A stretch of DNA of 53,248 bases from Microcaldota archaeon. Lineage in GTDB: Archaea; Micrarchaeota; Micrarchaeia; Micrarchaeales; CABMGC01. The DNA lies in the NCBI GenBank assembly GCA_021797745.1, contig JAJZZD010000007.1:1-53248 (forward strand), read 5' to 3'. Under the pieces are notes generated by a model that was given only the letters and a program-made list of their open reading frames with translations, was not told the origin of the DNA and searched no databases. Positions 1 to 53,248 of this stretch are shown here, in pieces; positions within the stretch are counted from its first letter, which is position 1, and each line of letters opens with the position of its first letter. A program made the position numbers and the translations under genes.

Positions 1-261
1 TTTTTTCTTCCACTTCTTTCCAAATACTCCGCCTTGTCATGCATCTTAGCTGCGTCTATTCTGTAGCTTTCTGATTTTTTTTGCTATGTCATATGGCAGA
101 TTGAACTGCAATCGATATCCCTTTACCATAAAATCTGCTGCTTTTACAAGATGCCTGCGGCCGTGCTCCTGCCACCAACCAACTTCATACTTTGCCAGAA
201 GTTTTGCCTTTTTTGAATCCATTGCAGCACCATACGCATCATATAGAATCTGGATTATCAT
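1..261 (-). CDS. Small charged protein, frame broken at poly-A run, cut by left edge
   Basis: A reading frame starts at the ATG at 261, overlapping the last tRNA base, and continues as a helical, basic and aromatic protein (motif AKYEVGWWQEHGRRH) until a TAA at 46-48. Just before that end, an 8-nt A run (T run at 75-82 on plus) lies inside the codons for AKK. Removing one A moves translation into another frame that stays open to base 1 and reads SESYRIDAAKMHDKAEYLER, a typical charged helical sequence. I infer one longer gene, extending past the window, with a frameshift in the homopolymer: slippage, mutation or sequencing error. Function not recognised. No Shine-Dalgarno is visible; it may be co-transcribed with the tRNA. 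Confidence 0.55.
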
Positions 262-369
262 GCGAGAGCCGGGATTTGAACCCGGGTCTTTGCCTTGCCT
301 TGTTTTGCTGAAGCTTTTTTAAATGCTTCATTGGAGGGGCAAAGTCCTACCAGGCTAGACTACTCTCGC
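262..369 (-). tRNA. tRNA-Gly(UCC) with a 36-nt intron
   Basis: The minus strand folds as a tRNA: acceptor GCGAGAG/CTCTCGC perfectly paired, D arm GTCT...GGAC, T arm CCGGG-TTCAAAT-CCCGG. The anticodon stem TTGCC/GGCAA is interrupted by extra sequence. With a canonical 37/38 insertion the intron is 296-331 (36 nt, with an internal TGAAGC/GCTTCA hairpin) and the mature tRNA is 72 nt. The anticodon is TCC at 333-335. Position 33 is then C rather than the nearly invariant U. The sequence GGCAA occurs twice at the 3' side, so the exact splice site is uncertain. CCA is not encoded. Confidence 0.85.
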
Positions 370-466
370 CTATGCGATGTGCATTGTAAAATGCATTGCA
401 AGTTCTATTAATAGCAATGCATTCCTTTTATATTTTGTTGCACAAAATAGCAAATTGTGCGTATTA

Positions 467-640
467 ATGACTGAAATAGTTATATTATCAAAAGCCAACG
501 GTTCTAACCACGTGATAGTTGATGGCGAGCTCAAATGCAAGCTATGCAGATGCGGCCAATCGAAGAACAAACCATTCTGCGACGGTTCCCATCATGCAAT
601 AAATTTCCAAGCAGAGGAAAAAGAAACCAAAATCCTTTAA
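467..640 (+). CDS. CDGSH-type iron-sulfur protein
   Basis: This is a 57-aa protein containing the complete CDGSH 2Fe-2S signature CRCGQSKNKPFCDGSH, with three Cys and one His ligand near its C terminus. Family members are small redox or iron-sulfur transfer proteins (mitoNEET-like); the archaeal role is unknown. I chose the ATG at 467 (MTEIVIL) because the longer upstream reading (from 377) is hydrophobic and unlike the family. The gene sits alone between a tRNA and a peptidase gene and is followed by a strong hairpin at 667-692. Confidence 0.85.
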   Translation: MTEIVILSKANGSNHVIVDGELKCKLCRCGQSKNKPFCDGSHHAINFQAEEKETKIL

Positions 641-666
641 ACCACGTTCGTACGAGCTGATGTATA

Positions 667-692
667 TGCACGGATATTTTATTATCCGTGCA
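667..692. terminator. 10-bp perfect hairpin downstream of the CDGSH gene
   Basis: TGCACGGATA and TATCCGTGCA form a perfect 10-bp stem with a 6-nt TTTTAT loop, 26 nt after the CDGSH stop and just before the TATA-like element (about 705-716) of the next gene. It could end the upstream transcript or be an operator for the peptidase gene. No U tract follows it, so a simple intrinsic terminator is not certain. Confidence 0.5.
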
Positions 693-746
693 AAACCTGC
701 GCAATAATTATATATGTCCGGAACGTAGCTCATATCGAATGTTTTT

Positions 747-1976
747 ATGGCCATGAACTTATTCACTCTTGATAGCGGTTTGAAAGTAGCCATAAACTCA
801 GCACCGCAATTCGAAACGGTAGGTGTTTCTGTAGGCGTGAACTGCGGTTCGATGGATGAAAATCCAAAATTAAACGGCTCGGCGCACTACCTTGAGCATA
901 TGCTGTTCAAGGGCACAAAAAGGCGCACTTGGAAGCAGATAGCAGAGGAGGTAAGAAATTTAGGTATGACGCAGAGTGCATTTACCGGAAAAGAAAACAC
1001 TATTTACTACATCCAAGCTTACAAAGGTTATTTTGGCAATGCTGTTGATTTACTATCAGACATGCTGACAAACTCGGTGTTCCCTGAAAAAGAATTTCTG
1101 CTTGAACGCGGACCTGTTATTAACGAAAATATGAAGAGAAATGATAATAGCCAATGGTTTTTCTATGATTTTCTGCCAATGGCTTTGTATGACAAATATC
1201 CTGCCAAGCGATCTGTTAGCGGGGATGCATCCGTGATTAACAAAATACAGCTGAAAGATATTCTCAAACTCTATAAAAATTATTACAACCCCGGAAATAT
1301 GGTAGTATCAGTTTATGGAGGGATAAATATGGAAAAATCATTAGATGCGATAGAAAACGCATTTTCTGATTTCAGCAGAAAATCCTCCGTACCTAAACGT
1401 TATCCGTGCAGGGAAAAACAGGAACTAAGAGAAATAGTCATAGGAAAAAAAGGCATTAAGCAGGCAAGGATCGGCATTGGATTTAAGACAAAGGGTTTTT
1501 CCGATGCAAGCATGCCAGAATACCTTTCGCTGTTGGCTCTTTCAGAGGTGGCGACACGCAGGATATTCGATTCAGTGAGGGAGGAAAGAGGCCTTTCGTA
1601 CGATCCATTTGCGTATTATAACTCAAACAAAATGTTTGGCTTCATAGCAGCGTCTTCTGGGATAAAACCCAAAGATCAGGACACTGCAAAAGACATAATT
1701 CTAAAAGAATTTGAAAAGCTGCATGACGGCGAGATTGGCAAGGATGAATTGAAAAGCAGGATAAACGGGCTAAGCATAAGATATAGGACCTACAAAGAAT
1801 CGACTTTAGGAATGTCAGTTTCAATCGCATCAAATTATCTGACTTATGGTAACCCATTCTTGATGGATAAACTGCCAGACATGATTAAAAAAGTAACCCT
1901 CGACGATGTAAAGAAATACGCAGCACAATACATTGACGTAGACAAGTACGGCCTGGTTATGCTGAAGCCTGAATAG
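747..1976 (+). CDS. M16 family zinc metallopeptidase (processing peptidase-like)
   Basis: This 409-aa protein has the inverted zinc motif HXXEH as HYLEH at residues 47-51 and the third zinc ligand Glu in VINEN (E127), 76 residues downstream as in active M16 enzymes. The C-terminal half has the second M16 domain, with the R/Y region of the type REERGLSYDPFAYY near residue 278. M16 enzymes cut peptides in a clamshell chamber, and those of about 400 aa act as dimers of half-clamshells. The start at 747 follows an AT-rich TATA-like element near 705-716; ATG 753 is an alternative. A VOC gene follows 11 nt downstream. Confidence 0.93.
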   Translation: MAMNLFTLDSGLKVAINSAPQFETVGVSVGVNCGSMDENPKLNGSAHYLEHMLFKGTKRRTWKQIAEEVRNLGMTQSAFTGKENTIYYIQAYKGYFGNAVDLLSDMLTNSVFPEKEFLLERGPVINENMKRNDNSQWFFYDFLPMALYDKYPAKRSVSGDASVINKIQLKDILKLYKNYYNPGNMVVSVYGGINMEKSLDAIENAFSDFSRKSSVPKRYPCREKQELREIVIGKKGIKQARIGIGFKTKGFSDASMPEYLSLLALSEVATRRIFDSVREERGLSYDPFAYYNSNKMFGFIAASSGIKPKDQDTAKDIILKEFEKLHDGEIGKDELKSRINGLSIRYRTYKESTLGMSVSIASNYLTYGNPFLMDKLPDMIKKVTLDDVKKYAAQYIDVDKYGLVMLKPE

Positions 1977-1987
1977 CGGTAATTCAA

Positions 1988-2422
1988 ATGAAAGCGTTTC
2001 CTGACCATATGACAATAAACGTATCTGACGCAAAGAAATCGCTGCCATTTTACAGCGACCTTTTGCTGCTGTTAGGATACAAAATAGTGTCCCGTCACGC
2101 CAATTCTCTGGGGTTCAGCAATGGGACTCTTGACATATGGGTCTCGCAGACAGAGAGCAAGTATCTGAACAGAAAATTCCACAGGAAAGCGACGGGCCTG
2201 AATCACCTATGTTTCAGGGTTGCATCCCAAAAAGCAGTGGATGAATTTACAAAAAAGTTTTTGATTAAAAAGAGGCTGAAGCCCCTGTACAACAGCCCAC
2301 GCATATTTCCCCAGTACACAAAAGGATACTATGCGGTGTATTTCGAGGACCCTGATAGAATAAAAATCGAAGTGTCGCATATTCCGCATCGCTACGTAAA
2401 ATCAAATTGGCCGGAAAGCTAG
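1988..2422 (+). CDS. VOC (glyoxalase/dioxygenase) superfamily protein
   Basis: This 144-aa protein has the paired beta-alpha-beta-beta-beta modules of the vicinal oxygen chelate fold. The N-terminal strand DHMTINVSDAKKSLPFYSDLL carries a His near position 7, a second candidate ligand is H73 in GLNHLCFRV, and a Glu lies in the final strand IKIEVSH (near 128). Members are metal-dependent lyases, dioxygenases or resistance proteins, and the substrate cannot be told from sequence. It lies 11 nt after the M16 gene and is probably co-transcribed with it. Confidence 0.8.
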   Translation: MKAFPDHMTINVSDAKKSLPFYSDLLLLLGYKIVSRHANSLGFSNGTLDIWVSQTESKYLNRKFHRKATGLNHLCFRVASQKAVDEFTKKFLIKKRLKPLYNSPRIFPQYTKGYYAVYFEDPDRIKIEVSHIPHRYVKSNWPES

Positions 2423-2504
2423 CGGGCCTATCAAAAACTTCATGCGAGCGCCTCCCGCAGTGCTTAAAGTAAGCACATATTTTGATTGTAACTGCTATTT
2501 TGGT

Positions 2505-2618
2505 TTAATACATCTTCCTAAAACCGCTTTTTGTCCAAAACTCTTTCAGGGACATATTCACCAACCTTGATTTACTCTGCGAATATTCATTACTTATGTC
2601 AAGGTCTTGCAGGTTCAC
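2505..2618 (-). CDS. Possible 37-aa protein translationally coupled to the GrpB-like gene
   Basis: A GTG at 2618 overlaps the TGA stop of the GrpB-like gene (GTGA junction) and opens a 37-codon frame with a balanced, charged composition (begins NLQDLDISNEYSQSKSRL, ends FWTKSGFRKMY). The same frame is also open for some distance upstream inside the GrpB gene, so a +1 extension is an alternative reading. No function is recognisable. Coding status rests only on composition and the overlap. Confidence 0.35.
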   Translation of the reverse strand: MNLQDLDISNEYSQSKSRLVNMSLKEFWTKSGFRKMY

Positions 2619-3124
2619 ACCATTAATTTTCTGAAAAATTTGCCCTTGACCCTCTTGTAAGCTACCATTGATTTTCCATTCATGCTGCGCTTTAGCTCAT
2701 CATATTCTTCTCTGACTCTTTTTGACTTTTGGATTTTGACAGTTTTCCTAAAATAATTTATCATGCTGCTTCCTTCTTTGACGACGTGCAAATCAATATC
2801 CATTCCTTTGAACATTTTATGTGTGTATGCGACATTTCCTATTATTGCTTTCTTTTTAAATCCTAACTTCTTGCACTGCTTAAGCGCCTCGTTGACGTTA
2901 TCAGTAATAAGCATGATGTCCAATTCCTTCTTTCCTCCGATACGCACAGCCGCCGAGCCGATTAATTCCACACGCTTAGATATAGGGCGCAACTCTTTCT
3001 TACATGCTGAAAATATTTTGTCATAGCCTGTATCGAATGAATAATACTTGAATTTTTTGCCGGGCGCGGCATGCTTAAGTTTCTGCATATGCTTATTAAA
3101 GAAAACTACATTTAAAATCTGCAT
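2615..3124 (-). CDS. GrpB/UPF0157-like nucleotidyltransferase-fold protein
   Basis: This is a 169-aa protein. The segment ELIGSAAVRIGGKKELDIML resembles the GrpB motif (h-h-G-S-T-A-V-P-G ... P-x-I-D-I), and the following D-x-D in GMDIDLHVV fits the second acidic motif of the Pol-beta nucleotidyltransferase fold. The start at the ATG at 3124 is chosen because the longer frame runs into the tRNA-Gly gene at 3199-3271. The substrate is unknown. A possible small coupled ORF follows. Confidence 0.65.
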   Translation of the reverse strand: MQILNVVFFNKHMQKLKHAAPGKKFKYYSFDTGYDKIFSACKKELRPISKRVELIGSAAVRIGGKKELDIMLITDNVNEALKQCKKLGFKKKAIIGNVAYTHKMFKGMDIDLHVVKEGSSMINYFRKTVKIQKSKRVREEYDELKRSMNGKSMVAYKRVKGKFFRKLMV

Positions 3125-3199
3125 GCCTTCAATCTTTAATTCTGTTGTTCGGCTTTGAAATCCCTTGCGGTTGCATAATTTGTTGGAAAGAAAAAGTAT

Positions 3200-3271
3200 G
3201 CGAGTGCCGGGATTTGAACCCGGGTTACTGCCTTGGCAAGGCAATGTCCTACCAGGCTAGACTACGCTCGC
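3200..3271 (-). tRNA. tRNA-Gly(GCC)
   Basis: This is an intronless tRNA on minus: D arm GTCT...GGAC, anticodon stem TTGCC/GGCAG, loop TTGCCAA giving anticodon GCC, T arm CCGGG-TTCAAAT-CCCGG, discriminator A at 3199. The acceptor halves GCGAGCG and CACTCGC pair except for a C-A mismatch at position 6-67. It is nearly identical to the intron-containing tRNA-Gly at 262-369 outside the anticodon region. CCA is not encoded. Confidence 0.95.
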
Positions 3272-3318
3272 ACGTTGTTGAATATGTGAATAAAGGTTTT
3301 AATTACTTAGCGGCGTGT

Positions 3319-4110
3319 TTACCCCTTTGCGCTCGTGTAGCTTCTCATGAGTAGGTAAAACGCCTTGTAGCATGCAACTGAAATTGCTATGCAAAATACC
3401 GCAGAACCGTAGAATAATGTGGCATTGAAGCCGCCGAACAGCAGCACCGATGGATAGTAATAGGCGAAGCCTATTGGTATGACTGTTGAGAAAAGGCCTG
3501 CGACTACGAACCCGTATGCCGAAATCGGATAGTTAGAAGCCTCCCCGATGAAGTTGACCATGCGCCATATGAAAGTGCCCCGTCTAAAGTATTTGTAAGC
3601 GAGTGCGGTTAGCATAAGAAGAAACATTGCATACGCTATCGTGCCCAGTGATAGCAAAACTAGATAGTAGAGAAGCAGCTGAGCACTGAGCTGCAAGTGC
3701 AATGCGGCAAATGCCATCAGAGCAATGGCTCCGATTATTGTGGGCGCGGCTATAACATCTCCGTATTCCACCATAAGCAGCGTAAGCAGTCCATACGGCC
3801 TTGTAAATATCTTATCAGCGCTTCCGTAAAGAAGCCCGTCTATTATGTTTGAAGCGTCTGCGAAGTACCATGCCATTCCCATCGCTGCGCTGGCAGTAGC
3901 AGCAAGGAAAATTAATTGATAGTAGCTCCAGCCGGCTATGCCTGATGAAATTGAGTATATCACCGTTATTGTCACAAGCGGATATATTACGTTGAATGAA
4001 CTGGCCACGATCCATACAAATGCCTGAAGCCTATACGTAAGGAACGAAAGCCACTTGTACTTTTGGCTTATCAGCAAATACATTATGTTTTCCTTTATTT
4101 GGTCAAACAT
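3319..4110 (-). CDS. ABC-2 type exporter permease (second subunit)
   Basis: This 263-aa protein has about six hydrophobic membrane segments and an N-terminal interfacial helix (MFDQIKENIMYLLISQKYKW), the form seen in the ABC2_membrane_6/DUF990 family. Its ATG directly abuts the stop of the first permease (TAA-ATG at 4113-4108), so it is the last gene of a three-gene operon: ATPase, permease 1, permease 2. The two permeases probably form a heterodimer. The substrate is unknown. Confidence 0.85.
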   Translation of the reverse strand: MFDQIKENIMYLLISQKYKWLSFLTYRLQAFVWIVASSFNVIYPLVTITVIYSISSGIAGWSYYQLIFLAATASAAMGMAWYFADASNIIDGLLYGSADKIFTRPYGLLTLLMVEYGDVIAAPTIIGAIALMAFAALHLQLSAQLLLYYLVLLSLGTIAYAMFLLMLTALAYKYFRRGTFIWRMVNFIGEASNYPISAYGFVVAGLFSTVIPIGFAYYYPSVLLFGGFNATLFYGSAVFCIAISVACYKAFYLLMRSYTSAKG

Positions 4111-4923
4111 TTAACCACCTGCGCTTGTTATATTTTTTCTGGCACGGTTCCATAAATAGGAAACCAATGCAGCAAATGGAATTATCCAAAGTAGCGTCAC
4201 GATCATGCTGTTCGCCGCGCTCTGCATGCTTATCGTGCCCAGAAGCGTGGATATTGGAGTGTAAAAAACCATCGGCATCGGTGTAAGAAAAATTATGTTC
4301 TGCACCGCGCTAGGATAAAAATTAAGAGGAAGAACAGCTCCGCCAAGCAGCCCGATTACTGCATATGCGACCCAGCTCAGTCCCCATATGTGAGTGAAGT
4401 AAATTGCAGCCATACCTATGAGAAACATGAGTATGAACAAAAATATGTTTCCGAGTATTATTTCTCCCACAAACAGAAGTGCAGTAGTAGGACTAACCGA
4501 TACATGTGCAAGAAGCAAACCTATGATCAATATTGGTATTCCGATGAATATTATGAATATGAACATATCGCCGAACGAATTTAGCACAAGCTGGGTAATG
4601 TAATTGACAGGTCTAACGAGACTAGACGCTATCGTTCCTTCCCTTATGTCATCCTGCATCGTTATATGCACTTCCGATGAAATGAACAGCGACATTGCAG
4701 CTACAAGGAAGAAATATGCATAAACGAACGGAAGCGTGAGTCCATTGAGCGAATTAGCCCCGGAACTCGCGAATATCACTGTCCATACAAATATAAGAAG
4801 GAGCGCAGTTGAGATCCTGAAGATGAGCGACAAGGCAATGTCTGTCTTGTAGTGCATCGACGATTTCAGCGAAGCTAGGAATACGGCATAATACTCTTCC
4901 AGTTTTCTAAATTGTGTCCGCAT
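4111..4923 (-). CDS. ABC-2 type exporter permease (first subunit)
   Basis: This is a 270-aa membrane protein with about six transmembrane segments. After an amphipathic N terminus (RTQFRKLEEYYAVFLASLKS) it has the family's cytoplasmic loop DIREGTIASSLVRPVNY between TM2 and TM3, as in DUF990-type permeases. I chose the ATG at 4923, 4 nt after the ATPase stop, over an upstream in-frame ATG that would overlap the ATPase gene. It probably pairs with the next permease. Confidence 0.85.
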   Translation of the reverse strand: MRTQFRKLEEYYAVFLASLKSSMHYKTDIALSLIFRISTALLLIFVWTVIFASSGANSLNGLTLPFVYAYFFLVAAMSLFISSEVHITMQDDIREGTIASSLVRPVNYITQLVLNSFGDMFIFIIFIGIPILIIGLLLAHVSVSPTTALLFVGEIILGNIFLFILMFLIGMAAIYFTHIWGLSWVAYAVIGLLGGAVLPLNFYPSAVQNIIFLTPMPMVFYTPISTLLGTISMQSAANSMIVTLLWIIPFAALVSYLWNRARKNITSAGG

Positions 4924-4927
4924 GGGC

Positions 4928-5926
4928 TCAATCCATTTCCTTATTTGCTTTTCTCCTGTCGTATGACTTAAACAATTTTGAGAGCACATAATTCATTCCG
5001 GGATCAGTTATTTTATAATCCAGTATATCGTCATTCCCCAACAGTTCCATAAATTTTTTAGACTTTATGCCTTCCTTTTCAATTTCGAGCCTGACGAAAC
5101 CGTTTTCACTGTTCAGTATCCTTCCAAATCTGCTAAAGTTTATTCTACTCCCCGGAGTGAAGAATATGTCAACATGTCTCTTGTCTCCAAACAGTTTTTC
5201 TAATTCTTCTCTTTTCCCGTCAAACATTTTTCTGCCCTTGTCTAGAATTATGACGCGCTGGGCTATCATTATGTCCTCCACTATGTGCGTTGTCAGCACA
5301 AATGTCGTTCCCTGCGACTGCATTTCAAGTATCACTTTTCTGAGTGCAAGTTTTGATGGCAAATCCACGCCAATAGTGGGCTCATCCAGAAATACTATTC
5401 TGGGCGCATGCAGTACCGAAGCCACAAAATTGCACTTCATTTGCTCGCCCAGCGACAGCTGTCTGGCCTGGCGTTTGTACACCTTCTCCAAATTCAGCGC
5501 TTTTACAAAGTACTTGAGCCTTTTCCTGAACATGCTCTCAGGTATGTGATGAATATGTCTCATAAACTCGAACGTGTCGATCGCAGGCAGGTTCCAGTAT
5601 AACTGGCTGTGCGCACCCAGTACGACGCCGATCTGACTTGCTAGCTTGATCCTGTCTTTCCAGGGATCCATGCCAAGAACGCGTGCCCTGCCAGAATCAG
5701 GGAACAGAATGCCCATTAATATCTTTATCATTGTTGACTTTCCGCTTCCGTTCCTGCCCAAAAGTGCCGCCAGCTCGCCTCCCTTCACCGAAAAGCTGAC
5801 GTTTGTAAGCGCTTTTTTGAAATACTGTTTCCTGAACAGAGAAGCAACGATTCCTCTGCCCTTTGTCTCATATGTCTTGAATCTCTTATTTACATTGTCT
5901 ACTTGAATAACGACATTGTCTTGCAT
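4928..5926 (-). CDS. ABC exporter ATPase
   Basis: This 332-aa ATPase has Walker A GRNGSGKST (57-65), signature LSLGEQMKCN, Walker B IVFLDEPTIGVD and the H-loop in LTTHIVED. The Q-loop is VVLGAHSQLYW and the C-terminal extension of about 90 aa is typical of DUF990-linked exporters. The ATG at 5926 is supported by a ribosome site AGGTG about 7 nt upstream; the longer frame from 5965 lacks one. The gene heads the operon with the two permeases. The substrate is unknown. Confidence 0.92.
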   Translation of the reverse strand: MQDNVVIQVDNVNKRFKTYETKGRGIVASLFRKQYFKKALTNVSFSVKGGELAALLGRNGSGKSTMIKILMGILFPDSGRARVLGMDPWKDRIKLASQIGVVLGAHSQLYWNLPAIDTFEFMRHIHHIPESMFRKRLKYFVKALNLEKVYKRQARQLSLGEQMKCNFVASVLHAPRIVFLDEPTIGVDLPSKLALRKVILEMQSQGTTFVLTTHIVEDIMIAQRVIILDKGRKMFDGKREELEKLFGDKRHVDIFFTPGSRINFSRFGRILNSENGFVRLEIEKEGIKSKKFMELLGNDDILDYKITDPGMNYVLSKLFKSYDRRKANKEMD

Positions 5927-6043
5927 AACAACACCTATTTGACGCATGGCCCTTGCCACACGCAAAAAACAAACTGACTTTTTATGGAATTAACTGCTGC
6001 AGAGCTAACACTCTATGCGAGAATTAGTAATTTTTGGATCATG

Positions 6044-6175
6044 TTAGCACCACGAACTACTTACTATTAAGACACACTCGTGATTTAATAATCTTTGTCT
6101 GTCTTCCCTGTCTTCTGCCAATTTTGATGCAATTCGATAAACCGTTTGTTTCAAATCGTCTGTTGACATTTTCAT
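6044..6175 (-). CDS. Possible 43-aa small protein
   Basis: Between the exporter operon and the P1-like gene the minus strand encodes 43 codons beginning MKMSTDDLKQTVYRIASKLA and continuing with an acidic/basic helical stretch (EDREDRQRLL) before a short hydrophobic end. The composition is coding-like through about residue 35. The palindromic TATA box at 6183-6190 is too close to act from its own strand at the usual spacing, so the promoter is unclear. An internal ATG at 6169 is an alternative start. Confidence 0.4.
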   Translation of the reverse strand: MKMSTDDLKQTVYRIASKLAEDREDRQRLLNHECVLIVSSSWC

Positions 6176-6182
6176 AATTATG

Positions 6183-6190
6183 TTTATAAA
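6183..6190 (+). promoter_or_regulatory. TATA box of the P1-like gene
   Basis: TTTATAAA lies about 30 nt upstream of the expected start near 6214-6218, giving a leader of about 20-25 nt that consists almost wholly of the G-rich element before the ATG at 6239. Confidence 0.55.
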
Positions 6191-6216
6191 GGGAAAAAGT
6201 CACAATTATATTGTAA

Positions 6217-6245
6217 GGTGCGTGGTGGGGAATAAAATATGGCTG
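6217..6245 (+). promoter_or_regulatory. G-rich leader element overlapping a start codon
   Basis: The sequence TGCGTGGTGGGGAATAAAAT followed by ATGGC matches the core of the hairpins at 19537 and 19966 (GCGT-A-GGGTGGGGAAYAAAATAYGGC). CGT can pair with the ATG start codon (C-G, G-U, U-A), so if it folds, the start codon of the P1-like gene would be partly sequestered. GGTG within it may also serve as a Shine-Dalgarno sequence, which is the simpler reading for this copy. Confidence 0.45.
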
Positions 6246-6736
6246 CAGGAAAGGCATCTGAATCTGAACATGATCTTGATTCTTTTGGTTCAGATGCCGA
6301 TTCTATTTCTCTGGCTTTTTCCGCAATACTCAAATCCGTTAACTCGCTCACCACAAAGCTGCTTGCGGAGGAATCCGAATATCTACTCAGTGACAATGAG
6401 ATAAGCGCGCACATAAAAGATGGGATTGCAAAATACATATATGCTGCTGGATTTTTGAGCATGACCGGGAAGGAAATAACGAGGGAAAACATGGCCGGCT
6501 TGATAAAGGTGCTCGATGGCGAACCGGATTACGGAATGATAGACCTTTTGCTCAAGCGCGGGATAAAGAGCCATGTTGCCTATATATATGCATATTATTT
6601 CCTTCTTACCAACGGGAAGGAAGTGAACAGCGAAAACATAGCCAGTGTCTTGAAGTTTTTAGGCATTAAGCCAGAAATTAAAAGAATAACTGATATGACT
6701 GCTTTCATATCAGAATCGCAGAAGTCAAGCCTGTAA
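6239..6736 (+). CDS. Tandem ribosomal P1/P2 N-terminal-domain-like protein
   Basis: This 165-aa protein has an acidic, serine-rich N terminus (1-25), a helical segment (25-60) and two repeats that each look like the archaeal P1 (bL12-equivalent stalk) dimerisation domain: KYIYAAGFLSMTGKEITREN at 65-84 and AYIYAYYFLLTNGKEVNSEN at 114-133, each followed by the I-x-x-V/L-L-K helix. There is no alanine/glutamate hinge or GFGLF-like factor-binding tail, so it is not the ordinary stalk protein. I infer that it may bind uL10 helices or itself. The start follows a TATA box and the G-rich leader. Confidence 0.6.
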   Translation: MAAGKASESEHDLDSFGSDADSISLAFSAILKSVNSLTTKLLAEESEYLLSDNEISAHIKDGIAKYIYAAGFLSMTGKEITRENMAGLIKVLDGEPDYGMIDLLLKRGIKSHVAYIYAYYFLLTNGKEVNSENIASVLKFLGIKPEIKRITDMTAFISESQKSSL

Positions 6737-6771
6737 AATACTGATTATAGATTGGTGCTATTGCTAATCGT

Positions 6772-7101
6772 CTAAAATCTCGGTTTTTGCACTGTTTTTA
6801 TCTTCACTATAAAACTTAGATGCAATGTACATTTATAGCCAGATTTCTCCTGCAGCGTTTTAGGACAATTTATTTGCACATAGTAATTTGTCTTACATAT
6901 TTTCAAGATATTTGAAGGATTCAAGCTGCATTCTGTCGTGCTTGTTCGATTACCCGACGGAAAATTGCAGAAAAAATGCACTTTGTGGAAAAGCTGCGAA
7001 GCAGACACAATCTCGGCACTCGATGTTGAGAAGCTATTATAAAATTTAAATGATATTAATCTACGATAAAAGGCGAGTTTGCGGCAAAAAGAAATATTCA
7101 T
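6772..7101 (-). CDS. Uncertain 109-aa cysteine-containing ORF
   Basis: The 374-bp gap between the P1-like and methyltransferase genes is nearly filled by this minus-strand frame. It encodes six Cys and a C-terminal half (ICKTNYYVQINC, then SGYKCTLHLSFIVKI) that resembles a beta-rich extracellular domain. It has no signal peptide, no clear promoter and an S/N/K-rich N terminus. It may be a decayed secreted-protein gene or a chance frame. Nothing else is evident in this gap besides AT-rich promoter sequence for the next gene. Confidence 0.22.
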   Translation of the reverse strand: MNISFCRKLAFYRRLISFKFYNSFSTSSAEIVSASQLFHKVHFFCNFPSGNRTSTTECSLNPSNILKICKTNYYVQINCPKTLQEKSGYKCTLHLSFIVKIKTVQKPRF

Positions 7102-7110
7102 GCAGAAAGA

Positions 7111-7614
7111 ATGAAATATGCTGAAGATATGAGAAAGTTCATTAGATCTTCGTTATTCAACCTTAATTCACGAGTGGTACTCGATGCCGGTTGCGGAAAC
7201 GGGCTCGTAACCAGACTAATTAAAAAACAGCATCCTAAAATAAAACTAATTGGAATAGACAGCGATGCCAATGACATTAAAATTGCAAAGCGCAAAGAGA
7301 GATCCGAAAATAAGGGCATAAACTATTTTATTGGCAGTTTGGACAAACTTCCATTTCCTGATAGTTCGTTCGATTTGGTAGTGGCCACGTTGGTTTTCCA
7401 CCACATGGAGCCAGTCACGCGAAAATTAACACTTAAGGAATTTTATAGGGTGCTCAATTCACATGGCGAAATAATAATATTGGAAGGGAAGGGCCTCGTT
7501 AGGAATTTAGTAGACATGATGGAGAATTCAGGTTTCCGTGATATAGGAAAAAGAAAAGAAGGTAAGATACGGAATGTGTACTACGGGAAAAAAATCCAGT
7601 TCTTAATACCTTAA
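7111..7614 (+). CDS. Class I SAM-dependent methyltransferase (Methyltransf_11 type)
   Basis: This 167-aa protein carries SAM motif I VLDAGCGNG (23-31), the acidic residue of motif II in IGIDSD, motif III in GSLDKLPFPDSSFDLVVA and a post-motif HH in LVFHHME, the pattern of small-molecule methyltransferases such as the UbiE group. It is short: after strand 5 (GEIIILEGKG) only a brief C-terminal part remains. The substrate is unknown. A hairpin follows the stop. Confidence 0.88.
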   Translation: MKYAEDMRKFIRSSLFNLNSRVVLDAGCGNGLVTRLIKKQHPKIKLIGIDSDANDIKIAKRKERSENKGINYFIGSLDKLPFPDSSFDLVVATLVFHHMEPVTRKLTLKEFYRVLNSHGEIIILEGKGLVRNLVDMMENSGFRDIGKRKEGKIRNVYYGKKIQFLIP

Positions 7615-7619
7615 GAATT

Positions 7620-7638
7620 CCTCTGACTTCGTCAGGGG
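7620..7638 (+). terminator. Hairpin after the methyltransferase gene
   Basis: CCTCTGAC and GTCAGGGG pair over 8 bp (one G-U) around a TTC loop, beginning 6 nt after the methyltransferase stop codon. Only a short TT follows. It separates the plus-strand gene from the minus-strand tRNA-Phe. Confidence 0.45.
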
Positions 7639-7725
7639 TTGCCTAATCCTTCAGTGATATACACATATTTTGCAGCATCCTTATAACGGCAAAGTGCAAC
7701 AGGTTTTAACTGCTGCCTATATTTT

Positions 7726-7798
7726 GCCGCAGGCCGGATTTGAACCAGCGACATTCCGGTCTTCAGCCGGACGCTCTCCCGGGCTGAGCTACTGCGGC
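7726..7798 (-). tRNA. tRNA-Phe(GAA)
   Basis: The minus strand folds as acceptor GCCGCAG/CTGCGGC (perfect), D arm GCTC...GAGC-like, anticodon stem TCCGG/CCGGA with loop CTGAAGA (anticodon GAA) and T arm GCTGG-TTCAAAT-CCGGC. The discriminator is A at 7725. There is no intron and no encoded CCA. Confidence 0.96.
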
Positions 7799-7892
7799 AC
7801 TAGTTCATTTTGTTTCATTAAACATTTATTAATGTGCTTAATTCAAAATTAGTCTCTATTTATATTATTCCTGTTGAAATATTATCGTTAAC

Positions 7893-9455
7893 ATGCCATT
7901 TGACGAACGCTGGCTAAAGCTCGGCAACGCTGCAGATTTTCTTAGGCTTGACGGAATCGAATTCAGGGAATACCAATTCAACATAATCAAATCGATACTA
8001 AATCATGGGAGTACCCTGGTCGTTCTGCCTACTGGATTAGGAAAAACATTAATCGGCGTAGCGGTAATCGCAGACGCGCTTTCAACGGGCAAGAAGGCGC
8101 TGTTGCTAGCTCCTACAAAGCCACTGAGCGAGCAGCATTACGAATCTCTGAAGAAGCTGCTCAAATGCGATGAAAAAGACATAGTTTTGCTTACCGGTAC
8201 CATACACAAAAAAGAAAGAAAAGAGCTTGAGGCTGCGGCAAAAGTACTCGTGGCAACCCCGCAGACAATAGCTAATGACCTTAAGTCTGCAAACTTTTCC
8301 CTTGACGAATTCAGAGTTGCAGTTTTCGACGAATGCCACAGAGCAGTTGGAAAGTATGCATATACCTATATCGCAAACGAATTGGCTGTGAAAAATGCCC
8401 TGATTGTCGGCCTCACTGCGTCGCCGGGAAGCAGGCGAGACAAGATAAACGCATTGCTAGGAACGCTTAACATAAAACACATAGAGGCACGTGCTTCAAA
8501 TGACGTTGATGTAGAGAAATACGTGATGCCTAAATATGTTCACTTTATCGGTGTCGATATTGGAGAAAAGATAAGAAACATGGCGCAATTGATAAAGCCT
8601 ATCGGCGAGGAAAGCTTGAAAAGCCTAAGAGAGATGGGTCTTGCTAATTTTCGTAGTTTTGAATCTGTTCCTAAAGGCAGGCTTATAGAAATAGGCAATC
8701 ACATCAACAGGATAAGTGCAAAAGGCTACAAGTTTGGAGCCTTGTTTAGTTACATAAGGCTTCTCAATACCATGCATGCATATGACCTTCTTGTCAGCGA
8801 GGGAATCTATCCTTTTCGCGCATACCTGACTTCTTTGTCGAGCAGAGAAGAAAAAGGCAGGGCAGTAGAGAATTTCCTTAGCAATAAGAGCGTAGTGCTT
8901 GCCGTAAGCATGGCCGATGCTGCAATAAAGAATCACGAAGAGCATCCGAAAGTTAAGGCGCTTTGCGATGTGCTATTGCAATACAAAGGAAAGAGCGCGA
9001 TAGTGTTTGCGCAATACCGCTCAACGATAAAAATGCTTTCAGCATTTCTAAACGAAAACGGATACAAGGCGATGCCTTTCGTTGGCAAGAAAGAGGGTGT
9101 GACGCAGTATCAGCAGCAAAAGATACTTGATGATTTCAGGAATAGAAAATTTGACGTTCTAGTGGCCAGCTCGATAGGAGAAGAGGGATTGGACATACCG
9201 AGCGTTGACCTGGTTGTATTCTACGAGCCGATACCTAACGAGATAAGGAACATACAGAGAAGAGGCAGGACCGGCAGGTTCAGGTCTGGCGACATATATA
9301 TTATTTTTGCGAAAGGCACTAAAGACGAAATATATCTGTTTATATCAAGAACAAAAGAGGAAAAAATGATGTCTTTGCTTAAAAACATAAACAAAAAACT
9401 TGAGTCGGAAAATAAGACGGAGAAGATTTTGACAGGCAGTCAAAAAACTTTGTAG
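7893..9455 (+). CDS. Hef/FANCM-type superfamily 2 helicase without a nuclease domain
   Basis: This 520-aa helicase has motif I PTGLGKT (46-52), motif Ia APTKPLSEQH, motif II DECH (about 146), motif III TASPGS, motif V SSIGEEGLDIP and motif VI QRRGRTGR (about 457). The insert between the RecA domains and the motif sequences match the archaeal Hef family, which remodels stalled forks and branched DNA. Euryarchaeal Hef carries a C-terminal XPF nuclease and HhH domains; here the protein ends after the helicase. A TATA box (TATTTATATTATT, 7857-7869) 24 nt before the ATG suggests a leaderless mRNA. The ASCH and acylphosphatase genes follow closely. Confidence 0.9.
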   Translation: MPFDERWLKLGNAADFLRLDGIEFREYQFNIIKSILNHGSTLVVLPTGLGKTLIGVAVIADALSTGKKALLLAPTKPLSEQHYESLKKLLKCDEKDIVLLTGTIHKKERKELEAAAKVLVATPQTIANDLKSANFSLDEFRVAVFDECHRAVGKYAYTYIANELAVKNALIVGLTASPGSRRDKINALLGTLNIKHIEARASNDVDVEKYVMPKYVHFIGVDIGEKIRNMAQLIKPIGEESLKSLREMGLANFRSFESVPKGRLIEIGNHINRISAKGYKFGALFSYIRLLNTMHAYDLLVSEGIYPFRAYLTSLSSREEKGRAVENFLSNKSVVLAVSMADAAIKNHEEHPKVKALCDVLLQYKGKSAIVFAQYRSTIKMLSAFLNENGYKAMPFVGKKEGVTQYQQQKILDDFRNRKFDVLVASSIGEEGLDIPSVDLVVFYEPIPNEIRNIQRRGRTGRFRSGDIYIIFAKGTKDEIYLFISRTKEEKMMSLLKNINKKLESENKTEKILTGSQKTL

Positions 9456-9467
9456 AAACACGATACT

Positions 9468-9815
9468 ATGAAAGCAATATCACTCAAAGAACCGTGGGCA
9501 AGCCTGGTTATGAACGGAAAGAAAACCATAGAAACAAGAGTGTGGCAAACGAAGTATAGAGGCAAGCTCTTAATCTGCGCATCAGCTATCCCTAAATCTG
9601 AAGTCAGCGGTAATGCGATAGCCGTAGCCAATTTGGTCGATTGCAGACCCATGACAAAAGCGGATGAGCGCCAAGCGTGCTGCGCTGTTTATGACGGGGC
9701 ATATTCGTGGGTTCTCAACAAAGTAAAACCCATAACACCTTTCAAAGTCAAAGGCAGGCTGAGATTGTTCAATGTGACTGTGCCAGGCAAAATCAGATCA
9801 AAAATGCAACGGTAA
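9468..9815 (+). CDS. ASCH domain protein
   Basis: This 115-aa protein begins MKAISLKEPWASLVMNGKKT followed by IETR, the ASCH G-x-K-x-x-E motif, and has the beta-barrel strand GKLLICAS typical of the PUA-like ASCH fold. Family members bind RNA or act as N4-acetylcytidine amidohydrolases or regulators. It begins 12 nt after the helicase stop and ends 6 nt before the acylphosphatase, so it is co-transcribed with them. Function inferred only at fold level. Confidence 0.82.
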   Translation: MKAISLKEPWASLVMNGKKTIETRVWQTKYRGKLLICASAIPKSEVSGNAIAVANLVDCRPMTKADERQACCAVYDGAYSWVLNKVKPITPFKVKGRLRLFNVTVPGKIRSKMQR

Positions 9816-9821
9816 GATAAA

Positions 9822-10109
9822 ATGAATGTTTTATTCACAGTTCATGGCATAGTCCAGGGCGTTGGCTACAGGTGGCACGTTAAGTCGATTGCAAAACAGT
9901 GCAATATAGCAGGCTACGTTAAGAACATGCCAGACGGCAGTGTGGAAATATTTGCAATAGGGGCTGAAAAAGACATAAAAAATTTCGAAGACAAAATAAA
10001 CGTTTACTTGGAATATGGAATAAAAGTCATGCATATAGAAAGGATGGAAAATGCAGTAAAGGGCTCTGAATCAAAAATACCTCGGGGCACTTTTGAAATA
10101 ATTCGTTAA
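9822..10109 (+). CDS. acyP: Acylphosphatase
   Basis: This 95-aa protein has the signature GIVQGVGYR with catalytic Arg17 in the phosphate loop, and GYVKNMPDGSVE with catalytic Asn35. The enzyme hydrolyses acyl phosphates such as carbamoyl phosphate and 1,3-bisphosphoglycerate. Its length and both signature blocks are normal. It is the third gene of the helicase-ASCH-acyP run. Confidence 0.95.
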   Translation: MNVLFTVHGIVQGVGYRWHVKSIAKQCNIAGYVKNMPDGSVEIFAIGAEKDIKNFEDKINVYLEYGIKVMHIERMENAVKGSESKIPRGTFEIIR

Positions 10110-10149
10110 TAAATATTGTGCTTAATTATACGATTATTCGAGTGATGAT

Positions 10150-10428
10150 ATGACAGACAAGATACACTGCGCGCATATACTGGTTAAGACAGAGGTACAG
10201 GCAAAAGAGATACTTGACAGGATAAACAAGGGCGAAAAGTTCTCCGCGCTCGCAATTGAATACTCAATTGACCCGGGTTCGGCAAAGAGAGGAGGCGACC
10301 TCGGAACGTTTGGACGGGGCATGATGGTAAAGGAGTTCGAGAGAGCGGCATTTGATTTGCAGGAAGGACAGGTTTCAGGAATAGTTAAAACGCAGTTCGG
10401 GTATCACATAATAAAGCGACTCGAATAG
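10150..10428 (+). CDS. Parvulin-type peptidyl-prolyl isomerase
   Basis: This 92-aa stand-alone parvulin domain has CAHILVK, the FSALAIEYSIDPGSAKRGGD block, GTFGRGMMVKEFERAAF and the C-terminal FGYHIIKRLE, all the canonical rotamase elements. With no signal peptide it is probably cytoplasmic. The ATG at 10150 is preceded by a GAGTGAT ribosome site. It lies 40 nt after acyP. Confidence 0.95.
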   Translation: MTDKIHCAHILVKTEVQAKEILDRINKGEKFSALAIEYSIDPGSAKRGGDLGTFGRGMMVKEFERAAFDLQEGQVSGIVKTQFGYHIIKRLE

Positions 10429-10439
10429 CCGCCCTTCAG

Positions 10440-10463
10440 TTTAGATGCAAATTTAGATGCAAA
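10440..10463. repeat. Two tandem copies of a 12-bp repeat
   Basis: TTTAGATGCAAA occurs twice without spacing directly after the parvulin stop. It is followed by a CTGCAA/TTGCAG hairpin (10466-10485) and a T-rich stretch near 10548. Possibly part of a 3' end or a binding site. Confidence 0.6.
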
Positions 10464-10465
10464 GC

Positions 10466-10485
10466 CTGCAATTGCCAATTTGCAG
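10466..10485 (+). terminator. Weak hairpin downstream of the parvulin gene
   Basis: CTGCAA and TTGCAG pair over 6 bp with an 8-nt loop. The T-rich tract some 65 nt further on (TTTTTTT near 10550) is the more likely archaeal termination signal before the TFS promoter. Confidence 0.3.
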
Positions 10486-10576
10486 ACAATTAATCAAATG
10501 TATTCTAAACGTTATCAATCACATTAGCAATTAAACCTATTTATGCCTATCTTTTTTTATCCGGCGTCACGAAAGC

Positions 10577-10588
10577 AAAGCTTTTATT
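10577..10588 (+). promoter_or_regulatory. TATA box of the TFS gene
   Basis: GCTTTTATTCAA is centred about 27 nt before the ATG at 10610. With no Shine-Dalgarno present, this predicts a leaderless transcript. Confidence 0.5.
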
Positions 10589-10609
10589 CAAAATACGCAC
10601 ACATTAACT

Positions 10610-10876
10610 ATGGATATTTCAAGCAGCACTTCAAATTATTGCCCAAAATGCAAAATAGTGCTTACTGCCGAAGAGATAGGTAATGATGTATTCCTCGTGT
10701 GCGGAAACTGTGGCTACAAAAAGGAGGCTAGTTACGTAGAACACAAATGCACTAAATGTGGTTGCGATAGGGCGTTTGTGCATTATCACGGAGCGACAAG
10801 AGGCGACGAGGATGACCTTATTTTTTATACATGCGTAAGATGCGGTTCTGTGGAAAGAGAAGGATATGCAGTTTGA
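10610..10876 (+). CDS. tfs: Transcription cleavage/elongation factor TFS
   Basis: This 88-aa protein has two zinc ribbons. The first, CPKCKIVL...CGNCGYKK, resembles RpoM/Rpb9; the second, CTKCGCDRAFVHYHG...CVRCG, is the TFIIS-type ribbon with an acidic hairpin TRGDEDD that reaches the polymerase active site to stimulate RNA cleavage. The usual D-E pair is present (D-E-D-D). It is about 15-20 aa shorter than typical TFS, mainly in the linker. Leaderless start likely. Confidence 0.88.
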   Translation: MDISSSTSNYCPKCKIVLTAEEIGNDVFLVCGNCGYKKEASYVEHKCTKCGCDRAFVHYHGATRGDEDDLIFYTCVRCGSVEREGYAV

Positions 10877-10912
10877 CAAATTGCGCAAATTATTGTAATC
10901 ATCTGTTTATTT

Positions 10913-12538
10913 CTAAGGCATCTCTGCCGTAAATATCGGCATGATGCTTGCCGGAACCTCATCTATTTTCTTGAATAAAGATTGCAGCTCTTTAGGTACA
11001 TATGCATATTTTTCATAAAATGCCTTTGCCTTTTCGTAATCTCCAAAAGCCTCGATGCTGTTCAGCTCTTTTACCAAATCAAGCATCGCATAATTCATCA
11101 CATCGAACTTAATCGATAATCGTGCAGTATCTGCGTCAAAGTTTATGGCTCCTTTTTCCCTGACGTAATTATACTGCATGGCGCAACCTGCGCCATGCGC
11201 CTCGCTCACTCCGTTTCGCGTGGCTCTCAGCAGGCCGCCTACAAAATAAGTAGCGTAAAGTTTTTCTAAAAAGCCTTTTTCCATAATTCCTTTTTCATAT
11301 AGATACCTGCCGTAAAATACTCCAGTTGCATCTGCTCTGGCTTCTTCAAATGTGTTGATTAAGTCTTTCAGCAATTCGGCAGTCTGGTGCGGCTCGTTGC
11401 CAATCCAGACTTCTACCGGTTTTGAACCGTGGGCAAGTTCATGGAACAGCACAAATTTGAACAAGGTATTACCATCTACTAGGGAAAGCTGCTTCTCGTC
11501 AAGCAGCTTTTCCGCTATAGGAATAACCAATTTATCCGCCAAAAACGACATGATATTTTTATGAAGAACCTTTTTGCTCCCGTATCTTTTCCTTATCTCT
11601 TCGTCATTAGGTAAATTAAAGGCAGATATAGTGTATCCTGCATTTGCGCTTCCTCCGGAATACACTTCATCTACTACTGTTATCGGAGAATTAAGTGCAT
11701 TTTCTCTGCTGAATCTGCATTCCTTGTCTATTGGTATCGATTCTGACATTTCCTTAAGGTATCTGGCGTAGATTTCTAATTTTCTGCTTTCTTCATCATT
11801 ACGTATGCCCACGATTGACTCAAAAGATGCCTTTAAGCCCAAAAGCCTGTCGTCATATGTTTCAAAAGGCCCGATTGTCGGAGAAATCTTCCCATCGAGT
11901 TTCATCCAAGCCGTTATGGAATCAGTATACTCATTTGTAATAACTGCCTTTGCGGTTTCTGTCAGATAAGATTTAAGCGGCATGTCATCTGTCGCTTTTG
12001 CAGCTTCGATTAAAAGTTCAGATACTTTGGAAAGCTGCGCTTTATATGCCTCTGAATATTTTTTGGCTATTAATCTTCCTGCCTCTCTTACTATGACTGT
12101 GTAGTAGCTTTTTGCCTCATTCTTGTCCATTATGCCTGAGTTTATTGCATCAGCAAACTCTTTTTCAGTCATGTCCTGCGGATAAAAACAAGCTCCTTTG
12201 GGCATTTCTTCATCTCCTATAAACGGCTTATTATCTGCGCGCCTGTCCCATTGGCACATGTTCCACCTAAGATACTTCAGCCTTTTCGCATCAACATCTG
12301 TTTCTGAGCGAGAAAGCGATTCCAAAATGCCGGCAGTTTCAGGAGAAATCTGTTTCATGTATATCTCGTTGATCACGTTGCTTGCTTCAATCAAGAATCG
12401 CATGACTCTTTTTTCAGAATCTGTTAATCCTGCAGGTATGCCGATATTTATTTCTGCCAGTTTTTTTAGGCCGTCATCAATCATGTCGTCGTGGAAAACT
12501 AGCTTGTTAATTAAATTACCTTTTTCAAAAAATTGCAT
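10913..12538 (-). CDS. M49 (dipeptidyl-peptidase III)-like zinc peptidase, HEXXH form
   Basis: This 541-aa protein has HELAHG near residue 366 and EEARAD about 30 residues later, corresponding to the zinc motifs of family M49. Classical DPP III has a six-residue HEXXXH (HELLGH); a five-residue HEXXH is known in some bacterial homologues, and this protein has that form. It probably removes dipeptides from oligopeptides or is a divergent hydrolase. There is no signal peptide. Its start overlaps the end of leuS by 14 nt, so the two genes are co-transcribed. Confidence 0.78.
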   Translation of the reverse strand: MQFFEKGNLINKLVFHDDMIDDGLKKLAEINIGIPAGLTDSEKRVMRFLIEASNVINEIYMKQISPETAGILESLSRSETDVDAKRLKYLRWNMCQWDRRADNKPFIGDEEMPKGACFYPQDMTEKEFADAINSGIMDKNEAKSYYTVIVREAGRLIAKKYSEAYKAQLSKVSELLIEAAKATDDMPLKSYLTETAKAVITNEYTDSITAWMKLDGKISPTIGPFETYDDRLLGLKASFESIVGIRNDEESRKLEIYARYLKEMSESIPIDKECRFSRENALNSPITVVDEVYSGGSANAGYTISAFNLPNDEEIRKRYGSKKVLHKNIMSFLADKLVIPIAEKLLDEKQLSLVDGNTLFKFVLFHELAHGSKPVEVWIGNEPHQTAELLKDLINTFEEARADATGVFYGRYLYEKGIMEKGFLEKLYATYFVGGLLRATRNGVSEAHGAGCAMQYNYVREKGAINFDADTARLSIKFDVMNYAMLDLVKELNSIEAFGDYEKAKAFYEKYAYVPKELQSLFKKIDEVPASIMPIFTAEMP

Positions 12539-15371
12539 CCAAACTGGGCTTCATCGGCATCGACCTCTTTGCGCGCTCCGATTTTGAGGTAGATTCACTT
12601 TCAATTACTATTTTGCAGCCTATTGATTTCTGCAAATATTCTTTTGCTTCATCAAGTATTGTGATTTCGTCTTCCTGCGTCAGGTTCACTTCCTTTACTT
12701 CATTAAGCTTCTTCGACAGCCTTCTCACATAATCTGCTGCTGCCTGTTTATCCAATTCGTTGCTTTCCTTTATTTTTTCATATACCTTGCCAGCATTTTT
12801 CTCAGTAGCAAGCATGTTGTTTATGTCCCTCTTCCAGTTTTCCGCGATTATTATCTTTATTTCCTTAACTTTCTTACCGCTTTTCCTTTCCATTAACGCG
12901 ATTGCCTGCTTTGCATCCCCTATTATCGCATCCAGCATGTCTTCCTGTTTTTCTACCTTTTCGTTTATCATTTGCTCGTTTGCCTCTGGCCATTTCTCCT
13001 TCGCTGCAAATGTCGTGTTTCCCAAAGCATGCCAGAATTCCTCGGCGCAGTGCGGCGCAATAGGCTGAAGCATAAGAGATACTGCTGAAAGATAGTCTTT
13101 TACGACAATGCCGTTTTTACCTCCTCTGGCTAGGTAATGCTTAAGCTCCAGGATTGAATTGTAGAATATTTGCATGTACGCATCGCGGGTCTCCATTATG
13201 TCCATGAAAGGCGTCGCATCCCTTATTTTCTTGTTGAGCTTAGAGTAAAGCCAATAATCTATCTGTTTTAGTTCATTAGCATCAAGTGTATCAACATTCA
13301 ATATTGCATCTTGTATGTAACTCAGCCTTTCCTGTATCCCATTTATTGCAGCTACGCTGAAATTCGCATCGCTGTAAAGCTCGGAGCTTGCTGCCATGTT
13401 CATTCTTATCGGGTCAACGCCGTATTTCGATATCGCCTCTTCAATAGGCACAACATTTCCAAGGCTTTTGCTCATCTTTTCCCCTTCCATAAGCAGCATG
13501 CCGTTTATTCCCAGCCCCTTAGCCCAGTATTTTTTGTCAAAAATCGCGCAGTGGTTGAAAAGATACATAGGTATGTGACTGAATATATGCTCGGGCGCGG
13601 TGCAGTTCGTAGTTGTAGTGTACCAATATTCGAATGACTCTTTGCATTTTTTTATCGTTTCATAGCTTATTCCAGTGACTTTGGAAACATCATCAATATT
13701 CCCCTTTGCCAGGAACACGTAGTCGAAGAATTCAGGTTTAAGCCTATCGGGCTCAGTATCTCTTATCAGATTGACAATGGTATAAAATGCAGGATAAATT
13801 GTAGAATCTGAAAGCGACTCTATCATGTAATTCTTATCATATGGAAACCTGGTTCCGAGTCCCTGCGACCTCGCAACTGCGCGCAGGTTGAGCCAGTCTA
13901 CCGCGTCCTGTACTGCCTTGGCGCTTTTTCCTGGCAGTACAAGCATTTCCGACAGTTCTTCACGTGCTGCCTTTTTCCAGTTTTCATCTCCATAATTAAT
14001 GAACCACTGATTGTCGACTAAGTTTATCACGACTTCTGTGCCGCACCGGCAGAACAGTGGCGCATTCTGCAGAACATAAATCTTTATCGCATTTCCCTGT
14101 TCTTCTAGCAACTTGCCGATCTTTTCCCTTGCCTCAGGCTCGCTCATGCCTTCATATCCCTTTGCGGTCATCTTGCCATAATGAGATTCTTCCTTATACG
14201 CCAATTTCGTAGCGAGTTCAAGGTCGTCTTCTGCAGAATTGAAATCCTTGTTTAGAATTTCCAAATATGCAAGCGCGGGTATGTCGATATGTACAGGTTT
14301 TGACTGTGCAGAATTCGCGTTTCCAAGTTTTGACCCTATTTCAACATCTATTATTTTGATCGGTTCGGGTACTTTGATGCCGTTTTGTTTCAGCCTTTCA
14401 AGTGCGGCATAGTCGAAAGGCGCATGCGCCGGCACGCTCATGACTATTCCCGTGCCTATGTTTTCCTTCACGAAAAAGCCAGGCAGCACTGGCACTTTCC
14501 TGCCATCGATGGGGCTTATGCAAACTTTATTCAGCATGTCCTTGTAATCAACATCTTTTACTACCTCAATTTTCATTTGGTGCTTGAGTATTTCTGCGGC
14601 TGCCCTTGAAATGTAATAACCTTCTTTGCTGCCGTTAATTTTGCAGAGGGCGTACGTGGCATTTTCTTTTATGAAAATATTTGTTAGCCCTGGAAGGGTC
14701 TCCGGCCGGTATGTTGCACATAGCACATATGCGTCTTCTCCGTCAACTTTGAATTTTATCGCAATCTGGTCTTCTATTTCCGGAGCAATGCCGTGAAGTA
14801 TGTCATCCATGCCAACTGCGTTGTTTTCGTTGAAACACCACCCAACTGGATGCTTTCCTTGTATAAGATACCCATTCTCCTTGAGCTTGCCGAACTGCCA
14901 TTCTATGAATTTGCTGAATATTGGCTCTATTGTGACGAATCTCCTTCTAAAATCCAAGCTTAGCCCGAATTTTTTGTATGATTCCTCGAACTTTCCTACA
15001 AAATAATTCGCGAGGTACAAAGGGTCTTCGAACTTCTGGAATTCCTGCTCCGGTATGTGGTATTTATTGGTGAATTCCTCGACAGTTTCCCTGTCCCTGC
15101 TCTTGAGCTTCTTCACAACGCCAAGTATGGGCGTCCCAGTCGCATGAAAGCCCATGGGAAACAAGACATTGAATCCCCGCATGCGCTTGTATCGTGCAAG
15201 TATTTCTGGCGTAACATATGATTTGAAATGGCCCACATGCAACAATCCATTCGTATACGGAAAAGCGCCGAAAACCATGAACGATTTGCTGTCGCTTACC
15301 TCTGATTCAAATATTTTGGCGTCTGTCCATGCCTTCTGCCATTTGGCTTCTATCTCGTTAAAATTTATCAA
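12525..15371 (-). CDS. leuS: Leucyl-tRNA synthetase (archaeal type)
   Basis: This 948-aa class Ia synthetase has the HIGH motif as HVGH (45-48) after FGAFPYTNGLL, a CP1 editing domain with TCRPE-like TYRPETL and the editing Asp region in SVPAHAPFDYAA, KMSKS as EKMSKSLGN near residue 634, and the archaeal C-terminal domain. Zinc-type Cys pairs are partly present. No ATG fits; the start appears to be TTG at 15371, giving the normal N terminus MINFNEIEAKWQKAW. It charges tRNA-Leu. Confidence 0.96.
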   Translation of the reverse strand: MINFNEIEAKWQKAWTDAKIFESEVSDSKSFMVFGAFPYTNGLLHVGHFKSYVTPEILARYKRMRGFNVLFPMGFHATGTPILGVVKKLKSRDRETVEEFTNKYHIPEQEFQKFEDPLYLANYFVGKFEESYKKFGLSLDFRRRFVTIEPIFSKFIEWQFGKLKENGYLIQGKHPVGWCFNENNAVGMDDILHGIAPEIEDQIAIKFKVDGEDAYVLCATYRPETLPGLTNIFIKENATYALCKINGSKEGYYISRAAAEILKHQMKIEVVKDVDYKDMLNKVCISPIDGRKVPVLPGFFVKENIGTGIVMSVPAHAPFDYAALERLKQNGIKVPEPIKIIDVEIGSKLGNANSAQSKPVHIDIPALAYLEILNKDFNSAEDDLELATKLAYKEESHYGKMTAKGYEGMSEPEAREKIGKLLEEQGNAIKIYVLQNAPLFCRCGTEVVINLVDNQWFINYGDENWKKAAREELSEMLVLPGKSAKAVQDAVDWLNLRAVARSQGLGTRFPYDKNYMIESLSDSTIYPAFYTIVNLIRDTEPDRLKPEFFDYVFLAKGNIDDVSKVTGISYETIKKCKESFEYWYTTTTNCTAPEHIFSHIPMYLFNHCAIFDKKYWAKGLGINGMLLMEGEKMSKSLGNVVPIEEAISKYGVDPIRMNMAASSELYSDANFSVAAINGIQERLSYIQDAILNVDTLDANELKQIDYWLYSKLNKKIRDATPFMDIMETRDAYMQIFYNSILELKHYLARGGKNGIVVKDYLSAVSLMLQPIAPHCAEEFWHALGNTTFAAKEKWPEANEQMINEKVEKQEDMLDAIIGDAKQAIALMERKSGKKVKEIKIIIAENWKRDINNMLATEKNAGKVYEKIKESNELDKQAAADYVRRLSKKLNEVKEVNLTQEDEITILDEAKEYLQKSIGCKIVIESESTSKSERAKRSMPMKPSLDAIF

Positions 15372-15491
15372 GTTAACACCGTGTGTTGATTAAACTACCT
15401 CATTTATGCTGTTAAAATGTTAATAAAGTTTCGTAATGCGCTCAACAGTATTTTTCTGTATTCTGGCAGTTAGAATGTGGCATTGGTGTAA

Positions 15492-15516
15492 GGTTTAAAT
15501 AGTTTAAAGTTAAACC
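15492..15516 (+). promoter_or_regulatory. Inverted-repeat operator over the TATA box of the PadR operon
   Basis: GGTTTAA at 15492-15498 and TTAAACC at 15510-15516 form a perfect 7-bp inverted repeat with an 11-nt spacer. The left arm covers the TATA-like TTTAAATA, 23-30 nt upstream of the ATG at 15523. Binding of the PadR-type product would block TBP/TFB, which implies autorepression. Confidence 0.65.
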
Positions 15517-15522
15517 ATTGCT

Positions 15523-15888
15523 ATGAAAAGGCAGGGATCCGGCGTTGAAAGACAGTTTGACTCCACAATGAGAAAAGGCATGCTGAAAATCGTGATTCTG
15601 AAAAAGATTAACGAGAAGGAATGCTATCCATATGCGCTGCTGAAAACGCTTCAGAAAGGCCATCTCGGAGCCGTGCACGGGATGGGCAAGAACGACATAT
15701 ACAATGCAATATCCTCGCTTGAGAAAGATGGCTTGATACAGCATGTCACGCGCCTAAGCGGTCCGCACGCGCAGAATGTGTACTCTCTTACTAAACGGGG
15801 AAAAGAAGTTTTGCGCACAGCTAACATAACACTTACTGACTTCCTGTCCGACATGCGTAAGTTGATAAAGACTGAATTTGGCCAATAG
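15523..15888 (+). CDS. PadR-family winged-helix transcriptional regulator
   Basis: This 121-aa protein has a winged-helix DNA-binding domain: helix pair MLKIVILKKI...YPYALLKTL, recognition helix NDIYNAISSLEKDGLI and the wing with VYSLTKRGKEVL, followed by one C-terminal helix as in short PadR proteins. PadR regulators commonly repress neighbouring exporters. It is followed 28 nt later by an ABC exporter, and an inverted repeat covers its own promoter, so it probably represses this operon until a ligand, perhaps an exported compound, binds. Confidence 0.85.
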   Translation: MKRQGSGVERQFDSTMRKGMLKIVILKKINEKECYPYALLKTLQKGHLGAVHGMGKNDIYNAISSLEKDGLIQHVTRLSGPHAQNVYSLTKRGKEVLRTANITLTDFLSDMRKLIKTEFGQ

Positions 15889-15916
15889 ATAAGCCGAATT
15901 GATTAATTGTGATAAA

Positions 15917-16909
15917 ATGCCAGAACACTACATAAAAATCAGCAAATTGGTAAAGAGGTTCGGAGACCTCGTTGCTGTGAACGATGTAGACCTGGCCATA
16001 GAAAAAGGCGAAATATTCGGGCTTCTCGGTCCCAACGGTGCAGGCAAAACCACAATAATAAACATGCTTCTGACCCTGCTGACTCCTACTTCCGGGAAGA
16101 TATTCATAAATGGGATGGACATTTCGAAGAATCAGGAGAAGGCAAAACAGATGATGGGTCTTATGACCCAGGAAACCGTTGTTGAAGCTGATTTGACTGC
16201 AAGGCAAAATCTAGACCTGTTCGCGCATCTATATCACATACCTGAATCCCAGATATCCAATAGAGTAAAGGAGGCTCTCGACGAAGCAGAGCTTCAGAAA
16301 TTTGCCGACGTGAAAGCAGGTACGTTTTCGGGAGGAATGCAGAGAAGGCTAGGACTTGTGCGCGCCATGATACAAGAGCCGCCTATACTCGTGCTCGATG
16401 AGCCGACAACAGGACTTGACGTACAGAACCGAAACACGATGTGGGGCAGACTGAGAAACCTGAATAAGGAAGGCACTACTATACTGCTTACGACGCAGTA
16501 TCTTGAAGAGGCGGACGAGCTATGCGACAGACTGGCCATAATAGACCACGGAAAGATAATAGCGCTTGGTACTCCATCGGAAATAAAAAGGATAGCGGGT
16601 TCGGGAAAGGTTCTGGAGATAATAGTGAAACCCGATGACGTTTCGCATGTCGTTTCGTTTTTAAAGTCAAAATTCAATCTTATCGCAAATGCAAAGGGCG
16701 ACAGGATAACTGCCGCACTGGACAAGAGCATAGGAACTGAGTTCACAAAGATATCCGCTGCTCTCGACCGCGAGCATGTGGAAGTTCTTTCTATAGGCGC
16801 GCACCTGCCCACGCTAGATGATGTTTTCATGAAACTGACCGGTACTGGGCTCAGGGACACGTCCGGCGAAATGCAGGGAGGACGGGCAAACATAAGGTGG
16901 AGACGATGA
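15917..16909 (+). CDS. ABC exporter ATPase (DrrA/CcmA-like)
   Basis: This 330-aa ATPase has Walker A GPNGAGKTT, Q-loop LMTQETVVEAD, signature FSGGMQRRLG, Walker B ILVLDEPTTGLD and a switch region LLTTQYLEEAD where the usual switch His is Gln, as in DrrA proteins. A C-terminal domain of about 100 aa with THxPTLDDVFMKLTG is also DrrA-like. The ATG at 15917 is preferred over an in-frame TTG at 15899. It overlaps the permease gene by ATGA. Drug or lipid efflux is inferred. Confidence 0.93.
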   Translation: MPEHYIKISKLVKRFGDLVAVNDVDLAIEKGEIFGLLGPNGAGKTTIINMLLTLLTPTSGKIFINGMDISKNQEKAKQMMGLMTQETVVEADLTARQNLDLFAHLYHIPESQISNRVKEALDEAELQKFADVKAGTFSGGMQRRLGLVRAMIQEPPILVLDEPTTGLDVQNRNTMWGRLRNLNKEGTTILLTTQYLEEADELCDRLAIIDHGKIIALGTPSEIKRIAGSGKVLEIIVKPDDVSHVVSFLKSKFNLIANAKGDRITAALDKSIGTEFTKISAALDREHVEVLSIGAHLPTLDDVFMKLTGTGLRDTSGEMQGGRANIRWRR

Positions 16910-18036
16910 GCCTTTTGAAGGATTCCATAACGCTGTACAACAGGGAAATGATGATATTCAGGGCCAACATCAGGTCTAATTTCATGAGAACCGCAATATT
17001 TCCCATTGTTCTGCTCGTATTTTTCAGCTTCCTTGGAGCATCCATATCGAACATACCAGTCGCAATAGTGAATTACGCAAACAACATGCAATCTGTGCAG
17101 TTCATAAATTCGCTTACTTCGCAGAGCCTCATGGAAATCTATGCGGTAACAAACTCCAACCAGGCACTTCAGCTGTTATCGAATGGCCAGGTAGATTTTG
17201 TCATAGAAATACTGCCGGATTTTCCCGCAGCGCCTGGCACTTCTTCGGTGCAGGTTTATTACAACAACGTGCAGCTTAGCGTGACGTCAGCAATACTTCC
17301 GGCAATACAGAGCGATGCCGCAAAATTCTCCGGAACGAGCAGCGTATTGATGGAGCCATTTGCCCAGCTTTCAAGTGTTAATGGCAATGCCGCTTCGGTA
17401 GCAACGCCAGTTACCGGCGCGAATGGCAACTACGAAGACTTTTTGTTTTCCGGTGTAATCGGAATGATTCTGGTATTCAGCGCGCTGTTCGGAGCTGGAC
17501 TGTCGATAATGACTGACAGACAGGCTGGCAACATCAAGTCGTTTCTCATAACCCCTATAAACAAATCGGCCATACTGCTGGGCAGGGTGGGCTCCAGCGC
17601 CGTGCAGGCCATCTTTTCAATATTCATAGTTATTGCAATAGGGCTTCTGCTCGGGAATACTATAGCGATGGGTATTGTGGGAGTTTTTTGGATAGTTGTC
17701 TTGGGAGTTTTGCTTGCGATAAGCATGACCTCAATATCGCTGATAATAGCGTCCAGGCTGAAAAACCTGCAGGCGTTCCAGATATTCGGCCAGGCGACTG
17801 CTCTGCCTCTGTGGTTCATATCCGGCGGGCTGTTCCCTGTTACGAGCTTCCCGCAGATCCTGCAGATAATAAGCGTATTCGACCCGCTAACATACGCAAT
17901 CAACGGTTTTAGGTATGTTGTATTGGAGGGCATTTATCCGCTGGGCAGTTTAATCACCGACATAACAGTATTGGCTGTTTTCGCAGCAGTAACCACATTC
18001 ATAAGCGTAAAGGTCTTCAAGAGCACTATAGATTGA
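16906..18036 (+). CDS. ABC-2 type exporter permease (DrrB-like)
   Basis: This 376-aa protein has one N-terminal membrane helix (about 30-50), an external domain of about 140 aa and then five helices with the ABC-2 motif region GGLFPVTSFPQILQIISVFDP. That architecture matches MDR-type ABC-2 permeases. The start at the ATG at 16906 overlaps the ATPase stop (ATGA), supporting translational coupling. It forms a homodimeric channel with the ATPase by inference. The secreted protein gene follows after 46 nt. Confidence 0.9.
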   Translation: MSLLKDSITLYNREMMIFRANIRSNFMRTAIFPIVLLVFFSFLGASISNIPVAIVNYANNMQSVQFINSLTSQSLMEIYAVTNSNQALQLLSNGQVDFVIEILPDFPAAPGTSSVQVYYNNVQLSVTSAILPAIQSDAAKFSGTSSVLMEPFAQLSSVNGNAASVATPVTGANGNYEDFLFSGVIGMILVFSALFGAGLSIMTDRQAGNIKSFLITPINKSAILLGRVGSSAVQAIFSIFIVIAIGLLLGNTIAMGIVGVFWIVVLGVLLAISMTSISLIIASRLKNLQAFQIFGQATALPLWFISGGLFPVTSFPQILQIISVFDPLTYAINGFRYVVLEGIYPLGSLITDITVLAVFAAVTTFISVKVFKSTID

Positions 18037-18082
18037 GACATGAATCATGCATTCAAAAAATTTAAGCTAAAACGGTGTAAAA

Positions 18083-19357
18083 ATGGAAATAAAAACAAGA
18101 ATTAAACTTGGCAGAAGCGGATATGGGAATAGGCGTGTTTTGCTTGCGCTAAGCTTTGCGCTGGGATTTGTCCTGATTTCTGGGCTGGCAGCCGCGCAGA
18201 ATTCTGCAACCTCCTTTGCAAATGTTTCAGTAACGCCGAATCCGGTAATCGCCGGAGGGAATGTGACTGTGCGTTTCCAACTGTACAACTCCCAGAACTT
18301 CTATCTTTTCGATGTTAATCTGCAGCCTACAGGCGGCTACCCGCTTTTCAATTTCTCCCCTCTGAGCAGCTATCACGCAGGCATCATGAACGCCGGTTTG
18401 AATAATGAATACTTCAATTACACGTTTCACATACCTAATTACACGCAATCGGGAACTTACACTATTAATTTCGTAGCGACTTACTCAGTACTTGGTTCTA
18501 CAGGAGGCGAAGTGGGGACTTCGACAATGCCGCTAAGTTTCTATGTGCAGAACAGGCCAGTGATCAAAACATCGCTCGCAAGCACGGCAACTGCACTTTA
18601 TTCAGGCTCTAACCAAACGCTAACGCTTGATGTAGAAAATACAGGATACGGAGTTGCAAGGAACATAAGCGTCGTGCTGAAAGCAGGAAACGGAATAAGC
18701 CTGCAAAGCCCGGTTACTAAGTTTTTCATTGCCAACCTTTCACAGAATAAAACTGCAACAGAGCAAATACTCGTGGCCGCTAAGAATGCAAGTACTGCAA
18801 ACATAACCGCCAACGTAACCTATTACTCTTCGAATTTCAATAACAAGTTTTCAAGCAGTCAGAACCTAAGTTTGAGCGTTGCTCCTTCGGCGAAGTTCAC
18901 GGTAGTATCGGAGTCCTCTTCTGTAATGCCCGGTTCTACCGACATGCCTGTCGTTTTCACTATACTCAACTCAGGAAACAGCGAAGCTGACGGTGTGTCG
19001 CTAAGCCTTCAAACAACATATCCTATAACTCCTGTGGCAGGCACATACTACATAAGCAAGCTGCTTCCAGGAGAATCTGCTAATGTAACTTTCTTGGTCA
19101 GCGCCGATTCTGCTGGCATTCCTGGAAACTACCCGGTTACGATATATGAACAGTGGAAGCAGCCTAATGCTGCAGTGAATCAGCTCTTTGAAAGCTCAAG
19201 CAATTATCAAACTGCTGTAGTGAATTACGGTGGAAACGAAACGCTAGAAGAGATCGCAATACTGGTAATATTGGCGTTGATTGCCGTGTTTGTAGCTAAG
19301 AAAAGGAATATGCTGCACAAAAAAAATAGGCGTTTTGTGGGTATAAACGCGACTTAG
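18083..19357 (+). CDS. Secreted, membrane-anchored COG1361/CARDB-like surface protein
   Basis: This 424-aa protein has an N-terminal signal peptide (LLALSFALGFVLISGLAAA, cut near residue 40), three beta-sandwich repeats of the CARDB/COG1361 kind (VSVTPNPVIAGGNVTVRFQL, LDVENTGYGVARNISVVL and FTILNSGNSEADGVSLSL), many N-glycosylation sequons and a C-terminal membrane helix (IAILVILALIAVFVAKK) with basic residues after it. A GGTG ribosome site lies 6 nt before the ATG. Being in the PadR-ABC operon, it may be an external partner of the exporter. Confidence 0.85.
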   Translation: MEIKTRIKLGRSGYGNRRVLLALSFALGFVLISGLAAAQNSATSFANVSVTPNPVIAGGNVTVRFQLYNSQNFYLFDVNLQPTGGYPLFNFSPLSSYHAGIMNAGLNNEYFNYTFHIPNYTQSGTYTINFVATYSVLGSTGGEVGTSTMPLSFYVQNRPVIKTSLASTATALYSGSNQTLTLDVENTGYGVARNISVVLKAGNGISLQSPVTKFFIANLSQNKTATEQILVAAKNASTANITANVTYYSSNFNNKFSSSQNLSLSVAPSAKFTVVSESSSVMPGSTDMPVVFTILNSGNSEADGVSLSLQTTYPITPVAGTYYISKLLPGESANVTFLVSADSAGIPGNYPVTIYEQWKQPNAAVNQLFESSSNYQTAVVNYGGNETLEEIAILVILALIAVFVAKKRNMLHKKNRRFVGINAT

Positions 19358-19491
19358 TCTTTTTCGTCAGCGTAGACTACTCTCCAAACATTATGGCCCT
19401 CCTGAAGCCATTTTACGGGTCTTTTCTCATTCTTTTTACGCTCTTCTTCTAACGGCCTTTTGTTTTCAAAGAATTTATCGAACCAGCTCAT
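19354..19491 (-). CDS. 45-aa charged small protein
   Basis: The minus strand encodes MSWFDKFFENKRPLEEERKK followed by NEKRPVKWLQEGHNVWR and an acidic end. Composition and helix pattern are strongly protein-like. Its TAA overlaps the stop of the convergent surface-protein gene. A TATA box (TTTATATG, about 19525) lies at a workable distance, giving a short leader. The function is unknown. Confidence 0.6.
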   Translation of the reverse strand: MSWFDKFFENKRPLEEERKKNEKRPVKWLQEGHNVWRVVYADEKD

Positions 19492-19536
19492 AAAGTCGCC
19501 TTTTGTATTTTGCTAACTAATTACATATAAATAGAA

Positions 19537-19578
19537 GGCGCGCAGCGTAGGGTGGGGAACAAAGTGTGCCCGCGCGTC
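19537..19578 (+). ncRNA. 42-nt G-rich-loop hairpin, copy 1
   Basis: GGCGCGC pairs with GCGCGTC (one G-U), then after a small internal loop (AG/CCC) CGTA pairs with TGTG using G-U wobbles, closing the 15-nt loop GGGTGGGGAACAAAG. It is the same length and architecture as copy 2 at 19966. Differences lie in the 3' halves and keep pairing through wobble, which suggests a functional RNA, although a protein-binding DNA site is possible. A plus-strand TATA-like ATATAAATA lies just upstream (19525-19533). Confidence 0.5.
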
Positions 19579-19751
19579 ATCAGCATAATTACATCGACAA
19601 TATTGATTTTATTGATTTTATACATGGTAAATGCCTCGTCATCCCGCCATATTGCCTACATTTATTGGTGATTTCTAGATATATATACCCTATTAATTAT
19701 TGCAATTTGTTTAAACCTTTTAGGTATTTTGTAACGTTGTCCTTTTGCAGC

Positions 19752-19922
19752 CTATTTCCTGAATTCAAATGCCTTCCGCCTTTTGTAAACATAATGGCTT
19801 TCGCATGTCGAATAATCGTCTGCGCAGTTTTCAAGCACAGAGCTTTGCAGACCGCTGTCTGCACCCGGATCGCCGCCATTATCCTGCTCAGTAACTACTA
19901 CAAATCCATAATCGCCGCTCAT
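19752..19922 (-). CDS. Possible 56-aa acidic protein between the two hairpins
   Basis: The minus-strand ATG at 19922 opens a 56-codon frame starting MSGDYGFVVVTEQDNGGDPG and ending VYKRRKAFEFRK. It is rich in D/G/S with a basic tail, unlike the Ile/Cys/His-rich readings of the other frames here. No clear ribosome site is visible; AT-rich sequence upstream could hold a promoter. It lies between two direct copies of the 42-nt hairpin. Function unknown. Confidence 0.35.
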   Translation of the reverse strand: MSGDYGFVVVTEQDNGGDPGADSGLQSSVLENCADDYSTCESHYVYKRRKAFEFRK

Positions 19923-19965
19923 GTTTCCACTCTCTGGAGCATATTAATCAAAAGAATGAGTGAAT

Positions 19966-20007
19966 GGCGCGCAGCGTAGGGTGGGGAACAAAATACGGCC
20001 GCGCGCC
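19966..20007 (+). ncRNA. 42-nt G-rich-loop hairpin, copy 2
   Basis: GGCGCGC pairs perfectly with GCGCGCC, and CGTA pairs with TACG inside an AG/GCC internal loop, closing the loop GGGTGGGGAACAAAA. The first 27 nt are identical to copy 1 and both are followed by ATCAGC. With copy 1 it brackets about 390 bp. The following 350 bp to the next gene hold a related GTGTGGGGAATGGCGGG at about 20050, a small hairpin at 20111 and an AT-rich promoter region, but no convincing gene. Confidence 0.5.
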
Positions 20008-20110
20008 ATCAGCGTTGTTGCACGTGTTACGTATGCTATTTGTGTTACGTGTGGGGAATGGCGGGAAAGAGTGAAGCAGGGGTCTTGCAGTATTGGTAAT
20101 CTTTTTGATG

Positions 20111-20126
20111 TTGTGGGTGGGCACAA
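20111..20126 (+). other. Small hairpin with GGTGGG loop
   Basis: TTGTG and CACAA form a 5-bp stem around GGTGGG, and the sequence continues AAGAATAAAC. It looks like a reduced relative of the 42-nt elements nearby (GGGTGGG then ACAAA), but it is short and could be chance. Confidence 0.25.
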
Positions 20127-20356
20127 AGAATAAACAGCATACACTCCTATTGCACTCGCTCTCATTATCCCGCCATCTACTTATATTATAACTTAGCTTA
20201 TATTTAGCGATAGCGTAATTTATCAAATCTATTTTATTAGCGCACTGAAGATAATCATTTAAAAAGTTGTAAACCCAAGTAAATTTATATAGTATATCCT
20301 ATAAAACAATCGCGAAAATTCAAAAAGCTTATTAATTTATAGTAATAGTATATATT

Positions 20357-21892
20357 ATGGAAATTCCTGATAAGGTAAAATCAACCTTAAAGCGTCTGAA
20401 AGAAGCACATGGCAATCATTACCTGCGCTTGGCAGCAGTTGGCAATCACTACTACGTTTCTGAATACACCGTGCACTATGATAAACTTTCGAAAAAGAAC
20501 CGTGTCACGGTGAAATACCTAGGCAGAATAATAACGAGCGGTGAATTCATACCCGCATCTAAAAAGTCTCGTTTAAACGCAGATGTCACGTCAACGCTTT
20601 CCGAACCTGTCAAAACTGCAGCAGAGCGGCTTAGAAATCAGCATAACAAAATTTACATAATGCCCATTAATAAAAAGGCATATGTCTATGCCATTCGACC
20701 GAATGCACAGCCCAAATATATCGGGGTCATAGAAGAAGACGGAACCTACGTCGGGGAAAACATAGAGACTAAAGAAGTCGAAGAGAAAGATTTTGCTGAA
20801 GCCAAATTCAAAAAATACGACGAACGTATTTTAACAGTACTCAGCATGAACAGCAGAGCGTCTATCCCGTTTATAGCAAAAAAGGTAGGATTGAGCAGTT
20901 CGTCTACTGCTTACCGGATAAAGAAGCTAGAAGACAAATACGATATCAAATATTCGCTGGATCTGAGAATAGGCGCGGGATTAGGATATCTGGAATTTGC
21001 AATTTTCGTTAAATTTAAGGATAAAATGCCGCCACTTGAAGAAATCAAAAATCAACTAACTAAGGATTCAAGGGTGCAGCTCGTTGCGACATTAAACGGA
21101 GCATATGATTTATTCATATATTATGTTACTGAAACTGCATATACTCGAATGACCGGAGCATTAGAAGTCGTCAATAAAATTTATGAAACAACGCAGAATG
21201 CGCTTGCAAAATATAGCGCGGAATGGCTCGTTACGCCATTTTCTAGATCGTACGGCCTTGCCCCGCTTCGAGATACATTTTTCGACCTTTTGAAAAACAA
21301 AGTTTGGTCTAAATCAAAAGACTTCCCAAAACCAATTCCTGGCCAAATAACAAAAAGAGAATATGTTGTGCTAAAAGAGCTATATTCAAATAGCAAGGCA
21401 GATTTTACAAGTATCGATGAAAAGTACGGATTTGACAAAGGAGCTTCATATTACACCTATTCAAAACTGAAAGAAAAAAAGATAATTAATTTTGCCACAA
21501 TAAACATACAAAAACCTCCAATAAAATATATTGCAATTATTTATTTGACTCAAACGAATATTGCAGAATTCCTTACGAGCAGAGAGGTCCTATTAGCCAG
21601 CATAATTGAAAATATGGATTACCCAATAAACAAATACCTACTTGTCGGAGATGTTCTGACTCCTCAAGGAATTACGTTCGTACTTCCGGTCATTCGTGAT
21701 CAAGAATTATCAGATATAGAAAGCTTTCTCAGCAGGATAAAAGGTACTGTACCGCAAACATCAATTATTAAACAATTATTAATAGGAAACTTCGCTTATA
21801 TCAGACAAGATAATAAGTATACCCGGATGTACGACACACTCGTAAGCGAGTATAAGCATCCAATCGAAAAATTAGAAAATTACGAGCAATAA
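20357..21892 (+). CDS. Large Lrp/AsnC-like regulator with extra N- and C-terminal domains
   Basis: This is a 511-aa protein. Residues about 150-200 form an AsnC-type helix-turn-helix (YDERILTVLSMNSRASIPFI then AKKVGLSSSSTAYRIKKLED), followed by a RAM-like effector region (LEFAIFVKFKD...VATLNGAYDLFIYYV). A second winged-helix-like segment (ITKREYVVLKELYSN) begins near 335. The N-terminal 60 residues (YYVSEYTVHYDKLSKKNRVT then VKYLGRI) resemble the start of IS4/IS1634-type transposases. It is far longer than normal Lrp (about 150 aa). The upstream AT-rich region holds TATA-like sequences at 20281 and 20333. Target genes are unknown. Confidence 0.75.
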   Translation: MEIPDKVKSTLKRLKEAHGNHYLRLAAVGNHYYVSEYTVHYDKLSKKNRVTVKYLGRIITSGEFIPASKKSRLNADVTSTLSEPVKTAAERLRNQHNKIYIMPINKKAYVYAIRPNAQPKYIGVIEEDGTYVGENIETKEVEEKDFAEAKFKKYDERILTVLSMNSRASIPFIAKKVGLSSSSTAYRIKKLEDKYDIKYSLDLRIGAGLGYLEFAIFVKFKDKMPPLEEIKNQLTKDSRVQLVATLNGAYDLFIYYVTETAYTRMTGALEVVNKIYETTQNALAKYSAEWLVTPFSRSYGLAPLRDTFFDLLKNKVWSKSKDFPKPIPGQITKREYVVLKELYSNSKADFTSIDEKYGFDKGASYYTYSKLKEKKIINFATINIQKPPIKYIAIIYLTQTNIAEFLTSREVLLASIIENMDYPINKYLLVGDVLTPQGITFVLPVIRDQELSDIESFLSRIKGTVPQTSIIKQLLIGNFAYIRQDNKYTRMYDTLVSEYKHPIEKLENYEQ

Positions 21893-22136
21893 AATACTCC
21901 TATTAAAGGCGTGACAGCCTAAAAATCAGCAAACCATTAGCTCCAAACTACCGTAGTGCATTCAATTAAATTCTCCGAATATTTAGTCACTCTGGACGCA
22001 TTCAGTTTGTTCCTCCTAACATATTCTTACCAATTATACATAAAAATACAAGGTTTTTAAACCCTGCTGTGCTGCGCGTTACGTGATATATAATGGTAAA
22101 ATAACACGCAAAACACGGCATGATTTGCCTATGAAA
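21893..22136. other. Intergenic region between convergent genes
   Basis: This 244-bp AT-rich stretch separates the Lrp-like gene from the amidohydrolase stop. I see a weak AGGTTT/AAACCCT hairpin near 22050 that could act in termination, and no credible gene, repeat or RNA. Confidence 0.4.
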
Positions 22137-23501
22137 TCACGCGTAAAGCCCTATTTCCTTTACTGCCGCCATTACCGCTTTGTTGATCCTGCGCAGGTCG
22201 AGCGTCAAGAGCTTTCTGTCCCTTACTACGAGCCTCCCGTCTACTATCACATCTTTTATGTCTGTGTTCTTCGAAGCGTACACAAGGTAATTGTAGGGGT
22301 CGTAAATCGGGAAAGCATGCGGGCTTTCTATCGACATTATCACAATGTCTGCCTTCTTGCCAATCTTAATAGTTCCTATTTCGTTCTGCTGCTTCATCGC
22401 CCTGGCGCCATTCACTGTAGCAGCATCGAACGACAGCCTAGCGTTCATAAGAGTAGGGTCTTTGTTGATTCCCTTTTGCAGCAGCGAGGCGAATTTCATC
22501 ACCTCGAACATGTTGAGCAGATTACCAGAGGCTGACCCTTCTGTTCCCAAACCTACGTTCACGCCTTTTGTTATAGCCCTTGAAATCGAGCCTATGCCGC
22601 TTCCGAGCTTCAGGCTTGATAGCGGGCACGACGCTATAGATGCACCATTCGACCGCATCGAAATGAGGTCGCGTTCAGACACATATGTGCAATCGGCGCC
22701 TATCGTGTCCTTCAGCACCCCTAGCTTGTCAAGATAAGCGGCAACGCCGTTGCGCGTATACACGTTATACTTCCTGGATATTTCCCTTGCCTCTTCGCCG
22801 CTTCTTGCGACGTGCAGGGTGTTTATTATCCTGTGCGCATGCCCATATTCCTCGTTTAGCTCGTTTCTTTCCTGCTCAAGTTCCTTGAGCAGTTTGGGGC
22901 TGCAGTTGTAAGCTGAATGCGGCGAGGTTGCTATCCTTATCCTGCCTGCATCTTTTCCGTGAAACTTCCTCACAAATTCCCTTGTCTTTTTAATCGCCTG
23001 TTCCTTTGTCCAGTCGAACACAGTATGGCCTAGTACGCCCCGCATCCCGGAATTGAGCACAGCGTCGGCCTCGCTTCCCTTTTTGTCGTAAAAATACATC
23101 GAGACTACTGAAGTTGTCCCTGACATCAGCATTTCTGCGGCGCTGAGCGCGGCCCCGAGCTCGATGTGCTCAGGCTTGAGCTTCGCCTCAGCAGGCCAGA
23201 TCTTGTTCTTTAGCCATTCAGTAAGCGGCATGTCCTCCGCATAGCCCTTGAGCAGACCCATTCCCATGTGTGCATGTGCGTTCACAAGGCCAGGCATGAC
23301 TATGCAGTTTTTAGCATCTACAGTTTCTATCCTGCCTTTGTAAATTCCCCTGAGCGCCTTTTCCTTCCCTATCTTCTTTATCCTTCTGTCCTCGACAAGC
23401 AATGAGCTGTTTTCCACTATGCCGGCTTCTGTGACCACGTACCTTGCGTCCCTTATCAAAATGGCTTCCTGCTCGCCTGATTTTTTGTAGTAGTCGCGCA
23501 T
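22137..23501 (-). CDS. Amidohydrolase, MTA/SAH (5'-deoxyadenosine) deaminase family, altered active site
   Basis: This is a 454-aa TIM-barrel amidohydrolase of the TrzA/MtaD group. It keeps the metal motif HAH (H76, H78), SPHSAYNCSP (about 194-203) and the third metal His (H230). Three key positions differ from the family: the Glu three residues after H230 is Arg (HVAR, R233), the His of the AHC motif is Asp (D270 in GADCTY), and the metal Asp of GTDG is Glu (E321 in GTEGSAS). The canonical reaction is deamination of methylthioadenosine or S-adenosylhomocysteine; here activity may be lost or changed. Overall length and fold are intact. Confidence 0.82.
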   Translation of the reverse strand: MRDYYKKSGEQEAILIRDARYVVTEAGIVENSSLLVEDRRIKKIGKEKALRGIYKGRIETVDAKNCIVMPGLVNAHAHMGMGLLKGYAEDMPLTEWLKNKIWPAEAKLKPEHIELGAALSAAEMLMSGTTSVVSMYFYDKKGSEADAVLNSGMRGVLGHTVFDWTKEQAIKKTREFVRKFHGKDAGRIRIATSPHSAYNCSPKLLKELEQERNELNEEYGHAHRIINTLHVARSGEEAREISRKYNVYTRNGVAAYLDKLGVLKDTIGADCTYVSERDLISMRSNGASIASCPLSSLKLGSGIGSISRAITKGVNVGLGTEGSASGNLLNMFEVMKFASLLQKGINKDPTLMNARLSFDAATVNGARAMKQQNEIGTIKIGKKADIVIMSIESPHAFPIYDPYNYLVYASKNTDIKDVIVDGRLVVRDRKLLTLDLRRINKAVMAAVKEIGLYA

Positions 23502-23593
23502 TCAATGCCCTTTTCCGTATTTCCTGCTGCCGGTCCAAATCTATTTTACGTATACTTGTTTATATTTATGCCGTACCAACTTAATCTTGACTG

Positions 23594-24091
23594 ATGGCTA
23601 TGGTAACTATGCGGCGTTCGAAAGCGCAGTCTGCGTTGGAATACCTATCTACATATGCCATGACGATGCTCATTGTCGCTGTTGTTATAGCTGCAATATT
23701 TGCACTTGGGATACTGAATGCGGGCTCGTACGCTCCAAAGTATTGCACAGTAACCGGCTTCAACTGTATTGCATACCCTCTGGCCGCAAACGGCATGCTG
23801 TACCTAAACCTGCAGAATGTCGAGCCGTATACAGTGAACGTGACAGGCATAGGATGCAACGAGAACAACACTGTAACAAACATGCAGGCCCCGCCAGGCA
23901 ACCGCATACAATTGATAGTTAATGCCAACTACACATTCAGCACGCAGTGCTATGCGCTCCATGGCACGGCTTTCTCAGGAAGCATCGGCAGCATATTCAA
24001 AGGCTTCCTTTTGGTAAACTACACTAAACAGCAGGTGGGAATACCTACAATTGGCTTCGGTAACATAGAAACCAGCGTGTCGATAAAATAG
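23594..24091 (+). CDS. Class III signal-peptide (archaeal type IV pilin-like) protein
   Basis: This 165-aa protein has the class III signal peptide RRSKAQSALEYLSTYA with prepilin peptidase cleavage expected before QSALEY, followed by the hydrophobic assembly helix MTMLIVAVVIAAIFALGIL. The exported domain has four Cys (PKYC, FNC, GIGCNEN, TQCYA) conserved in the N-terminal part of the protein at 28390. TATA TTTATATTT at 23559-23567 lies about 30 nt upstream of the ATG. Internal ATGs at 23600 and 23609 are possible starts. Inferred to form pili or surface structures. Confidence 0.85.
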   Translation: MAMVTMRRSKAQSALEYLSTYAMTMLIVAVVIAAIFALGILNAGSYAPKYCTVTGFNCIAYPLAANGMLYLNLQNVEPYTVNVTGIGCNENNTVTNMQAPPGNRIQLIVNANYTFSTQCYALHGTAFSGSIGSIFKGFLLVNYTKQQVGIPTIGFGNIETSVSIK

Positions 24092-24137
24092 CCGGAGCGG
24101 ATTCATCGGTAGGCGCTCTTTTTATATACTTATTCGT

Positions 24138-24162
24138 ATCTAATCTTTCACGCTAATTAGAT
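24138..24162 (+). promoter_or_regulatory. Hairpin in the leader of the small zinc-protein gene
   Basis: ATCTAAT and ATTAGAT form a 7-bp inverted repeat with an 11-nt loop, between a TATA box (TTTTTATATAC, about 24118) and the ATG at 24174. It could be an operator or a leader hairpin. Confidence 0.35.
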
Positions 24163-24173
24163 TGCGGTGTTTT

Positions 24174-24407
24174 ATGATGCTTTGCGAAAGATGCAAAAAA
24201 GATGTTTACAAGCATATGCTATGCAAGTATTGCAATAGGAAGATTTGCAACGCGTGCATGAAGAGCTCTAAGAAGGTCACTAAGATTAACAGGATAGCCA
24301 TATGCAAGGATTGCTGGGGCAAGACAAAGATAAGAAAGGAGTACAAGAACGAGATAGCCACCCCGCCTCAGGAGGCAGCGTACGAAAGGTCTTATGAAAG
24401 AAAATGA
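24174..24407 (+). CDS. Small zinc-binding (B-box/treble-clef-like) protein
   Basis: This 77-aa protein carries eight Cys in four CxxC pairs: CERC, CKYC, CNAC and CKDC, enough for two zinc sites, in a pattern like B-box or LIM-type zinc modules. The C-terminal 25 residues are charged. The ATG at 24174 (MMLCERCKK) is chosen; an upstream in-frame TTG at 24162 is less likely. The partner or function is unknown, perhaps RNA or protein binding. Confidence 0.7.
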   Translation: MMLCERCKKDVYKHMLCKYCNRKICNACMKSSKKVTKINRIAICKDCWGKTKIRKEYKNEIATPPQEAAYERSYERK

Positions 24408-24436
24408 CTAATTATGCTTTAGTTTATATGTGTTAG

Positions 24437-24484
24437 TTTAAACTTTAATTTAAACTTTAATTTAAACTTTAATTTAAACTTTAG
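24437..24484. repeat. Four tandem 12-bp repeats at the ileS stop codon
   Basis: TTTAAACTTTAA is repeated three times exactly and once with a final G instead of A (24473-24484). The last unit includes the ileS stop codon and last codons. Each unit contains the palindrome TTTAAA. It fills the gap between convergent genes and may act in termination or have arisen by slippage. Confidence 0.9.
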
Positions 24485-27400
24485 TTATGCTTGCTTTTAT
24501 CTTTTCTTCTCCGACTTCTATTTCTGTCATTTCACTGCTATGACCTGCGCGCAGCTCATTTGCACCTACGTCTTTTTTTATCTTCTGCGCATTCATCTTT
24601 ATCAGGTCTGCCATAGTTTCGTTGGCTTCGTATTCAACGTTTATTTTGTCTGCTTTTCTCAGCGCAAGTTTCTTCCTCTGCAGCTGTATGCCCCTCTCGA
24701 AGTCCCTTACCATAGCTTCTTCGAGAAGCTCCTTGCTTATCGTTTTGTCTATCGAAGCCAGCCCGTACTTGAACATGACCGCATCAGAGCTTTGCTTCTT
24801 TTCCACAATTGAAAAATGGTCCTTCCTTATGTCGAAAGCGCCCCTGCCAGTATCCAGCGTATAATGCCCGCTGCCCTCCACTGCATTTTCCAGTTCCTTT
24901 GCATTTGCCGACCTGAGCGCATCGGCAACAGCGTTCGCATTTGACTTGAATTCTGGCCCTATTGCCGAGAACAGCGGCACTATTTCCTTTTCTATGCCCG
25001 AAACTAAGTGCACATCCAATTCCTTCGCGTTTGCATAATCTTTCACGAGTTCTGACAGCTCTTTCAGCGATTCTGCTACCTCGTCTGATTTTATCTCAAG
25101 CACTGCCTTTGATATTGGTTGCCTGAGCTTTATTCCTGCCTTATCCCTCGCGCTCAGCAGCGCAGTTATAGCTTCAGAAGCTGCATCGAACTTCTTCTCG
25201 AGCTTTTCGTCTATGAGCTTCTCGTTCGCCTTGGGCCATTTCTCGAAGAAAACGCTTTCGCAGAATTTGTACCTGTTCAGATATATCTGTTCTGAGTTGA
25301 ACGGCGTCACAGGCGCAAGGAGCAGAATCAGGTTGTACAATACGTAGTCTATTGTATTGAGCGTCTCTTTCGCCTCTTTCCTGCCAGACTCCACTATCCT
25401 TTTCTTGGCGATTTTCAGGTAGAACCTGCTGAAATCTTCTACTACAAATTTCAACACGCGCACTACCCCGTTGTTTATCTCGTAACTTTCCATGCCCTCT
25501 GTCATTTCCTTGATTACAGTGTTAAGCCTTGACACTATCCACGCATTGTACAGCTGCATGTTTTCCAGATTATTTGGCTTTTTGATTCTGGCAGCGCCGC
25601 CTGCACTGTCTGCATATTCGTCTAGGAGGTTGGCAATATTGTGCAGCAGCATGAGAACCGCCTGTGCGTCCTCTATCTCGCTGCTCGAGAACTTCAGGTT
25701 TTCAGGAATTATGTGAGACAGCATGAAAGCTCTTATTGCATCAGTCGGATATTTTCCAAGCAGGTCCTGGCCTGATATGTAATTCCCTTTGCTCTTGTGC
25801 ATCGCTTCTCCCTTAGAGTCGACAACCCATCCATGCATGAGTATGGTCTTGAACGGGGACTTTCCATATACTGCAACGCTGGTTTTCATCAGCGTAGCGA
25901 ACCACCCTCTCAGCTGGTCCGGTCCTTCTGTTATGAACGCATTAGGAAACATCGCTTTGAATTCCTCATCGGTTAAGCTTGCTGTGTGCGCAACACCAGA
26001 ATCGTACCATACGTCGAAAACGTCCCGTATTCTGTGCATCTCGCCGCCGCATTTCTTGCATTTGAAAGTGACCTCGTCTATCACTGGCATGTGAAGGTCA
26101 TGCGAGGTGAAATTTATTCCGCTGGATTTGGACTTAAGCTCTTCAAATGACCCTATTACCTCTGTTTCCTTGCAATTTTTGCAAACCCATATCGGTATTG
26201 GTATGTCCCAGTATCTCTGCCTGCTTATAGCCCAGTCAGGAGACGTGTTTATGCTTTCTATGAACCAGTCCTTCAGCTGCTGCGGATGCCACTGTACTTT
26301 GTCGCACGCCCTGATGATTTTTTTCTTAAGCTTTGCGACATTTATGAACCACTGTTCTGTCGGCAAGTACACAAGTTTTTCATGGCACCTCCAGCAGTGC
26401 GGGTAGCTGTGCGAGATCGTAGATTTGCCGAGCATTGCGCCAATTCCTTCGAGCTCTTTTTCTATTTCCTTATTTGCTTCGTGTATGAGTTTTATGCCCG
26501 CGTATTTCCCTGCGTCTGCATTGTATTTCCCGTCAGTGTCAACAATTGACAATAACGGTATCTTTTCCTTCTGCGCAAGCGAAAAGTCCTCCGGCCCGAA
26601 CGCAGGCGCTATGTGCACCAGTCCAGTTCCGTCAGTGGTGCTCACAAGCTCTTCTGAGAATATTATCCTGTGGTATTTTCTTGTTTCTTTCTGTTTTGGT
26701 ATGAACTGCTCCATCGGATTCAAGTAATAAATGCCCTCAAGCTCAGACCCGTAAAATTCCTCTTTTACAACAATAGACATTCCGCATTGTTTTGCAACCT
26801 GGTCAAGCAGGTCTTTAGCGAGAATCAATTCCCTGTCGCCTGCGCTAGCCCTTACGTACATCACTTTTGGGTTTGCGGCTATCGACATATTCGCAGGCAG
26901 AGTCCATGGCGTAGTTGTCCATACCAGCAAATACGTGTTTTCGTCGAGTTTTATTTTAGGCTTTGACCTCTTTATATCGGTCTTGAATACTACAAATACC
27001 GATGGGTCTGTGTCCTGCTCCTCCTCTATTTCAGGTCCCTTCGCAAGGACAGTGCCGCAGTGCAGGCAATAAGGCATGACCTTTATGCCCTTGTAAACGA
27101 GCTTTTTTTCGTATATCTTTTTGAATATCCTGAAGCTTCTATTTATGTATTCGGGCTTGGCGGGTATGTATGCATTTTCAAAGTCGAACCATACGCCGTA
27201 TCTTAACGCAACGTCAACCTGCATTGGCACGTATTTTTCGTATGCCTTTATGCATTCTGCCACGAATTCCTTCACGCCTATCTTAGTTTCTATGTCCTTT
27301 TTCGACGAAATGCCCATCTCTCTTTCTACCTTGTTCTCTATCGGCAGGCCGTGCACGTCGAAGCCGGCGCGGTCGAACACGTCATATCCGCGCATGCGCT

Positions 27401-27632
27401 TGTATCTCAATATCGCGTCCTTCCTTGTGTAGCCGCGTATGTGGCCAAGATGAAGCTCGCCGTTTGCATAGGGCGGACCCTCGAGAAAGAAGAATATCCT
27501 GTTTCCTTTGTTCCTTGCCCTTAGCCTGTCGAGTATCTTCCCTTCCTTCCAGTACTTGAGAATCTCGCCCTCATTTTTAATTTGTTCCAAAGTACTGTGC
27601 AAACTGTCACCTGACAAATTCAGCAAAAGCAA
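24474..27632 (-). CDS. ileS: Isoleucyl-tRNA synthetase (archaeal type)
   Basis: This 1052-aa class Ia synthetase has HIGH as HLGH (61-64) after EGPPYANGEL, zinc-type CLHCG, CRHC-like WRCHEKL and CKKCGGE pairs, a CP1 editing domain with TTTPWTLPAN and GTGLVHIAPAFGPED, and the second signature as MHKSKGN near residue 615, a known KMSKS variant in this subfamily. The start is a TTG at 27632, about 20 nt after the TATA-like CATATAATAATAGG. The 3' end runs into a tandem repeat. It charges tRNA-Ile. Confidence 0.96.
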   Translation of the reverse strand: MLLLNLSGDSLHSTLEQIKNEGEILKYWKEGKILDRLRARNKGNRIFFFLEGPPYANGELHLGHIRGYTRKDAILRYKRMRGYDVFDRAGFDVHGLPIENKVEREMGISSKKDIETKIGVKEFVAECIKAYEKYVPMQVDVALRYGVWFDFENAYIPAKPEYINRSFRIFKKIYEKKLVYKGIKVMPYCLHCGTVLAKGPEIEEEQDTDPSVFVVFKTDIKRSKPKIKLDENTYLLVWTTTPWTLPANMSIAANPKVMYVRASAGDRELILAKDLLDQVAKQCGMSIVVKEEFYGSELEGIYYLNPMEQFIPKQKETRKYHRIIFSEELVSTTDGTGLVHIAPAFGPEDFSLAQKEKIPLLSIVDTDGKYNADAGKYAGIKLIHEANKEIEKELEGIGAMLGKSTISHSYPHCWRCHEKLVYLPTEQWFINVAKLKKKIIRACDKVQWHPQQLKDWFIESINTSPDWAISRQRYWDIPIPIWVCKNCKETEVIGSFEELKSKSSGINFTSHDLHMPVIDEVTFKCKKCGGEMHRIRDVFDVWYDSGVAHTASLTDEEFKAMFPNAFITEGPDQLRGWFATLMKTSVAVYGKSPFKTILMHGWVVDSKGEAMHKSKGNYISGQDLLGKYPTDAIRAFMLSHIIPENLKFSSSEIEDAQAVLMLLHNIANLLDEYADSAGGAARIKKPNNLENMQLYNAWIVSRLNTVIKEMTEGMESYEINNGVVRVLKFVVEDFSRFYLKIAKKRIVESGRKEAKETLNTIDYVLYNLILLLAPVTPFNSEQIYLNRYKFCESVFFEKWPKANEKLIDEKLEKKFDAASEAITALLSARDKAGIKLRQPISKAVLEIKSDEVAESLKELSELVKDYANAKELDVHLVSGIEKEIVPLFSAIGPEFKSNANAVADALRSANAKELENAVEGSGHYTLDTGRGAFDIRKDHFSIVEKKQSSDAVMFKYGLASIDKTISKELLEEAMVRDFERGIQLQRKKLALRKADKINVEYEANETMADLIKMNAQKIKKDVGANELRAGHSSEMTEIEVGEEKIKASITKV

Positions 27633-27656
27633 CTAAACTATGTAACCTATTATTAT

Positions 27657-28295
27657 ATGTTTTTCTTTTCAAATGTCTACGGGTACATGAGAAGCGCAGA
27701 TTTGGCGACGACGCTAAGGATAATAATGATATTTGCAGCGGCATATCTTCTCTTAGTAAAACCGCAGTATTATGCCGTCGCCGTATTCCTGATTATCGTG
27801 TCGTTCGCTCTCGACTTTGTAGACGGCTACCTGGCGCTGGGCAGGAAGCACAACTTTTTTTCGTATCTTTCGAGCGAGGCCCGCGGAATCAAGACATACA
27901 CAAAAAAAGATACGGAGAAACTGCCAAAATACGGAAGTGCATTCGACATCGCCGGCGACCGGATAACAGAATATGTTCTTTGGCTGGCATTTACTTTCAC
28001 AGGCATAGTCCCGATTTTCGTGATATTCGTAATAGTGACAAGAAACGCCCTGTCTGATGCGTTCACGCTCAGCATGAAGAAAAATTTTCATGCCATGCAT
28101 TCTAAATTCGGCAAGATAGCCAGCTCGCACATAAGCAGGGGGATTTACGGAACGACAAAGGCATTGATGTTTGTGTATCTTTCGCTGATATATGCCTTAA
28201 ACCTGCCACTTGACATCGGTTATGCCTTGATAGGAATAGTAGTGACATATTCGCTTCTGCGCGGAGCCGCAGAGATATACGAAGCGCTCTCGTGA
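27657..28295 (+). CDS. CDP-alcohol phosphatidyltransferase family membrane enzyme
   Basis: This is a 212-aa protein with about six membrane helices. The catalytic signature D-x-x-D-G...G-x-x-x-D-x-x-x-D is present as DFVDGYLALG (about 52-61) and YGSAFDIAGD, but an insert of about 30 residues (LSSEARGIKTYTKKDTEKL) separates the two halves, and the usual A-R after DGxx is not adjacent. Family enzymes join a CDP-activated lipid to an alcohol such as inositol phosphate, serine or glycerol phosphate in archaeal lipid synthesis. Divergent from ileS with a shared short promoter region. Confidence 0.75.
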   Translation: MFFFSNVYGYMRSADLATTLRIIMIFAAAYLLLVKPQYYAVAVFLIIVSFALDFVDGYLALGRKHNFFSYLSSEARGIKTYTKKDTEKLPKYGSAFDIAGDRITEYVLWLAFTFTGIVPIFVIFVIVTRNALSDAFTLSMKKNFHAMHSKFGKIASSHISRGIYGTTKALMFVYLSLIYALNLPLDIGYALIGIVVTYSLLRGAAEIYEALS

Positions 28296-28389
28296 TAAGC
28301 ATATATGTGCTGCCGTAGCCAGCCGTTACTATAGCTAAGTTTTTATACCTATTCGGGCATAATATCATTTGACATATGGAAGTGGGCTC

Positions 28390-29994
28390 GTGAAGGCGCA
28401 ATCGGCTGTTGAGTATCTTACAACCTACGGATGGGTAGTATTGATAATAGCAGTGGCCATAGGCTCTCTGTATTTGCTTGGAGTTTTCGGGAACAGCAAT
28501 TACGCGCCAAGCGAATGCGCGATATCAAACATAGGCTGTGTTTCAAAGGTAATGTCAACAAGCGGTATGCTCGAGGTGAACCTGGCCAACACGCAGCTCC
28601 GACCGATAAACATAACGGCCATAGGATGCAACGAGAACGGCACTGAATCAAACCTGCACACATTGTCAAATTCGATTGTCATCGAACCTGAATCTAACGC
28701 GACTTTTTTTGTGCAATGCTATGCTGACAACGGAAGCAAATTTTCAGGCGACGTGGGAGGCAATTTCAATGGCTATCTGCTGATTAAATATGCTGGATCG
28801 CACACGGGGTTACAAAACACCGTATCTGGGAAACTAAGTTCGCGCATAACGCTGCTTAAAAACACAAATTTGACCTTTTCTGAAACCGGCCTTCCAAACG
28901 GCATTTATTGGACTGTGCAGATAAACAAGAGCAGCAGCTTTCTGTCAAACAACACTATGACGAATGTGAATTATACCCGTGAAGACGCAATCGCACCGAA
29001 CAGCATAATATTCAATAACCTCTCCACATCGCAGGTTTACAACTATTCCATTTTCAACACATCCTATTACAATTCATCTTATTCGTATGCGCCAGGAGTC
29101 GACTACAGCCCTTCCCCTGCGAGCGGCAACACTGCTTACTTTACGTCCTCAATTAACACAGTGTTTTCTCCGTACGCATACTTTACCGGTGCAGGCAACG
29201 GTGCTCTGTCGTTGGGCAACGGTTGGATTTACGCCGCAGATTACGGCATAACACGCATAAACACATCAACAGGATTTGCAAAGGAGTTCATAGTTCCGAA
29301 TGCTGGCCAAGAATATTTGGGGATAGCGCTGAATCCGTCCGGGACGCTTATGTATGCTTTGGACAACAGAGGGACTAGCGGCACTGTGAGCGTATATAAT
29401 GCCATCAGCGGCGCATTTGTTACTAACATAAGCCTTACCTGCGGGTCTGATAATACGGCAACACTCGGCGGAGTCGCGATAGCGCCTAGTGGTGCGTATG
29501 GATATGCCGTTTGCGACTACGCTGATTTCAACGCCACATCGTACGACGTTTTTAACACCACAACAGATACTGTCGTTGGTAAATTTAGCGGCATAGGAAA
29601 CTTCAACACGGAGCTAAACGGCGTAGTGTTCAATCCTGCGGGGACTTATGCGTACATAGCAGAAACAGGATTGAACAGCGTTGCGAAAATAGATACGGCA
29701 ACTAACACGCTGGTAGGCAACATCATAGGATTCAACGCACCCATAAATCTAGCCATAACAAGCGATGGTTCAGAACTGTATGTTACGAACAGCAATCAAA
29801 CAGTGTCAATTTATGGAATAAATACCGGAAACGTTATTTCTGTAGTGCATGTGCCATTTGCAAAAGGAACAGGATGGCTTGGCGCACCGATTGCGCTTGT
29901 GCCAGGCAGCGATTCGAGTTACTATCTGGGTAATAATTACAACATGAACGGCGGCATACTGCTGCCTTCTTACGTCGCCGCTAAATTCTCCTAA
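28390..29994 (+). CDS. Pilin-type surface protein fused to a YVTN-like beta-propeller
   Basis: From the GTG at 28390 the 534-aa product begins VKAQSAVEYLTTYG plus a hydrophobic helix, a class III signal peptide. Residues about 20-160 are homologous to the pilin at 23594, with the same four Cys contexts. Next is a thermopsin-associated type module (LTFSETGLPNGIYWTVQIN), then repeats of the YVTN/Lvp type (LGIALNPSGTLMYALDN, GVAIAPSGAYGYAVCD, GVVFNPAGTYAYIAETG, LAITSDGSELYVTN), probably a seven-bladed propeller. It is likely a pilus-tip or surface adhesin-like protein. An in-frame TTG at 28369 is a less likely start. Confidence 0.85.
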   Translation: MKAQSAVEYLTTYGWVVLIIAVAIGSLYLLGVFGNSNYAPSECAISNIGCVSKVMSTSGMLEVNLANTQLRPINITAIGCNENGTESNLHTLSNSIVIEPESNATFFVQCYADNGSKFSGDVGGNFNGYLLIKYAGSHTGLQNTVSGKLSSRITLLKNTNLTFSETGLPNGIYWTVQINKSSSFLSNNTMTNVNYTREDAIAPNSIIFNNLSTSQVYNYSIFNTSYYNSSYSYAPGVDYSPSPASGNTAYFTSSINTVFSPYAYFTGAGNGALSLGNGWIYAADYGITRINTSTGFAKEFIVPNAGQEYLGIALNPSGTLMYALDNRGTSGTVSVYNAISGAFVTNISLTCGSDNTATLGGVAIAPSGAYGYAVCDYADFNATSYDVFNTTTDTVVGKFSGIGNFNTELNGVVFNPAGTYAYIAETGLNSVAKIDTATNTLVGNIIGFNAPINLAITSDGSELYVTNSNQTVSIYGINTGNVISVVHVPFAKGTGWLGAPIALVPGSDSSYYLGNNYNMNGGILLPSYVAAKFS

Positions 29995-30078
29995 CCGTGG
30001 TGGTTGACAAAAATAATATGCGATGCTGAGCGCAGCAGTATTCACTGCCGGTTAATATGTCACTGCATCATTTTCGCA

Positions 30079-30091
30079 AGTTTATTAAATC
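30079..30091 (+). promoter_or_regulatory. TATA-like element of the secretion ATPase gene
   Basis: AGTTTATTAAATC is centred about 26 nt before the ATG at 30111, fitting a leaderless transcript. No ribosome site precedes the ATG. Confidence 0.45.
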
Positions 30092-30110
30092 TCTTTTTCA
30101 ATAAACACAC

Positions 30111-31421
30111 ATGGAGCAAGAAGAGTTTTCCTATTTCGAATCACTGGTGCTGGATGCTCTTGAAGGCAAGCTCAGCGCTTTCAGAGACGAAAATGGAAAA
30201 AAAGCATACATAGAAAAAGTTGCTAAAGAGATAAATCGTGAAGCCACTGACGACGAAATAAAGCGCGTAATCGCAGACACGAACAACTTTTCCCCAATTG
30301 ACGGTTATCTCAGCGCCGACAATGTAGAGGACATAATGATAAACAACACGTCTAGCGTGTTTATTTATAAGAACGATACTGGCCAGACTAAGGCGCCTGA
30401 GGCGCTCTCCGCCGCGCAGCTGGATGCGCTTGTCAAAAAAATGAAGATGTATGCGACAACAGAGGTGGCGCAGAAGAACATATTCGACGTGCATCTGCCA
30501 AACGGCTCAAGGGCAAATATAGTGAACTCGCCGCGTGGGGCAGCAATCACTATAAGGAATTTCAGGAGGAAGGCACTGAGCATAATTGACCTGATAAACT
30601 TAGGCGAGCTGTCTTACAGCATAGCTGCAAGGCTCTGGCTGTATGTGGATGGTCTTAGGGTCAGGCCGGCCAACATTCTGATAGGGGGAATGCCGGCAAC
30701 CGGCAAGACGACGCTTCTCAACGCCATGCTCAGCTTCTTCAGGCCTGAAACCAGGCTTGTTGTAATAGAAGAAACGTATGAGTTGAACACAGAAACGCAG
30801 GAGAATACCGTAAGATTGGAGACAAATCCGGAGATTACGCTTGAGGAGCTTGTCAAGAACGCCCTCAGGATGAGGCCGGACACGATAATAATAGGAGAAG
30901 TCAGGGGCAGGGAGGCGAAGGACATGCTTACGGCAATGAACATAGGCAAAATAGTCATGGGCACAATACACGCCAGCAACGCCAGGGACGTGATACAGAG
31001 GCTACAGCACACGCCCATGAACGTGGACCAGGACATAATTCCGCTTATAGACGCGATAGTTATGCTCTCAGAGATTAACAACAAAATGAGGTTCACCAGG
31101 AAGGTAAGTCAGATAAGCGAGATATCCGGAATAGAAACGAAGGTGCTTCTGTCTGACCTGTATCAGTATGACTACAAAACAGGGGGTAGCGCAGACATAC
31201 TCCCAAGCGTCACATACAGGGACTCGCTGTCGAGAATCTCAGGCTACACGCCTGTCGAAATAATAGTAGAGGAACAGAGGCGCGCAAAAATACTTGAGCA
31301 GTTGAACAAGCGCGGGGTCAGGCAGATAAGCGACATAAACGCGTTCATAAAAGACTATTATGATAATCCTAAAGCTGCACTCACAAGAATAGATTCGCTT
31401 AGTCTCGGCACGCTCGAATGA
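30111..31421 (+). CDS. Type II/IV secretion ATPase (VirB11/TadA/PilT-like)
   Basis: This 436-aa hexameric-ATPase homologue has Walker A GGMPATGKTT (about 193-202), the Asp box VVIEETYELN, Walker B DTIIIGEVRGREA and the His box GTIHASNARDVIQRL. The N-terminal domain contains IDGYLSADNVEDIMINN and HLPNGSRANIV as in CpaF/TadA proteins. It powers pilus or secretion assembly at the membrane. No TadC/ArlJ-type membrane partner lies next to it; the pilins at 23594 and 28390 are likely clients by inference. Confidence 0.92.
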   Translation: MEQEEFSYFESLVLDALEGKLSAFRDENGKKAYIEKVAKEINREATDDEIKRVIADTNNFSPIDGYLSADNVEDIMINNTSSVFIYKNDTGQTKAPEALSAAQLDALVKKMKMYATTEVAQKNIFDVHLPNGSRANIVNSPRGAAITIRNFRRKALSIIDLINLGELSYSIAARLWLYVDGLRVRPANILIGGMPATGKTTLLNAMLSFFRPETRLVVIEETYELNTETQENTVRLETNPEITLEELVKNALRMRPDTIIIGEVRGREAKDMLTAMNIGKIVMGTIHASNARDVIQRLQHTPMNVDQDIIPLIDAIVMLSEINNKMRFTRKVSQISEISGIETKVLLSDLYQYDYKTGGSADILPSVTYRDSLSRISGYTPVEIIVEEQRRAKILEQLNKRGVRQISDINAFIKDYYDNPKAALTRIDSLSLGTLE

Positions 31422-31441
31422 AATGCCTGCTAGCTATCTAT

Positions 31442-32101
31442 TCAGGCTTTTTTGTTGAGTTTATCGACAATTCCCGGCAGAGGCCCGAAGTCATGCACTA
31501 CAAAATCAGGTTTGCAATTAGCTGTTTTCTCTCCGTCCCTGGAGATTAACACTGAGAAAGAGCCTATTGCATTTGCAGGTATTATGTCGTTTGCCGTGTC
31601 GCCTATTATTATGCCTTCCTTGGGTTCAACTCCCAACCTTTTGAAGCACTCCATAAAGACATCCGGCTCAGGCTTGTTCTTCATCACTTCATCAGCACTT
31701 AGTATCACATCTGCAAATCTGTCTAACTGGTTTACTTCTTTTACCGATTCGAGCAAGTCTTTTGACAAAGAGGTCGCTATCCCTATTTTTATTTTCCTGC
31801 TTCTCAACTCGGCAAGCACTTTTTCCGCATCCGGGAAAATTAGTTTTTTGCTCAGGCGCTTTTTGGCAAAGTCTTTTCTTAATTCAAGAATGTTTATGTA
31901 GGCGTCCTCGTCCATATTGACTATGTGTTTTTCAGACAGTTCTCTGAGGCTAAGGCCGTTTATCCCTTTCAGCGTGTCCATCACTTCAAGATAGTTTACC
32001 TTGGCGCCCGTTTGCACGAGGGCCATATGCCATGCTGACGCCAGTGCATTTATGCTATCGGTTATTGTGCCATCAAGGTCCGAAACTATTCCCTTGATCA
32101 C
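31442..32101 (-). CDS. HAD-superfamily phosphatase (phosphoglycolate phosphatase-like)
   Basis: This 219-aa protein has HAD motif I DLDGTITDS (residues 8-16), motif II in IGIATSLSK, the motif III Lys in KNKPEPDVF and motif IV IIIGDTANDI, with a helical cap of the Gph/beta-PGM type. It dephosphorylates a small metabolite, substrate unknown. Its GTG start overlaps the top6A stop (GTGA), so it is the last gene of the lon-top6A-HAD run. Confidence 0.92.
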   Translation of the reverse strand: MIKGIVSDLDGTITDSINALASAWHMALVQTGAKVNYLEVMDTLKGINGLSLRELSEKHIVNMDEDAYINILELRKDFAKKRLSKKLIFPDAEKVLAELRSRKIKIGIATSLSKDLLESVKEVNQLDRFADVILSADEVMKNKPEPDVFMECFKRLGVEPKEGIIIGDTANDIIPANAIGSFSVLISRDGEKTANCKPDFVVHDFGPLPGIVDKLNKKA

Positions 32102-33195
32102 GGCATTACCGCATTATTCTTTATCTTCTCCCGCAGATAATCGCCGACGAATGTAAGCCTGGGCCCTTGAAGCGCGTCCTGCTCTATTTTCTTCTTGCTC
32201 TTGATCATTATCTCTAATTCCTGTACCCATTCCTTATATTTCTTTATCCATTCGTAGCCCATCATTTCCTGCGCGCGCTTTATGTCCATCTCGGTTGCAT
32301 TTATCGTCAGCTTTTTCAAAAATTCATATTTGTCTATGTCGCTCATTGTGACTCCTATGAATCTTGCCTCTGGCGTTGCCACGTCTTTTCCTATGTAAGC
32401 CAGGTTTATGCTGCCTGTTTTAATGGTCCAGTATATGTACCATCCCCATGCATCTGAGTCTGTGAAAACATATATCGGCAGATTCATGTCTGCGAGCTTC
32501 CTGATGAGCCTTCTCGTTCCGCGCGTGGCCTGGCCTTGCGGGGTTATTAGTATGCAGTTCTCCTTTTTCCAGAAGCCATCTTCGTTGAGCCTGCTCCAGA
32601 CTGCGTCTTTCTCGACGATAAGCACATACTTGGCCTTGACATTCACGAACTCGATGTCGTTGTCCACGTCGCTCGGTATCGACCAGCCGCTCCTTCCCTG
32701 TTTCGTGCAGTCTATCTCTACTTTCTCCCCGCCGAACCTGTCAAGTATCTTCATGTTGCCTGCAAGCACGCCTCTGCGCGTAGCGTTAAGATTAAGCTCC
32801 TCCCTCTTGACCTCAAGCGCAGCCTCGAGGTCTTCTATCAGAGGATTAGATTCTGCCTGTTCGCTGAATATGCTTTCATCTACGTCTTCGCCCAGTGAAT
32901 ATTTCAGCTGGTAGAAAAGACCTCTTATCGTAGTGTGCAAATTTTCTTTTATGAACTTGTCACACTTTGCAGCTATCGCTATTGTCTGCATGAATCTCTT
33001 AGACTGAGCCACGTTTATGAAATTCCTTTCCTCCTTTGCCCTGCCGAGCTTAAGGTAGCCTTCCTTTGTGTCGTATGTTATGTTGCTTTTTGTTCTTGAC
33101 GCGGTCACGAATCTCGGGTTCTTGCCTGTTTTTATTTCAGTCACTATGCTATTTCCAAGGCTCTTTATTTTTCTCTGCGCTTCTACATCTTCCAT
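32098..33195 (-). CDS. top6A: DNA topoisomerase VI subunit A
   Basis: This 365-aa Spo11/Top6A protein has an N-terminal winged helix with the catalytic Tyr in TIRGLFYQLKYS (Y95) and a Toprim domain with the Glu in VLIVEKDAV and DSD in VFTDSDAWGWYIYWTIK, the metal-binding acidic residues. It forms an A2B2 type IIB topoisomerase with Top6B, relaxing supercoils and decatenating DNA. The usual neighbour top6B is absent from this window. It lies 55 nt after lon. Confidence 0.95.
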   Translation of the reverse strand: MEDVEAQRKIKSLGNSIVTEIKTGKNPRFVTASRTKSNITYDTKEGYLKLGRAKEERNFINVAQSKRFMQTIAIAAKCDKFIKENLHTTIRGLFYQLKYSLGEDVDESIFSEQAESNPLIEDLEAALEVKREELNLNATRRGVLAGNMKILDRFGGEKVEIDCTKQGRSGWSIPSDVDNDIEFVNVKAKYVLIVEKDAVWSRLNEDGFWKKENCILITPQGQATRGTRRLIRKLADMNLPIYVFTDSDAWGWYIYWTIKTGSINLAYIGKDVATPEARFIGVTMSDIDKYEFLKKLTINATEMDIKRAQEMMGYEWIKKYKEWVQELEIMIKSKKKIEQDALQGPRLTFVGDYLREKIKNNAVMP

Positions 33196-33250
33196 TCAAC
33201 CATTCTTTTATCGCTCTTTTTTTATTCTTATTTTTGGTCTTGCCTTGTTT

Positions 33251-35242
33251 TTATTTTTTAGCTGATTTTTCTCCATTGCCGTTTATCTCCAGAGGGCCCT
33301 TTTCAAGGTAGTCCGTAGTGAGATAGTGCCTCAGTTCTTTTATCACCGAATCCCTTCTTGTGCTCTTCTTGAGCGCGTACTGCAAAACATCGGCTATGTT
33401 CTTCACGTGTATTATCCTTATCTTTCCAAGCTCGCGCTTGTCAAGGTTCACGTCGTCTTTATTGCTTTCAGGAATTACGACTGTTTTCATTCCCGCTTCT
33501 TTCGCGGCGAGCACCTTTGCCGTTACGCCTCCTACAGGCAGCACGTTTCCCCTTACGTCGAGCGAGCCAGTCATTGCCACGCTCTGGTCCACGGGTATGC
33601 CTTCCATTGCAGATATTACTGACACTGCTACCGACACGCTTGCGCTGTCGCCTTCTACGCCCGAATAGGTTTGCAGGAATTGTACGTGTATGTCGTAGCT
33701 TGCAAAATCCATCTTCATGTGTCTCTTAATCACTGCGCTTATGTTCTTCACGGCTTCTCTTGCAATAGGCCCTAGCTTGCCTGTCGCTATTAGCTTGCCT
33801 TCAGCGCGCGAGCTTGCCGGCGTGACTTCTGAAACTATCGGCGTTATTATCCCGGATAGCATGATTCCCGTACCCATGACTGCAAGGCCGTTCACCCTTC
33901 CTATTGCATAGCCTGAGTTACTGAAAACCTTGTAGTCCTTTATGTTGGATATCATCTGCTCTGCTAACTGCGTCTCTATAGGCTTTGACAGCTTGAACGC
34001 TGCAACAACATCTTCTCTTGTCACAACCTTCTGCCCCTTCTCGACAGCCATGTCGCCTGCAGCCCTTATTACTCCTCCAAGGTCCCTGAGTATCAGGGAA
34101 AGCCTGTTCTTTCTCCCGCTCCTTCTCTTTGCCTCATTCACTATCTCTATGCACGCTTCGTAGTTAAACGGTGGTATGCGATTGTCTTTTTTGATTTCCT
34201 GTGCAATGAACCTTACAAGCTTCTCTCTGTTTGCATCAGTGTCTGGCATTGTGGATTCCATGTATATTTCATATCCGTATCCCCTGATTCTTGAGCGTAT
34301 TGCCGGATGCATCTTCTGTATGTCGGGAAGGTTTCCTGCAGCCACAAGGAGGAAATCGCAAGGCACGGGTTCCGTTCTTACTATTGCACCTGAACTCAGT
34401 TCGCTCTGACCTGTAATAGAGTATTTCTTTTCCTGCATTGCAGTCAAAAGTTCCTGCTGGGACTTCGGTTCCAGGTCTGCGATTTCATCTATGAACAAAA
34501 TACCCTTGTTAGCCCTGTGTACAGCTCCGCTCTCAACGCGCAGATGTGCAGGAGTCCCGAGGCCACCTGACTGTAACGGGTCGTGCCTAACGTCGCCAAA
34601 CAATGCTCCTGCGCGCGAGCCGGTTCCGTCGACAAACGGCGCGTGCGTTAGGCCGGTGTTGTCGACTATAAGCTTTGGCTCGTTAGAATCGAAAAATCCA
34701 GGAAGCATGCCTCCTGCCTTTCTCATGCCTCCGACAAATAGGAACATCGAGCTGAATATCAATATTCCAAGTATCAGGGCAGCAAACACGATTAGCTCGT
34801 TGCCTGAGAAAAAGCTGGTAAGTGAGACGATAAACAATGCTCCAATAATCAGTATAAGTATGGGCATGAGTGCGCTCCCGCCTTTTGGAACGCTCATTTT
34901 GTTTTTCATTTTTTCCCGTTGCACTATCTGCCTTCCCTGTCCGTCACCATGCTTCTCGGCTTCCTGCTGCGTTGGATATGTCTTAACCACTTTTATGTTG
35001 GGTTTGTTTTCGTCGTTCGGATTCTTGTAGGCGAGCACGTCTTCGAGGTCGGTGCTGGGAAGCAGCTCGGCCATTGCCTGGGCAATCATTGTCTTTCCAG
35101 TTCCGCTCTCTCCTATTAACAAAACGTTCCTGTGCTGTTTAGCCGCCTTTCTTGCTATCTCTATGGCCTTGTCCTGGCCTATTACCTGGTCCATCAGCTT
35201 CTCTGGCAGTTTTATTTCGGCAGTGGTTGAAAACTTCTTCAT
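33251..35242 (-). CDS. lonB: Membrane-anchored ATP-dependent protease Lon (archaeal LonB)
   Basis: This 663-aa protein has Walker A GESGTGKT (about 44-51), two transmembrane helices inserted in the AAA domain (about 125-165), Walker [11 protein letters not shown] and a C-terminal protease domain with catalytic Ser in [12 protein letters not shown] (about 530) and Lys in [15 protein letters not shown] (about 573). Archaeal LonB degrades unfolded and regulatory proteins at the cytoplasmic membrane face. Typical length and order. It heads the run with top6A and the HAD gene. Confidence 0.97.
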
Positions 35243-35398
35243 AAAAATCCTCGAACAAGCATTATTTATGCAGTTTAAACTTATTATTGCTTTTGCTGCT
35301 TTTCAGACTTACAATCAGCAAGTTTAGCACATAAAAAATACTATTATTTTTAATATAACGATGAAAGCTTTATAATCTAATAAATAAACAAACATAGT

Positions 35399-37186
35399 AT
35401 GACTAATGATTATCCATCGCCGCAGGCCAAAGAGCTATATCAAAAGGCCCAAGAAGCCTTTGAAAATGACAAATTTGAAGAAGCCATAAACCTTTACACT
35501 CAGGCAATAAAAGAGTGCGACAACTACGCAAGCGCTTATTTTAACAGGGCACTAGCTTACGCGATAATCAACAAATTTGAAGAAGCCAAGGCAGATGCAG
35601 TAAAGGTCATGAAACTGGAGCCAAATGCCGCAGATGCTCCTTTCGTAATGGGTATTGTAGAAAAATATGCGGGAAATTACGACGCAGCAGCGAGATGGCT
35701 GCATGTATCGCTTAGCAAAGATCCTAATTACACTCAGGCTCAAACTGTATTGAATTCACTTCCGGCAAGTGTTACATCAAGTTCAGAGAATCAGACAGTT
35801 AAGGCTAAAACTGCATCAAACTCGTCTCCAGTAAGTGTTTCATCGCATTCAATAGCCGAGAATTATGCTAAAGAACTTTTTGACACTGCAAAAAAACTTT
35901 TTGACGAAGGTAACTTGGAGCAGTGTGAATTTTATTGCAGTTTGGTTCTCGGCATAAATATCGGATATGCCGATGCTCTTTTCCTCAGAGTCAAATGTTA
36001 TTTAATGCAGGGTAATCCACAAAGGGCATCATACGATGCCATTGATTTTTTGCGACGGAATCCTGAAAGCGCGCAGGCGTACTACTTATTGGGTCTTATT
36101 GCTGAAAATCAGGGGCAATACGATTTGGCAAAGAGCAACTACGAAAAATCATTGGAAAAAAACCCTGCATACAATGAAGCAGCAGATGGTTTAGCGCGCC
36201 TGCAGAAAGGCAAAACAAATGGGGCTCCGTTCGCAGTTAAACCATTTCTTAAAATGGCATCAAACGAAAATATAGGGTCGTTCGTCCCGGAAATGGTTAC
36301 TAATTTGTCCTTCCAGAATGTAATTGACCTTGAAGAAGTAAAAACCGCGATTAAAACGAGTATAATAATGCCTTTAGAAAAGCCAAAACTCGCGAAAGAG
36401 TATGGAGTTGAAATCGGTGGCGGAGTACTGCTTTACGGACCGCCTGGTTGTGGAAAGACCCTCATCGTAAAAGCAGCGGTCGGAGAGGCAAAAGTTAATT
36501 TAATTTCTGTAAAAATCTTCGACGTTCTTAATGAATATGTTGGCAATACTGAAAAAGGCATACACAATGCTTTTGTTGCTGCGAGACAAAATGCACCATC
36601 GATACTATTTTTTGACGAAGTTGATGCCATAGGAACAAAACGCGAAGCCAGCAACGAGCCGTGGGAAAGAAAAGCCGTTAACGCGTTTTTGATGGAGATG
36701 GATGACCTTGCGTCATCAGGAGACAACGTAATGGTGATAGGAGCAACAAATGCGCCGTGGTTTATAGACGATGCAATCAAAAGATCAGGCAGGCTTGGAA
36801 ATTTCATATACGTTCCTGCACCAAGCGACGAATTTCGAGCAGAACTTTTCCGTATGTATCTCAAGGACAAGCCACTCGACGTGATCGATTACGGCAAATT
36901 GGCAAAAGCCACAAAGTTCAGGACTGCTGCGGACATAACGCACATATGCGATATGGCTACGCGAAATGTTTTTTCAAGGAGCTTCATCAATGATCACAAA
37001 GAAAATATAAGCATGAAAGACTTATTGGATAGCATAGCGAAGTTACCTCCGACTCTTTCTGACTGGTATGAAAGCGTTTATAGCAACATTGCAGGTTTGC
37101 GTGAAGACGAAACGTACGCCGCATTAATTAATGCAATAAACGATTACGAAAAGTCTAAGACACTTGGGCAGGAAACCTACAGATGA
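35399..37186 (+). CDS. TPR-AAA+ ATPase fusion (Cdc48/Vps4-like AAA domain)
   Basis: This is a 595-aa protein. Residues 1-115 hold three TPR units (AKELYQKAQEAFENDKFEEA first), a serine-rich linker follows (about 118-150), then a second TPR block (about 152-275). The C-terminal AAA domain (about 300-520) has Walker A GPPGCGKT (about 346), Walker B ILFFDEVDAIG (about 401), sensor 1 VIGATN and the arginine finger region RSGRLGNFIYVP. TPRs probably recruit clients for remodelling. TATA GCTTTATAATC (35366-35376) is about 28 nt before the ATG. After the TGA stop, the +1 frame encodes a tail DEHQDTAPAPPAPVLFPILN, so a late frameshift is possible. Confidence 0.88.
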   Translation: MTNDYPSPQAKELYQKAQEAFENDKFEEAINLYTQAIKECDNYASAYFNRALAYAIINKFEEAKADAVKVMKLEPNAADAPFVMGIVEKYAGNYDAAARWLHVSLSKDPNYTQAQTVLNSLPASVTSSSENQTVKAKTASNSSPVSVSSHSIAENYAKELFDTAKKLFDEGNLEQCEFYCSLVLGINIGYADALFLRVKCYLMQGNPQRASYDAIDFLRRNPESAQAYYLLGLIAENQGQYDLAKSNYEKSLEKNPAYNEAADGLARLQKGKTNGAPFAVKPFLKMASNENIGSFVPEMVTNLSFQNVIDLEEVKTAIKTSIIMPLEKPKLAKEYGVEIGGGVLLYGPPGCGKTLIVKAAVGEAKVNLISVKIFDVLNEYVGNTEKGIHNAFVAARQNAPSILFFDEVDAIGTKREASNEPWERKAVNAFLMEMDDLASSGDNVMVIGATNAPWFIDDAIKRSGRLGNFIYVPAPSDEFRAELFRMYLKDKPLDVIDYGKLAKATKFRTAADITHICDMATRNVFSRSFINDHKENISMKDLLDSIAKLPPTLSDWYESVYSNIAGLREDETYAALINAINDYEKSKTLGQETYR

Positions 37187-37251
37187 GCATCAAGATACAG
37201 CACCAGCTCCACCAGCTCCAGTTTTGTTTCCTATTTTGAATTAAAATTAGG

Positions 37252-37296
37252 GCGTTTAGAGGGTGGGGAATAACGGGTAAAATACGCTCTAAACGC
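37252..37296 (+). ncRNA. 45-nt G-rich-loop hairpin, related to the 19.5-20 kb copies
   Basis: GCGTTTAGAG pairs perfectly with CTCTAAACGC (10 bp), closing a 25-nt loop that starts GGTGGGGAATAAC and ends AAAATACG. The loop matches the 42-nt elements (GGTGGGGAACAAAATACG), while the stem sequence is entirely different but still complementary. It lies 66 nt after the TPR-AAA stop in a 388-bp gap; the rest of the gap holds a TATA-like AGTTTATAAATG near 37318, T-rich tracts and no credible gene. Confidence 0.5.
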
Positions 37297-37574
37297 TTGC
37301 ATATGATTTGTGATAAAAGTTTATAAATGCTCCCTAAACTGATGTATTCAGAACTTTGTCCTTTTTTCCCTTAAATCCCTTGACATTTTTTTGGCATACT
37401 TTATCAAGTTCTTTGAGTTTTTAATCATTGAGTAGAGAGCTTTAGTCTAATTTAGCAACCTTTTACCGTATCTGCCTAATAACCGAACCTACATTATAAA
37501 AACATAATAAAATATTCGCCATTCGCATTTTAAACTTTTGCAATCATAACTGGCGGACTGGACTCACCACTCGC

Positions 37575-38198
37575 TTACTTAATTTTTAGTAGTTTATTTC
37601 CTGCATTTTGCAAAACTGACTTTATGCTTTTTAGAGCGTTTATTAATTCTGGGATTTCTGCGCTTTTTCCATAAATTACTATTGTTCCTGTGTTTCCGAT
37701 TTCTCGTATGTTCACGTATTGAGCAACTACATTTATCAAGTCATCCGACAGATTTTTATCTTTGTTCGCAATCGCCAAGGCAAATTTTGCCCTCTCGACG
37801 ATGATTTCAGACAGCAAATTTTTGTAAGAAGTTTCGTCAAGAGGTTCGGGCAACTCGCGCCTTAAATTTGAAGACCTTCTGCAAATTTCTTCATTGGCTA
37901 TTTTTAATGCGTTGTGGCTATACGTTTCTCCTGTGCTTTTTTTAAGCTCTTCTACCGCTATTTTTATATCTTCATAGAACTTTTTTGGTATTTCCACCAG
38001 CTTCTCTTTATGAATTTCCCTAAGCGACGAATCTTTTTCATATAACTCAGTGAATTTTTCTTTAGCCTTGAAGCGCTCTTCCAAAAAAGCAGTGTGTGCT
38101 CCGCCAGCCACGACTATCACTGCCACCTTTTCTTGCCTCGCATTATTTTTACGCTCCTTTTTAATCTCTTCAATTACTGTGCTTAATCTTTTTTCCAT
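37575..38198 (-). CDS. C-terminal part of a gene split by an in-frame TGA
   Basis: This 207-aa frame (from the ATG at 38198) is in exact register with the frame at 38250-38720; only one TGA (38250-38252) separates them, and the 17 codons between that TGA and this ATG read AYCDAIEKYEIENRSYH, protein-like and stop-free. No ribosome site precedes the ATG. The segment VAVIVVAGGAHTAFLEERFK could be the C-terminal GGAH region of TraB/ChaN/Tiki-like proteins, a weak resemblance. The combined protein would be about 381 aa. Nonsense mutation, readthrough or two real proteins are all possible. Confidence 0.6.
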   Translation of the reverse strand: MEKRLSTVIEEIKKERKNNARQEKVAVIVVAGGAHTAFLEERFKAKEKFTELYEKDSSLREIHKEKLVEIPKKFYEDIKIAVEELKKSTGETYSHNALKIANEEICRRSSNLRRELPEPLDETSYKNLLSEIIVERAKFALAIANKDKNLSDDLINVVAQYVNIREIGNTGTIVIYGKSAEIPELINALKSIKSVLQNAGNKLLKIK

Positions 38199-38249
38199 GT
38201 GATAGGATCGATTTTCTATCTCGTATTTTTCTATTGCATCGCAGTATGC

Positions 38250-38720
38250 TCAGCTAAAAACTAAATCTTCGAGATCCAAAGTTCTATAAAAATAATTTTC
38301 AGTCATCTCTGACTTTACGCGCTGTGCTGCCATAAATAGAAGCTCGGCATAATTGTAATCGCTGGGTCGCATCATAACCATTCCCATCGGTGTGTAATTT
38401 CTGCTTACAAAGTCGAGAGGTTCTAAGTACACTTTCTGGGGCATTTCCTTTATTTTTATGATGGCGTCTAAAATCGGCATTTCTATGCCTTGTAGCTCAG
38501 TTTCAACAGCCTTTACGTTCTCCACAATCTTTGTTGCAACAGCCTCATGTTTAAGGTAGTTGGCTATCATGTTATTCATATTTCCTATGCTTAAGGGTTC
38601 AATCAGAACTATTAACTGGCTGTAATTCTTACCTGCCACATTCTGGACCGCATTTACCAAGTCTTCTGATTGGTCTACATAATGAAATAATGAGAATGTG
38701 TACACGTCGATATCCTGCAT
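38250..38720 (-). CDS. N-terminal part of a gene split by an in-frame TGA
   Basis: This 156-aa frame begins DIDVYTFSLFHYVDQSEDLV, with a strand, a histidine and then LIVLIEPLSIGN, loosely like the N-terminal G-x-x-H ... E block of TraB/ChaN-type proteins. It ends at the TGA at 38250-38252 inside otherwise continuous coding sequence. A shared AT-rich element (TATATATA at 38750-38757) is about 30 nt upstream of the ATG. Function not established. Confidence 0.6.
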   Translation of the reverse strand: MQDIDVYTFSLFHYVDQSEDLVNAVQNVAGKNYSQLIVLIEPLSIGNMNNMIANYLKHEAVATKIVENVKAVETELQGIEMPILDAIIKIKEMPQKVYLEPLDFVSRNYTPMGMVMMRPSDYNYAELLFMAAQRVKSEMTENYFYRTLDLEDLVFS

Positions 38721-38747
38721 TTAATCAAATTTCAATGTGCATGTGCG

Positions 38748-38759
38748 TATATATATTGT
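38748..38759. promoter_or_regulatory. Palindromic TATA element between divergent genes
   Basis: GTATATATATTG is about 24 nt upstream of the plus ATG at 38777 and about 33 nt from the minus ATG at 38720, so it could serve both directions. Confidence 0.45.
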
Positions 38760-38776
38760 TTTAGTTAGTTTTCGGA

Positions 38777-38917
38777 ATGCTGATAATTCAAAAGTATCAA
38801 AACATAAAGAAATTTGAAAAAGGCAAGAAAATATTTCTAGAGCAATGCAGACCTGCTGAAAGAACTTGGCGAAAACTTCGTGCCAAGCGCATAATAAGTA
38901 ATGATTTAACTGCATAG
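38777..38917 (+). CDS. 46-aa basic small protein with its own TATA box
   Basis: The ATG at 38777 opens MLIIQKYQNIKKFEKGKKIF then LEQCRPAERTWRKLRAKR, ending at a TAG at 38915. It is strongly basic and helical with one Cys. The TATA box at 38748-38759 has the spacing expected for a leaderless mRNA. It might bind nucleic acid; no family is recognised. Confidence 0.5.
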   Translation: MLIIQKYQNIKKFEKGKKIFLEQCRPAERTWRKLRAKRIISNDLTA

Positions 38918-38979
38918 CAACAATGCGCAACAGCAAAGTAATTAAAGTTCATTTTCCTATTCACAAGTAGGGCATAAAC

Positions 38980-39336
38980 ATGTCGTCATCAGGAACAGCG
39001 ATGGTTACTGTAGGAATAATTCTGCTTGCAGTCGCCGTGTTTTTCGGATACCTGGTCTACACTGGCACATCCACCGAATCAGAGTCAACGCTCATATCCG
39101 AGATAAGGAACGTATCTAGCGCATCCGGAAACTCAGTTTCGGGCACTGCTGGATTTGCAGTGGACCTAAGTCCTATTTTCATAGAATCCACGTTCCTGAT
39201 AGTTAAGATACTCGTACTTATGCTCTTTGCGAACGTAGGCTATAAATTCGTAAGCTTGGGGCTACAGGAAAACCGTGAAGCTGCGAGGGAAGAAAGCGAA
39301 AAAACGCAGGTGCCGAAGAAGCGCAGCACCGATTGA
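38980..39336 (+). CDS. Two-helix membrane protein of unknown function
   Basis: This 118-aa protein has a transmembrane helix at about 8-28 (VTVGIILLAVAVFFGYLVY), an external Ser/Thr-rich linker, a second helix at about 70-92 (STFLIVKILVLMLFANVGYK) and a charged cytoplasmic tail ending KKRSTD. No family recognised. It is convergent with the SMR pair 40 nt downstream. A TAATTAAAG element about 40 nt upstream may be its TATA box. Confidence 0.65.
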   Translation: MSSSGTAMVTVGIILLAVAVFFGYLVYTGTSTESESTLISEIRNVSSASGNSVSGTAGFAVDLSPIFIESTFLIVKILVLMLFANVGYKFVSLGLQENREAAREESEKTQVPKKRSTD

Positions 39337-39376
39337 CTGATGTGTGCAAAGTTCAGCTCCAAAGTCGGCGCATAGG

Positions 39377-39721
39377 TCAGCTCAAGCCTATCAGCACAGT
39401 TCCTATTGTTATTACGCCTATGCCTGCCCATCTGAGCAACGGTATCTGCTCGCTCAAAAATATGAAAGCCATGAAGCTGGCAAATACGTAGCTCAGCCCG
39501 GTGAACCCGTAAGCCCAGCTCAGGTATGAACGCCCTATCACGTAGAAATACGACAGCGTTGCTATGCCGTAAACAGCGAGCCCCGCGGCCAAGAAAACAT
39601 ATTCATAATACGAATACGATGTCACGCCTATCTTGAAAAGCAGCTGCCCTATTGCGCCAAGGAATGTGCTGCCCACAAGCACGAGGATGTTGATTGTTTT
39701 TTGATTGTCCATGATACTCAC
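39377..39721 (-). CDS. SMR/EamA-type small membrane transporter, subunit 2
   Basis: This 114-aa protein has four membrane helices in the small multidrug resistance/ArnE-ArnF pattern, with the GQLLFKIG motif in the first helix and the closing helix WAGIGVITIGTVLIGLS. It lacks the EmrE-type essential Glu in helix 1. It begins 6 nt after the other SMR gene, and the pair probably forms a heterodimer, possibly a lipid-linked sugar flippase or drug exporter. Confidence 0.78.
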   Translation of the reverse strand: MSIMDNQKTINILVLVGSTFLGAIGQLLFKIGVTSYSYYEYVFLAAGLAVYGIATLSYFYVIGRSYLSWAYGFTGLSYVFASFMAFIFLSEQIPLLRWAGIGVITIGTVLIGLS

Positions 39722-39727
39722 ATGCGC

Positions 39728-40090
39728 TCAGTAGGTGAAAGCTACTATTATGATGCCGATTATCACAAGTGCGATACCCACGTATCTTTTTAGGTTTATC
39801 TCCTCGCCGAACTTTATGCGAGATATTATGAACACGAACACGAAGCTGCTCGCGAAAACCGGATATACGAACGAAATCGAAGGCGCCTTGCTCAGCGCGT
39901 ATATGTAAATTACGAAACTGGCGAGATAAAGGAAAAGCCCCAGAATGGCGTGCTTGTTTTTTGCCAGTTCATAGATGCCCTTCATGTTGACGTTGAAATG
40001 CCTGATGTATTTCTTGAAGAAATACTGTGCCGTAGCCGCCAGAAGGGCTGCGCACATCGTGATCAAAATTACTTCAATCCCGCTGGTCAA
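39728..40090 (-). CDS. SMR/EamA-type small membrane transporter, subunit 1
   Basis: This 120-aa protein has four membrane helices, AATAQYFFKKYI in helix 1, AKNKHAILGLFLYLASFVIY at helix 2, SKAPSISFVYPVFASSFVFV (the family's AxxVxYPV region) and a final helix GIALVIIGIIIVAF. It is paired with the gene after it. Heterodimeric SMR-like pairs of this kind include ArnE/ArnF flippases. The substrate is unknown. Confidence 0.78.
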   Translation of the reverse strand: MTSGIEVILITMCAALLAATAQYFFKKYIRHFNVNMKGIYELAKNKHAILGLFLYLASFVIYIYALSKAPSISFVYPVFASSFVFVFIISRIKFGEEINLKRYVGIALVIIGIIIVAFTY

Positions 40091-40185
40091 AACATCATCC
40101 CGAGGCGCATATGCAACCTGGCAAGTAACCTATTTCATAGGCAACATTATTTATTTTTCGCTTTTTCATATGTGCTAGTGATTAC

Positions 40186-40428
40186 ATGCAATTTTCCGAG
40201 CTTAACAAAGCGGAGCAGCAGTCAATAATTATTGCTGCCGGTGTCGTGCTTTTCAGCATACTCTCTGTGCTGGCATACATCTTTACGTCGGCAGGCGCGC
40301 TCTTCTACGCATTGGCGATAGTTGCTTTCGCGCTGTTCTTCTACATGGCGTACTTCCTCGCGCATGAAGGTTCCGCGCTAAAGGCAGGAAGTCAGGTCAA
40401 GAAAAAGAACGCGAAGGCAGGCAGATGA
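40186..40428 (+). CDS. Small two-helix membrane protein upstream of topA
   Basis: This 80-aa protein has helices at about 14-34 and 38-60 and a basic tail (QVKKKNAKAGR). Its TGA overlaps the topA ATG (ATGA), so it is translated together with topoisomerase I. No family recognised. A TTATTTATTTTT element near 40150 is a plausible TATA region. Confidence 0.7.
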   Translation: MQFSELNKAEQQSIIIAAGVVLFSILSVLAYIFTSAGALFYALAIVAFALFFYMAYFLAHEGSALKAGSQVKKKNAKAGR

Positions 40429-42776
40429 ACAGGTTAATAGTGGCCGAGAAACCCAGCGTGGCGTTGAGAGTTGCCATGTCTATAAGCGACTCGAGGCCTG
40501 TAAGGAAGGCAATAAACGGCGTTACCTATTTCGAGATAGACGAGGCCAACGAAAAGATATTCGTAGTGGCTGCTGCTGGCCATTTATTCACTATAAGCCA
40601 AAGCGGCAGCGAAACGAAGCTGCCTATATTCGATGTGACGTGGGTGCCATCGTACAAGATAAACAAATATGCGTATTTCACGAAAAAATACCTTGACACC
40701 ATAGCAATAGTGGGTAAGCAGTGCACCGAATTCATAAACGCATGCGACTATGACATAGAAGGCACCGTCATAGGTACTAACATAATACGATACGTTTCTA
40801 AGAACGACGTCAATGCCAAAATAGACGATATGAACGTAAAGAGAATGAAATTTTCCACAACTACGAACAGCGACCTTCTTTACGCCTATAAAAACATTGA
40901 GGGCTTCGACAGGAACAATTTCAATGCAGGAGAGACAAGACACATGCTGGACTGGATGTGGGGCATAAATCTGAGCAGGGCGCTGATGCGCGCGCTTGGC
41001 AAAAAAGGAATAAAAAAGACACTCAGCATAGGGCGGGTACAAGGACCAACTCTCGGAATACTTGCAAAGCGCGACATTGAAATAAAGAACTTCAAGCCCA
41101 AAGACTTCTGGCAGATTTTTGCAGAGATAAAAAACACTACATTTGCAAACACAAGAGGCCAGATATTCGATGAAAAGTTGGCAGACGAGATAGCCGAAAA
41201 GTCGAAGGGCAAGCCTGCAATCATAGAATCCGTGGAAATGTCGCAAAACGAGCTTTGGCCCTTCCCACCTTTCGACCTTACATCTCTTCAGCTCGAAGCA
41301 AGCAAGGTGCTCAGGCTAGACCCGAGCAGGACCCTTGCAATTGCGCAGTCGCTTTACGAAAAATCATACGTTTCATATCCTAGAACCGCCTCGCAGAAGC
41401 TACCACGGACGCTTAACCTGCCGAGAATAATCAACGAAATCTCAAAGAACGGGAGATACGCCGAGCTCGCCGGCGAACTCATTAGGGAAAACAGGTTCAC
41501 GCCAAGGGAAGGCAAGAAAGAGGACGAAGCGCATCCTGCAATATTTCCCACAGGAGTGACGCCGAATAAGCTTGCCAAGGAAGAAGACAGCGTATACGAC
41601 CTGATAGTAAGAAGATTCCTTTCAGTATTTGCTAGGCCTGCCAGGTCAGAACACATTAAAGTCTTTGCGAGCATAGAAGGCGAAAAGTATGCCGCAGAAG
41701 GTTCGAAGGTCGTAGACCAGGGCTGGCTCAGATTCTACCATTATTACAAGCCAAAAGAGGCATCAATATCCCAATTCGACAAAGAAGAGCATGTAGCTGC
41801 AGTAAATGTCAGCAAGTCAAAATCCAAGACAGAACCGCCGGACCGCTACACCAAGGCAAGCCTGATAGCGCTTCTCGAAGACAAAAACCTTGGCACAAAA
41901 GCTACGCGTGCTGAGATAATAGACACGCTGTTCAAGAGAGGCTACATAACCGGAGGAAGGATTGAGGTCACAGAACTCGGCAACAGCGTGTACAATGCCT
42001 TGGAAAAATATGCGGAAGAAATACTTGACGAAAACATGACCAGAAAACTTGAAGAGGATATGGAGCAGGAGCAGAAAGGAAAAATAGACGAAGCATCAGT
42101 GATAGGCGAAGGCAAGAACATAATAACGGCAATAATAAAAGATTTCGGCAAGAATGAAAACGAGATAGGCAGGGCATTGCAGGCAGGCATAAAAGCAAGC
42201 GAGCAGGCGTCGGCTTTGGGAATTTGCCTGAAAGACGGAGGTAACCTGATAGTTAGGCATTCTAAATTCGGAAAGAGTTTCGTTGGCTGCAGCAATTGGC
42301 CCAAGTGCACCAACACGTATCCATTACCAGGCAATGCCTTCGTAAAACCGATAGGCAAGGTCTGTGAAATATGCCACACTCCGATTGTCAAGGTATTCAG
42401 GCAGGGTAAGGTCTTCCAGATGGACCTAGACCCTAACTGCCCGACAAAGGCAGAATGGGGAAAGAAGAAGGAGGAAAAAAGGGAAAACAAGCCTGAGAAA
42501 ACAGCAAAGCAGCCAGAGGAGACTCACGGCGCAAAAACAAGCACCGGAATTAAAATGAAAGCCATGGCCGAGGCATTGCAGAAATCAGCAGGTACAACAG
42601 AGACTGGTGCAGCTAACGCCGCTAAAGCAACTGAAGTTGCAACAATAAAAACCTCAAAGGCGGTTAAAAAAGAAAAAATCGAAGTTAAGAAACAGGCAAC
42701 GGCAAAGAAGCCAAGAAAAAAAGCGAGCAAGAAAAGCAAGGACGAACATGTAGAACCTCAGTTTGAAGATGTGTGA
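40425..42776 (+). CDS. topA: DNA topoisomerase I (type IA)
   Basis: This 783-aa enzyme has a Toprim domain with the first acidic residue in VAEKPSVA and the second motif as DYDIEG (usual DPDREG), and the active-site Tyr in YVSYPRTASQ (about residue 316). After the core, Cys motifs GICLKDGG...VGCSNWPKC and KVCEICHTP form zinc ribbons at about 595-675. The last 110 residues are Lys/Ala-rich, probably for DNA binding. It relaxes negative supercoils through single-strand breaks. Starts by ATGA overlap with the preceding small gene. Confidence 0.95.
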   Translation: MNRLIVAEKPSVALRVAMSISDSRPVRKAINGVTYFEIDEANEKIFVVAAAGHLFTISQSGSETKLPIFDVTWVPSYKINKYAYFTKKYLDTIAIVGKQCTEFINACDYDIEGTVIGTNIIRYVSKNDVNAKIDDMNVKRMKFSTTTNSDLLYAYKNIEGFDRNNFNAGETRHMLDWMWGINLSRALMRALGKKGIKKTLSIGRVQGPTLGILAKRDIEIKNFKPKDFWQIFAEIKNTTFANTRGQIFDEKLADEIAEKSKGKPAIIESVEMSQNELWPFPPFDLTSLQLEASKVLRLDPSRTLAIAQSLYEKSYVSYPRTASQKLPRTLNLPRIINEISKNGRYAELAGELIRENRFTPREGKKEDEAHPAIFPTGVTPNKLAKEEDSVYDLIVRRFLSVFARPARSEHIKVFASIEGEKYAAEGSKVVDQGWLRFYHYYKPKEASISQFDKEEHVAAVNVSKSKSKTEPPDRYTKASLIALLEDKNLGTKATRAEIIDTLFKRGYITGGRIEVTELGNSVYNALEKYAEEILDENMTRKLEEDMEQEQKGKIDEASVIGEGKNIITAIIKDFGKNENEIGRALQAGIKASEQASALGICLKDGGNLIVRHSKFGKSFVGCSNWPKCTNTYPLPGNAFVKPIGKVCEICHTPIVKVFRQGKVFQMDLDPNCPTKAEWGKKKEEKRENKPEKTAKQPEETHGAKTSTGIKMKAMAEALQKSAGTTETGAANAAKATEVATIKTSKAVKKEKIEVKKQATAKKPRKKASKKSKDEHVEPQFEDV

Positions 42777-42780
42777 TTAA

Positions 42781-43356
42781 ATGTTCATATACCCGCAAAT
42801 GCGCAGCAAGCTGAAACGAGGACCACAGGTCATCCTTCCGAAGGACGCAGGCATAATCATTGCCTTCACGCAGATAGACAAGAACTGTGTATGCCTTGAC
42901 GCCGGCACTGGCAGCGGCTGGCTGACAGTAAGTTTGGCCAGGATATGCAAGCATGTATACAGCTATGACATACGTGACGATTTCCTTGAACTGGGAAAAA
43001 AGAACGCAGCGATATTGGGGCTTGAAAACATAACTTTCGAAAAACAGGATATCTTCAAGAAGATAAACGAAAAGGATTTGGATATTGTGACGCTGGACAT
43101 GCCGAATGCGGAAAAGGCGCTCCGCAACGTGAAGAAATCGCTAAAGCAGTATGGCCAGGTTGTTTCGTATTTCCCGAACATCGAACAGGTAAAAGCGTAC
43201 GTGGAAAAACTGCAGAAGCTCAAGTTCGAAGACATATACACAGTCGAAGTTACAGTGCGCGACATCCTGGTAAGAAAGGAAGGCACAAGGCCCACCAACA
43301 CGGGGCTGTGGCACACCGGCTACATGACTTTCGCAAAAAATGTGAAACTTCCATAG
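42781..43356 (+). CDS. TrmI-like tRNA (adenine-N1) methyltransferase, N-terminally short
   Basis: This 191-aa protein matches the TrmI (m1A57/58) catalytic part: RGPQVILPKDAGIIIAFT at about 13-30, SAM motif I CLDAGTGSGWLTVSLAR at about 38-54, VYSYDIRDD and LDIVTLDMPNAEKAL. Normal TrmI is about 250 aa with an N-terminal beta domain of some 65 residues that is absent here. It begins 4 nt after topA, so it is co-transcribed. Modification of position 57/58 of tRNA is the likely role. Confidence 0.85.
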   Translation: MFIYPQMRSKLKRGPQVILPKDAGIIIAFTQIDKNCVCLDAGTGSGWLTVSLARICKHVYSYDIRDDFLELGKKNAAILGLENITFEKQDIFKKINEKDLDIVTLDMPNAEKALRNVKKSLKQYGQVVSYFPNIEQVKAYVEKLQKLKFEDIYTVEVTVRDILVRKEGTRPTNTGLWHTGYMTFAKNVKLP

Positions 43357-43401
43357 AAATGTTTATTAATGGGATTCGCAAATATCGTGACAGGTAATCT
43401 T

Positions 43402-43782
43402 ATGCCAGGAAATGCACAAAAAACTAACCCTTACCAGAACCTGTGCGCGTCTTTCACCTTCACGGTCGAAGACGGCAAAGCCAAAGGCACAAGTGCGGAA
43501 ACGCTGAAGCAGGTAGAAAAATGGGTAACCGCCATTATCAAAAATGAAAACGAACCTTTTGACTATGACCCTTGGATTACTGTCACTGCTGAAATCAGCA
43601 AGCCTAACCTGCGCGGAGACCAGCCAGTGCAATTAAGCATACTTTTGGGAAATATCAAGCGCAATGGCCAAAAGTTATCAGCAAAATCTTTCGTAAGCGC
43701 CCTGAAAGCTGTGGCAGAAAGTAAGGCCTATTCTATGGAAATGCGCTTCAGCGACATTAACGAAGTCATGAGAAACGACTGA
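43402..43782 (+). CDS. Unknown protein, paralogue of the next gene
   Basis: This 126-aa protein (from MPGNAQKTNPYQN) has a strand-rich first half (ASFTFTVEDGKAKGTSAET...DPWITVTAEI) and ends with KRNGQKLSAKSFVSALKAVA then ESKAYSMEMRF. The order matches the downstream gene (KRKGADISAESITAALKEKA), so they are tandem paralogues. The start at 43402 is preferred because TTTATTAAT (43362-43370) would place transcription downstream of the ATG at 43369 and GACAGGT precedes it. Family unknown. Confidence 0.65.
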   Translation: MPGNAQKTNPYQNLCASFTFTVEDGKAKGTSAETLKQVEKWVTAIIKNENEPFDYDPWITVTAEISKPNLRGDQPVQLSILLGNIKRNGQKLSAKSFVSALKAVAESKAYSMEMRFSDINEVMRND

Positions 43783-43849
43783 CTTTTCGCTTGTTTTTGT
43801 CTTAAAATAATTCAATATGCATGGCCCTGGCCGAACGAAAGGAAATTTA

Positions 43850-44275
43850 ATGCAGAACAAAAACCCAATCAAGAGAATAAGTAGCATAAGCTGCATACTT
43901 TCGTTCAAAGTCGAACAAGCAGCCGGCAACGATGGCATCGATGATATCGGCAGCCGCCTAATCCCTACTGACACCACAAAAGACACAATCAGCAAGTTGG
44001 CCGAAATCTTGAGGAGTTCAGGCGAGTCCCAGCTTCCTGACAAAGGATTTCTCCTCAATGTATATCTGCCAGATTTGCAAACTGCAAATGGGTATCCACA
44101 ACCTGTGGTGCGTTTGCATGACATTTTTGATGCAATAAAGCGCAAAGGCGCTGACATATCGGCCGAATCCATAACTGCGGCGTTGAAGGAAAAGGCAGAG
44201 AGCGTGGCGCGCTCAATTGAATATGCTGATGCATACAGCAGGGAACAGCAGCACACTGCAAACCATGATGAATGA
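43850..44275 (+). CDS. Unknown protein, paralogue of the preceding gene
   Basis: This 141-aa protein (MQNKNPIKRISSISC) has ILSFKVEQ, a helix DTTKDTISKLAEIL, a strand GFLLNVYLPDL and the shared C-terminal helix pair HDIFDAIKRKGADISAESIT. The ATG at 43850 follows AAAGGAAA and is positioned like the start of its paralogue; an upstream ATG at 43817 is in frame. Family and role unknown. Duplication followed by divergence is inferred. Confidence 0.65.
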   Translation: MQNKNPIKRISSISCILSFKVEQAAGNDGIDDIGSRLIPTDTTKDTISKLAEILRSSGESQLPDKGFLLNVYLPDLQTANGYPQPVVRLHDIFDAIKRKGADISAESITAALKEKAESVARSIEYADAYSREQQHTANHDE

Positions 44276-44377
44276 TTCCATAAGGTCTTGAGAGCTGATA
44301 TTTTTATTGGAAGTACAGGTCCTGTGGCTCAGCTTAATAAAGCTTTCACAGCATACGTAAACGGGTTGTGCATATTT

Positions 44378-44698
44378 ATGCCAGAGACTACTGTCCAAAG
44401 AAGAGCCACTGTTGAGGAAGCGGGCAAAGAGGCAGCTCTGCTTGCAGGTTTCCAAAGAGGATCCAGTAAAAAAGAGAAACTGCTCAGGAAATATGCGGAA
44501 GCAGAATACCAGACATGGAAAGCTATATTTGATTCGAATGCTGAGGAAGCGCGCAAGGCTGCAAAGAGAGCCCACGAAATAAAGAAAGAGGGGATAAAGT
44601 CAGGAATACCGGAATCTAAGTTTCAAGATATAGTGTTGGAACAGAAGGAAAAGGCGCGCAAAAAATTCAAAGAGGAAGCAAAGCGATTGAGAAGGTAA
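44378..44698 (+). CDS. Highly charged helical small protein
   Basis: This 106-aa protein (MPETTVQRRATVEEAGKEAA) is almost entirely helical and Lys/Glu/Ala-rich, ending KKFKEEAKRLRR, with likely coiled-coil character from residue 45 on. The start at 44378 is chosen over 44288 because GCTTAATAAAG (44334-44344) fits a TATA box some 35 nt upstream and the longer N terminus is not protein-like. May bind nucleic acid; family unknown. Confidence 0.65.
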   Translation: MPETTVQRRATVEEAGKEAALLAGFQRGSSKKEKLLRKYAEAEYQTWKAIFDSNAEEARKAAKRAHEIKKEGIKSGIPESKFQDIVLEQKEKARKKFKEEAKRLRR

Positions 44699-44725
44699 TC
44701 TTTGATTTTTAGATTTTATTGGGAC

Positions 44726-45430
44726 TTATTCGTCGTAGGCTTGCGAATGGTTTTTGCCGGCTATTATTACGACTTCGATTTCCTGCTCCAATTGTGCTTC
44801 TACAACGTCAAAGCCTATGCTTCTGGCCATGTCGCCTAACCACGTCGAGCTTTTCCTAAGGAGTTGATTAATTCCATTTATCTTTTCTGCGCTCTTTGAC
44901 TGTACGCGCATAATCAAAATTCCATCAAAGCTCAACGAGTCGTAACACTTCTGCATTTCCTTTTCTATTTTTTCCTTTTCCTGCTTTTCTGTGCTTTCCT
45001 TATTGAAGCTTTCTCCAAGTATTATTATATCTTCATCTTTCATGTCAGCTTTACTGAAAGCTTCCCTGCGTGTGAAAACAGCCGGCATCTTTCGCTTTCG
45101 TGACGCCCTGGTATTATACAATCGTTTGTGCAGTTCTGCATATTTCGTGTTATTTTTATTGCGCGTCTCCGCGTTTTCCATTGCCTTACTGATAGCGCTG
45201 AGCGATTCTTCCCTGTTCCCTTTTGCCAAATGCACAATGCCAAGCCAGTACCACACTTCCGGACTTTTAGAATCAGATTCTAATGCTATATTCAGCTGCT
45301 TTTCAGCCTCGTCGAAGTTTCCCTCGAACACTTTGTTTATGCCTATCTTTATGAGAGGCCGCGGGTCTCTAATTTGCCCGGATGCCATGGGTGCATTTGT
45401 AATTTTTGGTGCGCTCTTAGTTAGTGTCAT
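44726..45430 (-). CDS. TPR protein with a partial methyltransferase-like C terminus
   Basis: This 234-aa protein has two TPR units at about 28-95 (INKVFEGNFDEAEKQLNIAL, then VWYWLGIVHLAKGNREESL). The C-terminal 100 residues resemble the second half of a class I methyltransferase (DEDIIILGESF, DGILIMRVQ, GFDVVEAQLEQEIEVVIIAG, the last three core strands), but the SAM-binding GxGxG half is missing. It may be a scaffold partner of the TPR-methyltransferase encoded next. TATA AGTATAAATAAGG (about 45459-45470) precedes it. Confidence 0.65.
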   Translation of the reverse strand: MTLTKSAPKITNAPMASGQIRDPRPLIKIGINKVFEGNFDEAEKQLNIALESDSKSPEVWYWLGIVHLAKGNREESLSAISKAMENAETRNKNNTKYAELHKRLYNTRASRKRKMPAVFTRREAFSKADMKDEDIIILGESFNKESTEKQEKEKIEKEMQKCYDSLSFDGILIMRVQSKSAEKINGINQLLRKSSTWLGDMARSIGFDVVEAQLEQEIEVVIIAGKNHSQAYDE

Positions 45431-45521
45431 AAATAATCACAGAATCATAGTTTGACCCTTATTTATACTTTATTTCAGTTATTTCCCAGGCATGCATGCC
45501 AATGTTGCAACGTGCCGCAGG

Positions 45522-46757
45522 TTATTGCCTTTTGCATACGAATATGCTGCCGTGGCGCTTATGACGCATATCCCAATCTTCACATCTGGCCATTACTTTA
45601 AGGCCTGCATCGTCTGCTGTTTTTTCCAATGCATCAGGGTCCAATGTCAGGCTGCCATAACCTTGGCTGCCCTCAGCCTGTATTGAGCATATGTCAAACA
45701 CCGCAATTCCTCCTGGCTTTGTGACCCTGCTAAAATTCTTTATGGCACCGCCTACGTCTGGCCCGTATATTATTTCTTCGAAGGCTTCATCGCTTATTTC
45801 ATACATTCGCGTGTCACTAACGTCTATGCTGTGTATCACGTCAATGCACGCCACAACATCGAATGGTCCTAGCTTAGTGTCGTTGCCAAATTCTTGCCTT
45901 ACAAATTTTATCTTGCCAGGCGACAAGTTCCCTATTGTTTGGCAATCTTGATTTTTATCCAATGCAGTTACTGTAAACGACCTGCTTAACGGTATCTCTA
46001 GCAATCCGTATCCGCAGCCTACGTCCAGCAGTTTATTGCCTTTGCTGCTGCAATATGTTTTATACGCGCGTTCTAAGAACGCCACTTCCTTCTGTGCATT
46101 GTCTGCAAGTGAGTTGAGTTTCATTGCTATTTCCGGGTCGGGATTTAACCTCTGTGCAGTATCAAAATTATTTTTAGCATTAGGATAGTCTCCGTTCATG
46201 AGCTGGGCAAGGCCAAGTTGCTTGTACAATTCTGCAAGAATATTCTGATTTATTTGTGATTCTATGCTTCTGCAGGAATATATCGCATCAAGATAGTCGC
46301 TCGCCGCTTCAGTTACCTGTTTATCTTCCAGCAGACGGTCTCCTTCAGCTTTGTAGAAAGAGATTACTCCTTCCCTGCTTATTTCCTTCGCCTTTTCCAG
46401 ACATTCTTTATATACCTGCATATTTCCCATACGTTTGTATGCGGCACCCATCCCAGCGTATGCATATGAAGTAATTTCTGGCGACTCTGAAGATAATTTA
46501 ATGGTTTTTAGGTAGCTTGCTGCCGCTAGAGAAAAATATTTTACTGCTGCGTCGCTGTTTCCGCTCCTCCTTTCTTCCTCTCCGCGCAGGCTCAATGCGT
46601 CTCCTGAATGAAGGTAAGCATCTGCGCATCCCGGATCTGCTCTTACTGCTTTACAGAACTCGTCTATCGCCTCGCTTGCTCTCCCTTTATTCAGAAACGC
46701 TATACCATTGCTTATGTGCGATTGTGCTCCGCTTGTCTTAGTTTCCAAAATCAACAC
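45522..46757 (-). CDS. TPR-SAM methyltransferase fusion
   Basis: This 411-aa protein has TPR repeats at about 10-215 (SHISNGIAFLNKGRASEAID and following), then a class I methyltransferase domain with motif I LLDVGCGYG (about 245), VTALDKNQD, FDVVACIDVIHSIDV and GGIAVFDICS. The frame's GTG at 46757 is preceded, in frame, by TGA (46764-46766) and a 13-codon frame starting at the ATG at 46805, which lies about 27 nt after a TATA box (TTTATATAAAA, 46827-46837). The mRNA may therefore start at 46805. The methylated target is unknown. Confidence 0.82.
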   Translation of the reverse strand: MLILETKTSGAQSHISNGIAFLNKGRASEAIDEFCKAVRADPGCADAYLHSGDALSLRGEEERRSGNSDAAVKYFSLAAASYLKTIKLSSESPEITSYAYAGMGAAYKRMGNMQVYKECLEKAKEISREGVISFYKAEGDRLLEDKQVTEAASDYLDAIYSCRSIESQINQNILAELYKQLGLAQLMNGDYPNAKNNFDTAQRLNPDPEIAMKLNSLADNAQKEVAFLERAYKTYCSSKGNKLLDVGCGYGLLEIPLSRSFTVTALDKNQDCQTIGNLSPGKIKFVRQEFGNDTKLGPFDVVACIDVIHSIDVSDTRMYEISDEAFEEIIYGPDVGGAIKNFSRVTKPGGIAVFDICSIQAEGSQGYGSLTLDPDALEKTADDAGLKVMARCEDWDMRHKRHGSIFVCKRQ

Positions 46758-46763
46758 CGATTC

Positions 46764-46805
46764 TCAGGGCTGCTTGATTTTCATAGGCATTTTGGCTTCG
46801 AGCAT
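46764..46805 (-). promoter_or_regulatory. Upstream 13-codon frame ending in TGA, in frame with the TPR-methyltransferase
   Basis: MLEAKMPMKIKQP then TGA, 6 nt before the GTG of the main frame and in the same register. The ATG is at the leaderless distance from a good TATA box. It is either a leader peptide coupled to reinitiation, or the true N terminus interrupted by TGA. Confidence 0.4.
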
Positions 46806-46918
46806 AAGGTTTCTCAATCGCCCTGTTTTATATAAAAAATTAAAACGCTCCCCTTATTTAAATTTTATTCGGTTTATTTCCTTCAGGAAACGGCACATGC
46901 GAACCTGTGCTGCTGTGC

Positions 46919-47881
46919 TTATTTTTGAAGCATAGCAAGGCTCGCTATCATCGCCTCTAATTGTATCCTGTCGTTTGCGCCCTCTACTATTCTTAGGTTG
47001 CATTCGCCTATTTCCTTGATTATGTCAAGTTTTGTTTTGTCTGTTACTGGTAGGTTCATCGCCTCCCTGTAGCACTGCAGCAAAACGTCCTCGCCACTCA
47101 TTCCATATTCTAGCATTAGCGTGTTGAGCTCGTTCCTTGCCTTTGTGAAGTCGCCTGAAATAGAGTATTGAAGCATCGCCACTACTTCTTTAGGCCTTGC
47201 ACGCGACGCTATTTCGTATATCTCTTTTTCGCTTACCTTATTGTTCGCAACCGCAGCTCCCTGGAGCGTGTTCGTGAGCTTCCTGAGGTCGCCCTCGCTC
47301 ACATATATCAGCGCCTCCACAGCCTTTTCGTCTATTTCTAGGTTTTCACCTTGAGCCACCCTTTTGACGTATTTTTTCATCTGTTCTTCATTCAGTGGCT
47401 TGAACCTCAGAAGCACGCACCTGCTTTGTATGGGTTCTATTATCTTGCTGGCATAGTTGGCGCTGAATATGAACCTTGTTGTTTCGGAATATTTTTCCAT
47501 CGTTCTCCTGAGTGCGTGCTGCGCTTCGGAAGTAAGAGCGTCAGCCTCGTCGAGGAATGCGATCTTTACCAGTCCGCTTGTCAGCGGGAGAGTTTTTGCA
47601 AATTCCTTTATCCTTCCGCGGACCACGTCTATCCCTCGCATATCGCTCGCATTCGTCTCTAGGAAGGCGCTGTTGATTTGCTCTCCGTACAGTTCGTTCG
47701 CCAGGGCGATTGCAGCAGTTGTCTTTCCCACTCCTGCCGGGCCTGCAAATATCATGTTCGGGAAATTCTTCGCTTTCACGAATGCCTTAAGCTTTTCGAC
47801 TATGGCGTCCTGACCTATGATTTCGCCGAGCCTGCTGGGCCTGTACTTTTCTATCCACGCCAAATTAGAAACGTCCAACAT
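46919..47881 (-). CDS. rfcS: Replication factor C small subunit
   Basis: This 320-aa AAA+ clamp loader has WIEKYRPSRLGEIIGQ at its start, Walker A GPAGVGKTT, Walker B FLDEADALT, sensor 1 FSANYASKI, the SRC arginine-finger motif (IQSRC) and the RFC collar domain. It loads PCNA onto primed DNA with the large subunit. The start at the ATG at 47881 (MLDVSNLAWIEKYRPS) is the family start; 21 extra upstream codons are not conserved-looking. Confidence 0.96.
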   Translation of the reverse strand: MLDVSNLAWIEKYRPSRLGEIIGQDAIVEKLKAFVKAKNFPNMIFAGPAGVGKTTAAIALANELYGEQINSAFLETNASDMRGIDVVRGRIKEFAKTLPLTSGLVKIAFLDEADALTSEAQHALRRTMEKYSETTRFIFSANYASKIIEPIQSRCVLLRFKPLNEEQMKKYVKRVAQGENLEIDEKAVEALIYVSEGDLRKLTNTLQGAAVANNKVSEKEIYEIASRARPKEVVAMLQYSISGDFTKARNELNTLMLEYGMSGEDVLLQCYREAMNLPVTDKTKLDIIKEIGECNLRIVEGANDRIQLEAMIASLAMLQK

Positions 47882-47966
47882 TAAAACACTGCAAAAGGAT
47901 GTGATTTGCCAATTTCTATCTATCGAAAAGGTATTTATTACCAAGCGGGTTTTTTCGGGAACATGA

Positions 47967-49145
47967 TTAAGCGACTATGTTGTTTACTATGAAGTCAACG
48001 TCGTAGGGCATGATGTCAGTATACTTTTCTCCTGTTCCGAAGAACAAAACCGGCACGTTCGTGTCGCTCAGTATAGACAGCGTGTTGCCGCCTTTTGCGT
48101 CGCAATCCAGTTTGGTAAGTATTATGCCATCAAGTTTCACTGCTTCATTGAACTGTTTGACTTGCTCAAGGAGTGCGTTTCCTGCTACGCCCTCTCCTAC
48201 GAATATCTTTAGGTCTGGCTTGTTCACCCTGTCCATTTTCTTTACCTCTTCAAGCAGGCTCTTGTTTGTTTCCTGCCTGCCTGCGGTATCTATTAGCACG
48301 CAATCTATATGCGCCGCCTTCGCATGCGCTATGGCGTCGAACGCGACGCTCGACGGGTCAGAGCCGTATGTGCCCTTTATCACTTCTATGCCTAGCTTGC
48401 TTGCGTGGAATGAAGTTTGCTCTATCGCAGCGGCCCTGAACGTATCGCTAGCCGAAAGTATGCAGCTTATGCCGTTCCCAATTAGAAGATTCGCCACCTT
48501 CGCAATGGTTGTTGTCTTGCCAGCTCCGTTGGGACCTATGAAAAGCACCTTTAGCAGCTCACCTTTTGATTTTTTTGATTTTCCAAGTTCAATTATGTCT
48601 ACCTTATTTCCTTTCTCAAGCATGTGCTTAAGCGAGTCCCTTATCGAGCTGCTTATTTCATCCCTTGCGCTTTTGGCGTTGAATTTAGCCGCTGTGAGAT
48701 TTTTTTCCACGTTGCTTGCGATTTTTTCCACCACATCGTAATTTACGTCAGATTTCAGCAGGTCAAGCTTCAGCTGCTCCACAAATGGGGCTATGTCGCT
48801 ATCGCTCAATTTTATCTCGCCTAGCAGAGCGCCTTTTACTTTCGAGGAAAACGATATGCTGGGCGACGCTTTCTTCTTGGTTTTCTGTACCGCGTATGCC
48901 TCGCGCCAGACATCCTGCTCTGGCTTAGGCTTCGCTTCAGTTATGCCGCCGTGCCCTGCTTCTGATGTGACCTCTGTCTTTGCCTTGTACTTTTGTTCCT
49001 CTATGATTTTTTTCTCAGCTTCTTCTATGCTTCTTATTTCCGTTTCCGTCTTTTCGATTTTCTCCTCTTTCTTCTCTTCCTCCTGTTCTTTCCTGCTGAC
49101 TGAATTCACGAAATCTGAAAATTTCTTTTTTAGGCTCTCAAACAT
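47967..49145 (-). CDS. ftsY: Signal recognition particle receptor FtsY
   Basis: This 392-aa protein (from MFESLKKKFSDF at 49145) has an acidic Glu/Lys coiled region of about 70 aa, the NG domain with four-helix N part, P-loop GPNGAGKTTT, DTFRAAAIEQ, DTAGRQETN, TKLDCDAKGG and the closing FFGTGEKYTDIMPYD. It docks the SRP-ribosome complex to the membrane using GTP hydrolysis. The longer frame upstream overlaps prefoldin coding and is rejected. Downstream of pfdA as in many archaea. Confidence 0.96.
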   Translation of the reverse strand: MFESLKKKFSDFVNSVSRKEQEEEKKEEKIEKTETEIRSIEEAEKKIIEEQKYKAKTEVTSEAGHGGITEAKPKPEQDVWREAYAVQKTKKKASPSISFSSKVKGALLGEIKLSDSDIAPFVEQLKLDLLKSDVNYDVVEKIASNVEKNLTAAKFNAKSARDEISSSIRDSLKHMLEKGNKVDIIELGKSKKSKGELLKVLFIGPNGAGKTTTIAKVANLLIGNGISCILSASDTFRAAAIEQTSFHASKLGIEVIKGTYGSDPSSVAFDAIAHAKAAHIDCVLIDTAGRQETNKSLLEEVKKMDRVNKPDLKIFVGEGVAGNALLEQVKQFNEAVKLDGIILTKLDCDAKGGNTLSILSDTNVPVLFFGTGEKYTDIMPYDVDFIVNNIVA

Positions 49146-49179
49146 ACACTCAGCTATTTTTGCTTTTCTGCGAAACCGT

Positions 49180-49641
49180 TTACTGTTTTTTGCCGCTCTG
49201 TGCTTCCTGCTGCATTTGCTGCAGCACGCTAAGCTTGTAGTTGACGCTGAACAGCTCTTTTTCGAGCTTTTCTTTTTCCCCGACAAGTGTCTTCAGGTAT
49301 TCCTCGCTCGCATGCAAATTTTTCCGGTAGAAATCAAGTGCCTCTGAGACGCTCTTTTCAACAACAAAACCTGCGCCCACATCAGTCATTACCGTGTCAA
49401 TTTCGCCTACCTTGGCATTTATCAAAAGGCCCCCGTCTGCATCAACGAGTATACTGGAATTTTTTAGTTTATGCGCTTTTTCCAGAAGGTCTATGTTCTT
49501 CTGTATGGCGCTGTGCGCCATAATGTATGAAGAAATATTTTCTGTAAGCATTTCGTACTGCTGGCTGTATGCGTTTTGCAGATACGTAAGCTGCACCGCT
49601 GCTTCTTCTCCGCTCAGCTCCCTGTTCTCTTGCGCTGCCAT
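49180..49641 (-). CDS. pfdA: Prefoldin subunit alpha
   Basis: This 153-aa protein has N- and C-terminal coiled coils around a central beta hairpin region with VDADGGLLINAKVGEIDTV and DVGAGFVVEKSVSEALDFY, the conserved prefoldin alpha block. It forms the alpha2beta4 chaperone that passes nascent proteins to the thermosome. The pfdA-ftsY order is common in archaea. There is an extra acidic and Gln-rich N terminus of about 15 aa. Confidence 0.93.
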   Translation of the reverse strand: MAAQENRELSGEEAAVQLTYLQNAYSQQYEMLTENISSYIMAHSAIQKNIDLLEKAHKLKNSSILVDADGGLLINAKVGEIDTVMTDVGAGFVVEKSVSEALDFYRKNLHASEEYLKTLVGEKEKLEKELFSVNYKLSVLQQMQQEAQSGKKQ

Positions 49642-49707
49642 ATTATCGACGGATGAACTAAAATTATCATAGCAAAGATAATAAGCTTTGCAGAAACAAA
49701 TCTCCGG

Positions 49708-50124
49708 CTATCTCCTTGACGTGGTTTTACCTGATTTTCCTTTCATGACCAAGAACAGCATCATGGCAAAGAATGCCGTTATCAGTGCCATCACCGCAGC
49801 CGAGACGGTTCTGTACTTTCCTATGAGCGCATACTGGCTCTTTGCTGAGCTTACTGCAAGGTTGGCGTACGCAACTGACGTATCCGGAGAGCTGTTGAGC
49901 GCTGCGCTTGATTTGTTAAGGTAGTAATATGCCTGTGTAAGATTCGGATAAAAAATGAGATACGCACTCTCGTTGACCTGCTCCACGAAATAAGTGGCGT
50001 TGGCAAGCGTGGAGTTTGCCGAACTTTGAGCGTAATTTCCAGCTCCCGAATATGCAAACGGAACCAATTCCAGCATAAAAAATGCGGCCAATGAGAATAC
50101 AAAAATTAATTTTACATATGCCAT
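49708..50124 (-). CDS. Secreted, C-terminally anchored small membrane protein
   Basis: This 138-aa protein has an N-terminal signal peptide (VKLIFVFSLAAFFMLELVPF), an external helical domain of about 80 aa with several N-glycosylation sequons and Tyr/Ser/Ala-rich repeats, and a C-terminal membrane helix (AAVMALITAFFAMMLFLVMK) with a basic tail. No family recognised. It lies between pfdA and the divergent TFB gene. Confidence 0.7.
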   Translation of the reverse strand: MAYVKLIFVFSLAAFFMLELVPFAYSGAGNYAQSSANSTLANATYFVEQVNESAYLIFYPNLTQAYYYLNKSSAALNSSPDTSVAYANLAVSSAKSQYALIGKYRTVSAAVMALITAFFAMMLFLVMKGKSGKTTSRR

Positions 50125-50159
50125 GCAGAACCTCTATTCGGCAAACAATGTTTACCTAT

Positions 50160-51164
50160 TCAAATGTGCACTCTTTTTTCCTTTTGCCCGTTTTCAGGCA
50201 TGCGATTTGGTTTTACGTTCAACTCTCCGGATGTCAAATTCATTCTTTTGCGCTCTTCTTCATTTAACGATGCAATTGCCAGATTCATGGCTTTGCGGAG
50301 TGATGACTCACTAACGCAAAGTTTCAACGATATCTCAGAGAGAGAATAGCGCCTGCCTTCCGATTCGCACGCCAATTCGATAGATATCGCCGCTATGACC
50401 TGCGGCATAGTGTCTCTGTCTTTAAATTCAAATCTTTCAGCTAATTTCGCAGCTTTATCGGCAATTACATTCTTTTCCTCAGGTGTTACCTTCGTTTTTT
50501 CATCTTCATTTTCATCTTCAAGTAGTAGTCCAGTGTATCTGGCTATAAAGTCTACGGGTAAGAATGGTTTTTTGGTTCCCATTTCGAATCTTTTTTCTAT
50601 ATGTTCACTTGTTTTTATTATATTGCTTCTGTTATTAGTGGAATACGATCCGTTAACTTTCCCCAGTTCGCTTGGTGTTACTGCAATGCTTTTTATTCTG
50701 CATGCTGCGAGAATTAGGCCAGCAACATACGTTTCGTCATCGGCCGCTTTGTGGTATGGCGGCTTTAGTCCTTTCAACTTACAATGAAGCTCATATGCAT
50801 AGTTTTCTATGTCCGGATCCAATTTGCGCAAGCTTGCCATCTTGGCTATGCTGTCCTTCAGCTGCGCGTCAAAATCAGATTTGGCATTAAAAATTTGCTG
50901 CCCTACTGGCTCGACTTTTTTCGCATCATTTTCAGGAATCTGTATTACTAAATTGCATCCTCTGCATACTAAATGACCTTCTTCACGCAATAAATCTTTG
51001 CAGCCGCATGCAGGACATCTACTTGTTTCTACAGGTAAAGGTACCTGACCGTTTCGGCGTCCTTTTCTCTGGGATCTTAAAGCCAGACTGAGAACCCTGT
51101 CAGTGGGTTCGTCAGCACGGGGTACATCAGGAGGCAGCTTATCAGTATGCTTATTGGCAGACAT
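50160..51164 (-). CDS. Divergent TFB-like factor lacking an evident B-reader
   Basis: This 334-aa protein has a zinc ribbon CPACGCKDLLREEGHLVCRGC at about 50-70. The region after it lacks the GPEWRAF-type B-reader/linker of its neighbour. Two cyclin-like repeats follow: DIENYAYELHCKLKG... DDETYVAGLILAACRIKSIA and a second with DTMPQVIAAISIELACESEG then a helix-turn-helix SLSEISLKLCVSESSLRKAM. It may be a specialised initiation factor or a regulator that binds TBP-DNA. It follows the canonical TFB gene by 6 nt. Confidence 0.75.
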   Translation of the reverse strand: MSANKHTDKLPPDVPRADEPTDRVLSLALRSQRKGRRNGQVPLPVETSRCPACGCKDLLREEGHLVCRGCNLVIQIPENDAKKVEPVGQQIFNAKSDFDAQLKDSIAKMASLRKLDPDIENYAYELHCKLKGLKPPYHKAADDETYVAGLILAACRIKSIAVTPSELGKVNGSYSTNNRSNIIKTSEHIEKRFEMGTKKPFLPVDFIARYTGLLLEDENEDEKTKVTPEEKNVIADKAAKLAERFEFKDRDTMPQVIAAISIELACESEGRRYSLSEISLKLCVSESSLRKAMNLAIASLNEEERKRMNLTSGELNVKPNRMPENGQKEKRVHI

Positions 51165-51170
51165 AGAAAA

Positions 51171-52316
51171 TCACAGGTTCACGTCTATGGCGAGCTCTTT
51201 TTTGAGTTCCCTGTACCTGTTTCTTATCGTCACTTCTGTTACGCCTGCAACCTCTGCTACTTCCTTCTGCGTTCTCCTCTCGTTGACAAGCGCGCTGGCT
51301 ATGTAAACTGCTGCCGCGCTCACACCGGTTGGGCTTCTTCCGCTCACCAGGCCTTTCTTCATAGCCTGCCTAAGCAGGATTACTGCCCTTTCCTGAGCCT
51401 CGCTGCTCAGCTTCAATGCCGTAACGTATCTGGGCACGTAGCTTGTGGGTTCAGTCAGAGGTATCCTAAGGCCGAGCTCGTGCGCGACTACGCGGTATGT
51501 CCTTCCTATTTCCTTCTTCGGAACGCCAGATATCTGGGCTATCTCGTCAAGTGTTCTTGGCATGCCTGCCTGTCTGCAAGTTGCGTATAGCGCCGCGTTT
51601 ACCACGGTTTCAATAGGCCTGCCTCTTATCAGGTTGTTCTTCACGCAGTTTCTGTAAAGAAGCGCTGCGCTTTCCCTGATGTTGTCCGGCAATCCTAGGT
51701 AGCTTGCCACTCTGTTGAGTTCAGGCAGCGCAACCAGGTAGTTCCTTTCGCTCGAGCTGGCTATGCTGGCCCTTTTATGCCACTTCCTTATGCGGTAAAG
51801 CTGCGCCTGCCTTTTTGAAGGCAGCTTCGCGCCTCTGATATCTTTATTGTACATGTCTATTTCTGTGACAAGTCCCTTGTTAGGCTTCATGTATTTTATC
51901 GGTGCTCCTGTCCTGGCCCTGGCGTTCCTCTGGTCAGCGTCGAATGCGCGCCATTCTGGCCCATTGTCAGTGACGTTCTCTTCTAGTACAAGTCCGCAGT
52001 CGTTGCATACGTATTCCCCTTTTTCATTGTCCAATATTATGTTAGAGCTTCCGCAGCTTGGACATTTATTCGGGTGTTCTCCCATACTTACTGTTTTCTG
52101 CTCCATTCCAATCCCAGCTGACGTTTCGGTACCTAACTGCGGTCTTTGCATGCCTGGGCGTGCGTTTTCGCTAAATCCTGATCCTCGTATCTGCTCCTTG
52201 GAAGGTAACCTCGATTCCTGTGCTCCTGTCTCTGGCTTCTTTGCTTTTGCTGACTCTGGCTGCTTTGACCTTGCGCTCTTTGCAGCCTTTTGCTTTGAGT
52301 TTTTTGATTTAGACAT
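51171..52316 (-). CDS. tfb: Transcription initiation factor TFB
   Basis: This 381-aa TFB has a Lys/Ser/Gln-rich N-terminal extension of about 85 aa, then the zinc ribbon CPSCGSSN...CNDCGLVL, the B-reader/linker GPEWRAFDADQRNARARTGA and two cyclin repeats, ending in the second-repeat recognition helix TQKEVAEVAGVTEVTIRNRY which reads the BRE. It recruits RNA polymerase to TBP-bound promoters. The extension is unusual; a shorter start cannot be ruled out. Confidence 0.95.
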   Translation of the reverse strand: MSKSKNSKQKAAKSARSKQPESAKAKKPETGAQESRLPSKEQIRGSGFSENARPGMQRPQLGTETSAGIGMEQKTVSMGEHPNKCPSCGSSNIILDNEKGEYVCNDCGLVLEENVTDNGPEWRAFDADQRNARARTGAPIKYMKPNKGLVTEIDMYNKDIRGAKLPSKRQAQLYRIRKWHKRASIASSSERNYLVALPELNRVASYLGLPDNIRESAALLYRNCVKNNLIRGRPIETVVNAALYATCRQAGMPRTLDEIAQISGVPKKEIGRTYRVVAHELGLRIPLTEPTSYVPRYVTALKLSSEAQERAVILLRQAMKKGLVSGRSPTGVSAAAVYIASALVNERRTQKEVAEVAGVTEVTIRNRYRELKKELAIDVNL

Positions 52317-52454
52317 GCTTTCACTTTTTAAACTTAATTCGAACTGATTTTTTACGACCTCGCGTCAGGGATAGCTTTTTAAAATTTACTAAAATAGGTC
52401 ACTCATACTCTGAGCAATCAAATATATAAATCTTTCTGTAGTTGCCGACGGCAA

Positions 52455-52511
52455 ATGGAGAATTTGCTGCGTCAATTGACGAGAAACAAGATTACTAACT
52501 ACGTCAGGTAG
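52455..52511 (+). CDS. Possible 18-aa micro-ORF or start of a small RNA
   Basis: In the 284-bp gap between TFB genes, a good plus-strand TATA (AAATATATAAATC, 52417-52429) is followed at about 25 nt by a TTGCC/GGCAA hairpin and then ATG with 18 codons (MENLLRQLTRNKITNYVR). A promoter without an obvious longer gene suggests a small transcript. No other gene is seen in the gap. Confidence 0.25.
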   Translation: MENLLRQLTRNKITNYVR

Positions 52512-52600
52512 TACACGCCGTGCATTATGTGCTATGTGCCTGGTGCATATATGCAGACATGAACGCTATTTTGACACTTGACACTGTCGTCAGTCTTCAG

Positions 52601-53248
52601 CTACAGCGTAACTGCTCTCTTCGTTCTCGCTGTCCGGGCCTCGCGCGGCGCTTGATTTTTATCAGGAGCCGGAGCATTTTGAGTTCTGGGACTTTCCTCC
52701 TTGGAACCTAGGATGCTTTCAATCTCTTTTCTGACTCTGCGAATCTGGGTTTCGTTCTTCCCTGTCTGCGTCGCTATGTATTTTAGCGTTTTTTCCATGT
52801 TCTGCCCTTTTTCCCCAGTATTTATGCAAGCAAGGTTTACTATCGATGCACATACAAGGACCGGATTTTTACTGTTGAAGAAACTTGGCTTTTTGTCTTC
52901 AAGTTTCTCGAGGATATAGTTGGACTCGGAAGTTGAATCATGTCCAAGTCCGCAGTCAGATATCACTTTCTGCAGATACATCCTAGCAGTAGGCGGTGGC
53001 AAGTCCAAATCAAGTGCGACCTTCAGTTTTTTGAAGGTCCTCCCTACGCTCTTTTTCGGCATCTTTAATTCTTTAGCTATTCTGGCAATTTCTACTGGTA
53101 TGCTGAGCTGCCTGCATGCAGCATACAATACTGCTCCAATTAACGGAGTTGCTGACCTGCCTGCTATAAAATGTGTGTCTGTGCATTTTGTATAGATAGA
53201 TATTGCCACCTCCTTCACGCCTTCAGGCAGCGATAGGTCTGACAGATC
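52601..53248 (-). CDS. TFB-family transcription factor (N terminus beyond window)
   Basis: The frame is open to the right edge and carries TFB cyclin repeats: DLSDLSLPEGVKEVAISIY, the first-repeat segment RSATPLIGAVLYAACRQLSI, the HTH-like RIAKELKMPKKSVGRTFKKL, and a second repeat (PVLVCASIVNLACINTGEKG then KTLKYIATQTGKNETQIRRV). The 35-residue tail is Pro/Ala/Arg-rich. It is the third TFB-type gene in a row. Zinc ribbon and start are outside the window. Confidence 0.88.
   Translation of the reverse strand, partial: DLSDLSLPEGVKEVAISIYTKCTDTHFIAGRSATPLIGAVLYAACRQLSIPVEIARIAKELKMPKKSVGRTFKKLKVALDLDLPPPTARMYLQKVISDCGLGHDSTSESNYILEKLEDKKPSFFNSKNPVLVCASIVNLACINTGEKGQNMEKTLKYIATQTGKNETQIRRVRKEIESILGSKEESPRTQNAPAPDKNQAPREARTARTKRAVTL

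Follow-up and report, generated by a model that had tools for sequence, protein, structure and literature searches.

The hairpins described here are well supported as members of a family of small structured RNAs, not described before, within one family-level group of "Candidatus Micrarchaeota." The family, its structure and strand, its promoter-like positions and gene neighborhoods, and the complementarity of its loop to a gene start region were all established by computation. The window, referred to throughout, is the whole 53,248-nucleotide stretch of DNA that was analyzed (contig C9).

Hairpins of the window and copies in other genomes

Two hairpins of exactly 42 nt, 429 nt apart, were confirmed in the window (hairpins a and b; Table 1), as was a related hairpin at 37252 with a different but fully complementary stem. 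The 10-bp stem of this third hairpin was perfect, its core matched that of hairpins a and b, and its loop was longer; a similar stand-alone hairpin, GGCGTTTGGAG..CTCTAAACGCT, was found in genome G008. Hairpin b was the top match of covariance models R1, R2, and R3, and TGTATAAA was located 46 nt 5' of hairpin a on the minus strand. At 6217, where the initial annotation had placed another related element, the core was present but the hairpin was absent (z = -0.55), and the sequence corresponded to the Shine-Dalgarno (SD) sequence and ATG of the gene starting at 6239. The description of the kilobase around hairpins a and b as gene poor was partly right, but its minus strand contains a 45-amino-acid (aa) gene after hairpin a and a truncated RAM gene after hairpin b.

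Table 1. Positions of hairpins, neighboring genes, and predicted target in the window
Feature	Position	Strand	Description
Hairpin b	19966..20007	-	10-bp stem GGCGCGCGGC/GCUGCGCGCC, loop CGUAUUUUGUUCCCCACCCUAC; fold z = -5.1
Hairpin a	19537..19578	-	Diverged copy, GACGCGCGGG..GCUGCGCGCC, core UUCCCCACC as in hairpin b; R1 E = 1.1e-9
Third hairpin, stand-alone type	37252..37296	-	Stem GCGUUUAGAG/CUCUAAACGC, loop CGUAUUUUACCCGUUAUUCCCCACC; fold z = -4.84
TATA box TTTATAAA	37320..37327	-	Putative promoter; spaced for a transcription start just before the third hairpin
Upstream leader stem	20060..20174	-	GGCGGGA/TCCCGCC + AAGATTACCAA; common to C4, C1, and C9 loci
5'-truncated lone Lrp/AsnC RAM gene, 3' of hairpin b	19773..19919	-	Profile positions 53-98 of 99, E = 5.4e-7
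45-aa gene, 3' of hairpin a	19357..19491	-	MSWFDKFFENK...VWRVVYADEKD
Divergent regulator, AsnC-type helix-turn-helix	20357..21892	+	Pfam PF13404; paralogues beside other leader-type copies
Predicted target site, SD + start region GGTGGGGAATAAAATATGGCTGC	6224..6246	+	23-nt complementarity to hairpin-b RNA, three G-U pairs
Predicted target gene, 165 aa	6239..6736	+	C-terminal region resembles archaeal ribosomal P1/L12 N-terminal domain

Covariance models and pattern searching together recovered eight copies in the ~0.8-Mb Micrarchaeota genome to which the window belongs (the source genome), with the remaining hairpins of this kind on contigs C4 (two), C1, C6, and C5. The pattern GTGGGGAN{0,14}AATAYG occurred seven times genome-wide, compared to once for a reversed-pattern control. 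Six of the seven occurrences were hairpins, and the single nonhairpin match to this loop-complement pattern was the SD sequence and start codon of the 6239 gene.

Model R1, built from the source-genome copies, found relatives, and models R2 and R3 widened the set. Among the 301 genomes of the phylum that were searched as MAG assemblies, R3 matched 26 genomes of the source genome's family-level group in addition to the source genome itself, with 13 genera represented when that of the source genome is included; these matches include R3's own seed sequences, and E values from such home-built models are rough. Seed-independent matches included those in G016, G028, G100, G003, G063, G075, G030, and G031. 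Elsewhere in the phylum, R3 matched just four of the 301 genomes, with weak scores. Matches in genomes of other families (G165, G180, G196, and G292), along with those in G078 (C75, L132) and G086 (L117), were rejected as chance, having low scores and, in those viewed, no TATA-hairpin architecture.

Comparison to Rfam 15 yielded only tRNAs in the window at the gathering score and nothing at E values up to 2 in seven hairpin loci, which agrees with the initial statement that no described family with this core was known. Box C/D and H/ACA guide RNAs were also considered; there was no Rfam match to them, and inspection of the aligned members by eye revealed no common C/D or ACA boxes. One of the tRNAs reported by Rfam (109 nt, positions 261-369, minus strand) was missed by ARAGORN with bacterial settings and is therefore probably intron containing.

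Strand of the RNA and covariation of the stem

Read from the window minus strand, the stems of nine members contained 10 G-U pairs and 4 mismatches, compared to 2 G-U pairs and 12 mismatches on the opposite strand. An exact (8/8) TATA octamer was located 5' of 22 of 34 hairpins on the RNA strand and of 0 of 34 on the opposite strand, and T-runs of at least 5 nt followed the hairpin in 12 cases on the RNA strand versus 1 on the opposite strand, although these 34 hairpins are not independent, since many are close orthologues within two genera. The hairpins also lay on the sense strand of downstream small genes. Because of the G-U asymmetry, the promoter side, and the gene orientation, the RNA was assigned to the minus strand, which makes the conserved loop C rich (UAUUUU-n-UCCCCACC). 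Thus, the conserved core and the structured RNA proposed in the initial annotation were retained, but the G-rich loop was not. A plus-strand G-rich loop forming a G-quadruplex was rejected on the same three grounds; the core has just two G-runs, and a loop quadruplex is not relevant to an RNA transcribed from the minus strand.

In an alignment of 18 members, 9 of the 10 stem pairs showed two-sided changes and 94% of cells paired, with the covariation score reaching 0.865, compared to 0.242 when shuffled (0/500) and to ≤0.24 for slid versions; the alignment, made from unedited sequences, had been fitted to the structure, and this favors the covariation result. Stem compensation, first proposed from the window alone, was confirmed and became much stronger with relatives added. 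Individual stems were complementary by eye (GUUAAGGUG/CACCUUAAC, GAAGUAUGGC/GCCAUACUUC, AAGGUAUGGC/GCCAUACCUU, and GCGUUUAGAG/CUCUAAACGC). MAFFT alone misaligned the hairpins. In the seed alignment (A9), three of six rows were lightly padded or trimmed (loops edited, stems unedited), and its pair count rests partly on these rows. The loop core, UUUU-n-UCCCCACC, was constant across the 18 aligned members; the core departed in leader-type copies of G078, G005, G020, and G035, where UCCCUCC or UUCCCU replaces UCCCCACC.

An ATG sits at the base of most hairpins of the source genome, where it opens short frames such as MARGRILFPTLRCAP, and in G012 the short frame from the hairpin-base ATG ends beside the 45-aa gene start, an arrangement like that of translational coupling. 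With the ATG within 0 to 8 nt of most of these hairpins, short leader peptides could be what is conserved, with the RNA structure incidental. However, the CCCCAC core occurs in three frames relative to the ATG (TTC CCC ACC, TTT CCC CAC, and TAT TCC CCA), an ATG is absent from several relatives, and covariation is seen in the stem. Because the reading frame differs among copies, the core is kept as RNA and not as peptide, and conserved leader peptides are considered very improbable.

Stand-alone and leader forms and their gene neighborhoods

The hairpins occurred in two forms, namely, stand-alone RNA genes and leaders preceding a gene that encodes a lone Lrp/AsnC ligand-binding domain. Stand-alone copies had a TATA box 27 to 42 nt 5' and, in several genera, a T-tract directly after the stem, and their neighbor genes were conserved within each genus. 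In genus g4, the predicted fold (z = -3.7) was a three-way junction whose arms are the hairpin, another hairpin, and an outer stem. Leader copies were located ~65 to 100 nt 5' of the lone-RAM gene in the source genome, G078, G005, G020, and G075. The product of this small gene was annotated as a lone Lrp/AsnC ligand-binding (RAM) domain by matches to PF01037 in 9 of 10 aligned members (best, 5.7e-6), and its best PDB matches were AsnC/Lrp proteins. Such a gene was present at five source-genome loci and was truncated at one of them (19773-19919). A gene similar to the 45-aa gene also follows the hairpin in G012 (pairwise E = 4e-5).

The hairpins on contigs C4, C1, C6, and C5 were mostly located between the small gene and a divergent AsnC-type helix-turn-helix (HTH) regulator on the other strand, and the hairpin is enclosed by an outer stem of another sequence in C6 and C5. 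The initial description of a dispersed family was correct in that several copies exist, but dispersal is not the whole picture: in the source genome, a divergent Lrp/AsnC-type regulator is found near six of the eight, and the majority of these six directly precede the lone ligand-binding-domain gene. The regulator family itself is expanded (20357-21892, with paralogues in C1, C4, C5, and C6), its members having an N-terminal "YYV...YLGxI" domain, an AsnC-type HTH, and a long C-terminal part. Regulators with the "YYV...YLGxI" domain lie close to a lone RAM gene in many genomes of the order, often divergently.

The presence of several copies per genome, and of C9 and C4 regions that are clearly duplicates, could also suggest a dispersed mobile or REP-like palindrome. 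Yet the C9/C4 duplication spans the whole gene neighborhood, the stem differences are compensatory and not signs of decay, and the copies are consistently placed with respect to genes and TATA boxes. No transposase was found among the flanking genes scanned, and nothing mobile was recognized around the copies, so that the possibility, raised at the outset, of their being parts of a mobile element is scarcely credible.

Cis-acting attenuation was also considered, in which the hairpin and a T-tract would end transcription ahead of the small gene, making stand-alone copies the terminated products of lost or distant genes. T-tracts after several leader hairpins (G020 and G075) are consistent with this explanation, as are the additional upstream stem and conserved AAGATTACCAA in three source-genome leaders. 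However, stand-alone copies retain a TATA box of their own within a narrow range of distances as well as genus-conserved neighbors, and a fixed loop is not required for termination. The 5'-untranslated-region position expected of a riboswitch or attenuator leader is not constant either, given stand-alone copies such as 37252-37296 and those in genera g3 and g4, and a riboswitch ligand-binding core made up of a 10-bp hairpin and one conserved segment would be very small. Attenuator leaders are thus judged improbable.

Predicted target and proposed mechanism

The start region at 6224-6246 differs from the exact loop complement at three positions, all of them C-to-U changes on the mRNA side that keep pairing as G-U. 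Duplexes between source-genome loops and this start region had a predicted energy of -30.7 kcal/mol, compared to -14.1 kcal/mol for the runner-up among the window's real genes; an entry at -35.5 came from a spurious frame lying antisense to hairpin a. The protein encoded at 6239 matched TIGR03685 (E = 1.3e-8, below its cutoff) and PDB entry 3a1y (E = 4.2e-5), and no homologue of it was found in the other loci examined. Shared ancestry of the two sequences, and not targeting, could also explain the match at 6224.

Additional targets were sought in the source genome and in relatives. Matches to GTGGGGAAYAA with one mismatch were at the control level in the source genome, as searched by sequence patterns and not by an annotated gene set, and no recurring loop-complementary start region was found in 13 genomes of two related genera, where only isolated two-mismatch sites occurred (e.g., in G002). 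Pairing with the consensus loop was stronger for lone-RAM gene starts than for other open frames (mean, -9.9 versus -5.1 kcal/mol; P = 5e-9), a comparison weakened by spurious frames among the controls and by strong SDs. A C-rich loop pairs with many SDs by default, because SD sequences are naturally GGTG rich; no 16S rRNA, whose 3' end would give the source genome's own anti-SD, turned up in its assembly. In G078, the lone-RAM gene start ATGGTGGGGCAAGAAAATACG (L115, 1606-1640) resembles the complement of the source-genome loop, and the hairpin loop of G078 itself has diverged.

These RNAs are proposed to act as small RNAs (sRNAs) that mask ribosome-binding sites (RBSs), a reading given about even confidence, in which both target and repression are predictions from sequence and the target was not replicated in relatives. 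A short stand-alone RNA or small-gene leader, with transcription and RNA ends as predicted, would be produced from the window minus strand, and its variable, covarying ~10-bp stem would present the unpaired U-rich and UCCCCACC segment. This segment may serve as an antisense seed for start regions consisting of an SD (GGUGGGG), an A-rich spacer, and AUG. Binding would hide the RBS and repress translation, with the P1-like gene at 6239 as the predicted target in the source genome. RBS masking was preferred because the loop complements a start region and because this is an established mode of action for archaeal sRNAs (PMC3510493; PMC5867862). A broader and more tentative possibility, regarded as rather less than probable, is a lineage-wide sRNA family, in free and RAM-leader forms, in which the stem evolves around an invariant anti-SD loop and which links the expanded Lrp-type regulators to translation of a ribosomal-stalk-like protein.

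Alternatively, a protein that controls its own leader, possibly the lone RAM protein or the neighboring Lrp-type regulator, might recognize the loop, with stand-alone copies acting as a sponge or small RNP. A constant loop on a changing stem is also typical of protein recognition, and the hairpin recurs just 5' of lone-RAM genes (five in the source genome, intact or truncated, as well as in G078, G005, G020, and G075) and beside Lrp-type genes in G006, G078, and G035. Against this, RAM domains are not known to bind RNA, many stand-alone copies have no adjoining RAM or Lrp-type gene, and protein binding leaves the near-exact complementarity to one start region unexplained. A protein-binding element is considered unlikely, though it is the main alternative and carries appreciable weight.

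Comparison with known regulatory RNAs

Trans-acting sRNAs are poorly known beyond a few cultured archaea, and no described regulatory sRNA was found in the literature searched for Micrarchaeota, which are DPANN archaea with reduced genomes. A covariation-backed family with putative promoters and a computed target provides a directly testable example and would be a worthwhile addition to Rfam. Pairing with SD sequences through a C-rich unpaired hairpin loop is also a feature of staphylococcal sRNAs that carry UCCC loop motifs (e.g., RNAIII); the C-rich loop described here appears similar, but these bacterial RNAs are presumably unrelated.

The RBS-masking reading has parallels in Methanosarcina mazei. 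A single-stranded segment of sRNA162, which adjoins a transcription factor gene, has been experimentally proven to mask an RBS by pairing (PMC3510493). The hairpins are likewise predicted to have an unpaired segment complementary to an RBS (6224-6246, at -30.7 kcal/mol), but this segment is a hairpin loop, whereas sRNA162 uses a linker between stem-loops, and the likeness drawn here is in the proposed mode of action. The intergenic sRNA154 and sRNA41 are also reported to mask RBSs, and a loop of sRNA154 contains an anti-RBS sequence (PMC5867862). Compared to these two sRNAs, the hairpin family belongs to another lineage, is present in several copies per genome, and includes a leader form before the lone RAM gene.

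Follow-up and report, generated by a model that had tools for sequence, protein, structure and literature searches.

The minus strand of positions 38720–37575 in the window (the whole 53,248-nucleotide stretch of Microcaldota archaeon DNA analysed here) carries a single 381-codon reading frame with exactly one internal stop, a TGA at 38250–38252 that forms codon 157; a whole-genome search likewise reports one TGA in this frame. We consider this to be, probably, a lineage-specific gene broken by one nonsense codon that is either recent or a base error in the assembly, and most likely an ordinary nonsense break rather than a new decoding trick. The likelihoods attached to this and to the other readings below are our own judgement and not a computed posterior.

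The frame comprises three parts, all on the minus strand. ORF1 (38250–38720; 156 amino acids plus the TGA) forms the N-terminal part and ORF2 (37575–38198; 207 amino acids, ATG to TAA) the C-terminal part, the two being separated by a gap of 17 open codons (38199–38249, AYCDAIEKYEIENRSYH) that lead from the TGA to the ATG of ORF2. The initial annotation had described two ORFs in one register with 17 stop-free codons between them, and the sequence bears this out. All 224 codons downstream of the TGA are open. ORF1 is preceded by a TATA-box-like sequence, TATATATA (38748–38755, minus strand), that lies 28–35 nt upstream of the ATG at 38720, a position that would fit an archaeal promoter giving little or no leader and serving the whole frame. 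There is no clear TATA-like box before ORF2, although a GATCC 6 nt ahead of its ATG is a possible partial Shine–Dalgarno site.

Clues to the nature of the protein come from three segments of the 381-amino acid reading: a His strand (VYTFSLFHYVD), a Glu strand (LIVLIEP) and, later, a GGAH strand. By alignment and motif scoring the first two make up a Tiki/TraB-like N-terminal motif in ORF1 (VYTFSLFHYVDQSED...LIVLIEP) and the third a GxxH motif in ORF2 (VAVIVVAGGAHTAF), so that the His/Glu motif lies N-terminal and the GxxH motif C-terminal of the TGA. The order of His strand, Glu strand and later GxxH strand is that of Tiki/TraB/EreA/ChaN-type proteins (PF01963 TraB_PrgY_gumN, PF18950 DUF5694, PF04187). 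Searching the relatives with PF01963 yielded divergent Tiki/TraB-type proteins in Micrarchaeota, and an alignment of these finds further members, in 38 of 301 genomes. When six Micrarchaeota Tiki/TraB-like proteins were aligned with the 381-amino acid reading without guidance, invariant H, D, E and P residues fell in ORF1 and the His of GxxH in ORF2. The N- and C-terminal motifs occur in the family's order, with an ordered two-motif score that was matched by 4 of 3000 shuffles and beaten by one of 304 real ORFs (L112), itself Tiki-like; because we chose this family by eye on the strength of the GxxH motif, that part of the test was not blind. The reading is also similar in size to the Micrarchaeota Tiki/TraB-like members (278–457 amino acids).

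Unlike proteins of the Tiki/TraB/EreA/ChaN type, the reading gives no significant profile match, has a longer spacer before GxxH and carries at its C terminus an additional helical part of about 150 amino acids. Its family-profile score is 6.9 bits (E 0.07), every recognised relative reaching at least 14.6 bits, and a search of the 301 phylum genomes with the family alignment does not recover it at E ≤ 0.01. With hhalign the probability is 2% and agreement is local only. Weak Pfam matches, among them DUF2096_N, B12-binding and VWA, were rejected as falling below cut-off and being inconsistent. A further family motif, Arg-x3-Met (RN..M), initially placed exactly on the gap and second ATG, was dropped: its Arg is ambiguous, being R171 (in the gap) in the six-protein alignment and R178 (in ORF2) in larger alignments, and the motif arises by chance in 3.4% of shuffles. 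The assignment to a divergent Tiki/TraB/EreA-type domain is thus suggestive; should it hold, the TGA would fall inside a single domain, and a broken gene would be favoured over a pair of genes. The members of the divergent Tiki/TraB-like family in Micrarchaeota (L109, L110, L113–L116, L122–L129 and L131) mostly lie below the Pfam cut-off and one of them, L114, is fused to ankyrin repeats.

A structure model built with 17 family rows (pLDDT 55, pTM 0.50) predicts a beta-alpha-beta arrangement, followed further on by a long helix (residues 150–192) that passes through the TGA position and then by a second beta-alpha-beta arrangement. Block confidence is 70–87 in most of the motif segments, the model not being independent of the alignment supplied to it. 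Foldseek found no PDB match at E ≤ 0.001; the top-probability match listed was 5t09 (probability 0.44, E not significant), whose fold has been grouped with EreC and ChaN (PMC7979712). A single-sequence model and its PDB search were discarded, confidence being too low.

The genome to which the window belongs, as contig C9, consists of nine contigs totalling 806 kb and is about 91% complete; the window's topoisomerase has close relatives from Candidatus Micrarchaeota MAGs. Homologues of the 381-codon reading were sought widely. No match at E ≤ 0.001 was obtained in 79 family genomes, only chance-like matches (E 0.005–0.007) were seen in 164 order genomes and 301 phylum genomes, and no homologue turned up in a pattern scan of GTDB contigs or in searches of viral contigs, phages and plasmids. 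Weak matches in two genomes (G124 and G172) were rejected as chance similarity to unrelated proteins. The frame lies in an interval (35243–39376) between the conserved LonB and EamA/topoisomerase I genes whose content is variable among Micrarchaeota genomes, from about 100 bp in one relative (L078) to several genes elsewhere, including MscS-like, ABC-transporter or aminoacyl-tRNA synthetase genes (names read from the sequences). A TPR-AAA ATPase gene (35399–37186, plus strand) occupies the same interval, convergent with the broken gene but not part of it. A lineage-specific gene within such a variable interval is unremarkable. One relative's LonB (L068:790-4065) contains an in-frame intein of about 430 amino acids at about residue 225 (Intein_splicing 1.1e-13, LAGLIDADG_3 weak), which the window's LonB lacks.

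Could the two ORFs simply be neighbours? Two separate adjacent genes encoding proteins of 156 and 207 amino acids, co-transcribed, sharing a register by chance and separated by a 51-nt spacer, make the main rival reading, which we regard as rather unlikely. The shared register and open gap on their own are weak evidence for one gene, because the window contains 13 same-frame pairs of ORFs of at least 80 amino acids each, mostly with gaps of 0–7 codons, several of which are clearly real separate neighbours, such as the two EamA genes at 39377/39728 that are two genes in relatives as well. Moreover, 40% of 51-nt intergenic stretches are open anyway, and the partial Shine–Dalgarno-like GATCC also speaks for a separate second gene. 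Against this, codon usage in the gap is coding-like: it scores 0.133 nats per codon, where real coding 17-mers average 0.181, and only 9.8% of the intergenic and 3.3% of the off-frame stretches that are open do as well. Two separate genes would also have to account for the splitting of two motifs of one putative domain between ORF1 and ORF2, and for the single helix that the model predicts through the gap. Both halves show, in their own frame, a codon bias similar to that of genes in the window (0.099 and 0.177 nats per codon), so that the two sides of the TGA and the gap all look coding in one register, as in a single gene interrupted by nonsense. Since normal in-frame codon bias is accompanied by an unbroken run of open codons after the TGA, the downstream part has not decayed. 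Two things decide in favour of a single interrupted gene: the codon usage of the gap and the sub-significant Tiki/TraB/EreA-type likeness across the TGA.

If there is one gene, the TGA might instead be decoded, and the initial annotation had offered regulated readthrough and selenocysteine-like recoding alongside nonsense mutation. The last of these is best supported. TGA is a real stop elsewhere, as had been proposed: among 30 reference genes in the window it is the commonest stop (TGA 13, TAA 10, TAG 7) and the tRNA-Trp found has the anticodon CCA, both of which argue against reassignment of TGA to an amino acid. Recoding as selenocysteine is extremely improbable in our estimation. Archaeal selenoproteins have an in-frame TGA in common with this frame, and Methanococcales, Methanopyrus and Lokiarchaeota are known to use selenocysteine (PMC5330540), but here, unlike in archaeal selenoproteins, no Sec machinery was found and no conserved residue lies at the TGA. 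Neither SepSecS nor SelD has a match in the genome, and the best three matches to the SelB profile are EF-1A, aIF2-gamma and an EF-1A-like paralogue rather than SelB; given a genome about 91% complete, it is unlikely that the Sec components are all missing by chance. The EF-1A-like paralogue, a second GTPase of 410 amino acids beside the normal EF-1A (L020:112-1344; G000:C3, minus strand), reaches 304 bits against the EF-1A subfamily, short of the cut-off of 502. Searching for selC, selB and a 3′ SECIS, as the initial annotation had advised, found none of them. The best match to the tRNA-Sec model RF01852 (41.6 bits, below the cut-off of 47) is tRNA-Ser(GCT). The one point in favour of selenocysteine is that ARAGORN, with introns allowed, labels C6:52018-52110 on the minus strand (L050:1498-1594) as tRNA-SeC(TCA), but this is a tRNA-Asp(GTC) interrupted by a 17-nt intron; once the intron is excised, a standard tRNA-Asp remains, whose anticodon stem is CGAGC/GCTCG. 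No other tRNA-Asp is present among the tRNAs read, and ARAGORN is documented to make false tRNA-Sec calls (PMC5330540). As for a residue conserved at the TGA, alignment with the putative family reveals none, the TGA column being an insertion relative to the family (a weak test, there being no close homologues).

Programmed or leaky readthrough of the TGA, giving products of both 156 and 381 amino acids with no need of selenocysteine machinery, would agree with a downstream part that is still open and of normal codon usage, yet we judge it very unlikely. The stop context (AGC TGA GCA) is not followed by stable structure (z +0.83 downstream), neither the sequence around and after the TGA nor the 3′ region yielded a SECIS, other structured RNA or an Rfam match, and no suppressor tRNA is present among the tRNAs read; there is thus no positive evidence for regulated readthrough.

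Returning to the interpretation of a gene broken by nonsense, we envisage one 381-codon gene, specific to the lineage and probably encoding a divergent Tiki/TraB/EreA-type domain, that would have been interrupted at codon 157 either by a recent nonsense substitution or by an erroneous base in the metagenome assembly. The TGA would be read as an ordinary stop, giving a truncated product of 156 amino acids at most, and some internal initiation may occur at the downstream ATG. The two halves would once have formed one protein, the break presumably being recent. In this the gene resembles single-stop prokaryotic pseudogenes, with one in-frame stop, an open frame and normal codon usage on both sides and TGA as a normal stop, but it has no known intact relative to show the parent or the original codon. 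Peptides from AYCDAIEKYEIENR would indicate that one frame is translated.

Two cautions follow for the reading of such loci: same-register neighbours are frequent in this compact genome, and the ARAGORN tRNA-SeC call on an intron-containing tRNA-Asp is an annotation trap that is easily mistaken for support for recoding. Should the break be a genuine mutation, this lineage would recently have lost a gene that it alone possesses, one situated in the variable interval between Lon and EamA/topoisomerase.
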